Positions 1-40,158 of a DNA stretch of 40,158 nt are shown piece after piece. This DNA comes from Flavobacteriales bacterium (GTDB taxonomy: Bacteria > Bacteroidota > Bacteroidia > Flavobacteriales_E > Vicingaceae). The stretch spans positions 1 to 40,158 of the forward strand of contig JADYZM010000054.1 in NCBI GenBank assembly GCA_020853105.1. Direction: 5' to 3'. A model generated the notes under the pieces. The model saw nothing but the letters and a program-made list of their open reading frames with translations, was not told where the DNA came from and ran no database searches. The stretch's first letter is position 1; each line of letters starts with the position of its first letter. Position numbers and translations under genes: made by a program.

Positions 1-301
1 CGACATAGCCGTTGGTAGGCACATTAAAACCACCCAAAGCAGCTCCTATCGTTGCACTTCTATCTCCATTTACTATCATCCGATTTACACCATTGGTATA
101 AGTGTAAATGGGGCTGTTCCACATCGTGCCGAAGATGTTGGCACTAGGTGGGGTTGTCCCAACAGCAAAATTGCCGCCTCTATACCATGCTGCATTTGCT
201 TTTGCATTAGTATTATTGGGTGGTGGTGTGCCTTGAGGATTTGTTTGTGCAAATAAATTTGCACTTAGCAGCATTGCTGCTACAATAACTATTTTTTTCA
301 T
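1..301 (-). CDS. Secreted protein of unknown function, N-terminal part only
   Basis: The gene runs off the left edge of the window; only about 100 N-terminal residues are visible. It starts with ATG at 301 and encodes a clear signal peptide (MKKIVIVAAMLLSANLFAQ), followed by a Pro/Asn-rich linker and the segment WYRGGNFAVGTTPPSANIFGTMWNSP. Such Asn/Gly-rich mature regions are common in large surface or secreted Bacteroidota proteins, but no family can be named from this piece. It starts 11 bp after the stop of the upstream gene on the same strand, so the two are probably co-transcribed. Secretion is well supported; function is unknown. Confidence 0.75.
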   Translation of the reverse strand, partial: MKKIVIVAAMLLSANLFAQTNPQGTPPPNNTNAKANAAWYRGGNFAVGTTPPSANIFGTMWNSPIYTYTNGVNRMIVNGDRSATIGAALGGFNVPTNGYV

Positions 302-312
302 ATTAAAAAGTT

Positions 313-1299
313 TTACCTAAGTAATGTGATAAACCCTTTTTCACTTATTTCTTCATTTCCTATGGTTGCAGAAAAAACATAGTAGTATGTGCCTGCTGAC
401 ACATTTTTACCAGCAGTAGTTTTGCCGTCCCAACCATTATTACCATTAGTCAATTTATAGATTTCCTGACCCCATCTGTTATAGATTACGCAATCCCATT
501 TAGCTATATTGATAACATTTGGAGAAAAAAAATCATTAAATCTGTCGCCATTGGGTGAAAACACATTTGGAAAATGGTAGCTAATAGGTAATTCGGTCAG
601 TTCAACATCATCTATGAAAAAATAATTATCACCGCCAGTACTATCAGTAGGTTGCTTGGAAAGTGAAATATTTGCACTATCTTTAAAACAACCAATAGTG
701 ATGTATTTTTCATTGCCATTAGCTTTATAAACTCCTGTAAACAATATCCAGTCTAATGTATCTGTATAATAATTATTAGTCGAATTAGTTATTTGAGGTA
801 TAACATTTAATGGTTGATACGATGAAAGTTGAATAGGTTGGGAGTCTGAAAAATAAACTTGCACACATGAGGTCGCTTGTCCGTATATAGCATCATAATC
901 AGCGACACTTAAATACATAGTAAATTGATAATATTTATCTTTAGTTAATGATACGACTAACTCATTTTGAATATATTCTCGATAATTTTGAGCAGCTACT
1001 TCAAAAACAAGAATTCCAGAAATATTATCACCAGTTCTTGGTACTTGAAATCCCACACCTGGTATAAAGGGTGGGGTGTTATTACCAAAAACAGGATTTT
1101 CACACCATAAATCAGATGAAGCATAGGTTGGATTAATCCAGCCATCACAACCAGACCACTGAAAAACATCAAACCCTAAAGGTGATGGGTCACCATAACA
1201 CGAATCTATTTGCTCAAAACTTCCATTTTGCACCAAATTGATTTGACAAAACGAGGAAAATGAAAAAAATAATAAAAAAAATGTGAAGAAGGTTTTCAA
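313..1299 (-). CDS. Secreted protein with type IX secretion (type B, CHU_C) C-terminal domain
   Basis: 328 residues. Residues 1-19 form a signal peptide (charged start, Phe/Leu core, SFCQ cleavage region). The middle begins NLVQNGSFEQ, a start typical of carbohydrate-binding or galactose-binding-like beta domains in cell-surface proteins. Residues 243-328 are the gliding-motility-associated C-terminal domain: FPNVFSPNGDRFNDFF, then YNRWGQEIY, then GWDGK, ending in an Arg-terminated strand. This domain directs export through the type IX system and attachment to or release from the cell surface. The target or ligand is not known. It lies upstream of the partial secreted gene at 1-301, probably in one transcript. 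Confidence 0.88.
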   Translation of the reverse strand: MKTFFTFFLLFFSFSSFCQINLVQNGSFEQIDSCYGDPSPLGFDVFQWSGCDGWINPTYASSDLWCENPVFGNNTPPFIPGVGFQVPRTGDNISGILVFEVAAQNYREYIQNELVVSLTKDKYYQFTMYLSVADYDAIYGQATSCVQVYFSDSQPIQLSSYQPLNVIPQITNSTNNYYTDTLDWILFTGVYKANGNEKYITIGCFKDSANISLSKQPTDSTGGDNYFFIDDVELTELPISYHFPNVFSPNGDRFNDFFSPNVINIAKWDCVIYNRWGQEIYKLTNGNNGWDGKTTAGKNVSAGTYYYVFSATIGNEEISEKGFITLLR

Positions 1300-1459
1300 A
1301 AACTTAGTTTGTTTAAATAATAAAGTAAATTCCTCTTATTGTTTATAAACTCAAAAATAAGCAAAAACGTTGCTTTATCTTTAGGTTGCTAAAAGGTAAA
1401 ACTCTGCGAGTGCTCATCTAATCATAAGCACCTCCTTTTTTGTTAAATAAGGGTGAGTT

Positions 1460-1508
<49 letters not shown>

Positions 1509-1671
1509 AGCAGCATGGTTAATGACTTGTTCGATGTTATGTAAAATGTTAAACAACATAAAGAAAAAGGAGTTTTGTTTTGCTAATATAAAACAAAAAA
1601 AGCAGAAAGGCAAAAATAATTTGTATCCTTCGCCGCCTCGCTCATGCAAGGCTCTGCCTTGTAGTTTTTAA

Positions 1672-1704
1672 TACCACGAGCGAGACGCTCGCGGTAGCGT
1701 GGGG
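1672..1704 (+). repeat. REP-like hairpin, left copy
   Basis: TACCAC followed by a stem CGAGCG-AGA-CGCTCG (1677-1691) and a GGTAGCGTGGGG tail. A diverged copy in the same orientation lies at 2459-2487, with compensatory changes in the stem. Short GC-rich hairpins of this kind accompany RAYT (Y1) transposases, and a RAYT fragment lies between the two copies. Confidence 0.6.
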
Positions 1705-1716
1705 TAAGATTTAACA

Positions 1717-1989
1717 CTAAAATATATCAGCGTGAGTTCCTGTGGCTGTTAGAGTAATTAGTTTTATGGTTTCTTTTTGTTCCCAAATAAGTAGCCAATC
1801 TGGTTGTACGTGGCACTCCCAAAGTCCTGAGTATTTTCCTTTTAATACGTGTGGTTTATATTTAGCTGGTAATTTTCCTTGTTTTTCTAAAAGAAAAACA
1901 ACTTCTTTTAGTTTTTCTTCTTTTAATCCTCGTTTTAAACAAAGCTTAAAGTTCTTTTTAAATCTATTAGTTGCAACAATGGTGTACAT
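1717..1989 (-). CDS. YafQ/RelE-family mRNA interferase toxin
   Basis: 90 residues, the usual length for the family. The sequence follows the YafQ pattern: N-terminal TNRFKKNFKLCLKRG, middle LPAKYKPHVLKGKYSGLWECHVQPDWLLIW, and a C-terminal LTATGTHADIF. The His residues in PHVLKG, ECHVQPDW and GTH, with Asp in QPDW and the final Phe, correspond to the known catalytic set of YafQ (His/His/Asp/His/Phe). The toxin would cut mRNA on the ribosome. Its ATG overlaps the antitoxin stop by 1 bp (TAATG), the normal antitoxin-first arrangement with translational coupling. Confidence 0.88.
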   Translation of the reverse strand: MYTIVATNRFKKNFKLCLKRGLKEEKLKEVVFLLEKQGKLPAKYKPHVLKGKYSGLWECHVQPDWLLIWEQKETIKLITLTATGTHADIF

Positions 1990-2216
1990 TAAGCTCTAAG
2001 TTTTTTAAATAGTTCATCAACATTTTTTGCTTTAATAAGGTTTTTACCTGCTCTAGCTTCATTGATAGCTTTTTCTGTTTCTGTATTATATCGGTTTTTT
2101 TCTTCTTTAGTAACAATTTCTACACTTTTATCTTTAGCAACTAAGTTTTTAAGAAAGGCTAAAAAAGATTTCCCCATTGCTGTATTGTCGTTAATTTTTA
2201 GTGTTATTGTTGTCAT
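1989..2216 (-). CDS. Antitoxin of the YafQ-type pair
   Basis: 75 residues from the ATG at 2216. An upstream in-frame ATG at 2237 would add seven residues, but MTTITLKINDNTAMGKSF is the better N-terminus. The first part looks like a short beta-strand/helix DNA-binding region; the second (EEKNRYNTETEKAINEARAGKN...VDELFKKLRA) is a charged helix followed by a C-terminal segment of the type that wraps the toxin. The family is not recognised beyond general antitoxin character; the assignment rests mainly on the 1 bp overlap with the toxin. Autoregulation by the complex is expected for such pairs but no operator is evident. Confidence 0.78.
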   Translation of the reverse strand: MTTITLKINDNTAMGKSFLAFLKNLVAKDKSVEIVTKEEKNRYNTETEKAINEARAGKNLIKAKNVDELFKKLRA

Positions 2217-2260
2217 ATTTGTAATGATTTTACACAAAACTACTAAATTTTATACTAATT

Positions 2261-2434
2261 TTATGTAAGACACCAAGTATAGATTTCCATTTCTTTTTTA
2301 GACACACAATAGTTTAAATTCTTTATGATGCGATCTGAATACTCTTCTCTTATAAATACATCTATCCAAAATATTGTTGCAAAACTTATAAAATAATGAC
2401 CTTCAGGAGTATGAAATTTGTAGTTTCTGCTCAT
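2261..2434 (-). pseudogene. N-terminal fragment of a REP-associated tyrosine transposase (RAYT, Y1_Tnp)
   Basis: From ATG at 2434 the frame reads MSRNYKFHTPEGHYFISFAT, then WIDVFIREEYSDRII..LNYCVSKKEMEIYTWCLT and stops. This is the start of Bacteroidota RAYT proteins, which continue with MPSHVHLI (the HUH metal-binding motif). Here the frame ends exactly where that motif should begin, so the catalytic His pair and Tyr are missing. The protein cannot be active. The break point lies next to the toxin-antitoxin pair, and hairpins on both sides (1672-1704, 2459-2487) match the RAYT context. Confidence 0.8.
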
Positions 2435-2458
2435 GCAGACAAATGTATTGTTTTTAAT

Positions 2459-2487
2459 TACCACAAGTGGGGCACTTGAGCAGCAGG
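2459..2487 (+). repeat. REP-like hairpin, right copy
   Basis: TACCAC followed by stem CAAGTG-GGG-CACTTG (2464-2478) and an AGCAGCAGGG tail. It aligns with the copy at 1672-1704: same orientation, same stem length and loop size, with two G:C pairs replaced by A:T on both sides of the stem. The paired changes support a selected structure. Confidence 0.55.
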
Positions 2488-2520
2488 GAAGTTAAATTTC
2501 GATTATCGAAATTTAACTTC
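2488..2520. repeat. Perfect 15 bp inverted repeat with 3-nt loop
   Basis: GAAGTTAAATTTCGA, TTA, then the exact reverse complement. It lies 56 bp upstream of the aminotransferase start at 2577 and directly after the right REP-like hairpin. It could be an operator for the aminotransferase gene, a transcript hairpin, or an end of the old RAYT element. There is no T-run on either side, so an intrinsic terminator is less likely. Confidence 0.7.
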
Positions 2521-2576
2521 TGTTTGTTGTTGATGCCAAAACTATTAATTTTGGTTGTCGAAAACTAAAACAATCT

Positions 2577-4043
2577 ATGCTAGAAGAACACTTTAGAAAA
2601 TTTAGAAAAGGAATTATCGGTTTAAATCAAACTTTTGAATCTCCTTATGGTGAGCAAAAAATAATTTATACAGATTGGACTGCCAGTGGAAGGATGTATC
2701 AACCCATTGAAGATATACTCAATCAAAAAGTTTATCCCTTTGTTGCAAACACACACACAGAAACTACACAAACAGGCTCCGGAATGACTGTTGCTTATCA
2801 TAAAGCACAGCAAATCATTAAAAATCATGTAAATGCTTCCACTAAAGAAGTTATTATTTCGTGTGATTCCGGAATGACCGGGGCTATCAATAAATTTCAA
2901 CGTATTTTAGGATTTCGAATTCATGAAAAATATAAAAACAGCATCACAATTCCCGAGAATGAAAGACCAATTGTTTTTGTAACACACATGGAGCATCACT
3001 CAAACCAAACATCTTGGCTCGAAACTATTGCTCAAGTTGAAGTAATTAACCCGAATGCTGATGGATTAGTTGATTTGAATCATTTGGAACAGTTGTTAGA
3101 TAAATACAAAAACAGAACAACAAAAATTGCGGCTGTTACTTCGTGTTCAAACGTTACCGGTATTTTCACTCCATACCACAAAATTGCTGCTATAATGCAT
3201 AAAAATGGCGGATATTGCTTTGTAGATTTTGCTTGTTCAGCTCCTTATATAAATATTGACATGAACCCAAAAAATAGTGAAGAAAAATTAGATGCGATAT
3301 ATTTTTCTCCGCATAAATTTTTGGGTGGACCGGGTAGTTCCGGTGTGCTGATTTTCGACAGCAAATTGTATTCAAATAAAATTCCTGACCATCCGGGTGG
3401 AGGAACTGTTGAGTGGACAAACCCATGGGGAGAACACGAATATGTTTCAAATATTGAAGCACGCGAAGATGGAGGAACTCCGGGTTTTTTACAAGTCATC
3501 AGAACAGCTTTGTGTATTCAACTCAAGGAAAAAATGGGTGTTGAGAAAATGATGTCAAGAGAACATGAGTTAATTGAAATGGTTTGGAGCAAATTGGCTA
3601 AAATCTCCAATCTACATATTCTTGCCGAAAATATCAAGGAAAGACTTTCGATTGTTTCTTTTTATATCGATGATTTGCACTACAACCTGGCAGTAAAACT
3701 TTTGAATGATAAATTTGGCATACAAACACGTGGCGGATGTTCCTGTGCAGGAACGTATGGCCACTATCTTTTGCATGTTGATAAAGAAAATTCAAAATCT
3801 ATTACATCAAGCATTTCTTGTGGAATATTAGATAAAAAACCCGGTTGGGTTAGGCTTTCGCTTCATCCAACAACTACAAACTTTGAGCTTAATTATGTGC
3901 TTGATGCCATTGAAAATCTATGCATTAAACACAAAGAATGGGGAAAAGAGTATTTATACAATACTAAAACCAATGAATATTCTCATACTCAAGAAAATAA
4001 AGAATTGTTCTACAATGAAGTAAAAAGTTGGTTTAAACTTTAG
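2577..4043 (+). CDS. PLP-dependent class V aminotransferase / cysteine-desulfurase-like enzyme
   Basis: 488 residues. Fold-type I aminotransferase class V features are clear: TDWTASGRMYQPIE near the N-terminus, the HMEHHSN segment that stacks on the cofactor, the FVDFACSAPY strand with the cofactor Asp, and the Schiff-base lysine K247 in SPHKFLGGPGSSG. RGGCSCAGTYGH (Cys388/Cys390) sits where SufS/IscS enzymes carry the catalytic cysteine loop. It is longer than SufS (about 410 residues), with a C-terminal extension. Substrate is not predictable; a desulfurase or selenocysteine-lyase-like reaction is possible. Its end overlaps the convergent DUF368 gene by 11 bp. Confidence 0.85.
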   Translation: MLEEHFRKFRKGIIGLNQTFESPYGEQKIIYTDWTASGRMYQPIEDILNQKVYPFVANTHTETTQTGSGMTVAYHKAQQIIKNHVNASTKEVIISCDSGMTGAINKFQRILGFRIHEKYKNSITIPENERPIVFVTHMEHHSNQTSWLETIAQVEVINPNADGLVDLNHLEQLLDKYKNRTTKIAAVTSCSNVTGIFTPYHKIAAIMHKNGGYCFVDFACSAPYINIDMNPKNSEEKLDAIYFSPHKFLGGPGSSGVLIFDSKLYSNKIPDHPGGGTVEWTNPWGEHEYVSNIEAREDGGTPGFLQVIRTALCIQLKEKMGVEKMMSREHELIEMVWSKLAKISNLHILAENIKERLSIVSFYIDDLHYNLAVKLLNDKFGIQTRGGCSCAGTYGHYLLHVDKENSKSITSSISCGILDKKPGWVRLSLHPTTTNFELNYVLDAIENLCIKHKEWGKEYLYNTKTNEYSHTQENKELFYNEVKSWFKL

Positions 4044-4974
4044 ACGATTCTTTTGCAGATTTTTTGGTGGCAATTTTTTCAATAAGCGAAATAATCACCA
4101 ATCCAAAAATTAAAAATCCTGCAACTTGCAACAACTGTGGGTCTCCATCAAAATTTTGAGGCAAAACATTTTCTTCAATGTATGGGACTGTTTTAACCGA
4201 AGAGTTGATACGCGTTTGTAATACTTTTTTCCATGGCCAAATCTCGTTTAGAGAACCTACTAAAAAACCTGTTAGCAAAGCAATGGTTAAATCGTGGTGA
4301 TTTTTAAAAAGCCAGTTTAAGAACCGAGAAAAGGATAGCAATCCTGTTGCACACCCGGCAATAAATACTGTGATGATTGATAATTTAATGTCTTTTAATG
4401 AGTTTAAAATAAATTCATAAGCACCCATCAATAGCAAGATATAACTACCCGAAATCCCGGGTAAAATCATTGCACAGATTGCAATGGCTCCACTGATAAA
4501 TACAAACCAAAGAGCTTCCGGTGAAGTTGTAGGGGGCAAAATGGTTACTACAAATGCTATTGTTGTACCTATTAGCAGAGAAACTATATTTGCTAGAGTC
4601 CACTTTTTAATTTTTTTACCTACCAAATAGATGCTGGAAAGTATTAATCCAAAGAAAAATCCCCAAAGTACTGTTGTGTGAAATTCCAACAGATAGGTGA
4701 TTAGTTTTGCTAATGAAACAATACTAATTGCAATACCGGAAAGAAGAGCAACAATAAAATTCCCATTTATGTATTTCCAAGTGTCTTTTAGCCCTTTTGT
4801 TTTTAGCATTTTCAATGCTTCTAAATTTACTCTGCTTATGGTTTCAAGTAATTCTTCATATATACCCGAAATAAAAGCTATAGTTCCACCAGAAACTCCG
4901 GGTATTACGTCAGCTGCACCCATGGCTATACCTTTGAGGGTAATCAATAAATAATCGTTTAATTTTCGTTGCAT
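4033..4974 (-). CDS. DUF368 membrane protein, candidate polyprenyl-phosphate transporter (PopT-like)
   Basis: 313 residues with about eight to nine hydrophobic segments. The family signature is at the N-terminus: GIAMGAADVIPGVSGGTIAFISGIYEELL; a second related half has CAMILPGISGSYILLLMGAYE. DUF368 proteins have been implicated in recycling undecaprenyl phosphate across the inner membrane; the role here is inferred from family. It is the last gene of a minus-strand operon (7500 to 4033), following the rhodanese gene by 3 bp. Confidence 0.85.
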   Translation of the reverse strand: MQRKLNDYLLITLKGIAMGAADVIPGVSGGTIAFISGIYEELLETISRVNLEALKMLKTKGLKDTWKYINGNFIVALLSGIAISIVSLAKLITYLLEFHTTVLWGFFFGLILSSIYLVGKKIKKWTLANIVSLLIGTTIAFVVTILPPTTSPEALWFVFISGAIAICAMILPGISGSYILLLMGAYEFILNSLKDIKLSIITVFIAGCATGLLSFSRFLNWLFKNHHDLTIALLTGFLVGSLNEIWPWKKVLQTRINSSVKTVPYIEENVLPQNFDGDPQLLQVAGFLIFGLVIISLIEKIATKKSAKESSKV

Positions 4975-4977
4975 AAT

Positions 4978-5283
4978 TTATTGGTTATTTTCTATTTCTT
5001 CAAAATATTGATTTACTCCTCCTTGCAGTGTATGTAAAATAGCTGAAGGATATTTTTTTTTTAGTGAATTTATAATGGATTTAGATTTTAATCCCTCTGC
5101 ACAACAGAATATAACTGGGTATTGAAAGTCTATTTGATTTAGATTGCTTAGCACATCATCTAACGGGATATTTGTTCCACCCATGTTGTATTCTTCAAAC
5201 TCATACCTTTCTCTAATGTCTATCAATTGTACCTTTTCTCCATTTTTTATAAGTTCAAATAATTCTCTAGGGCTTATATTCAT
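4978..5283 (-). CDS. Single-domain rhodanese-like protein
   Basis: 101 residues, one rhodanese domain: LIDIRERYEFEEYNMGGTNIPLDDV and a C-terminal LQGGVNQYFE. The active-site loop is C61-A-E-G-L-K-S, matching the CxxGxR/KS pattern, so sulfur transfer is possible. The gene lies between phosphosulfolactate synthase and DUF368 genes with short gaps (19 and 3 bp), so it is probably co-expressed with them. The sulfur donor and acceptor are unknown. Confidence 0.85.
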   Translation of the reverse strand: MNISPRELFELIKNGEKVQLIDIRERYEFEEYNMGGTNIPLDDVLSNLNQIDFQYPVIFCCAEGLKSKSIINSLKKKYPSAILHTLQGGVNQYFEEIENNQ

Positions 5284-5302
5284 TAAATACTTGTACTAAA
5301 AA

Positions 5303-6085
5303 TTATTTAAAATTTGCTATTACTTCTTTTGGTAAGTGGTCAAAAAATGTGTCTCCTCTCAGTCCTAAACGTAAGCATTCCAGTGGAATTACTTCATTAG
5401 GAGCAATATTTCCAAGGTTTACGTTAGCTCCAAATTGTTTGATGAACCATACTTGTTGAGATTTTACAGGAGACTCCCATAAAATATTTTCAGGCTTTAC
5501 TTTGTTTATGATTTTATTTACTAAAGCTACGTGTGCAGTTCCATTAGGACGATAAATACCAACATTTCCGCTTTCTCTGGCTTCAGCAATTACTTTCCAA
5601 GATCCTGCATCTAATTCTTGAATCATCATTTTTATCCAGTTAGATGGGCTTATTAAAATTCCAGCTTCTTTTGAGCCTACTTCTGATAAAACAGTGTATT
5701 CTTTTGCCAGTGTGGAAATATAGCCGCATTTAATTTCATGAGGAATTACAATTGAGCCGTCAGACACCTCACAAGTTTGAAGTTTTAGTTTGTTAATCAA
5801 CTTTCTGTAATCGTCAAACATACCTCTGACAATAAAAGCTTCAAATAAAGTACCTCCCAAATACACTTTTAATCCGGCTTCGTGGTAAATGTCTATTTTT
5901 TTCTGTAATTCTTTTGTAACGAATGATGTTCCGAATCCGAGTTTAACCAAATCAGTAATGTGTGATGATGAACTTACAAAATTTTCAGCTTCTCTAAGGC
6001 TTAATCCTTTGTCCATCATCATGGTTAACCCTGTATTTCTGGGGTGTTTTCCTCTTTCAGGAATAAATGGCAGTTCAAAATTCAT
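5303..6085 (-). CDS. Phosphosulfolactate synthase family (ComA-like)
   Basis: 260 residues, the usual length. ComA adds sulfite to phosphoenolpyruvate to give (R)-phosphosulfolactate, the first step of coenzyme M synthesis in methanogens. Family features: NTGLTMMMDKGLSL near the N-terminus, FGTSFV, VYLGGTLFEAF, CEVSDGSI, and the anion-binding ILWESPVKSQQVWFIKQFG. Bacteria of this phylum do not make coenzyme M, so the product must serve another purpose, perhaps sulfolactate or a sulfonated compound. The ATG overlaps the TPR gene stop by 1 bp (TAATG). Confidence 0.87.
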   Translation of the reverse strand: MNFELPFIPERGKHPRNTGLTMMMDKGLSLREAENFVSSSSHITDLVKLGFGTSFVTKELQKKIDIYHEAGLKVYLGGTLFEAFIVRGMFDDYRKLINKLKLQTCEVSDGSIVIPHEIKCGYISTLAKEYTVLSEVGSKEAGILISPSNWIKMMIQELDAGSWKVIAEARESGNVGIYRPNGTAHVALVNKIINKVKPENILWESPVKSQQVWFIKQFGANVNLGNIAPNEVIPLECLRLGLRGDTFFDHLPKEVIANFK

Positions 6086-7500
6086 TACTTTTTTGTGTTA
6101 TCTAAAGTTAATAAAATAGATGGGTATTTAACAGAGTCAGGAAAATACTCAATATAATCGGTTTTAAGTTCTGCATTTTTTTCAAGAGCGTTTGAAAGAA
6201 GTGCATTTGCTTCAGCTTCTTTTCCAATTTTTAGAAGTAATGCCGATTTTCTGATGTCAATCTTCAGGTTTGAAGGTTGGTTTTCTTTAGCCTGGTCAAG
6301 TATTTCAATTGCAGACTCAATATTTTCCCAATTCAAATAGGTTTCCGATAAATCCAACCAAATATCTTCATTATTTTCGTCCAACTCAATTACTTTTTTA
6401 AAAGCGGTAGCTGATTCTTCGTAGTTTTTTAATCCACAAAGAATGTCGCCATAAATGTACCAATACTCAATATTGTTTTGTTCCAAGTCAATGGCTTTTT
6501 GAATGTAATATGCAGCAACGTGATTTTTGTTTTGGTATTCATTTACCACGGCAATTCCTGCATAAGCATCAGAATAATAAGGTTCTACTGTTATTGCTTT
6601 ATTATAAAACTTCTCTGCATTTTCGTAGTCTTCTTTTTTCTCGTAACATTCACCAATGTAGTAAAGTGTTGATGCATCTTCTCCTTCCAGAGCCATGGCT
6701 TCCTGATATATTTCAATAGCCTCATCATACTTTTCCATCAAGACTAAAGAATTTCCTTTGGTAAACATTGCTCTTCCAAAGTCTTCTTTAATCGCCAAAG
6801 CGTAATCAAAAGCTTCAATTGCTTTTTCAAAAAGTTCAGCTCGATTATAAACGTTGCCTAAATTAAGCCATGCAACATAGTTAAATGGTTGGTTGGCAAT
6901 AAAATCTTTAAAGAACTGAATTCCGGCTTGATAATCATTCATTAAGGTGTAGCAGAAAGAAATCTCATATAAAATAGTTTCATTTTCCGGGTTTTCAGTT
7001 AATAAATCTTTAAATACTTGTAGGGATTTATCGTATTGCAAAAGCGTCTCGTATTCTAAAGCAATACTGAAATAGATATTAAACTGTTCATTTTTGTCGG
7101 GAATGAGTTTTACCGCTTTGTAAAAATTGTCGATAGCTTTTTGATTTTGTCTGATTTGACTGTAAATATGGGCTTTGTTAAGATAAATATCAGGATTAAA
7201 AGGTTCGGTAATTTCAATATCTTTAAGAATGTCTAATCCTTTGTTGGGTTGGTGGTTTTCAATCCAATAGATAGCTTGTTTTATTTTTATGGCAGAAGAG
7301 TTTGGGTGTTGTTCGTTAGCAAAATACAATGCTTGTTTTGCTTTGACAAAATCGCTCTTGTCTAAATAATACTCAATCAAATTTTCAAACTCTTCAACAT
7401 CAAAGAAATAATGAGCATTGATGTTTAGCATGTCCTCAAAGCGATTTGCTAATTCAACATCGTCATTATAATCATCGTATGATTCAAATTCGTCTTCCAT
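6085..7500 (-). CDS. Tetratricopeptide repeat protein
   Basis: 471 residues made almost entirely of TPR helices; the 34-residue pattern is easy to see, for example AWLNLGNVYNRAELFEKAIEAFDYALAI and TLYYIGECYEKKEDYENAEKFYNKAI. There is no signal peptide, so it is likely cytoplasmic. The N-terminus is acidic (MEDEFESYDDYNDDVELANRFED). It is the first gene of the operon ending with DUF368. TPR proteins act as protein-binding scaffolds; the partner is unknown. Confidence 0.88.
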   Translation of the reverse strand: MEDEFESYDDYNDDVELANRFEDMLNINAHYFFDVEEFENLIEYYLDKSDFVKAKQALYFANEQHPNSSAIKIKQAIYWIENHQPNKGLDILKDIEITEPFNPDIYLNKAHIYSQIRQNQKAIDNFYKAVKLIPDKNEQFNIYFSIALEYETLLQYDKSLQVFKDLLTENPENETILYEISFCYTLMNDYQAGIQFFKDFIANQPFNYVAWLNLGNVYNRAELFEKAIEAFDYALAIKEDFGRAMFTKGNSLVLMEKYDEAIEIYQEAMALEGEDASTLYYIGECYEKKEDYENAEKFYNKAITVEPYYSDAYAGIAVVNEYQNKNHVAAYYIQKAIDLEQNNIEYWYIYGDILCGLKNYEESATAFKKVIELDENNEDIWLDLSETYLNWENIESAIEILDQAKENQPSNLKIDIRKSALLLKIGKEAEANALLSNALEKNAELKTDYIEYFPDSVKYPSILLTLDNTKK

Positions 7501-7517
7501 AATTTTTTTTCTGGTAA

Positions 7518-7525
7518 CAAATTTA
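7518..7525 (-). promoter_or_regulatory. Candidate -7 element of the TPR/ComA operon
   Basis: TAAATTTG on the minus strand matches the Bacteroidota -7 consensus TAnnTTTG exactly and lies about 18 bp upstream of the TPR start codon. A good -33 TTTG at the usual spacing is not seen, so the call is tentative. Confidence 0.4.
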
Positions 7526-7672
7526 CCGCTTTAGTCTAAAGATTTACTTTTTTTTCTTTGAATTTTCAACAAATGATAAACAGCTTTTTTAAATTTATTT
7601 CGGTCAAAATTTAATCACTTTTCTCGCAATTTTTAGCCTAATTTTACAAATTGAAACTATAAATTTATTACT

Positions 7673-9067
7673 GTGACTTTAATAAAATCAATATCCGGAA
7701 TCAGGGGTACAATAGGGGGGGAACCAAATGAGGGACTAACACCACTCGACATTGTAAAATTTACTTCTGCTTTTGGAACTTGGATAAAGCAAAGAAACCC
7801 CTCAAAAAGATGTAAAATAGTTATTGGCAGAGATGCCCGAATTTCCGGAGAAATGGTGCAACGAATTGTTGTAGGAGCTCTGCAAGGTTTGGGTATTGAC
7901 GTTATTAACTTGGATTTATCTACAACTCCTACCGTTGAAATTGCTGTTCCGATGGAAAAAGCAGATGCCGGAATAATTTTAACAGCCAGCCACAATCCCA
8001 AACAATGGAATGCCCTAAAATTGTTAAACGAGAAAGGAGAGTTTATATCTGCAAAAGATGGGGAAGAAGTATTGGAATTAGCTGAGAACAATTCGTTTAC
8101 GTATGCATCAGTAGATGAATTGGGGTCTTATACTCAAGATAATACTTATCTAGAAAAGCATATCGAGGCTGTATTAAATCTTAATTTAGTTGATGTTGAG
8201 TTGATTAAATCAGCAAATTTTAAAGTAGCAATTGACTGTGTTAATTCTACCGGTGGAATATTCTTGCCACGTTTGTTAAAAGCATTGGGTGTGAATCAAA
8301 TACTTGAATTGTATTGCACGCCCAATGGAAATTTTCCTCACAACCCTGAACCGCTGCCGGAAAATTTAACTGAAATTGCTTCATTAATTAAATCTCAGAA
8401 AGCTGATGTTGGTTTTGTTGTTGACCCTGATGTTGACAGGTTGGCAATAGTTTGTGAAAATGGAGAAATGTTTGGCGAAGAATACACACTGGTTTCAATA
8501 GCTGACTTCGTAATACAACATACACCTGGTAATACAGTTTCTAATTTATCTTCAACGCGTGCACTCAGAGATGTAACTGAACGAAACGGTAATATCTACT
8601 TTGCATCTTCTGTTGGAGAGGTAAACGTGGTTGAAATGATGAAAGCCAATAATGCCATAATCGGTGGAGAAGGCAATGGCGGAATAATCTATCCTGAATT
8701 GCACTATGGAAGAGATGCCTTGGTGGGAATTGCTCTGTTTTTAACACACCTTGCAAAAAGTAAAAAATCATGTTCTGAATTAAGAGCTACATATCCTTCT
8801 TATTTTATTTCAAAAAATAAAATTGAATTGACACCTGAGATTGATGTTGATAGTGTTTTATCTCAAATGGAAGAAAAATACAAATCGGAACAAATCAATA
8901 CTATTGACGGACTAAAAATCGATTTTCCAACTGAGTGGGTACATCTCAGAAAATCTAACACGGAACCGATTATTCGAATTTATGCCGAAAGTACAACATC
9001 TGAAAGGGCTGATGAGCTAGCTCATAGAATTATAGATGATATCAAAAACTGTATTTCATCAAATTGA
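7673..9067 (+). CDS. glmM: Phosphoglucosamine mutase
   Basis: 464 residues from a GTG start. The enzyme converts glucosamine-6-phosphate to glucosamine-1-phosphate for UDP-GlcNAc and cell-wall synthesis. Alpha-D-phosphohexomutase domains are in order: SGIRGTIGG, active-site serine S106 in TASHNP, metal-binding DPDVDRL, sugar-binding GEGNGG, and the C-terminal phosphate loop RKSNTEPIIRIY. It is the first gene of a plus-strand operon and overlaps the cysteine desulfurase start by 4 bp. The length fits the archaeal/Bacteroidota-type GlmM or a phosphomannomutase; GlmM is the likelier function. Confidence 0.85.
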   Translation: MTLIKSISGIRGTIGGEPNEGLTPLDIVKFTSAFGTWIKQRNPSKRCKIVIGRDARISGEMVQRIVVGALQGLGIDVINLDLSTTPTVEIAVPMEKADAGIILTASHNPKQWNALKLLNEKGEFISAKDGEEVLELAENNSFTYASVDELGSYTQDNTYLEKHIEAVLNLNLVDVELIKSANFKVAIDCVNSTGGIFLPRLLKALGVNQILELYCTPNGNFPHNPEPLPENLTEIASLIKSQKADVGFVVDPDVDRLAIVCENGEMFGEEYTLVSIADFVIQHTPGNTVSNLSSTRALRDVTERNGNIYFASSVGEVNVVEMMKANNAIIGGEGNGGIIYPELHYGRDALVGIALFLTHLAKSKKSCSELRATYPSYFISKNKIELTPEIDVDSVLSQMEEKYKSEQINTIDGLKIDFPTEWVHLRKSNTEPIIRIYAESTTSERADELAHRIIDDIKNCISSN

Positions 9068-10227
9068 GTTCAAAACAAAAAATATATCTCGACAATGCTG
9101 CAACTACGCCAATAGATTCAGCAGTTATTGAAGTCATGTCAGAACTAATGAGTAAAGTGTATGGTAACCCATCTTCTGTACATGCTCTTGGTAGAAATGC
9201 ACGTGTAGTTATTGAAAACTCTCGAAAAAAAATTGCAACACTTATTCATGCTGCTCCGGCAGAAATAATTTTTACCTCTTGCGGTACAGAAGCAAACAAT
9301 ATGGCTTTAAGAGGTGCTGTTGCCAGTCTTAATATTACAAAAATTATTAGTTCACCAATTGAACATCACTCTGTTTTGGAAACAATTGAAGAATTAAAGA
9401 AAAACAACAAAATTATAGTTGATTATGTTGATTTAGACGAATATGGCAACGTAGATGTAACTAGTTTAGAAAAATTATTAGTTGAAAGTGAAGAGGATAC
9501 AATCTTGGTTTCACTGATGCACGCCAATAATGAAATTGGAAACATGCTTCCCATAGAAAATATTGCCGAGTTGTGTAAAAAATACAATGCTTTTTTTCAC
9601 TCCGATACCGTTCAATCTATGGGTTTTTATGAATTTGATGTTCGAAAATTTGAACCTGATTTTATCACATGTTCCGCCCATAAGTTTCATGGACCAAAAG
9701 GAGTTGGTTTTCTTTTTATCAACCAAAAAAATAGAATAAAACCGTTGTTAACAGGAGGTTCTCAAGAACGCAACATGAGGGCAGGCACAGAAAACATTCA
9801 TGGAATAGCCGGAATGGCAAAAGCATTTGAATTGGCTCACGAAAACATGGATAAATACAATAAACACATCAATGATTTAAAAAGATATTTTATGGAGCAA
9901 ATAGAAAGAATTGTTCCAGAAATTAAATACAATGGAAATCCTAAAGGCAATAGCCTCGATAAGCTACTAAACATCTCATTTCCCAATAGCGATATGGACG
10001 AAATGTTGCTCTATAATTTTGATATAGATGGAGTTTGTGTTTCAGGAGGCAGTGCTTGTTCTTCCGGCAGTAATATGGCTTCACATGTGTTAAAAGTATT
10101 GCAAACAGATATGAATAAACCCGCAATTCGTTTTTCATTTAGCAGAAACAACACAAAACAAGAATTGGATTACACTTTAGACTTGATAAAAAACTGGTAT
10201 TGTTCTAATAAATCTGTGAAGTTATGA
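9064..10227 (+). CDS. Cysteine desulfurase (IscS/NifS type)
   Basis: 387 residues, starting at a TTG that overlaps the glmM stop (TTGA). The enzyme takes sulfur from cysteine as a persulfide for Fe-S clusters or tRNA thiolation. YLDNAATTP at the N-terminus, the GTEANN cofactor loop, HHSV, K207 in SAHKFHGPKG (Schiff base) and C332 in GGSACSSGS (persulfide cysteine) are all present. The GSACSSGS loop is of the long, mobile IscS/NifS type. A second PLP enzyme of the same superfamily is at 2577-4043. The downstream MBL gene overlaps by 4 bp (ATGA). Confidence 0.9.
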   Translation: MSSKQKIYLDNAATTPIDSAVIEVMSELMSKVYGNPSSVHALGRNARVVIENSRKKIATLIHAAPAEIIFTSCGTEANNMALRGAVASLNITKIISSPIEHHSVLETIEELKKNNKIIVDYVDLDEYGNVDVTSLEKLLVESEEDTILVSLMHANNEIGNMLPIENIAELCKKYNAFFHSDTVQSMGFYEFDVRKFEPDFITCSAHKFHGPKGVGFLFINQKNRIKPLLTGGSQERNMRAGTENIHGIAGMAKAFELAHENMDKYNKHINDLKRYFMEQIERIVPEIKYNGNPKGNSLDKLLNISFPNSDMDEMLLYNFDIDGVCVSGGSACSSGSNMASHVLKVLQTDMNKPAIRFSFSRNNTKQELDYTLDLIKNWYCSNKSVKL

Positions 10228-10985
10228 AAATAACCTTTTTAGGCACAGGAACATCTCAAGGAATACCCGTGATTGCTTGTGGTTGTGATGTTTGTAATTC
10301 AAACGACCCAAAAGATAATAGGTTAAGAGTTTCTGTACTTATTGAACATAAGGGTAAATCAATAGTTATAGATTCCGGACCAGATTTCAGACAACAAATG
10401 TTACGAACAAATGTCCAACAGTTAGATGCTATTTTATTCACACACGAGCATAAAGACCATATTGCCGGACTTGATGATGTTAGGGCGTTTAACTACAAAC
10501 AACAAAAAGCAATAGATATCTTTTGCACAGAACAAGTTCAAACGGCTTTAAAACGCGAATTTCATTATGCTTTCGATGAATATAAATATCCGGGTGTTCC
10601 TGAACTAAATCTGCATACCATAACCAATGATTTATTTGAAGTTGATGGAATAGAAGTGCTTCCAATCAATGTTAAACATTATAAGCTGCCTGTAAAAGCC
10701 TTCAGAATCGAAGGTTTCACATATATAACCGATGCCAACAAAATTGAGGATTCTGAACTGGAAAAAATCAAAGGCTCTGAAGTAGTTGTTTTAAATGCAC
10801 TTAGAAAGCAACCTCATATTTCACATTTCACATTAGAGGAAGCTGTGGAATTGCTTCATAAAATTAACCCCAAAAAAGCATTTATCACCCACATCAGCCA
10901 TTTGATGGGAAAACATCATGACATAAACAATGAACTTCCGGATTTTATTAGGCTAGCTTATGATGGATTGGTTGTAGAATGTTGA
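10224..10985 (+). CDS. Metallo-beta-lactamase fold hydrolase (PhnP/RNase Z-like)
   Basis: 253 residues. It opens FLGTGTSQGIPVIACGCDVCNS, where the Cys cluster resembles the extra zinc site of PhnP-type phosphodiesterases. The catalytic motif is FTHEHKDHIAGLDD (HxHxDH), followed by ITDAN and THISHLMGKH. It probably hydrolyses a cyclic or phosphodiester substrate in the cytoplasm. The ATG overlaps the desulfurase stop, so it is the third gene of the glmM operon. Confidence 0.85.
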   Translation: MKITFLGTGTSQGIPVIACGCDVCNSNDPKDNRLRVSVLIEHKGKSIVIDSGPDFRQQMLRTNVQQLDAILFTHEHKDHIAGLDDVRAFNYKQQKAIDIFCTEQVQTALKREFHYAFDEYKYPGVPELNLHTITNDLFEVDGIEVLPINVKHYKLPVKAFRIEGFTYITDANKIEDSELEKIKGSEVVVLNALRKQPHISHFTLEEAVELLHKINPKKAFITHISHLMGKHHDINNELPDFIRLAYDGLVVEC

Positions 10986-11014
10986 TATCAACACTTCCTG
11001 CCTAAAAACTTCTT

Positions 11015-11045
11015 TTTGACAAGAATCATTAAATGTATAGTTTTG
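11015..11045 (+). promoter_or_regulatory. Promoter with TTTG / TAnnTTTG elements
   Basis: TTTG (11015-11018) and TAGTTTTG (11038-11045) are separated by 19 bp, the normal spacing for the primary sigma factor of Bacteroidota. The ATG of the SDR gene starts only 4 bp after the -7 element, so the transcript would be almost leaderless if this is the true start. Confidence 0.55.
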
Positions 11046-11049
11046 TTTT

Positions 11050-11847
11050 ATGGAGTTTAAAGACAAAGTTGTTTGGATTACAGGAGCCTCATCTGGCATA
11101 GGTGAGGGGCTGGTTTATGCTTTTGCTGAAATGGGTTGCAAATTGGTAATTTCTGCCCGAAGAGAACATGAACTTTTAAGGGTTAAAGAACAAACTAAAC
11201 TCTCCGACGAGAATATTTTGGTACTTCCTATTGATTTGGAGCATTATACACTCGCCACTAGTTGGGTTAACATGGTTGTTGCAAAATTTGGACAGATAGA
11301 CATTTTGATTAATAACGGAGGGGTCAGTCAAAAAGGGCTGGCAATGGAAACTGATTTGAGTGTTGAGAAAAAAATTATGGATATCAATTACTTTGGAAAT
11401 GTTGCTCTGTCAAAAGCTGTTATACCTATTATGCAAAATCAGAAGTCAGGAAAAATTGTAATAACAACCAGCATATTAGGAAAATTCGGGTTACCGCTAC
11501 ATTCCACCTATGCAGCCTCAAAACATGCTTTGTATGGTTTTTATGATTCGTTGCGTATGGAGTTGAAAACAGATAACATTAAGATATTGATTGTTTCTCC
11601 CGGGTTTATCAATACTCAAGCGTCAGTTAATGCATTAAAAGAAGATGGTAAAAGATTAGAAAAAAATAGCCCTGCTCAAATCAACGGAATGAAAACAAAT
11701 GTTTTTGCTCAAAAGTTGATTTCAGCAATAAAATCAGATAAAAAACACGTTTATATTGGAAATAAAGAATTACTCTCTGTACCATTTAAACTTTTGTTTC
11801 CAAATTTATTTTATAAAATAATGGTCAAACTAAACAAAGGCAAATGA
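11050..11847 (+). CDS. Short-chain dehydrogenase/reductase
   Basis: 265 residues, classical SDR. The nucleotide-binding motif TGASSGIG is at residues 11-18, NNGG follows beta-4, catalytic Ser lies in ITTSIL, and Y154-x3-K158 is in TYAASKHA. The PG motif IVSPGFINT follows. It resembles the DHRS7-like group; NAD(P)H-dependent reduction of a carbonyl is expected, with unknown substrate. Its stop overlaps the L,D-transpeptidase start (ATGA), so the two are translated together. Confidence 0.88.
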   Translation: MEFKDKVVWITGASSGIGEGLVYAFAEMGCKLVISARREHELLRVKEQTKLSDENILVLPIDLEHYTLATSWVNMVVAKFGQIDILINNGGVSQKGLAMETDLSVEKKIMDINYFGNVALSKAVIPIMQNQKSGKIVITTSILGKFGLPLHSTYAASKHALYGFYDSLRMELKTDNIKILIVSPGFINTQASVNALKEDGKRLEKNSPAQINGMKTNVFAQKLISAIKSDKKHVYIGNKELLSVPFKLLFPNLFYKIMVKLNKGK

Positions 11848-12542
11848 TTAGAAAAGAAAACATTCAATTTTGTCTTTTTATTGCCTGTTTTTCAATACTA
11901 TATTCGTGCAAAAACAATCAAATAGTCCGTTCACCATATATAGTTGGAAATCCACCGATTGACGAAACCATTTACCATGCTGAAACCGAGCCTAAAAATG
12001 AGACTATTGCCGATTTTCTAACCGAATATTTAAACTTAAAATATCCGGGGAAAAGATTTGAAAAATTTATCTATGTTTCGATAAAATACCAAAAATTATA
12101 TTATATTGAGAATAAGACAGTTGTGAAAAAATACCCGGTTTCAACTTCGAAGTATGGGATAGGAAATAAGTTGAACAGCAACCAAACACCATTGGGTTTA
12201 CATAGCATCAAACAAAAAATTGGAGACAATGTTCCTGTTGGAGGCTTGTTTTCCAGCAGAGATTACACAGGAAGACTTGCAACAATATTGAACGGCAAGG
12301 TAAAATCAAAAACCGATGATGTAACAAGCAGAATACTTTGGCTTCATGGTGAAGAAATTGGGGTAAACAGAGGTCGAGATATAGATTCCTACAAAAGATA
12401 CATATACATTCACGGTACTTCAGAAGAGGGATACATTGGTGAACCTGCATCACACGGCTGTATTCGTATGAAAAATACTGATGTGATTGATTTATATAAC
12501 CTTGTGAATGAAGAAACTCTTGTAATTATTTTAAAAGCGTAA
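11844..12542 (+). CDS. L,D-transpeptidase (YkuD domain) lipoprotein
   Basis: 232 residues. The N-terminus is a lipoprotein signal (hydrophobic stretch ending LYSC), so the enzyme is anchored in an envelope membrane. The YkuD domain starts near YVSIKYQKLYYIENK and ends with the catalytic motif SHGCIRM (H204, C206). Such enzymes form 3-3 cross-links in peptidoglycan or attach proteins to it. It is coupled to the SDR gene by an ATGA overlap. Confidence 0.88.
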   Translation: MIRKENIQFCLFIACFSILYSCKNNQIVRSPYIVGNPPIDETIYHAETEPKNETIADFLTEYLNLKYPGKRFEKFIYVSIKYQKLYYIENKTVVKKYPVSTSKYGIGNKLNSNQTPLGLHSIKQKIGDNVPVGGLFSSRDYTGRLATILNGKVKSKTDDVTSRILWLHGEEIGVNRGRDIDSYKRYIYIHGTSEEGYIGEPASHGCIRMKNTDVIDLYNLVNEETLVIILKA

Positions 12543-12768
12543 AATTGGTCCTTTTCAAATTTCTCTTGTGATTTTAATTGATTCAACAAATATGATTTTT
12601 CTCAAATCTAGCTGTTTTTAATAGACCAAAACCAATGTTAACCGCATTAGGAGTATATTTCTACCATTGACTTTAACAATATTTCGTTTAAAAACCATCA
12701 CTTTTCATTAAAGAAAGAAAAAAAAGTTCATGAATTAAAAACGAAACCATACTATTTATGTATGGTAC

Positions 12769-13599
12769 TTATTTCTTCCATTGTTGGAGTCTGTCCAAAT
12801 ACAAGTACGATTCTACAAATTTTCTATGCTTCTTGTTTGTCAATTTTTCTAATAACTCTAAGGACGAAATGTAAGATGCCAAATTACCGTTTGAGGACAT
12901 AAATTTTCCGTCTTCCACAAAACTAATTTTTGAGTCGTCTTGAACTTTTAGATTAGGATAATTTTTTTGTAATTCTGTTCCACCACCAATCCAAGTTACA
13001 ATTTTCTTTCCTTCAGCTATTCCTGTTTCTCCAATCAAAGTTGCTCCAGCACAATTACTAATGGTATAGTCAGTATTTTCGTTTTGAACTTTAATAAAAT
13101 CTACAAGATTTTTATTTTTCACTTGATTTGTCATATCGTAAGCACTTGGAACGATAATTATGTCAAGTTTGGGAGAGTTGGCAAAAGTGTAGTCAGGAAA
13201 CATCTTCAAACCTTCTTCACTTGTAAAAAGGTCATATTTCTCGGCAATTGTAATTACATTGAATAATTGTTTACCATCTTCGGAATGTTTTGCAAAAACG
13301 TCCATTGGTGCGGTTAATTCAGTCATCAAAACCTTGTCATACATCAATATCCCAATTGTCGGTAAGTTGGAATCTATGTGTTTTGTGTTTTTTGCTAATG
13401 ATTGAAGTTCTTCTTTGCTAAGATTATAGTCTGTTTGCGAATAAGAGCCTGTCTGATTGGGACTGCAACTTGCTAAACTGTCCGCAACACTTGTTGTTTG
13501 CTCATCTGTTGCTTGTTCAATATTCTCGTTTTTCTTTTGTTCGCTACAGCCAAAAAATATTGTGCAAACTGTCAAGAGTATTAAAAGGCTATGTTTCAT
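12769..13599 (-). CDS. DJ-1/PfpI-family lipoprotein
   Basis: 276 residues. A lipoprotein signal (LLTVCTIFFGC, Cys18) is followed by a Gln/Thr-rich linker and then a DJ-1/PfpI domain beginning TIGILMYDKVLMTELTAPMDVF. The nucleophile elbow is ISNCAGATLIGETG, and the KIVTWIGGG segment follows. The fold is like that of the AraC-associated GATase-1 domains. It lies downstream of arsC on the same strand with a 53 bp gap. A link to metalloid stress is suggested by context only; the reaction is unknown. Confidence 0.8.
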   Translation of the reverse strand: MKHSLLILLTVCTIFFGCSEQKKNENIEQATDEQTTSVADSLASCSPNQTGSYSQTDYNLSKEELQSLAKNTKHIDSNLPTIGILMYDKVLMTELTAPMDVFAKHSEDGKQLFNVITIAEKYDLFTSEEGLKMFPDYTFANSPKLDIIIVPSAYDMTNQVKNKNLVDFIKVQNENTDYTISNCAGATLIGETGIAEGKKIVTWIGGGTELQKNYPNLKVQDDSKISFVEDGKFMSSNGNLASYISSLELLEKLTNKKHRKFVESYLYLDRLQQWKK

Positions 13600-13652
13600 A
13601 ACTTAAGTTGTAAATGGATTTCTATCGTGTAAAATTATCAAATATTCAACTC

Positions 13653-14081
13653 TCAGTGATTAGATTTTAGATTTTCAGCAACAAATCGTACACAATAGTC
13701 TTTAATTTGCTGTCTGACTTGTCTAAACTGGTTGTTTATTTCCTCGCCTGAGCCTGTTGCTTTTGCTGGGTCAGGAAAATTTTGATGAAACTTCTTTGCT
13801 TTGGTAGGGAAGTATGGACAACGCTCTTTAGCATTGTCGCAAACTGTAATAACAAAATCAAAATCTATATGTCGGTACTCGTCAATATTGTTTGAAGTGT
13901 GATTTGAAATATCTATGTCGTCTTCTTGCATTGTTGCAATCGCTTTTGGGTTTACTCCGTGCGTTTCAACTCCTGCACTGTAAACTTCTGCATTTTCGTT
14001 TGCAAAGTGTCGTAAATAACCTTCAGCTATCTGGCTTCTACAACTGTTCCCTGTGCAAAGCACTAAAATTTTCTTTGTCAT
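13653..14081 (-). CDS. arsC: Arsenate reductase, low-molecular-weight phosphatase type
   Basis: 142 residues. The P-loop C9-TGNSC14-R15-S is followed by the Cys pair C81/C88 in TVCDNAKERCPYFP and an FPDPA motif, which together are the mark of thioredoxin-coupled arsenate reductases rather than ordinary tyrosine phosphatases. It reduces arsenate to arsenite. It follows the arsM remnant by 3 bp. No arsenite efflux pump is left next to it; the nearest metalloid transporters are those at 23139-25711. Confidence 0.9.
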   Translation of the reverse strand: MTKKILVLCTGNSCRSQIAEGYLRHFANENAEVYSAGVETHGVNPKAIATMQEDDIDISNHTSNNIDEYRHIDFDFVITVCDNAKERCPYFPTKAKKFHQNFPDPAKATGSGEEINNQFRQVRQQIKDYCVRFVAENLKSNH

Positions 14082-14084
14082 AGT

Positions 14085-14391
14085 TTAGCAACAGCCCGAA
14101 TTTGGCGAGCAACAAGCTGTTGGTTTTTCTGCATAAACCGTTATACTTCTAATGATCGTTTCGTTTGATTTGTATTGAGCAATTTCATCATCATTCAAAT
14201 AGTTTTTCAGAATGTCGTCAGGTACAATGATTGGTTTGTCTTTCTGAATTTGCATATTGACAAACCCCACTTTGCTTACATAACTCAAATATTCATCTTT
14301 ATCAATCGCACTTGCTACACAACCAGCATACATTTCAGCCGCAGATTTTATTTTGTTGGTCTGTAAAGTGGTCTGTTTTAGTTGCACCCAT
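14085..14391 (-). pseudogene. Deletion scar: first codons of arsR joined to the 3' end of arsM
   Basis: From ATG at 14391 the frame reads MGATKTDHFTDQQNKICG and stops. This matches the N-terminus of Bacteroidota ArsR proteins (compare MPSITKNDYFTKEQ of the intact ArsR at 26754). In another frame, open from a GTG at 14387 to 14085, the sequence KIKSAAEMYAGCVASAIDKDEY...VGFVNMQIQKDKP ending in TACCSPNSGCC is the C-terminal part of arsenite methyltransferase ArsM; its methyltransferase core is absent. An internal deletion with a junction near AATAAAAT explains both. Neither product can function. Confidence 0.75.
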
Positions 14392-14408
14392 TATTTTATT
14401 TATTTAAT

Positions 14409-14424
14409 ATTGAAATATTACGAT
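14409..14424. promoter_or_regulatory. Orphan ArsR-type operator
   Basis: ATTGAAATATTACGAT is an imperfect palindrome (12 of 16 positions symmetric) with the same AATATTACG core as the perfect operator at 26416-26433. It lies 18 bp upstream of the arsR remnant start, where an autoregulatory site is expected. It may still bind the other ArsR and control arsC. Confidence 0.5.
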
Positions 14425-14529
14425 GAAGATTTGAATGATAAAATAATTTTTATTGTTTTTTAAAATTGAATTTTATTGATGATATGAAGTTTAGTCAGGC
14501 TGTTTTATGTCTGCCTGTTGATTTTAGCA

Positions 14530-14583
14530 AGGTGGTGTGAGAGGCACACTCTGTCAAAAACTGGCTGAACCGTCTATTTGATT
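14530..14583 (+). mobile_element. Probable 3' end of a group II intron
   Basis: GGTGGTGTGAGAGGCACACTC followed by a small stem and CCGTCTATTTGATT resembles the region after domain V through domain VI of bacterial group II introns, which end in CTAnnYGATT. Upstream intron parts and the reverse transcriptase are absent. It points along the plus strand, opposite to the neighbouring genes. The base after the putative 3' end starts AGCTACAG, identical to the terminus of the cassette repeat at 17423-17433. Recognition is from memory of such introns, without alignment. Confidence 0.45.
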
Positions 14584-14596
14584 AGCTACAGTTTTT

Positions 14597-15016
14597 TTAT
14601 TCAAATATATCTTCTTTGTCGAGATTGTTTATTGAATTTTTTCTTGCCCAAAGGAAAAAAGCAAAGTGTATGAGAAGAGAAATTCCCCAAAGAACTGCTG
14701 CCATAATTGAAACACTTAAATTTTCGTGTTTTGAACCTAATCCAAATCCAATCCACAAAAGAGATATTCCATTGTGAATTAAATAAGTTGTCAGATGAAA
14801 CCTAAAACCAATATCGTATATTGGTAAATATTCGCCATCTTTTCGTCCAAAATACCAACCAGAGGCAAACATAAGTAATCCGTATGTTGCTGCTGAAATA
14901 GCAATTATAATTCCTGATTGTTTTTCAATCCCATAACTCAAAAAATATCTGAATATTATGGTCAATACAGTTACAGCTAATGCAAATCTCAATAAATATG
15001 GTGTAATTGTTTTCAT
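14597..15016 (-). CDS. Small integral membrane protein, function unknown
   Basis: 139 residues with four predicted membrane helices (about 7-25, 35-53, 72-95 and 102-125) separated by short loops; the middle loop contains GRKDGEYLPIYDIGFRFH. I do not recognise a family. Its ATG overlaps the stop of the PadR regulator gene (ATGA). Small membrane proteins paired with PadR regulators are often the regulated target; here that is inference from coupling. Confidence 0.72.
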   Translation of the reverse strand: MKTITPYLLRFALAVTVLTIIFRYFLSYGIEKQSGIIIAISAATYGLLMFASGWYFGRKDGEYLPIYDIGFRFHLTTYLIHNGISLLWIGFGLGSKHENLSVSIMAAVLWGISLLIHFAFFLWARKNSINNLDKEDIFE

Positions 15017-15387
15017 TGTTCGTTTAATTTTAAAATTTTTTTTATTTCATTTGAGTGGAATATTTTAATATTTCTATCGACAAATTGATTGAAAAGCTCT
15101 TGACCAAGATTTGTCAAATAATAGTATTTTCTGTCAGGACCTTTGTTGCCTTCTTTCAAGTCGTAAGTCAAAACATCAATATGTTCATATTTTCTTAGTG
15201 CTCTATATAGACTTTGTTCTTCGCAACTAATTGTTCCGTCTGATTTCTTTTCAATAAAATTTTTAATTTCATCAACGTATTTTTTGCTTTCTTGAAGTGC
15301 CATAAAAATCCAAAGTGTTAATTGTCCTTTTTTATATGTGTCTTCCCAAGACAGTAATAATTCATTAAGTTTTTTATCATCTTCCAT
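15013..15387 (-). CDS. PadR-family transcriptional regulator
   Basis: About 124 residues from ATG at 15387. The segment KKGQLTLWIFMALQESKKYVDEIKNFIEKK is the PadR winged helix, followed by the wing GPDRKYYYLTNLGQELFNQF. An in-frame ATG at 15414 would add nine residues, but it lies right at the predicted transcription start, so the inner ATG is preferred. It is coupled to the downstream membrane protein, which it probably controls. Confidence 0.82.
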   Translation of the reverse strand: MEDDKKLNELLLSWEDTYKKGQLTLWIFMALQESKKYVDEIKNFIEKKSDGTISCEEQSLYRALRKYEHIDVLTYDLKEGNKGPDRKYYYLTNLGQELFNQFVDRNIKIFHSNEIKKILKLNEQ

Positions 15388-15418
15388 TATTACTTTAATT
15401 GTATTAAACAACATGTAT

Positions 15419-15432
15419 AATACAAATGTATT
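15419..15432 (-). promoter_or_regulatory. PadR operator overlapping the -7 element
   Basis: AATACA-AA-TGTATT is a 6 bp inverted repeat. On the minus strand it contains TACATTTG (15423-15430), an exact TAnnTTTG -7 element, with a TTTG 16 bp upstream. A regulator bound here would block the promoter, which fits autoregulation by the PadR protein. Confidence 0.5.
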
Positions 15433-15505
15433 AATAATTTTTATTCACACAAATAAATTTTATTTTTTTTGAATTTTAGGTATAGGCTGTGTCTTAAAAT
15501 TACTG

Positions 15506-15614
15506 CCAACAGCAGTACTCACCTAACTGTCAGTAGTTTGAAGCGAGGCAAGAGTTCGTTGTTATAAAGTCCGTAGTTGCAACACGCAAAGGCTTGGCTT
15601 CAAACTACGGACAA
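15506..15614 (-). repeat. Cassette repeat copy B, damaged
   Basis: Plus-strand reading: CCAAC at 15506-15510 and TAAC at 15524, then GTAGTTTGAAGC (15533-15544), whose exact reverse complement is at 15597-15608, and a further arm GTCCGTAGTTG (15569-15579) repeated inverted at 15601-15612. The GTTA end expected at the right is missing; instead there is a run of eight G. It abuts the broken methyltransferase gene. Confidence 0.6.
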
Positions 15615-15622
15615 GGGGGGGG

Positions 15623-16175
15623 ATCATATCTTTTGTTGAAATTCCACCACCAATTGAATAAAAAACACATTACCTACTTTCTTTTCTTTTGTTCTTATAA
15701 CTTTTTCATAATCAAGAGTACCATTTTGCCCTCTATTTTTCATGTTGGCAAGTCCTTGATATTTTGTAGGCTCTATTATTGGATTAAATGTTTTGGGACT
15801 TCCTTTTGAAAAAGCAAACATATATTCAAAATGTTGATGATACCTATTCCCTGTTTGAGGCATTGGATTATTTTTGTAATATATCATAGTATCATGAAGT
15901 CTAAAACCAATTTCTTTAAAAAACAATGCCTGCCTAAAGGAAGTTCCTGTTTCACTACCGTCAATTGTTGCGTCAGCCACAACCCAAATTACTACTCCTC
16001 CCACTTTTAGAACTCTAAATAATTCTTTTGCAATTTTTTCAAATTCAAATTGATAGCCATTATAATTCCTTATATCGTCATAAGGGGGTGATGTGATTAC
16101 AAAGTCAACTTAGTTGTCAGGCATATTTCTCATTGTAATCAAACAATTCTCGTTGTATATTTTTTCAAGTTCCAT
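15623..16175 (-). pseudogene. Broken site-specific DNA methyltransferase
   Basis: From ATG at 16175 the frame reads MELEKIYNENCLITMRNMPDN, then a TAA stop (16110-16112), then VDFVITSPPYDDIRNYNGY with the TSPPY catalytic motif of N6-adenine/N4-cytosine enzymes, then GGVVIWVVADATIDGSETGT and FEYMFAFSKGSPKTFNP. A frameshift in the A6/T6 tract at 15660-15665 replaces the expected FYSIGGGISTKD by another frame, and homology ends at about 15629, before the AdoMet-binding FxGxGT motif. The gene has three lesions (nonsense, frameshift, 3' loss) and cannot be active. It would be the cargo of a decayed cassette. Confidence 0.85.
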
Positions 16176-16218
16176 GTTGCAGATTTAATCAATTTTCTTG
16201 TTAAAATGTTCGATCGTT

Positions 16219-16228
16219 GTCGTCTTTT
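16219..16228 (-). promoter_or_regulatory. Cassette leader decamer, copy in the methyltransferase cassette
   Basis: GTCGTCTTTT on the plus strand (AAAAGACGAC in gene direction), 12 bp from the TAAC junction at 16241. The same decamer occurs at 17281 and 26974 with 11 bp spacing. Confidence 0.5.
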
Positions 16229-16240
16229 TAATATGCACTA

Positions 16241-16352
16241 TAACGTTTGCAGATTTGCGATGGGCGGGATTTTTACCACTAAACTTGATACGAAGTACAA
16301 CGCTTGATTTAACCACTGAACCGCCAATTTCTTGTAGGTGCTGTTACCAGTA
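16241..16352 (-). repeat. Cassette repeat copy C (attC-like)
   Basis: Starts TAACG and ends GTTACCAGTA. The internal core GATTTTTACCACTAAACTTG and AACCACTGAACCGCC is shared with copies E and F. Stem pairing is weak beyond GGCGG/CCGCC. Its right end is the exact reverse complement of 17296-17305, the start of the TerB/BRCT cassette. Confidence 0.65.
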
Positions 16353-16371
16353 GTTTTTCTTTCGTTGTTCA

Positions 16372-17274
16372 TTATTTCAAGTCGTCAACGATGTCTGCAA
16401 AGTCATACTCGTGAATAAGCATAATTGTGTGTCCTTCTTTTCTCATACTTAATGCCTTTTCTACTTTTCGTCCGTAGCACGAAAATGCCCAGGCTGGATT
16501 TCCATTGTCGCCAACAATTAAATAATCAGTCTTGCGTGTAACGCTGTCCGTTGGGATACCACCAAGTTTTATGATGTCCTTTTGTAGGTCTTCTCTGTTT
16601 CCTCTTTTGAGAACACCAGTTATGCAAAATGTCTTGCCCTCAAATGTTACGTTCGGTTCGATTGTGCAAAGTCCTGAAATGCTAACGTCTGATGTTTCAC
16701 CTTTAATTTGTTCGCCTGTTTCTTTGTCGTGAAGTTTTACAAATTGGTTGAAGTATGCTTTTAAAACTAATTTTTCTTCCTCGTCAACTTTGTGGTCGGA
16801 AACGATTGATAAAATTAAACTCCTTATTTCGTCATATGGATAATAAGTGTTTAAATGTTCGTTTTCTTGAAGCCAATTATGCAAGTCGAAAATTTCCTTT
16901 TCGTTTATTGTCCCGTCCGATAAAATTCCGTGACAAAGCCCTTGCAATGTTTGCAGGTCGGTTGTTACAGCATTATAATAGTAGTTGTCGGTTTCATATT
17001 TTTGACACAACCAATACAAGTCCTCAATTGTCTCTTTAGGTGGAATTTTGTTCGAGATTGTCTGCTCAATAATATTCATAAATTCATTGAACGGATTTCT
17101 CTCAATAAGGTCGTTGTGTGCAACAACCCATTTATGAAGTTCGTTAATTTCCTTTTCGTTTACGTTGCCGTCTAAGTTAATGCCGAGCAAAATTCCTTTC
17201 AAAGAACTTATTGCTTTGTCGGCTTGTGATTTTGCTGTATAAACTTTTAATGTCTGTTCGTCAAGTTTGCTCAT
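16372..17274 (-). CDS. TerB-like / BRCT domain protein
   Basis: 300 residues. Residues 20-190 contain repeated helical segments with the pattern GILxDGxxNEKEIxxLHxWL, related to TerB-like domains (LLGINLDGNVNEKEINELHKW and LSDGTINEKEIFDLHNWL). From about 208 a BRCT domain follows: FEGKTFCITGVLKRGNREDL, then LGGIPTDSVTRKTDYLIVGDNG and KVEKALSMRKEGHTIMLIHEYDF, as in the C-terminus of NAD-dependent DNA ligase. BRCT domains bind phosphopeptides or DNA ends; a role in DNA metabolism or stress is possible. Single gene in its cassette. Confidence 0.82.
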   Translation of the reverse strand: MSKLDEQTLKVYTAKSQADKAISSLKGILLGINLDGNVNEKEINELHKWVVAHNDLIERNPFNEFMNIIEQTISNKIPPKETIEDLYWLCQKYETDNYYYNAVTTDLQTLQGLCHGILSDGTINEKEIFDLHNWLQENEHLNTYYPYDEIRSLILSIVSDHKVDEEEKLVLKAYFNQFVKLHDKETGEQIKGETSDVSISGLCTIEPNVTFEGKTFCITGVLKRGNREDLQKDIIKLGGIPTDSVTRKTDYLIVGDNGNPAWAFSCYGRKVEKALSMRKEGHTIMLIHEYDFADIVDDLK

Positions 17275-17280
17275 TGTTTT

Positions 17281-17290
17281 GTCGTCTTTT
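17281..17290 (-). promoter_or_regulatory. Cassette leader decamer, copy in the TerB/BRCT cassette
   Basis: GTCGTCTTTT (plus strand), 11 bp from the TAAC junction at 17302 and 6 bp upstream of the gene start at 17274. It is identical to the copies at 16219 and 26974. Confidence 0.55.
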
Positions 17291-17295
17291 AAAAT

Positions 17296-17432
17296 TACTG
17301 GTAACGGGCTTGGGCTAAAAGCTGGTGGGCATTAGAACTACATAATTGTCCACCACTGCAAAAGTAATTAAAAAGCAAGGAAGTTTCATTTAGCACTTAC
17401 CGCCCACTTGATTTTAGCCCATGTTAGCTACA
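17296..17432 (-). repeat. Cassette repeat copy D (attC-like)
   Basis: TAAC at 17302 and GTTAGC at 17423. Stem: GGGCTAAAA (17312-17320) pairs exactly with TTTTAGCCC (17412-17420), and GTGGGC (17325-17330) with GCCCAC (17402-17407). The stem sequence is unrelated to those of copies E and F. The two ends do not match each other (TACTGGTAAC and GTTAGCTACA), because each belongs to a different cassette. Confidence 0.75.
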
Positions 17433-17442
17433 GTAGTTAATT

Positions 17443-19383
17443 TCAGCGTATTAACATCACTTTTCCAGTCCTGTTTTCTCGCTTATTGTTGGTATATTTA
17501 ACAGAGATTTTATAGGTATAGATTCCTGTCGAGGAGTTTTTACCGCTCCAAGAATTGTCTATGGATTGCGATTCAAATATTTGCTCACCCCAACGATTAA
17601 AAATAAATAGTTCAAATTGAGCAATTTCATTTCCAAAGATTCTAAAAACGTCATTAATTTCGTCATTGTTAGGAGTAAAAGCATTTGGAATGTATAAAGT
17701 CGAAATTTCATTAATTCTAACTGTTTTTGAAGTAGAGTCTAAGCAGTTGAATTGATTGTTAACGATTAGATTAACAGTATAATTTCCTGTGTCGGAATAG
17801 GTATAGTAAGGGTTTTGGAGAAACGAATTACCATTATTTACACCAAAATCCCAAAACCATTGGGTAACATCATTAGAAGATAGGTCTATAAATTCAACCA
17901 ATGGATTTAACAGGTCTGAATAAGATGGAGAAAAAGTAAAGTCTGCCGTTGGATATTTAGAGAAAGTAATATTTGCGGTGTCTTTAGCGGTGTTACCACA
18001 AGCGTCAGTTACATTGAGAGTTATGTTTTGATTGGAATAAAACCCTTGAAATTGAGGAAAGAAATTGAACGTAGAATCATTGTCTAATCCATTATTCCAG
18101 TTGTATGTTAAAGGTGGCATTGCTCCCTGAATTTGAGCTGAAAATAAAACGCTATCACAAAATGCTCCTGCATCGGGTATTATCTGAACGTCAAAATTTG
18201 GCTTTTCATAAATGATTAATTCAATATCTGTTTCGTAATACTGTCCGTTACAGAGTGTGTCGCCAATAGTGATAATAATATTTTCTAAGTTGTCTGTAAT
18301 TTGGTCGGAAGCAGGATAAACAAAAAGTGTGTCGTACATATTTCCTGCTTGCATAGTTATGGAATTAGGTAAATTATTATAATCAACTCCATTTTGAGCA
18401 GAACCCGAAACAGAAATGTTATAGGTTTTTGGTTGTTGGATATTGTAAGTTCGTCTAAACACAATTTGAGCAGAGCCACAGCCCTCATACAAAACAGTAT
18501 CGTTTCCGCCATAACTTACTTTCGATTCAATTTTTAAAGGTTCGGAATTAAAGGAGTTGGCTTCTAAAAAAACAGCAGGGATTTCATCTACATCGTTACC
18601 TCCATTAGCAATGGCAAAACGTAAATGGTAGGTTTCGCATGGAACAGTAGCTGATTTTGCCGTTAAAACAGTAGTTGTTCCGTTAAACACTAAAGTACTG
18701 TCGTTGGCATGGTCGACATAATATTGTGAATAATTTAAAGATTCACACAACCCTGTTGCAACTAAAAAAGATGAATAAGGCGTGTAAGAGGTATCATTAA
18801 TTGAATTTATACTAACATAAATATCAGTATCAGGAACTAAAGCGATATTTTTCATTCCGCTAATTCCAGTTCCTGAAATGTGAAAAGCAAAAACGTCATT
18901 ATCAGCAGAACAAATTTGATGAGGATACTCATCAGAGGCAAATACGTAATTAAATTTTACGGTATCTCCATTTGGGATAAAATCAAACTCTAAAATGGCT
19001 GCTCCTTTAGTTAAAGAAGGACTAATAATAGTATTTAAGATAGAATCTCCATTAGTAAACTTAAAAAAACTAGGGTCATTAAATGAGGGTTGTCCCAAAC
19101 CATAAGGAGGGTCTAACCAACCTCCCGTTAATATAATTCCGCTATCAATGCCAACGGTAGAATTGGTTGAGTTGAAAAAGCCAATATCAAGAATATTGTC
19201 TGTCCAAGGATTATAATCAGCTATAAAAGATACATTCAAAATTTGTACACTCGGTGTTGCAAACATATTTTGAACCAAGGAATCTATGGATGAACCTTTT
19301 GCATATTGAGTATAAAGTTGGCTATAAGAACATTGAAAAGCTAAAAGCATCAATAAGAATAATATGTATCTCAAACTATTCAT
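17443..19383 (-). CDS. Choice-of-anchor L domain protein with PKD and type IX (CHU_C) sorting domain
   Basis: 646 residues. Signal peptide about 1-21 (LLMLLAFQCSYSQ). The choice-of-anchor L domain covers roughly 45-280: GIDSGIILTGG, GAAILEFDFIPNGDTVKFNYVFASDEYP and DNDVFAFHISG. A beta domain follows, then a PKD-like region near 480-565 (WFWDFGVNNGN...PYYTYSDTGNYTVNLIV). The C-terminus (IPNAFTPNNDEINDVF, FNRWGEQIFES, SWSGKN) is a type B type IX sorting domain. It is a cell-surface protein, perhaps an adhesin. It starts 50 bp after the protease gene, with a terminator hairpin between. Confidence 0.88.
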   Translation of the reverse strand: MNSLRYILFLLMLLAFQCSYSQLYTQYAKGSSIDSLVQNMFATPSVQILNVSFIADYNPWTDNILDIGFFNSTNSTVGIDSGIILTGGWLDPPYGLGQPSFNDPSFFKFTNGDSILNTIISPSLTKGAAILEFDFIPNGDTVKFNYVFASDEYPHQICSADNDVFAFHISGTGISGMKNIALVPDTDIYVSINSINDTSYTPYSSFLVATGLCESLNYSQYYVDHANDSTLVFNGTTTVLTAKSATVPCETYHLRFAIANGGNDVDEIPAVFLEANSFNSEPLKIESKVSYGGNDTVLYEGCGSAQIVFRRTYNIQQPKTYNISVSGSAQNGVDYNNLPNSITMQAGNMYDTLFVYPASDQITDNLENIIITIGDTLCNGQYYETDIELIIYEKPNFDVQIIPDAGAFCDSVLFSAQIQGAMPPLTYNWNNGLDNDSTFNFFPQFQGFYSNQNITLNVTDACGNTAKDTANITFSKYPTADFTFSPSYSDLLNPLVEFIDLSSNDVTQWFWDFGVNNGNSFLQNPYYTYSDTGNYTVNLIVNNQFNCLDSTSKTVRINEISTLYIPNAFTPNNDEINDVFRIFGNEIAQFELFIFNRWGEQIFESQSIDNSWSGKNSSTGIYTYKISVKYTNNKRENRTGKVMLIR

Positions 19384-19390
19384 ATTAAAA

Positions 19391-19426
19391 TTTACAGAAA
19401 CCTTGAAATTTCAAGGTTTCTGTAAA
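19391..19426 (-). terminator. Perfect 36 bp palindrome, likely intrinsic terminator
   Basis: TTTACAGAAACCTTGAAA followed directly by its exact reverse complement, then TTTTAAT on the minus strand. It lies 8 bp after the stop codon of the protease gene and 8 bp before the start of the next gene, so it would end the protease transcript; the downstream gene would then need another promoter or read-through. Confidence 0.65.
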
Positions 19427-19433
19427 TAAACAT

Positions 19434-22100
19434 TTATTTGATTATTAGCTTAACGGTTTCAGCTTTATTGTCAACTTGCATTCTTAAAAAATAAAAACCT
19501 GCTGCTACATCAGCCACATTCATTTGCATAGTTTGAGTTCCAATATTCTGCTTGCCTTTATTGATTGATTTAACTTCTTTGCCCATATAATCAAATAAAG
19601 AAATTCTTATGTCGGCATTTCTTTTTAATTTGAACGAAAGATTTAGCAATTCATCAGCAGGATTTGGATAAGCAACAAGTTCGATGTTTTTATTAAACAG
19701 TTCACTTATACCAATAATTGCTGTACAGTTTTGTGCAGAAGAAGGAATCATTGCTCCAACACCACCGCAAGTTGTAGCAAAAGCACTTTTTGTTACCACA
19801 TAATCACCGCCTGTGATAGCATCGGGACTACCAAATAAATGAAAACGATTTGCCGCACTTACAGGACCTGGAATATTTCCATAATACATAATATCAGTAA
19901 TATCATTTACGTGGTCTAATCCGTGTGCATGACCCAATTCATGTTGAGCTACTGCATAAAAATCTTGCTCGCTTGGCGGTAAATTTTGTGTAGTATTGGT
20001 ATCGACAAACCATTGAGTTGCTGCTATATTATTGAAGTCTCTCGAAAAACCTATATCATAATCAGCATAGTAAACAATTAAATTATTTTGATTATCTGTA
20101 CAAGCACTTCCATTTGTCCCTCTAGTTTTCGCCAAAGGGTCTCCATGAAAATTATCATCTAAATAAATCACAGAAATACCATCACTACCATTTTGTAAAA
20201 TAGTATCATTTTTTACTTTCCAATTTATTAGGGTAGCACAAGACCAGTCATGTATAGCTTGTTTAACAGCAATCTCCATAGCAGGGTTATTGGTAATACT
20301 GGTATCTAAATAAAATACCATACCAGTATCTAAATCATTAGGATTAATATCAACAAGTCTAACAGGAATTTTTTTATATGAAGGAGTTGCTTTACCTATA
20401 GAAACATTTGTGTTTGCATAATGAATATCTAAGGGTGGTGTAAATCCTGCACTACTACCAGTTATTCCATCATTTCTTTTTACGGCAACATCTCCCGAGC
20501 CAACACTTAAACCAAGCGTATCCATCCCTAATGTGTCGATATTTGAAGGTACAATAAACTTAATTTCGGTATCGCTCCAAGACACATAATCAATATAATC
20601 AAAGTTTTTAATGATGGAGCTTCCTCCTTTATCATCCAACATCCATATTTGACCACTGCCTCTTGTGTTACCAAAACCGCTACCTTGAATGGTTAAAACA
20701 GAGCCTGTCCCTGATGAAATGGGATTTGGAAACATATTGGTAATAATTGGAGGAGGACAAAGAGCAAAGTTATTAAAAGGTTGGTTGTAGTAAGCATTAT
20801 TATATTGCGTAAACGGAGCAATCAAGGGGTCTATGGTTGGGCTGAGCGTATATAAATCTACAAAAGAAACATTAACAATGTCAATAAACTGTAAATCGGT
20901 AGTCCCTGTACAATTTTGAATTTCAATTTTAATGTGAGCTAATTGTTGTTGTGCAGGAGTAAGTAGTGGTCTGTTCCACGAACCTGCGTTATAGTCTGTA
21001 CCAACATGAAATCGAATTGCATTTACAGCATCGTCTGTCATCCCCGACATAGGGTCTTCATAAGTTGCGGTGTTGTAATTTGTACCTCGTGTAATGGTTA
21101 CTTTATTGTTGGCAACAATATTACTGCCGAAAGGGATGGTATTGTATTCAATAACAAAAGCAGTATTGTCGATATAAGTGTTGCTACTGCTACCGGAAAC
21201 TAAAATGTCAAATTCATAAAATTGAGGAGAAGCCCCTGTTACTTGTTCATTGGCTATTTCAAAATCAATATCTTCAATGGCTTTACTGGTTGTTCCGTTC
21301 TTATTAAGTACACTGTTTTGGTAGCGTTGTTCCAGTATTGCTTTTCGTTCGTTATAATTTTTAACCCGCTGATTGTAAAGAATCTCATTTTGCTTTTTTT
21401 CTTCTAAAAAAGTAGCATCTTTTTTTTTAACCGATTCTTTTTGAGGTGTTATCCCTAATTCTTTTAGGTAAGAGTCCAGTTTTTCCCATACAGTAGTTTC
21501 TTCCTGCCATATGTTCTTTCCATTAACAGTTTTTCCATATCGAACAAAATATTTACCAAAACCGCTAATATATTCGTATTCTACAATTTTTTTATCAACA
21601 TATTTAGCTGCATCAACATAAAGGAATAAACAATTTTTTGTATCACAAATAGGTTCTAAAACTACTGTGTTACTTATTTTATTTTTTGTTGCAGGTATTT
21701 TTACTGAATTATTTGTATAAGGATTACAAACAAATACTCCTGAAACTCCAGTACCGAGATTAAATTTATTTTGCTCTTCAGGAGTATATTCGCTAACAAT
21801 GTCAGGTATTATGTAGCCATTTGATTCACTCCAGCCCATAACGGATTTAGAAATTAATGTAATATTTCCTATGTTTAATTTATTGTTTTTGTTTTTATAA
21901 ATAGTTTCTATTTTTATTTCGTAAGAAACTAAGAAGTCTTTTTCATGTTCTCCTTTAAAAGGAGTTTCAGAAATTACCGTTCCTTTAAAAATAAAAGAGG
22001 CATCATTTAATAATTTTTGATTTGTTTTTTCATCTTCTTGAGAAAAAATACTCAAAGTACTTACCAAGAACAGAAGAAAAAAAGTATTTATTTTTTTCAT
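19434..22100 (-). CDS. Secreted matrixin-like zinc metalloprotease with IPT/TIG and type IX sorting domain
   Basis: 888 residues. Signal peptide about 1-20. A beta region precedes an IPT/TIG domain near 455-550 (PPIITNMFPNPISSGTGSVLTIQGSGFG). The protease domain holds the metzincin motif HELGHAHGLDH (H720, E721, H724, H730) followed by DIMYYG, the Met-turn region. The C-terminus (about 815-888) is a type A type IX sorting domain: ELVAYPNPADELLNLSF, DIRISLFDYMGKEV, GFYFLRMQ. It should be secreted or surface-bound and cut proteins outside the cell. It is inside a cassette-like segment, unusual cargo. Confidence 0.88.
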   Translation of the reverse strand: MKKINTFFLLFLVSTLSIFSQEDEKTNQKLLNDASFIFKGTVISETPFKGEHEKDFLVSYEIKIETIYKNKNNKLNIGNITLISKSVMGWSESNGYIIPDIVSEYTPEEQNKFNLGTGVSGVFVCNPYTNNSVKIPATKNKISNTVVLEPICDTKNCLFLYVDAAKYVDKKIVEYEYISGFGKYFVRYGKTVNGKNIWQEETTVWEKLDSYLKELGITPQKESVKKKDATFLEEKKQNEILYNQRVKNYNERKAILEQRYQNSVLNKNGTTSKAIEDIDFEIANEQVTGASPQFYEFDILVSGSSSNTYIDNTAFVIEYNTIPFGSNIVANNKVTITRGTNYNTATYEDPMSGMTDDAVNAIRFHVGTDYNAGSWNRPLLTPAQQQLAHIKIEIQNCTGTTDLQFIDIVNVSFVDLYTLSPTIDPLIAPFTQYNNAYYNQPFNNFALCPPPIITNMFPNPISSGTGSVLTIQGSGFGNTRGSGQIWMLDDKGGSSIIKNFDYIDYVSWSDTEIKFIVPSNIDTLGMDTLGLSVGSGDVAVKRNDGITGSSAGFTPPLDIHYANTNVSIGKATPSYKKIPVRLVDINPNDLDTGMVFYLDTSITNNPAMEIAVKQAIHDWSCATLINWKVKNDTILQNGSDGISVIYLDDNFHGDPLAKTRGTNGSACTDNQNNLIVYYADYDIGFSRDFNNIAATQWFVDTNTTQNLPPSEQDFYAVAQHELGHAHGLDHVNDITDIMYYGNIPGPVSAANRFHLFGSPDAITGGDYVVTKSAFATTCGGVGAMIPSSAQNCTAIIGISELFNKNIELVAYPNPADELLNLSFKLKRNADIRISLFDYMGKEVKSINKGKQNIGTQTMQMNVADVAAGFYFLRMQVDNKAETVKLIIK

Positions 22101-22201
22101 TTTAATTAGTTTTTAATGTGTCAAAATTAGTTATTATTTCTTTGATATTCGTTGTCAACGTGATGGGGCTGCCCTTGTTTCTATTGTTTTTCATGCTTAC
22201 C

Positions 22202-22211
22202 GTTATCTTTT
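22202..22211 (-). promoter_or_regulatory. Cassette leader decamer, variant
   Basis: GTTATCTTTT (plus strand) is a two-mismatch form of GTCGTCTTTT and lies 13 bp from the TAAC junction at 22225, in the same place as the exact copies. Confidence 0.35.
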
Positions 22212-22218
22212 TTACTAT

Positions 22219-22354
22219 TGTAGCTAACGTTTTGGCGCTTGGCGAAGGTGGCGATTTTCACCACAAATGTTGATGCGGAGAACCAAACTTTGATTAACCA
22301 CTAATGTGGCTGCGGAGCACTGAACCGCCACTTTTGCCAAACGCCTGTTATGCC
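22219..22354 (-). repeat. Cassette repeat copy E (attC-like)
   Basis: TAACG at 22225 and GTTATGCC at 22347. Stem: GGCG (22234-22237) with CGCC (22342-22345), TTGGC (22239-22243) with GCCAA (22336-22340), GTGGCG (22248-22253) with CGCCAC (22326-22331). The core has CACCACAAATGTTGATGCGG and AACCACT, shared with C and F. Together with the hairpin at 22405-22482 it fills the gene-free stretch 22101-22491. Confidence 0.8.
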
Positions 22355-22404
22355 TTCGCCCTTCTTTTTCTGTCGAGTAGTTGTCTGTCAATTTTGGTCT
22401 GTCT

Positions 22405-22482
22405 TGATGCGTTGGCTTGGTGGCTCTTTTGCAATTTTCGGCTATAGCGTGGGCTTGTGCGAAATTGCAAATGTGCCACCAA
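22405..22482. repeat. Structured hairpin, left boundary of the arsenic segment
   Basis: Begins with the direct repeat TGATGCGTTGGCTT (22405-22418), then TTGGTGGC-TCTT-TTGCAATTT (from 22417), a loop containing GTGGGCTTGTG, and AAATTGCAA-ATGT-GCCACCAA (to 22482). The stem is interrupted by an internal loop TCTT opposite ATGT. The same internal loop occurs in the hairpin at 26862-26922 although the stem sequences differ. Confidence 0.7.
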
Positions 22483-22491
22483 TAGCGTAGG

Positions 22492-23142
22492 TTATTTGCA
22501 GTCAAGTAGATTTTTATTCAGAATGTCTATCTTCAAGTAATCGTTTTTGGTTTTAGGACTCCATTGAAAATTTGGAATTTCCTTAACCGTAAAAAGTTTT
22601 GTCGGGTCTGATTGGATTAAAGTCTGCGTAAAGTCGTCTTCTAATTTCCGTAAATTGTCAATTTCACAAGGAGAAAGATTTTGCTGAATAGCAATGTTTC
22701 CTAAACTGTCAATTGCTGTTGGTTTTACGCCCTTATTTAAGGAAACAGTAACGGTTTTTAAATCGTCAATCCGTTGTATGATGTAAAGTCCTTCAAAGTC
22801 TGTGTCCACATAGAATGTATTGAATTGGTATCGGCCGCCTGTAAGGTAAATAGCAACATCTGTCAAGCAGGGCGAAGGTTTGCTTATGATTCGCAAATTT
22901 GTTCTGTCAATGGCTTGGTTTGAGTAAAGCACTTTCATTGCTTCTTGCGTTGCCAATGCCCCAACTACTAAACCATCACATAAATGACCGTGAAATTTTT
23001 CTAAGTCATTAATTGTGACTGTCTGTTTGTGGTTAAGCCGCCCTTTTGAAAAATCGGTGTCGATGGTTTCAAACTCAGGAAATTTTTTAGAAGTGTTGCA
23101 AGATGCAACGGCTAAAAGTAGGAGCAACCAATAAAACTTCAT
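22492..23142 (-). CDS. FmdE-family lipoprotein
   Basis: 216 residues. A lipoprotein signal ends LLAVASC (Cys15). The central motif FHGHLCDGLVVGALATQEAM matches the metal-binding HGHxCxG motif of the formylmethanofuran dehydrogenase subunit E family; a Cys and Pro-rich segment (SKPSPCLTDVAIYLTGG) follows. These proteins bind a metal, often zinc; their role outside methanogens is unclear. Its ATG overlaps the ArsG-like permease stop (ATGA). It is the last gene of the arsenic operon, and it ends 9 bp from the boundary hairpin. Confidence 0.8.
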   Translation of the reverse strand: MKFYWLLLLLAVASCNTSKKFPEFETIDTDFSKGRLNHKQTVTINDLEKFHGHLCDGLVVGALATQEAMKVLYSNQAIDRTNLRIISKPSPCLTDVAIYLTGGRYQFNTFYVDTDFEGLYIIQRIDDLKTVTVSLNKGVKPTAIDSLGNIAIQQNLSPCEIDNLRKLEDDFTQTLIQSDPTKLFTVKEIPNFQWSPKTKNDYLKIDILNKNLLDCK

Positions 23143-23846
23143 AGTATTTTGAAATAAATATTGATGTAATACAATCCTGTTAGAATAAAAACTAAACCTG
23201 CCACAAAACGCATTATTTTTTCAACTTTGGTAATCGCTTTAAAATACATTCCCAATTTCTCCATACTAAACGCAATAACAAAGGCAAACAGAATTACAGG
23301 TAAGCCTGTTCCAAACGAGAAAACAACTGGTAAAGCCAATCCTGCATCTGCAGAAAGTGTCATTGGAATAAGCATTGCAAAAAACAAAGCTCCGCTATAT
23401 GGACAAAAAGCTAAAGCAAATAAAGCGCCCAATAAAAATGAACCTAGTAATCCTTTAGTTTTGAATTTTTCAGATAATCTATCAGTAAAATTTCCACCTT
23501 TGATAAAATTAAGTTTGATAACATCAAGCATTATCAAACCTATGATGATTAATACAAAACCAATGTACTTTTCTCCATTTCCCTGAAATACTTTCGCAAT
23601 TTGAAATTTACTTGCTCCAAAGTAAATGATTGCCCCAATTAAAGTATAGGAAAAAACTCTACCCAAGGTGTAAAGCAATCCACTTAAAAGCACTTTTTTT
23701 TTGTCGGTTATAGTTTTTGCTATAAATGCAGTTGCCGTTATGTTAGTTGCTAATGGGCAAGGGGCAATAGCTGTCAACAAACCCAAGGCAAATGCCGCTA
23801 AAAGTGGGGTTTCTCGGTTTTGTGCTAATTCATTTAACCACTCCAT
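23139..23846 (-). CDS. ArsG-like efflux permease (CcdA/DsbD-like membrane protein)
   Basis: 235 residues with six or more membrane helices. AIAPCPLATNITATAFIAK and ALAFCPYSGALFFAMLIP are the paired Cys-Pro motifs of CcdA/DsbD-like transporters. The order with the ArsF-like gene upstream (3 bp gap) matches the arsEFG type of cluster, in which ArsG exports trivalent aminoaromatic arsenicals. Function is inferred from family memory and context; a thiol-transfer role like CcdA is the alternative. Confidence 0.78.
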   Translation of the reverse strand: MEWLNELAQNRETPLLAAFALGLLTAIAPCPLATNITATAFIAKTITDKKKVLLSGLLYTLGRVFSYTLIGAIIYFGASKFQIAKVFQGNGEKYIGFVLIIIGLIMLDVIKLNFIKGGNFTDRLSEKFKTKGLLGSFLLGALFALAFCPYSGALFFAMLIPMTLSADAGLALPVVFSFGTGLPVILFAFVIAFSMEKLGMYFKAITKVEKIMRFVAGLVFILTGLYYINIYFKIL

Positions 23847-23849
23847 TAA

Positions 23850-24266
23850 TTAGGATTTTAGGAATAAGTTAATTTCTTTTTTCAATCCTTCTATGAATTT
23901 CTCTTGGTTACCTGCATTCATAAAAGCAAAGTCCGTCAAGTCTTTTTTCTTGCCTGTTTTCGGATTGTAGAGAAAAAGTGCCGTTCCTGTGGCTTCAAAC
24001 TGTTCTGCTTTCTTTTCATTCTTTTTGTCGTCCACATTAACCAAGGAGAAAGGAATGTTCGGATAAGCCTTTAATGTTTCTTTTGTTAATGTTTCGATCT
24101 TGTTGCAAGTCATACAGCGGTGTTCAGAATGAAACTGAATGACTTCAATTTTTACATCTGCATTTGAAGATGATGTTTGTTTGGTATTTTGAGCTTCGCT
24201 GTTACAAGCGGTAAAAAGCAATATCATTAGTGTTGCAAATGATAAAAAGATGTTTTTCGTATTCAT
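23850..24266 (-). CDS. ArsF-like thioredoxin-fold lipoprotein
   Basis: 138 residues. Lipoprotein signal ending LLFTAC (Cys21), then a thioredoxin-like domain with the motif EHRCMTCNKIE, a CxxC near the start of a helix, and later TGTALFLYNP with the cis-Pro-like region replaced. It resembles proteins annotated as the ArsF subunit that, with ArsE, reduces nitro groups of aromatic arsenicals. It is anchored in the envelope, next to the permease it may serve. Confidence 0.75.
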   Translation of the reverse strand: MNTKNIFLSFATLMILLFTACNSEAQNTKQTSSSNADVKIEVIQFHSEHRCMTCNKIETLTKETLKAYPNIPFSLVNVDDKKNEKKAEQFEATGTALFLYNPKTGKKKDLTDFAFMNAGNQEKFIEGLKKEINLFLKS

Positions 24267-24278
24267 TGTATTTTGATT

Positions 24279-24737
24279 TTAAATGTTTCCGTATTTATTG
24301 ATAATTGCCAACTGACCAGCGTGATATGCTGTATGTGATACAATTCTTCCAAAAGCTTCTGCTTTGGTTTTTGTGCCGAATTCTTTTGTAGTAATAGAGG
24401 TTTCCCAATCTTCATCTGTCTGTTTTTCAACTATGGATTTCAGTTTCTCAAAAGATTCAGATACATAATTTTTCAATGCTTCTAAATCTGTCCATTCGCC
24501 TGTGTCTCGTTTTTCGATGACGGTTTTGGCACTTACTTTAACTGAACTATCACCAAATACATTTTTGGCAAACAGCAATTCTACATCACCAATATGCCGT
24601 ATAAGAAAACCAACTGAATTGGGCGAATCACCCAATTTCTTTTGTAAATCATTTTCGGATAGATTTTCTAACTGATTGGTAAAACGAGTGCGGGCTTCTA
24701 TCCAAAGTTTAAGCAATATTTCTGTTTTTGTTTTCAT
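24279..24737 (-). CDS. DinB-family protein
   Basis: 152 residues forming the four-helix DinB fold. The three metal-binding histidines are visible: one in LIRHIGDVE and two in VSHTAYHAGQLAI. Members are metal-dependent thiol transferases or detoxification enzymes (the bacillithiol/mycothiol transferase group). Its start overlaps the permease stop (ATGA). In this operon a thiol-transfer step on an arsenical is possible but unproven. Confidence 0.85.
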   Translation of the reverse strand: MKTKTEILLKLWIEARTRFTNQLENLSENDLQKKLGDSPNSVGFLIRHIGDVELLFAKNVFGDSSVKVSAKTVIEKRDTGEWTDLEALKNYVSESFEKLKSIVEKQTDEDWETSITTKEFGTKTKAEAFGRIVSHTAYHAGQLAIINKYGNI

Positions 24738-25711
24738 AAAATAAGATTAAAGATGTATCCTGATATGATGATACATAGTGTTACTACAGCAAAAAATATA
24801 GCCAACATTTTTCCTGTCATTACCTTTTTCAGTAGCATCGCTTCTGGGAATGATAATGCTACAACTGCCATCGAAAAGGCAATTGTAGTACCTAATGGAA
24901 CCCCCTTCTGGACTAAAACCTCCATTATAGGCAATATTCCCGCTGTGTTGGTATACATAGGCACTCCGAGTAATACGGCAATTGGCACAGCCAATGGATT
25001 ATCTTTACTAATGTATTCCTCAAAAAAGTTGATTGGTATAAATCCATGCATTAATCCTCCAATGGCAACACCTATAATTATGTAAATTGAAACACCTTTT
25101 ACAATGCTCATAGCTTCGGAGAATATAAAAGGCAGTCTTTTAATTAATGGCGTTTTTTCTTCTTTAAATTCATCATTCGCTTTTGCTTTATTTTCTATTA
25201 GTTGTTGCACCCAAGGAGTAAGCAATTTTTCTAATTTCATTTTGCTTAAAATAAATCCGGCAACCATGGAAATAATAATACCACTTATTACATAAATTAG
25301 CGTTGCTTTCATTCCAAAAAGACCTAAAAACAACGTAACCGTGACTGCATCCACTAAAGGAGATGAGATAAGAAAGGTTAACGTTACTCCAAGGGGAATT
25401 CCACCCTGCACAAATCCAATAAACAAGGGAACGGAGCTGCAAGAGCAAAAAGGAGTAACTGTTCCAAAGAAGGATGCGAAAAAATAATCTAGGCCATACC
25501 ACTTTCTTTTTTGAAGAGCATAACGTACTTTCTCTATTGGAAAATAGGAATTGACAATACCCATTAATATGCTCATAAAAAAGAGTAAGATGAAAATCTT
25601 TATGGTGTCAAATACGAAAAAATTCAATGCATCTGCAAAATGATTTCCTTTTACTAAGCCCAGAAGGTTGTAAGTAAACCAATCAGCTAATTGTTGTGTC
25701 CAGTCAAACAT
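24734..25711 (-). CDS. ArsP/YraQ-family permease
   Basis: 325 residues, eight or more membrane helices in two halves. The family signature TPFCSCSSVPLFIGFVQGGIPLGVTLTFLISSPLVD is intact, and the second half has YTNTAGILPIMEVLVQKGVPLGT. Family members include ArsP, which exports trivalent organoarsenicals, using the Cys residues; others are uncharacterised. The arsenic context favours organoarsenical export. It lies 27 bp after the rhodanese gene and overlaps the DinB gene by 4 bp. Confidence 0.82.
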   Translation of the reverse strand: MFDWTQQLADWFTYNLLGLVKGNHFADALNFFVFDTIKIFILLFFMSILMGIVNSYFPIEKVRYALQKRKWYGLDYFFASFFGTVTPFCSCSSVPLFIGFVQGGIPLGVTLTFLISSPLVDAVTVTLFLGLFGMKATLIYVISGIIISMVAGFILSKMKLEKLLTPWVQQLIENKAKANDEFKEEKTPLIKRLPFIFSEAMSIVKGVSIYIIIGVAIGGLMHGFIPINFFEEYISKDNPLAVPIAVLLGVPMYTNTAGILPIMEVLVQKGVPLGTTIAFSMAVVALSFPEAMLLKKVMTGKMLAIFFAVVTLCIIISGYIFNLIL

Positions 25712-25738
25712 ATTTGATTATTTAGTTAGGTTAAGAAA

Positions 25739-26122
25739 CTAACAACAGCCAGAAGTTGAACAACAAGAATCACTGCCTGTAACTACTGATGTGTTTCCTT
25801 TGGTTGAGAAGCCTTTTTGTACCCAACGAGCAATACCGTGTTGCATATTCACCACATTGGTATAACCGTGATTCACTAAAAATCCTGCAGCCCTCAAACT
25901 TCTTCCACCACCTTTGCAAACCATCACTACATCTTGGTCTTTGGGGATTTCGTTGAACCGTTCTTCAAATTCACTTAGAGGAATATTGATGATATTAGGT
26001 ACATCGTAAGACAATTCTGCTACTTCCTCTTTTTCACGGACATCAACCAACAATGCTCCGTTTTTTACCCATTCCTGCGTTGTGGTCGGGCAAATTTCTT
26101 TTACTAATGTTTGATTTTCCAT
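25739..26122 (-). CDS. Rhodanese-like protein with Cys-rich tail
   Basis: 127 residues. Rhodanese domain: GALLVDVREKEEVAELSYDVPNIINIPLSEFEERF, with active-site loop CKGGGRSLRAAGFL and HGIARWVQKGF. The C-terminal tail SDSCCSTSGCC has four cysteines in two pairs, like the tail CCSPNSGCC of the ArsM remnant at 14085; such tails could bind metalloids. It follows the small thioredoxin gene by 4 bp. Confidence 0.86.
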   Translation of the reverse strand: MENQTLVKEICPTTTQEWVKNGALLVDVREKEEVAELSYDVPNIINIPLSEFEERFNEIPKDQDVVMVCKGGGRSLRAAGFLVNHGYTNVVNMQHGIARWVQKGFSTKGNTSVVTGSDSCCSTSGCC

Positions 26123-26126
26123 TGAT

Positions 26127-26363
26127 TTATTTTTTTAAGAGTTCAACAATTTCGCTCACTTGTGCAACTCTGCCCTTGATTTTGATTTGTTCGTCAATCA
26201 TTAATACTGGAGTGGTCAGAACATTGTATTTCATCATTTCTTCAATGTCTTCCACTTTTACAACATTGGCTTCAATATTTGATTGTTTGAGTGCTTCAAG
26301 CACATTGCTGTAGGTGGTTTTGCACTTTGGGCAACCTGGTCCTAATACTTTTATTTCTATCAT
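26127..26363 (-). CDS. Small thioredoxin-fold disulfide protein (TM0996/MTH895 type)
   Basis: 78 residues, with CPKC in IKVLGPGCPKCKTTYSN and cis-Pro in LTTPVLMIDEQIKIKG. This family of minimal thioredoxins often accompanies arsenic and organoarsenical permeases; the ArsE role in arsEFG clusters is possible but I cannot confirm it. It is the first gene after ArsR, with its own operator-controlled promoter at 26387-26433. Confidence 0.85.
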   Translation of the reverse strand: MIEIKVLGPGCPKCKTTYSNVLEALKQSNIEANVVKVEDIEEMMKYNVLTTPVLMIDEQIKIKGRVAQVSEIVELLKK

Positions 26364-26386
26364 ATTTTTGATGTTTTATTGATTCA

Positions 26387-26433
26387 GTTCGCAAATGTAC
26401 GAACAATTATTCGTAGTTCGTAATATTACGAAC
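26387..26433 (-). promoter_or_regulatory. ArsR operators and promoter of the thioredoxin-permease operon
   Basis: Three overlapping or adjacent palindromes: GTTCG-N8-CGAAC (26387-26404), TACGAA-N6-TTCGTA (26398-26415) and the perfect 18 bp GTTCGTAATATTACGAAC (26416-26433). The first contains, on the minus strand, TACATTTG (26392-26399), a -7 element, 28 bp from the start codon at 26363. A bound ArsR dimer would cover the promoter. Confidence 0.75.
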
Positions 26434-26448
26434 AAAATGTTAAAAAAA

Positions 26449-26754
26449 TTATTTAAATACTTTGTTTAACAATGATTTAGCGAGTGCAAAATTTTCTCGG
26501 TTGATGCAGTACTTTGTTGACGGTGGTGTAATATCGCCTTGAATTAAACCTGCGTCTTTCAATTCATTCAAGTGTTGAGAAAGGGTTGATTTAGCAATTG
26601 GAAGCTCTTCTGCCATATCACCGTGATAGCAACAAGCCTTAGAATTGAGTAATTCTAAAATGGCAATTCGGACTGGATGTCCTAAGGCTTTCGCAAACCT
26701 TGCAGTCTGTTCTTGTTCTTTCGTGAAATAATCGTTTTTAGTAATGCTTGGCAT
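26449..26754 (-). CDS. arsR: ArsR-family metalloregulator
   Basis: 101 residues, winged helix: AKALGHPVRIAILELLNSKACCYHGDMAEELPIAKSTLSQHLNELKDAGLIQG. The pair CC in KACCYHGD lies at the start of the helix where metalloid-binding cysteines occur in Bacteroidota ArsR proteins. It represses in the absence of metalloid. Operators lie upstream of itself (26771-26788) and of the next gene (26387-26433), so two promoters should respond together. Confidence 0.88.
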   Translation of the reverse strand: MPSITKNDYFTKEQEQTARFAKALGHPVRIAILELLNSKACCYHGDMAEELPIAKSTLSQHLNELKDAGLIQGDITPPSTKYCINRENFALAKSLLNKVFK

Positions 26755-26770
26755 CTTTCATCTTTTTATT

Positions 26771-26788
26771 GTTCGCAAAGGTACGAAC
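26771..26788 (-). promoter_or_regulatory. ArsR operator with embedded -7 element, autoregulatory
   Basis: GTTCGCAAAGGTACGAAC, 17 bp upstream of arsR, differs at one base from the site at 26387-26404. On the minus strand it contains TACCTTTG (26776-26783), a -7 element. Confidence 0.7.
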
Positions 26789-26861
26789 AATAATTTAGAA
26801 AACGATTCGATGCAGTCAACTATTTGTCTCGGGTGGTGGGTGGGCTTTGGGTGCGGCTGGG

Positions 26862-26936
26862 CAAAATTAAATGTGCTGTTTAGTGTCGGCTTGTGGGAGG
26901 GGAAACAGCTCTTTTAATTTTGTGAAGCGTTGGCTT
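26862..26936. repeat. Structured hairpin, right boundary of the arsenic segment
   Basis: CAAAATTAA-ATGT-GCTGTTT (26862-26881), a loop containing GTCGGCTTGTGGG, then AAACAGC-TCTT-TTAATTTTG (26903-26922), followed by the direct repeat TGAAGCGTTGGCTT (26923-26936). The stems are unrelated to those at 22417-22482 but the internal loop is again ATGT opposite TCTT, here with the two arms in swapped order. With repeat F it fills the gene-free stretch 26755-27133. Confidence 0.7.
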
Positions 26937-26973
26937 TTTGTCTTTCATTTTCTGTTCGTTTATTGTCGGTGGT

Positions 26974-26983
26974 GTCGTCTTTT
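26974..26983 (-). promoter_or_regulatory. Cassette leader decamer, copy in the arsenic cassette
   Basis: GTCGTCTTTT (plus strand), 11 bp from the TAAC junction at 26995, the same sequence and spacing as at 17281. Confidence 0.55.
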
Positions 26984-26990
26984 AGGGTGA

Positions 26991-27125
26991 GGCATAACGT
27001 TTCGGGGGTTTGCGATGGCGGGGAGTTTTAGCACTAAACTTTATTCGGAGAACTGAACTTCCACTTTGCACAAATGTCTCTGCGAAGCACGGAACCCCCG
27101 CTATCGCAAACCCCATGTTAGCGGC
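26991..27125 (-). repeat. Cassette repeat copy F (attC-like)
   Basis: TAACG at 26995 and GTTAGCGGC at 27117. Stem: GGGGTTTGCGAT (27005-27016) pairs exactly with ATCGCAAACCCC (27103-27114); GCGGGG (27018-27023) pairs with CCCCGC (27096-27101), with one unpaired base between the two helices. The core TAGCACTAAACTTTATTCGG and CTGCGAAGCAC is shared with E. Confidence 0.85.
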
Positions 27126-27866
27126 TGGTTTTTTCAAAACCCGACAGTTGTTATTCTTTGTTTTAGTTTACCATTCGCTACTATCCATAAAACTTCATAA
27201 CCACCTGCTCCGTCACTATTCGAAGCAGAAATATAAATTGTTCTATTTTTCGTGTCAATATTAACTATTGTGTTATCTAAGTTTGGTTCGAACAAATTGT
27301 CAATTGGGAGATATATTCTATTCTTTCCCAAGGTTAAAGTGATTTGCCCGTATTGGTTTTTAGGAACATCTCCGTCCGTCCCCCATATTTCTTTTCCATT
27401 TATTTTTTCCAAATAACTCATTTGGTTTTTTGATGTATCTCCCTTATGATATTGCAACTTATTGTTCTTTGGTTGGAATTTCGTTTTGGTAACGATTAGT
27501 TTTATTGAATCTTTTTTAAAACTAATTGAAGAATCAGTTAAGTTATGATAAGGTATTTTGTCAAAGTCTTTTAAAAATTTCACTCTTGAATTATGAATGT
27601 AACCACTTTTCCTTTGTCTATTAAAATCGTAGTCAATTGGACGCCATTCTCCTTCTGCTTCCAAACAAAATACGATTTGTCCGTTAGTCAATGTGTCAAC
27701 AATATTGTTTGAAATGTTAGGTGAATTTCTGACGTTTACAAAACCGTCTTTGTCCGCAATAATTCCAAACTGTCCGAATGCTGTTTGACTAAAAATGCAG
27801 GTTAGTATTATTAAAAATTCTCTCATTATTTATGTGTCTTTCGTGTCTTCATAAACTTGCCGCTAA
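26998..27866 (-). mobile_element. Intact gene cassette: SH3 protein
   Basis: Starts with GCCGCTAAC (plus strand 27859-27867), the exact reverse complement of GTTAGCGGC (27117-27125) at the distal end of its own repeat. One gene, 0.87 kb, a normal cassette size. Confidence 0.7.
27134..27826 (-). CDS. Secreted SH3-domain protein
   Basis: 230 residues. Signal peptide about 1-18 (FLIILTCIFSQTAFGQ). A bacterial SH3 domain follows (GFVNVRNSPNISNNIVDTLTNGQIVFCLEAEGEWRPIDY...GYIHNSRVKFL). The rest, including a segment with INGKEIWGTDGDVPKNQYGQI and ITLTLGKNRIYLP, is unrecognised. SH3 domains of this type often bind peptidoglycan or proteins. It is the only gene of its cassette. Confidence 0.8.
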   Translation of the reverse strand: MREFLIILTCIFSQTAFGQFGIIADKDGFVNVRNSPNISNNIVDTLTNGQIVFCLEAEGEWRPIDYDFNRQRKSGYIHNSRVKFLKDFDKIPYHNLTDSSISFKKDSIKLIVTKTKFQPKNNKLQYHKGDTSKNQMSYLEKINGKEIWGTDGDVPKNQYGQITLTLGKNRIYLPIDNLFEPNLDNTIVNIDTKNRTIYISASNSDGAGGYEVLWIVANGKLKQRITTVGF

Positions 27867-27930
27867 CATTTCGCTAAACGTATTGCTGATATTTTTCACT
27901 TATACGAAAAGCTTCGATGCTAAAATAAGG
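27859..27930 (-). repeat. Cassette repeat copy H, left part only
   Basis: GCCGCTAACATTTCG, then ATTTTTCACTTATACGAAAAGC, which resembles the core of copy C (ATTTTTACCACTAAACTTGATACGAAG). No right half is recognised. A leader-like GTGTCTTC lies 13 bp to the left of TAAC. It marks the right end of the array and could be a decayed repeat or a primary attachment site. Confidence 0.5.
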
Positions 27931-28103
27931 ATTTAAAACTGAATAATTAATTTTTTATAGAGCAGCTAAATGTTTTCAAGTCTTACTTGTTGCAATTTGT
28001 ATAACAATTGAACTTGATAAAAGTTTCCTTTAAAATTATTAAGTATTCCACTTGTAATTAAACTCTTATTTTTGCTCAAAGGCGTAATTTTAGAAATAAA
28101 AAA

Positions 28104-28943
28104 ATGATTTTAATTGCAGACAGTGGCTCAACAAAAACCGATTGGCGGTTAGTAAACTCAGACAAACAGATACAATCGTTTCAAACCATTGGATTCAATC
28201 CGTATTACATTGCCAAACAACAAATGTTGGAAGAATTATCAAAATCTGCATTAGCAGATAATAAAACTTCGGTTACACATGTCTATTTTTATGGAGCCGG
28301 ATGTTCCTCTGTTGCCAAAAGCAGCGAGATAAAACAAACGCTCAATACTTTTTTTTCTAATGCAGAAATTGAAGTGAGCCATGATTTATTGGCAGCAGCC
28401 CGTGCCTTATGCAGAGAACAGGCAGGTTTGGTTGCAATTTTAGGAACAGGTTCCAACACGTGTTTTTTTGATGGAAGAACCATTGTTAAAAATGTTTCCT
28501 CTTTAGGTTTTATTTTAGGTGATGAGGGCAGTGGTGCTCATTTAGGAAAAACTTTTATTCAAATTCTGCTCAACAAAGAGATTTCTTTAGATATTCAATT
28601 AAAATTTGACGAAAAATTCAATCTGACCTTGCCAGATATTTTAGATGCTGTTTATAAAAAACCGCTCCCCAATCGATTTTTAGCTCAATTTGTACCTTTT
28701 ATACTCGAAAACAAAGGTAATAATCAGATAAAAGAAATAATTCATACCTGTTTTCAATCATTTTTTACAAAACATGTGTGTAAGTATGACAATTACCAAC
28801 AATATCCTTTGCACATTGTGGGTAGTGTAGGGTATGTTTTTAAAACAGAGTTAGAAAAAGTTGCAAACTCGAATCGGGTAGAACTTGGAAAAATTATCAA
28901 ACAGCCTGTCGATGAATTGGTAAAATATCATCTCGGAAATTAA
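28104..28943 (+). CDS. BadF/BadG/BcrA/BcrD ATPase family, N-acetylglucosamine-kinase-like
   Basis: 279 residues of the ASKHA superfamily. The phosphate-1 motif ILIADSGSTKTDWRLV is at the N-terminus, DLLAAARAL lies in the phosphate-2 region, and ILGTGSNTCFFDG and GFILGDEGSGAHLGK follow. The pattern is that of the Bacteroidota proteins close to eukaryotic N-acetylglucosamine kinase, which would phosphorylate amino sugars from cell-wall turnover. Substrate is inferred. It is the first core gene after the cassette array. Confidence 0.83.
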   Translation: MILIADSGSTKTDWRLVNSDKQIQSFQTIGFNPYYIAKQQMLEELSKSALADNKTSVTHVYFYGAGCSSVAKSSEIKQTLNTFFSNAEIEVSHDLLAAARALCREQAGLVAILGTGSNTCFFDGRTIVKNVSSLGFILGDEGSGAHLGKTFIQILLNKEISLDIQLKFDEKFNLTLPDILDAVYKKPLPNRFLAQFVPFILENKGNNQIKEIIHTCFQSFFTKHVCKYDNYQQYPLHIVGSVGYVFKTELEKVANSNRVELGKIIKQPVDELVKYHLGN

Positions 28944-29548
28944 ACACACTCTTTTTTTGACCAGCTAATCAAGGATTGCAACATTTCTCTTTGTAGGGTT
29001 TCGCCTTTGTCTTTTGTGTACCAAATCTGAAACTGTTCTTTAAGCTCACTCATTTCCATTGTTGGGTTTGCTTTTTCTCGTTTCATCCAATCTTGTAAAA
29101 ATTGTGGGCGAGGTCCCCATGTTCCTAATTCATTCCTGTTTTCATCTAAACAAATCAATTTTGGAATAGACTTGCCACCATTAGTAAGATATTGATTCAT
29201 TAAATCCGGATTTTCGTCACGTAAAATAATGCGAACTTCTAAGTTGGGTATGGTTTCCGACATTTTATACATAACGGGTACATTTTGAATAGCGTCTCCA
29301 CACCAACTTTCTGCAATAACCAGCCAAGTCATCTTCTTTTCCAAGTTTGAAGCTGATTTTTTTACTTCTTCCAGTATGGTTGTTGTTTTTAATATTCTTT
29401 TTAGTCTGGAGTAGTTCAATTTTGTGAAATCTATTTTTTCTTGAGTTTGTTCGTCTCCTGTTGTTCCGCCTTCTGCTGCCAGTTTTTCAATCAATTTATA
29501 AAATTCTTCAAATGAAATACTTCTTGAAATATCGTTTTTTGTTACCAT
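28940..29548 (-). CDS. Thioredoxin-fold protein with a single active-site cysteine
   Basis: About 202 residues from ATG at 29548; a start at 29569 would add seven residues. The thioredoxin strand-helix is VIAESWCGDAIQNVPVMYK: WCGD replaces WCxxC, so the resolving cysteine is lost and ordinary disulfide exchange is unlikely. The cis-Pro equivalent is KSIPKLICLDE. This variant is common in the phylum; function is unknown. Its end overlaps the convergent kinase-like gene by 4 bp. Confidence 0.78.
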   Translation of the reverse strand: MVTKNDISRSISFEEFYKLIEKLAAEGGTTGDEQTQEKIDFTKLNYSRLKRILKTTTILEEVKKSASNLEKKMTWLVIAESWCGDAIQNVPVMYKMSETIPNLEVRIILRDENPDLMNQYLTNGGKSIPKLICLDENRNELGTWGPRPQFLQDWMKREKANPTMEMSELKEQFQIWYTKDKGETLQREMLQSLISWSKKECV

Positions 29549-29590
29549 AAACTTTTTAATTTTGTGCAAAGATACACATATATAAATAAA

Positions 29591-29606
29591 TATATATATA
29601 TATATA
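29591..29606. repeat. (TA)8 tract between divergent genes
   Basis: Sixteen bases of alternating TA, within a longer AT run, between the start of the thioredoxin-fold gene (29548) and the likely start of mnmD (29621). Length change here could alter promoter spacing for mnmD. Confidence 0.8.
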
Positions 29607-29620
29607 ATTTTTTTACTAAT

Positions 29621-30295
29621 TTGTTTGGTTTAGAAATAAAATTGACTGAAGACAATTCTCACACGTTATTTGTTAGAGAATTAAACGAAACATACCACTC
29701 TGTAAAAGGAGCTATTCAGGAAGCACAGCATGTTTATATCCAAAAAGGGTTGGCAGATTATGTGAAACTCACGCAATTAAGCTCACTAAACGTTCTAGAA
29801 ATTGGTTTTGGAACCGGATTGAATACTCATTTGGCACATGAGTTTGCCGTTAAAAATAAAATAGAAATCAATTACACGTCAATAGAAGCATTTCCGATTA
29901 AACTTGAAATTATTAAACAACTCAACTATCCCGAATTAATTGAATTTAACCAAGAAAATTATTTTAAACTTCATACCATTGAATGGAATAAACCAACTGA
30001 AATAGATGAGTTTTTTAAGTTGCAGAAAGTACCTTCAAAACTGGAAAATACCGAATTGCCAACAACAACTTTTGATGTTGTTTTTTTTGATGCATTTGCT
30101 CCCGACAAACAGCCGGAAATTTGGTCTAAAGTGATATTTGAAAATTTAATGACCGCAATGAAACAAGGAGCATTTTTTGTTACCTATTGTGCAAAAGGAG
30201 AGGTAAAGCGAAATTTAAAATCAATTGGGTTTCGTCTGGAAACTTTGCAAGGCCCGCCCGGAAAACGAGAAATGATTAGAGCTGTGAAGCTTTGA
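29621..30295 (+). CDS. mnmD: tRNA 5-methylaminomethyl-2-thiouridine methyltransferase, MnmD
   Basis: About 225 residues from a TTG at 29621. Family proteins begin only a few residues before the conserved LTEDNSHTLFVRELNETYHSVKGAIQE; an upstream GTG at 29564 would add a Tyr/Ile stretch encoded by the TA tract, so the TTG is preferred. The AdoMet site is VLEIGFGTGLNTHLA, and FDAFAPDKQPEIW plus TYCAKGEVKR follow. It methylates the wobble uridine of certain tRNAs. The stand-alone MnmD (without MnmC oxidase domain) is usual here. Confidence 0.85.
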   Translation: MFGLEIKLTEDNSHTLFVRELNETYHSVKGAIQEAQHVYIQKGLADYVKLTQLSSLNVLEIGFGTGLNTHLAHEFAVKNKIEINYTSIEAFPIKLEIIKQLNYPELIEFNQENYFKLHTIEWNKPTEIDEFFKLQKVPSKLENTELPTTTFDVVFFDAFAPDKQPEIWSKVIFENLMTAMKQGAFFVTYCAKGEVKRNLKSIGFRLETLQGPPGKREMIRAVKL

Positions 30296-30310
30296 TTGAA
30301 AATTAAAGGA

Positions 30311-30802
30311 ATGAAGAAAGAGTATAAAGATAAATTAATGTGGGCAGCTCAAAATAAAGCCGAGTTGAGTTCTTTGAACAATAAACTAAAAAAAACCAAG
30401 CCCAATAAATTAGATGAAGTTGCTCATCGGTCACACGATAATGCTTTTAAGAAAATTGATTGTTTGCAGTGTGCAAATTGTTGCAAAACAATAAGTCCTG
30501 CAATTTACGAAAGGGATATTGACCGCCTTGCCAAACACTTGAGAATAAAGCCATCTGCATTCATTGATGCATACTTGTTAAAAGATGAAGTTGGTGATTA
30601 TGTAATGAAATCTCAACCTTGCCCTTTTTTGGATAGTGAAAATTATTGCATGGTTTATGAAAGTCGTCCAACAGCTTGCCGCGAATATCCACATACCGAC
30701 AGAAAACGATTTTTCCAATTGTTAGATTTATCGTTAAAGAACACAGAAATCTGCCCGGCAGTTGCAGATGTATTTCAAGAATTAAAAAAGGTATATTCTT
30801 AA
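30311..30802 (+). CDS. YkgJ-family cysteine-cluster protein
   Basis: About 163 residues from ATG at 30311, which follows AAAGGA; a TTG at 30296 is an alternative. The cluster CLQCANCC begins the metal-binding region, followed by PCPFLDSENYCMVYESRPTACREYPHTD. The eight or so cysteines probably hold a zinc or Fe-S site. It follows mnmD directly and may be co-transcribed; function is unknown. Confidence 0.83.
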   Translation: MKKEYKDKLMWAAQNKAELSSLNNKLKKTKPNKLDEVAHRSHDNAFKKIDCLQCANCCKTISPAIYERDIDRLAKHLRIKPSAFIDAYLLKDEVGDYVMKSQPCPFLDSENYCMVYESRPTACREYPHTDRKRFFQLLDLSLKNTEICPAVADVFQELKKVYS

Positions 30803-30805
30803 GGA

Positions 30806-31561
30806 TTATTTATTTTCCAGATATTCTTTGTGGCATTTTTGGATTTGAACCACAATCTCGTATTCAGTTGATTTAGCAATGAACTCATCACTAAAATCGC
30901 AAAAGAGCATAAACTTTGTAATTTCTTCGGGAATAGATATTTGAGTTGCATTTTGCACCAGAATATTATTGTATTTTGTTGCTAAAAAAGAGTTGTATCT
31001 GTCTTGTGCTAGCAATTCTTCATATCGTTTGTAGCTTTTGGCTTGCTTACTGAATAAATTGTAAAGAGCTGTTATGGGTCCGTCAAGAGTAACTCCTGCA
31101 CCTTGATTCATCTTTGAATATAAAAACAAACTATTTTTAAGAATAAACATACTGTTTTCAATTGTTTGTGTTGAATCTATTAATGAAAAATCAATTATGG
31201 CTTTTTTGAAATCTTCGTAATTTTTATAGGGAAAAATGGTTACAGTTTCAAGGGTGTAGCTGCGAGGCTCCATAAAAATTTGAGAAGGAATTTCAGTAGC
31301 ACTATATTTTAAAGATTCAAAACCCACCACTGAAAAAATTAATGTGTCGGTAATTCCTACCCGAAAATTAAAAGTTCCGTTGTTTTCACTGATAACTCCA
31401 TGTCGTGAAGAAATATTTAGAACATGAACAAAACCAATAGGAGTAGAATCTTTTTTACTTAAAATAGTACAATTCAAATCAATTTGATTGAATTGTGAGT
31501 ATGTAGGTTGTAGAATTATACACCAAAACAGTAAAAACAGTTGAACTTTATATGTATTCAC
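30806..31561 (-). CDS. Exported protein with carboxypeptidase-regulatory-like domain
   Basis: 251 residues. Signal peptide about 1-22. Residues 28-105 form a CarboxypepD_reg-like beta sandwich: LNCTILSKKDSTPIGFVHVLNISSRHGVISENNGTFNFRV...VVGFESLKYS, the domain also found before TonB-dependent receptors. The rest is helical with no family recognised. It probably acts in the periplasm or outer membrane. The convergent YkgJ gene ends 3 bp away. Confidence 0.78.
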   Translation of the reverse strand: MNTYKVQLFLLFWCIILQPTYSQFNQIDLNCTILSKKDSTPIGFVHVLNISSRHGVISENNGTFNFRVGITDTLIFSVVGFESLKYSATEIPSQIFMEPRSYTLETVTIFPYKNYEDFKKAIIDFSLIDSTQTIENSMFILKNSLFLYSKMNQGAGVTLDGPITALYNLFSKQAKSYKRYEELLAQDRYNSFLATKYNNILVQNATQISIPEEITKFMLFCDFSDEFIAKSTEYEIVVQIQKCHKEYLENK

Positions 31562-31604
31562 TAGCCAAAGGTAGAGAATTTAGGTGTTGGTAAAAGTTAA
31601 AAAA

Positions 31605-32375
31605 TTATAATGATTTTGCTCTGTTCCAATACACGTCCATTTCTTCTAAGGTCATTTCTCCCATTTTTTTTCCGTCTTTGGCTGATTCGGTTTCTAAGTA
31701 TTGAAATCTCTTGATAAACTTTTTATTTGTTTTCTCTAATGCATCTTCCGGGTTAATTCCCAAAAAACGTGCATAATTTATAATTGAAAATAATAAATCG
31801 CCGAGTTCGTCTTCGGCTTTATTGGTTTTGTTATCAACTTCAGTTTTAAGCTCGTTCAATTCTTCTTTTACTTTTTCCCAAACTTGTTCTGCATTATCCC
31901 AGTCAAAACCAACACCACGAGCTTTGTCTTGAACTCGTATGGCTTTTATCATGGATGGAAGAGATTTTGGAACACCTTCCAACACCGATTTTTTTCCTTC
32001 TTTTAGTTTTAGTTTTTCCCAGTTTGCTTTAACTTCTTCTTCGTCTTTAACAGTAACTTCCCCATAAATATGAGGATGTCTGTGAATTAATTTTTCACAA
32101 ATGCTGTCTATTACGTCTGCGATATCAAAATCATTGGTTTCGGAGCCAATTTTTGCATAAAACACAATGTGCAATAAAATGTCGCCAAGTTCTTTTTTAA
32201 CTTCATCCGAATTGTTATCAAAAATTGCATCGGTTAGTTCATACACTTCTTCAATGGTCAGATGCCTCAAACTTTGCATGGTTTGTTTTTTATCCCACGG
32301 ACATTTTTCACGTAAATCATTCATGATTTGGAGCAATCTTACAAATGCGTCTGCCTCTCGTTTCATTAATTTCAT
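31605..32375 (-). CDS. mazG: Nucleoside triphosphate pyrophosphohydrolase
   Basis: 256 residues, two MazG domains as in E. coli MazG (about 263). The first has REKCPWDKKQTMQSLRHLTIEEVYELTDAI and the ExxE/ExxD metal motif ELGDILLHIVFYAKIG; the second has ELGDLLFSIINYARFLG. It hydrolyses NTPs to NMP and pyrophosphate, cleaning the nucleotide pool and affecting ppGpp levels. Divergent from the PagL-like gene with only about 11 bp between starts. Confidence 0.92.
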   Translation of the reverse strand: MKLMKREADAFVRLLQIMNDLREKCPWDKKQTMQSLRHLTIEEVYELTDAIFDNNSDEVKKELGDILLHIVFYAKIGSETNDFDIADVIDSICEKLIHRHPHIYGEVTVKDEEEVKANWEKLKLKEGKKSVLEGVPKSLPSMIKAIRVQDKARGVGFDWDNAEQVWEKVKEELNELKTEVDNKTNKAEDELGDLLFSIINYARFLGINPEDALEKTNKKFIKRFQYLETESAKDGKKMGEMTLEEMDVYWNRAKSL

Positions 32376-32386
32376 AAATTTGATGT

Positions 32387-33481
32387 GTGATAAAATTACT
32401 GGTTAAATATGTGATGTGTGCATTGCTGCTAATTTTTTTTAGTTTTGGATTTGCACAAGAACCAACTAACCGATTAGGAGTAAGTATTACTCAACATTAT
32501 GGTTTTATCTCTCCTCATAATGTCTTGGTAAATGAAATTATCAAAGGACACACATTTGCCACAGAGTTGAGCTTATACAATCATTCATTAGGAAATAGAC
32601 AATGGGAATTGTATTACAATTATCCTAAAGTTGGCGTTTCTGCATTATTACTGAATTTTGGAAATCCAAAGAGCTTAGGAAATGCCTTCGGAATATTTCC
32701 ATACATCAATTTTCCATTGAATCATGGAAAAGTTAAGCTAAATTTAAAGTTTGGATACGGAATCGGATACATAGAAAAACCCTTTGACCGAGTTAATAAC
32801 TACAAAAATTTAGTGATTGGTTCACATTTAAATGCTTTGATTTATATTAATTCACACGCTGAATTTCCTGTATCAGACAAAATTAAAGTTACAACCGGAG
32901 TATCATTTACTCATTTTTCTAATGGTTCGTTGAAACGCCCAAATCTGGGGATAAATATTGTTGCACTAAATGCAGGAATAAATTATTCGTTTGGAAATAA
33001 TTCTATAAACAATGAAAACTCCATATTCGACAGGTCTAAGGAAGTTCAACATCTGTTGCTGGCTACATTTGGCATTAAAGAAATTGACCCGATTGGAGGT
33101 GAAAAATACCCGATTTATAATATTTCTTACAATAGCTTTAAAGTGGTTACCAATAAAAGCAAGTTGGGAGTGGGTTTAGATTTATCTTACAATTCATCAT
33201 TAGAGCCCTTAACTATACGCTTGTTAAATCAGGATAAAGGAAAAATCAGCAATTTTAATGCTGGAATTTCCGGAATTTATTCTTTAGACATTGGTAAAAT
33301 TTCATTGTTGTTCCACACAGGTGCATATATTTATAGAACATATACGTTGGATAATATAGTTTATAGTAGAATAGGAACTCGGTATCAAATTAATCAAAAA
33401 TTATTTTTGAATTTAAGCCTCAAAACTCATTTTTTTGTTGCAGATTTTATTGAATATGGTGTTGGTTATCGGTTAAAATAA
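32387..33481 (+). CDS. PagL-like outer-membrane acyloxyacyl hydrolase / lipid A 3-O-deacylase
   Basis: 364 residues from a GTG at 32387; an ATG at 32414 also gives a signal peptide (MCALLLIFFSFGFAQ). The PagL catalytic signature FTHFSNGSLKRPNLGIN is present, with the His-Ser pair expected for the family, in a beta-barrel-like protein of alternating strands ending in GVGYRLK. It would remove an acyl chain from lipid A in the outer membrane. It is longer than PagL (about 170), with a second barrel-like half. The DUF2807 gene follows without a gap. Confidence 0.8.
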   Translation: MIKLLVKYVMCALLLIFFSFGFAQEPTNRLGVSITQHYGFISPHNVLVNEIIKGHTFATELSLYNHSLGNRQWELYYNYPKVGVSALLLNFGNPKSLGNAFGIFPYINFPLNHGKVKLNLKFGYGIGYIEKPFDRVNNYKNLVIGSHLNALIYINSHAEFPVSDKIKVTTGVSFTHFSNGSLKRPNLGINIVALNAGINYSFGNNSINNENSIFDRSKEVQHLLLATFGIKEIDPIGGEKYPIYNISYNSFKVVTNKSKLGVGLDLSYNSSLEPLTIRLLNQDKGKISNFNAGISGIYSLDIGKISLLFHTGAYIYRTYTLDNIVYSRIGTRYQINQKLFLNLSLKTHFFVADFIEYGVGYRLK

Positions 33482-34216
33482 GTGAATAGAATAAAGTACA
33501 TATTGATTTTATTTCTTGTATTTATTGCAGTTTCATGCGATAAAGAAAATCAGTGTATTAAAACAGCAGGTAGTGAAACCACTGAAATTAGACCTATTTC
33601 TTCAACAATAGAAACTGTTGAACTGAGCGATAAGATAAATTTATATATCAAACAAGATTCTTTAGCTTCGTTGAAAGTTGTGGGGGGAGAAAATATGCTT
33701 CCATTGGTTTATACTGATGTAAATGGGAAAAACTTAAAAATTCACAGCAACAACAAATGTGATTTTTTGAGAAGTTATGACAACAACTTAACTGTTTTCT
33801 TAACTATTCCTAACCTCAAAAAGATAAAATACACTGGACAAGGTAAAATTGCATCGGTTAATACTCTCGTATTTCCCGAATTTGAAATAGAAGCCAATAA
33901 AGCTACAGGAAGTGTTAATTTAGCTTTAGTTACTGATAATTTAAAAATTATGCAGCACACCGGTCCTGCCGACTTCACTTTTGTTGGAAGTGCTAAAAAA
34001 ACCTACTTGTATTCTATCGGAAATGGATGGTTTCATTTTGAAAATTTTTCTTCTAATGAAGTTCACGTAAACTCACACGGAACAGGAGATATAATTGTTC
34101 AAGCAAACATCAGCTTGTTAGTAGAATTATATGCAATTGGAAATGTATATTATTACGGTAATCCTTTACTAACAATCAGTCAGCACACAGGTAGTGGTGA
34201 AATAAAACGTAGATAA
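33482..34216 (+). CDS. DUF2807 (auto-transporter head/GIN domain) lipoprotein
   Basis: 244 residues from a GTG directly after the preceding stop codon. Lipoprotein signal LFLVFIAVSC (Cys19). The body repeats short strands typical of the right-handed beta-helix of DUF2807: LTVFLTIPNLKKIKYTGQGKI, FEIEANKATGSVNLAL, LKIMQHTGPADFTFVG and VHVNSHGTGDIIVQA. It is a surface or periplasmic protein of unknown role, probably translated with the PagL-like gene. Confidence 0.82.
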   Translation: MNRIKYILILFLVFIAVSCDKENQCIKTAGSETTEIRPISSTIETVELSDKINLYIKQDSLASLKVVGGENMLPLVYTDVNGKNLKIHSNNKCDFLRSYDNNLTVFLTIPNLKKIKYTGQGKIASVNTLVFPEFEIEANKATGSVNLALVTDNLKIMQHTGPADFTFVGSAKKTYLYSIGNGWFHFENFSSNEVHVNSHGTGDIIVQANISLLVELYAIGNVYYYGNPLLTISQHTGSGEIKRR

Positions 34217-34774
34217 CTATTTTCCGAGCATCGCTGCTTTTAAATCAGAATCTGCAGGTTCGCTGCACAACCAAATTCCAAATAAAGCTTTTTTAAATGC
34301 CAATCCTTTAATGGTTGCTGCCGGCTTTAGGTTTTTGTAAACCACTGTGCCTTTGTCTGGAGTATAAACAAAATCATAAACATCATTTTCTTTAATTTCA
34401 GGACTAAAAACTGCTTTGAATTTATCTATTTCAGCTTTTAATTCAGCTTGTTTCCCTTGAGTGGATTTTTTGAAACCTTCGTCAACTGCATCTACCATTT
34501 TTTTAGTAGTAATTAGCGAAGAAACAATATGGAGTTTTATTGCCATTGTTTCGTCATCGTTCATCACTAAAATTCCGTTGTTGTTTTTAGTTTTAAGATA
34601 CAAACTGCCTACGTACATATCCATCATTAGCTTGGTTCTAACACCTGCTCCATTTAATATTAGGTTGGTTTCATTAAAATTTACTTTGCTTGGAATTTCA
34701 ATTCCGGCTATCTTTTTCTGAGCAAATGTTGTTGCTGACACGATTAAAAATAGGATAATAATTGAATTTTTCAT
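34217..34774 (-). CDS. Chalcone isomerase-like periplasmic protein
   Basis: About 185 residues from ATG at 34774, giving the signal peptide MKNSIIILFLIVSATTFAQ; an upstream ATG at 34807 would overlap the next gene and is rejected. The domain has the Chalcone_3 pattern: IAGIEIPSKVNFNETNLILNGAGVRTKLMMDMYVGSLYL and the C-terminal GLAFKKALFGIWLCSEPADSDLKAAMLG. Bacterial members bind fatty acids or are of unknown role; no isomerase activity is implied. Confidence 0.82.
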   Translation of the reverse strand: MKNSIIILFLIVSATTFAQKKIAGIEIPSKVNFNETNLILNGAGVRTKLMMDMYVGSLYLKTKNNNGILVMNDDETMAIKLHIVSSLITTKKMVDAVDEGFKKSTQGKQAELKAEIDKFKAVFSPEIKENDVYDFVYTPDKGTVVYKNLKPAATIKGLAFKKALFGIWLCSEPADSDLKAAMLGK

Positions 34775-34784
34775 AGTATTGGAT

Positions 34785-35717
34785 TTAAGAATGATTGAGT
34801 TTAACATCTTTTGCGTGCTTTATACTGGCGTTGAGTTCATATCCTATTAGCAAAACTAAGGAATTAAAATATAACCAAAGCATAATTACAATGAGTGTGC
34901 CTATTGAGCCATAAACTTTGTTGTATGAAGCAAAATTGTTTACATAAAATGCAAATCCAAACGAAAGTAAAATGGTTAGTAGTGTAGCTAGTGTTGAGCC
35001 TGCAGTAATAAATCTAAATTTTTTATATTCCATACTTCCAAAATAATAAATTGAGGAAATTCCAAGTAAAAATACCAATAAGAGTATAACCATATTTCCC
35101 ATTTTTAGTAGAAAAACAGATAATCCATTTGTTATCAATCCAGTGGAAATCATATAGGAAATAATAACACTGCTAAAAACAATCATTCCGACAGCTAATA
35201 TCATCAAAATAGTTAGGATAATTAGTAATAAAAGTGAAGTTGACCGTTGTTTGATAAAACTAGCTTGCTTAGGATTATGATAGGTGTTTTGGAAGGCTAG
35301 AATCATTGCGTTAACTCCATCACTTGCTAAGTAAAGCGCAAATAAGAAGCCAAAAGATAACAGGGTGTTGTGTTTTTTATTGAAAAGATCATCAATGGTA
35401 TCAACGCTTGTCTGGTATGCTTGATCCGGCAATAATTCTTCCAAAATCAATAAGAGTTCTTGATAAAAGGTGTCAATAGGAATGTATGGCAGCAATGAGA
35501 GTAAGAATATGATTGTTGGAAACAACGCTAAGAAAAAACGAAATGCTAATGAAGATGCTCTTGTAGTTAATGAACTTTTTTGTAAACCTTTAAATAAAAA
35601 TACCAACACATCAAACAAAGGCATTCCGTCAAATCCTGGAAGGACCAATTTTTTTGAATATTCAATGGGTTGTTGAACAAAACTTTTATTATAAATTGAT
35701 AATAGAAACTTATTCAA
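34785..35717 (-). CDS. YihY/BrkB-family inner-membrane protein
   Basis: 310 residues with about six membrane helices. The family pattern starts TTRASSLAFRFFLALFPTIIFLLSLLPYIPI and ends GSIGTLIVIMLWLYFNSLVLLIGYELNASI. YihY proteins were once called RNase BN by mistake; their actual transport function is not settled. It starts 18 bp after nadC on the same strand. Confidence 0.88.
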   Translation of the reverse strand: MNKFLLSIYNKSFVQQPIEYSKKLVLPGFDGMPLFDVLVFLFKGLQKSSLTTRASSLAFRFFLALFPTIIFLLSLLPYIPIDTFYQELLLILEELLPDQAYQTSVDTIDDLFNKKHNTLLSFGFLFALYLASDGVNAMILAFQNTYHNPKQASFIKQRSTSLLLLIILTILMILAVGMIVFSSVIISYMISTGLITNGLSVFLLKMGNMVILLLVFLLGISSIYYFGSMEYKKFRFITAGSTLATLLTILLSFGFAFYVNNFASYNKVYGSIGTLIVIMLWLYFNSLVLLIGYELNASIKHAKDVKLNHS

Positions 35718-35735
35718 TTCTTTTTAATTTGAGTG

Positions 35736-36584
35736 TTAATATGCTTTTAAACTTAAATCCAAACTGTTTATTTGGTGAGTTAATGCACCAACCGAAATAT
35801 AATCAACACCACACTCAGCATAGGCTCTGATTGTATTTTCGTTGATTCCACCGGAAGCTTCTGTTTCGTATTTTCCATCAATCAATTTAATAGCTTCTCT
35901 TAAATCTTCAAATGAAAAATTGTCGAGCATTATTCTGTTTATTTTTCCCACGTTTAATATTTGGTTAAGCTCACCTAAATTTCGTGCTTCAATTTCTATT
36001 TGAAGGGATAGGTTTTTTGAATTGAGATATTCAACGGTTTTATGAATAGCTTGCTCAATTCCTCCTGCAAAATCAATATGATTGTCTTTAATCATAATCA
36101 TGTCATAAAGTCCCATACGGTGGTTGTATCCGCCACCAATTTTTACAGCCATTTTTTCAATTAATCTATTTCCGGGTGTGGTTTTTCGTGTGTCCAATAC
36201 CTTAGTTTTTAGACCCTCTAGCAGAGATACATATCGGTTTGTTTTTGTTGCAATACCGCTCATTCGCTGCATAAAGTTTAAAACCAATCGCTCGGCTTTT
36301 AATATAGATTGACTTTTTCCTTCTATTTTAAATACAATATCACCTGGGTTAATATGTGAACCATCGCTTATTAAAGGCATAAATTGAATATGATTATCAA
36401 TTTTATCAAAAATAGTTTTTGCCAAATCTACTCCGGCAATAATTCCTCGTTCTTTTACTAAAAGTTGTGCTTTCCCCGTAGCATTTTCAGGAATACAAGC
36501 TAGTGAAGTGTAATCCCCATTTCCTATATCTTCACGAATCGAGAGTTCAATCAACTCTTCAACCAAAGTTTGGTGATTATTCAT
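35736..36584 (-). CDS. nadC: Nicotinate-nucleotide pyrophosphorylase (carboxylating)
   Basis: 282 residues, normal length. It converts quinolinate and PRPP to nicotinate mononucleotide in NAD synthesis. Visible features: EDIGNGDYTSLACIP, the GIATKTNRYVSLL segment, TRKTTPGNRLIEKMAVKIGGGYNHRMGLYDMIMIKDNH, EIEARNLGELNQIL, IMLDNFSFEDLREA and the C-terminal EASGGINENTIRAYAECGVDYISVGALTH. It overlaps the end of the DUF4783 gene by 8 bp. Confidence 0.93.
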   Translation of the reverse strand: MNNHQTLVEELIELSIREDIGNGDYTSLACIPENATGKAQLLVKERGIIAGVDLAKTIFDKIDNHIQFMPLISDGSHINPGDIVFKIEGKSQSILKAERLVLNFMQRMSGIATKTNRYVSLLEGLKTKVLDTRKTTPGNRLIEKMAVKIGGGYNHRMGLYDMIMIKDNHIDFAGGIEQAIHKTVEYLNSKNLSLQIEIEARNLGELNQILNVGKINRIMLDNFSFEDLREAIKLIDGKYETEASGGINENTIRAYAECGVDYISVGALTHQINSLDLSLKAY

Positions 36585-36963
36585 CTTTTTCTACTCTTAA
36601 TTCTAAAATTAAAGACGAATTTAAATGGTCTTTATAAACAATATAAACACGATAAACAGCAGTTGAAGATGTTAAATTTCCAATGGTGTAGTGTGTTCCA
36701 TTTTTAGAATCGCCATTGTGCATTATTTTAAACGAAGTTGGTGTGTTTTTTGAAAAAAATGTTTTAATAATTTGCTCAGCTTGAGACTTGCTGTATGCAC
36801 CTTCACTGCCTAAAACACTCAACTCGATTGATGTGTCAAAGAATTTTGCTAACTCACCTGAGTTCCCTGTTTTTATTGCATTAACAATAGAAGGCGATAC
36901 AGGCGGTGCAAACGATTGAAGTCCAATAAAAACACAAATAATGATAGGTAAGATTTTATTCAT
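36577..36963 (-). CDS. DUF4783 exported protein
   Basis: About 128 residues from ATG at 36963, which gives a good signal peptide (MNKILPIIICVFIGLQSFA); a start at 37026 would put extra residues before it. The domain (SIVNAIKTGNSGELAKFFDTSIELSVLG...GAYSKSQAEQIIKTFFSKNTPTSFKIMHNG) belongs to the small NTF2-like DUF4783 family found next to nadC and rlmH in many Bacteroidota. Function is unknown. Confidence 0.83.
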   Translation of the reverse strand: MNKILPIIICVFIGLQSFAPPVSPSIVNAIKTGNSGELAKFFDTSIELSVLGSEGAYSKSQAEQIIKTFFSKNTPTSFKIMHNGDSKNGTHYTIGNLTSSTAVYRVYIVYKDHLNSSLILELRVEKDE

Positions 36964-37051
36964 CTGAAATATTTTTTGGTAAACTTTACAAATATTAAGC
37001 CAAATCAACTTATTTTGAATAATCAAAAGTAATAATTTTTACAATTTACCG

Positions 37052-37522
37052 ATGAAGATAAAATTGATAACTATTGGAAAAACTGATGAAGAATATCTGC
37101 AGTTGGGTATCACTAAATATATTAACAGATTAAAGCACTATGTTTCCTTTGAAATTTTATCTTTAAACGATGTGAAAATAGGCTCAAAGCCTGATTTTAA
37201 AATCCAAAAAGAAAAAGAAGGCAAAATGGTGCTTGATAAAATTCAACAATCCGATGTAGTTGTTCTACTTGATGAAAAAGGCAAATCACTTTCGTCAATT
37301 TTGTTTGCCGATTTTATTCAAAAAAAAATGAATTCAATTCCGAGTATGGTGTTTGTTATAGGCGGTCCTTTTGGGTTTTCAGAAGAGGTGTATCAACGTG
37401 CAAATTATAAAGTATCATTGTCAGCAATGACTTTTTCTCACCAAATGATTCGACTCTTGTTTGTTGAGCAATTGTATAGGGCTTTTACGATAATTCGTGG
37501 AGAAAAATACCACCACGAATAA
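37052..37522 (+). CDS. rlmH: 23S rRNA (pseudouridine1915-N3)-methyltransferase
   Basis: 156 residues, the normal length of this SPOUT enzyme. Visible parts: MKIKLITIGKTDEEYLQLGI, VVLLDEKGKSLSS, the knot region VFVIGGPFGFSEEVYQRA and the C-terminal SLSAMTFSHQMIRLLFVEQLYRAFTIIRGEKYHHE. It methylates the pseudouridine in helix 69 of the large ribosomal subunit. Divergent from the DUF4783 gene. Confidence 0.95.
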   Translation: MKIKLITIGKTDEEYLQLGITKYINRLKHYVSFEILSLNDVKIGSKPDFKIQKEKEGKMVLDKIQQSDVVVLLDEKGKSLSSILFADFIQKKMNSIPSMVFVIGGPFGFSEEVYQRANYKVSLSAMTFSHQMIRLLFVEQLYRAFTIIRGEKYHHE

Positions 37523-37544
37523 GTTTGTTAAGAATACAATCGAA

Positions 37545-37574
37545 TTGATAAGTTTAGTTATTTTTTTATCTTTT
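37545..37574 (+). promoter_or_regulatory. Candidate promoter of the M43 protease gene
   Basis: TTG (37545-37547) and TATCTTTT (37567-37574) are 19 bp apart, close to the TTTG/TAnnTTTG pattern, 45 bp upstream of the start codon. Confidence 0.4.
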
Positions 37575-37619
37575 TTATAAGTAAAGTTGTTGGTCTAAAA
37601 GTTCAAAAAAATATTTCAA

Positions 37620-40158
37620 ATGAAAAAATTGATTATAGTTTTAGCCTCTGTACTTTCAATAGGAGGTCTTTCTGCACAGAGAATTAGTTCTTTGTCAACA
37701 ACAAAAACAGTCTCATCAGCAAATTCCATCAATGGATTATCTATTAATAACCCTTTGTATGATGATTTGATAAACAGTGCCCCCAGAACACCTTCAGGTC
37801 ATATCCGTTGTTTTACAGAAGAATCTGAAACAATTCGAAAATCAAATGATCCTAACCAAGAGTCAATTGTTGATTTCGAAAATTGGATAAATCAAAAAAT
37901 AATAGAACAACAAAACAACCCAAGTGTAGCAAAAGCTTCAAGAAATATACCTGTTGTAGTCCATGTTTTATATGGAAATGCTTCTCAAAATATTAGTTTG
38001 GCGCAAGTGCAATCTCAAATAACAGCATTAAACCAAGATTATTCTGCTACAAATAGCGATTTTAGTTTAATTCCGTCAGCATTTCAAGGCGTTGCTGCTA
38101 ATTGTGATATTCAATTTTGTTTAGCACAAACCGACCCAAATGGTCAGCCCACTACTGGCGTTAACCGTGTTAGTATTTCTCCAGCCACCTCATTAACACA
38201 AACACAAATTCAAAATACTTGGAAAGCTGCTACTCAATGGGATCCTACAAAATATTTAAATATTTGGGTTGCAAACATTACCGGATCTATTTTAGGTTAC
38301 GCACAATTCCCTTCTTCTTCCGGTTTATCTGGCCTTCCTGTAAATGGTGGCGCATCCAACACAGATGGTGTTGTAATTTTATACACAGCATTTGGTACTA
38401 CAGGAACTGCTACAGCTCCATATAACAAAGGAAGAACAGCTTCTCACGAAATTGGGCACTGGCTCGGATTGCGTCACATCTGGGGTGAAGATGGCTCTGG
38501 AGGTTGTAGTTCTGATGATTATGTAACAGACACACCAAACCAACAAGATGAAAACTATGGTTGCCCAACTTATCCTGCTACTCAGTCGTGTAGTAATGGT
38601 GGCGACATGTGGATGAATTATATGGATTACGTAAATGATGCATGTATGTATATGTTTACCAATGGTCAAAAAGCAAGAATGAATGCTGTTTTAGCAAATT
38701 CACCAAGGAGAGTATCTCTATTGACTTCGAATAAATGTAATGTTGCTTCAATTAATGCTGATTTTACTGCTTCTGCAACAACTATAAATGTAGGTCAGAG
38801 CGTTACATTTACTGATGCTTCAGCAAGCCCGAATACTTTAAATTCATGGAATTGGACTTTTACCGGAGGTACACCTTCCAGTCATAATGGACAAACACCA
38901 CCGGCAATTACATATTCTTCTGTTGGTACTTATACGGTTTCTTTAACCGTAACTGATAATGCTTCAGGAACAGACTCAGAAACTAAAAACGCATATATAA
39001 ACGTTATTAATGCTGCAGCTTGCGATACTTTACTCAATATTGCTGATACAGATACATTGAAAGTGTATGGGGATGGTGCTGGCGGATATGCCATGGGACA
39101 AAACCAGTGGGGAATGACCTCTCATGCTGAAAAATATACTTCGTATTCACCTTATCTATATGTAACTGGTGCTCAGTATTACTTTTATGGAATTGTTGAT
39201 GCCGGAAATGGTGCAACTGTTAACTTTAATATTTGGAATGATGTTTCCGGTGCCCCAGGAACAATAATTAGTTCTACAACAATACCATTGAGTGTAATAG
39301 CAAGTAATTTAACAGGTTCACCTAAACAAGGAATTATTGAAATGTTTTTCAATACACCAGTCAATGTTTCTGCAGGTACTTTTTATGTTGGTATTACAAT
39401 GAATGGCTTTGGTTCCGGTGATAAATTAGGGTTAGTTACAAATTCTATCTATGATCCAACTCCTAATTCAGCATATAATTATTACAGTGGTGCATGGTAT
39501 GCATCAGAAGCTATTTTTGGAAATCCATTTTCAATGTTTATTTCACCGTATATGTCAATGGACATACCTGACGCAAATATTTCAACAAATACAACAACAA
39601 TTTGTCAAGGAATGGTTGTGAATTACAGTGCAACTTCATCAATCAATGCAAATAGTTACGATTGGATATTTAATGGAGGAACACCATCTACATCAACATC
39701 ACCCGTACAACCAGTTAGTTATTCTGCTGTTGGAACACCAATGACATATTTAATTGCTAATGGAAATTGTGGGGCAGCAGATGTTGATAGTGTTTCAATT
39801 ACTGTTACACCTGGAAACTCTGCTTCTGCAGCCTCATCAAGCCCAACGGTGTGTATCAACAATGCAATAACCAATATAACACACACAACTACGGGAGCAA
39901 CCGGAATAGGAGCAGCAACAGGTTTACCAGCCGGAGTAACAGCAAACTGGTCAGGAGGCACAATAACGATAAGCGGAACACCAACAGCAAGTGGGGTGTT
40001 TAATTATACCATCCCATTAACAGGAGGTTGCGGCACAGCAAATGCAACAGGTACAATAACCGTGAATGCCAATAAAACAGTATCAGCAGCCTCATCAAGT
40101 CCAACGGTGTGTATCAACAATGCAATAACCAACATAACACACACAACCACAGGAGCAA
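37620..40158 (+). CDS. Secreted M43 (pappalysin/cytophagalysin-like) metalloprotease, C-terminus beyond the window
   Basis: 846 residues visible, open at the right edge. Signal peptide about 1-20 ([16 protein letters not shown]). The M43 protease domain holds [14 protein letters not shown] (H276, E277, H280, H286) and a later [18 protein letters not shown] Met-turn. A PKD domain follows ([21 protein letters not shown]...[14 protein letters not shown] type), then a carbohydrate-binding-like region, a second PKD-like domain, and from 39831 tandem repeats of 86 residues. A type IX sorting domain is expected past the edge. It should degrade proteins outside the cell. Confidence 0.88.
39831..40158 (+). 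repeat. Tandem coding repeat, period 258 bp
   Basis: The segment starting GCCTCATCAAGCCCAACGG at 39831 recurs at 40089 with only a few changes, a period of 258 bp (86 codons). Each unit encodes [20 protein letters not shown]...[20 protein letters not shown]. At least one and a quarter units are visible; more may follow beyond the edge. Confidence 0.85.

Follow-up and report, generated by a model that had tools for sequence, protein, structure and literature searches.

The window, that is, the whole stretch of 40,158 nucleotides of Flavobacteriales DNA analyzed here, contains on its minus strand three adjacent pieces of an arsenic operon. The intact one is arsC (13653..14081), encoding a putative arsenate reductase of the thioredoxin-type (pI258) family. 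It matches positions 2-125 of the 129 in model TIGR02691 (E = 4.1e-47, 159.6 bits against a curated cut-off of 174.3) and is the sole strong arsC match in the genome. The second piece (14085..14354) is the end of arsM, comprising the last 89 codons and the stop codon, which lies 3 nt before the arsC ATG. It contains no stops or indels and has 93% amino acid identity to arsM of a Saprospiraceae locus, L002. The third piece (14391–14350) represents the 5' end of a Bacteroidota arsR. Its ATG is at 14391-14389, and the frame (14335..14391) reads MGATKTDHFTDQQNKICG, ending after 18 codons with a TGA at 14337-14335. Upstream are a degenerate ArsR operator (14406..14419, minus strand) and a truncated group II intron tail (14527..14598, plus strand) that borders the ars segment.

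Related loci were collected in a genome-wide search, which yielded 80 of them, and in a search of 149 relatives, which added more. The closest are L002 (Saprospiraceae MAG), L003 (Chitinophagaceae MAG), L004 (Bacteroidia MAG), L005, L006 (Moheibacter), L007, L008, and L083. In each of these, arsR is intact, with a product of 108 aa (in L007 the ORF has 124 aa), and arsM encodes ~279 aa. In L002 and L004, arsC directly follows arsM, as in the window; in L003, L006, L007, and L008 acr3 is placed between them, accompanied by an OsmC-like gene in L006-L008 (both names were read by eye from translated ORFs). Compared with the intact loci by BLASTN, the window splits into two pieces. The first extends from 14539 or lower to 14344 and covers the arsR promoter and start, while the second extends from 14354 downward through the arsM end and, for L002 and L004, continues into arsC within one alignment. 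Up to 11 bases of the window are common to both pieces, which are ~875 bp apart in the relatives; the corresponding parts of arsR and arsM are separated by ~880–890 bp in eight close relatives, within the intact arsR–arsM pair. The segment missing from the window measures 888 bp in comparison with the two closest loci, L003 and L004, as well as with L006 and L083, and 883-891 bp over the exactly measured loci, L004 and seven more, with a similar BLASTN gap in L007. It takes in the bulk of arsR and the 5' two thirds of arsM.

The junction (14344..14354, minus strand) contains a 5-bp microhomology, AAAAT (14350-14354), that can be extended to AAAATNAAATC with 10 of 11 matches. In L003 and L004 the missing segment is bounded on both sides by AAAAT, and by AAAATNAAATC with one mismatch, and one copy of AAAAT is left in the window. 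Among arsR/arsM breakpoint pairs drawn at random in L004, 0.8% have a stretch of at least 5 bp in common. The frames of arsR and arsM differ in the intact operon too, and a loss of 888 bp, a multiple of three, leaves them out of frame with each other. Thus, the proposal of the first-pass annotation that a deletion scar with microhomology joins arsR to arsM is borne out by the two-piece alignment and by AAAAT at both ends; the alignment with intact related loci that it suggested as a check revealed both the deleted part and the microhomology. It had further assigned 16 codons to the ArsR N-terminus. The arsR start is real, the N-terminus being identical or nearly so in L002-L006, L008, and L083, but only ~14 codons are certainly derived from arsR, with the breakpoint in AAAAT; residues 15-16 are Q15 I16 in intact ArsR versus K15 I16 in the window.

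Relatives do not carry the same short frames as conserved separate genes: arsM is essentially full-length in 108 of 109 related loci, 87 of which have an arsR in the same orientation no more than 600 bp away, and the single partial arsM starts at a contig edge. In a search of 395 genomes of the class, not one match spans the junction in the way the window does. Close matches stop or start at query positions 147-157, and wherever both halves are present in the close relatives, ~0.9 kb lies between them. The junction 21-mer is also absent from the viral contigs searched. Hence we are highly confident that the locus has undergone a microhomology deletion, found in no other genome searched, that removed the functions of arsR and arsM and spared arsC.

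With ~14 of the 108 arsR codons left before the stop, the winged helix and the metal-binding cysteines are missing, and the remnant fails as a functional repressor. The old ArsR-like operator, noticed by the first-pass annotation at 14409-14424, is still recognizable and is better placed at 14406-14419. It reads AATATTTCAATATT, compared with the palindrome AATATTGCAATATT in intact relatives. Just upstream of 40 intact arsR starts from the fetched loci, some of which may be duplicates, this element is AATATTGCAATAT in 39 cases and AATATTGTAATAT in one. The T at the dyad center occurs only in the window (0 of 40 intact copies); judging from this one base, the change fits relaxed selection after repressor loss.

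The genome contains one other close ArsR, here called ArsR2 (26449..26754, minus strand), which is intact and 48% identical to the intact ArsR of L002. The first-pass annotation had suggested that the remaining arsC may now be controlled by this second regulator, which would have to act at the old operator; this reading competes with ours only for the regulatory consequence of the deletion and not for the scar. Similar recognition helices (AKSTLSQHLNELKDAGLI versus AQPTVSQHLKELKNAGLI) and a 10-mer in common, TCGTAATATT, speak for it. However, three inverted repeats that, by their position and symmetry, are likely ArsR2 operators, one upstream of the ArsR2 gene and two before the thioredoxin gene (26387-26404, 26416-26433, and 26771-26788), have in common the arms GTTCG...CGAAC, which are missing from the scar operator. 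The consensus GTTCGYAANNKTACGAAC was derived from these three sites, which therefore fit it perfectly by definition; the best-matching position at the scar deviates at 6 of the 16 specified positions, a score equaled at ~217 positions of the window. The scar thus has no good counterpart of the presumed ArsR2 sites, and a takeover of arsC by ArsR2 is unlikely.

The ArsR2 gene belongs to a segment at 22.2-26.8 kb, in which the frames for an ArsE-like thioredoxin, a rhodanese, an ArsP_1 permease, a DinB-like protein, an ArsF-like protein, a DsbD-type membrane protein, and FmdE are open as well. The ArsE-like and ArsF-like proteins match TIGR00412 and NF040494, respectively, above the cut-offs. 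The description of this segment as organoarsenical is a fair guess from the family names. Both ends of the ArsR2-ArsP-FmdE segment carry imperfect long palindromic intergenic sequences, seen by eye at 22220-22370 and 26985-27130 (TAACGTTT...GTTA-like ends), that resemble cassette boundaries.

What is left of detectable arsenic genes in the whole genome (2.87 Mb, 88 contigs) is the reductase and this one segment with its ArsP-family permease, the only one in the genome (24746-25642); neither an Acr3 nor an ArsB pump was detected. No second arsM was found, only generic methyltransferases at weak scores; therefore, the lost methyltransferase is the only detectable ArsM of the genome. The earlier statement that the locus lost its ArsR and arsenite methylation and kept arsC is in line with these data. 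The remaining doubt about the deletion is mainly that of an assembly error, in which the true genome has an intact arsR-arsM-arsC operon and the assembler dropped ~890 bp. The fragmentation of the assembly into 88 contigs is compatible with such an error, but at 5-11 bp the overlap at the junction is below the k-mer lengths typically used in assembly, the missing piece does not appear elsewhere in the assembly as another arsM or close arsR fragment, and the genome is estimated to be 100% complete. An artifact is thus very improbable.

Only the C-terminal third of the 279 ArsM codons is kept, beginning at residue 191. According to the alignment to solved arsenic methyltransferases, the deleted part holds the SAM-binding motif DLGSGAGNDCF (near residue 82) and the SNCV cysteine Cys152, and of two cysteines aligned with conserved positions only Cys202 is kept. 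With the SAM-binding Rossmann domain and the SNCV cysteine gone, the remnant fails as a functional ArsM, and from the established enzyme architecture we infer that it cannot be a methyltransferase. It may be read as a 100-aa ORF (14387-14085) with a GTG start at 14387 and a stop at 14087-14085, the C-terminal part of which aligns (E = 9.7e-16) to residues 192-271 of NF008823, a 272-residue model for arsenite methyltransferase. The open 100 codons, the lack of stops and indels in the remnant, and the end of the frame immediately before arsC could indicate a functional small protein that keeps the ArsM C-terminal domain, e.g., for arsenite binding or for translational coupling to arsC. Yet the losses listed above leave Cys202 alone of the conserved pair, this form is absent from all other genomes searched, and no constraint is seen in the window-specific changes, two synonymous and two non-synonymous in the remnant (11 and 6, respectively, in arsC). 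We regard a functional small protein as highly doubtful. Under neutral change, the chance of finding no stop in the remnant is 87% at 1% substitution and 29% at 10%; an attempt to show or date decay by substitution counts was dropped, as the changes are too few. The simplest reading of a stop-free, indel-free remnant is that the deletion is recent, and weak constraint via translation into arsC is possible. That the out-of-frame join made a translated 100-aa leader coupling arsC translation, selected together with repressor loss, and that the deletion is thereby an adaptive change to constitutive arsenate reduction in which methylation is given up, is scarcely credible.

The SDR-YkuD genes beside the ars segment (11.05-12.54 kb) are common to genomes of the same genus, and the DNA match to these genomes ends there, which is consistent with horizontal acquisition of the segment. 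Horizontal transfer of arsM is recurrent and well established (PMC5552862). A genome of the same genus, G001, has an intact arsR-arsM-acr3-(arsC-like) operon (L166 4348-7180; genes named by eye from translations) exactly between homologs of the window genes 30296-30802 and 30806-31561, where the window has 3 bp (30802-30806). At the other border of the ars segment, homology to the intact loci L003, L004, and L083 ends at 14539, within the intron tail. Sister copies of this tail elsewhere in the genome are recognized by RF00029 with scores at or slightly under its gathering threshold, and the window copy is not. The copies are scattered through the genome, with three in 2.4 kb of one contig (C47). 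The alternative assignment of 14527-14598 to an integron attC site was rejected because the sister copies instead fit the group II intron family; the genome's hits to integron integrases all score well below the cut-off. In the E. coli plasmid NZ_CP038140.1, a 68-bp stretch (L131 3001-3068) with 79% identity to the intron tail follows the tet(X4) stop codon at a distance of 5 bp and may be a trace of the Bacteroidota origin of tet(X4). Another repeat, of ~70 bp (16277-16345), has many copies in this and same-genus genomes (80-94% identity).

The following scenario may be proposed. The arsR-arsM-arsC segment was probably acquired horizontally. It then suffered a single deletion of ~888 bp between AAAAT in arsR codons 13-14 and AAAAT at approximately arsM codon 190, for which slipped mispairing or end joining is the probable mechanism. 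As a consequence, As(III)-controlled repression of the operon and arsenite methylation would be lost, and the old promoter is predicted to drive arsC constitutively. The 100-codon frame, open up to the start of arsC, may continue to feed ribosomes into this gene. The locus provides a clean example of arsenic operon decay, with the repressor and the methyltransferase gone in one step and arsC spared. For annotation pipelines, it means that an arsM fragment of this kind should not be counted as arsenic methylation capacity.

A search of the literature on arsM pseudogenes and on the Sao system gave nothing useful, and the comparison with known systems involves three cases. The first is the Bacteroidota operons of the arsR-arsM-arsC (L002, L004) and arsR-arsM-(OsmC)-acr3-arsC types. 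They have in common with the window the gene order, the operator, the arsR start, the arsM end, and arsC, with 81-90% DNA identity in the surviving part of arsM; the window differs in the missing ~888 bp and the lack of acr3. The second is ArsR^M of Brevundimonas sp. M20, a natural functional in-frame fusion of ArsR and a methyltransferase, 960 bp long, with both domains (PMC10190100). Here, as in the window, an ArsR start and a methyltransferase are coded in one stretch. However, ArsR^M is joined in frame and keeps both domains, whereas in the window the join is out of frame, both domains are destroyed, and the differing frames and the TGA leave no single open frame of the ArsR^M type. The third is microhomology-mediated deletion by slipped mispairing or alternative end joining, which the scar resembles in that a short repeat flanked the one deleted segment and a single copy of it is left. 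Nothing in its size or sequence is unusual for such events; in kind, the scar is ordinary gene loss and raises no new mechanism.
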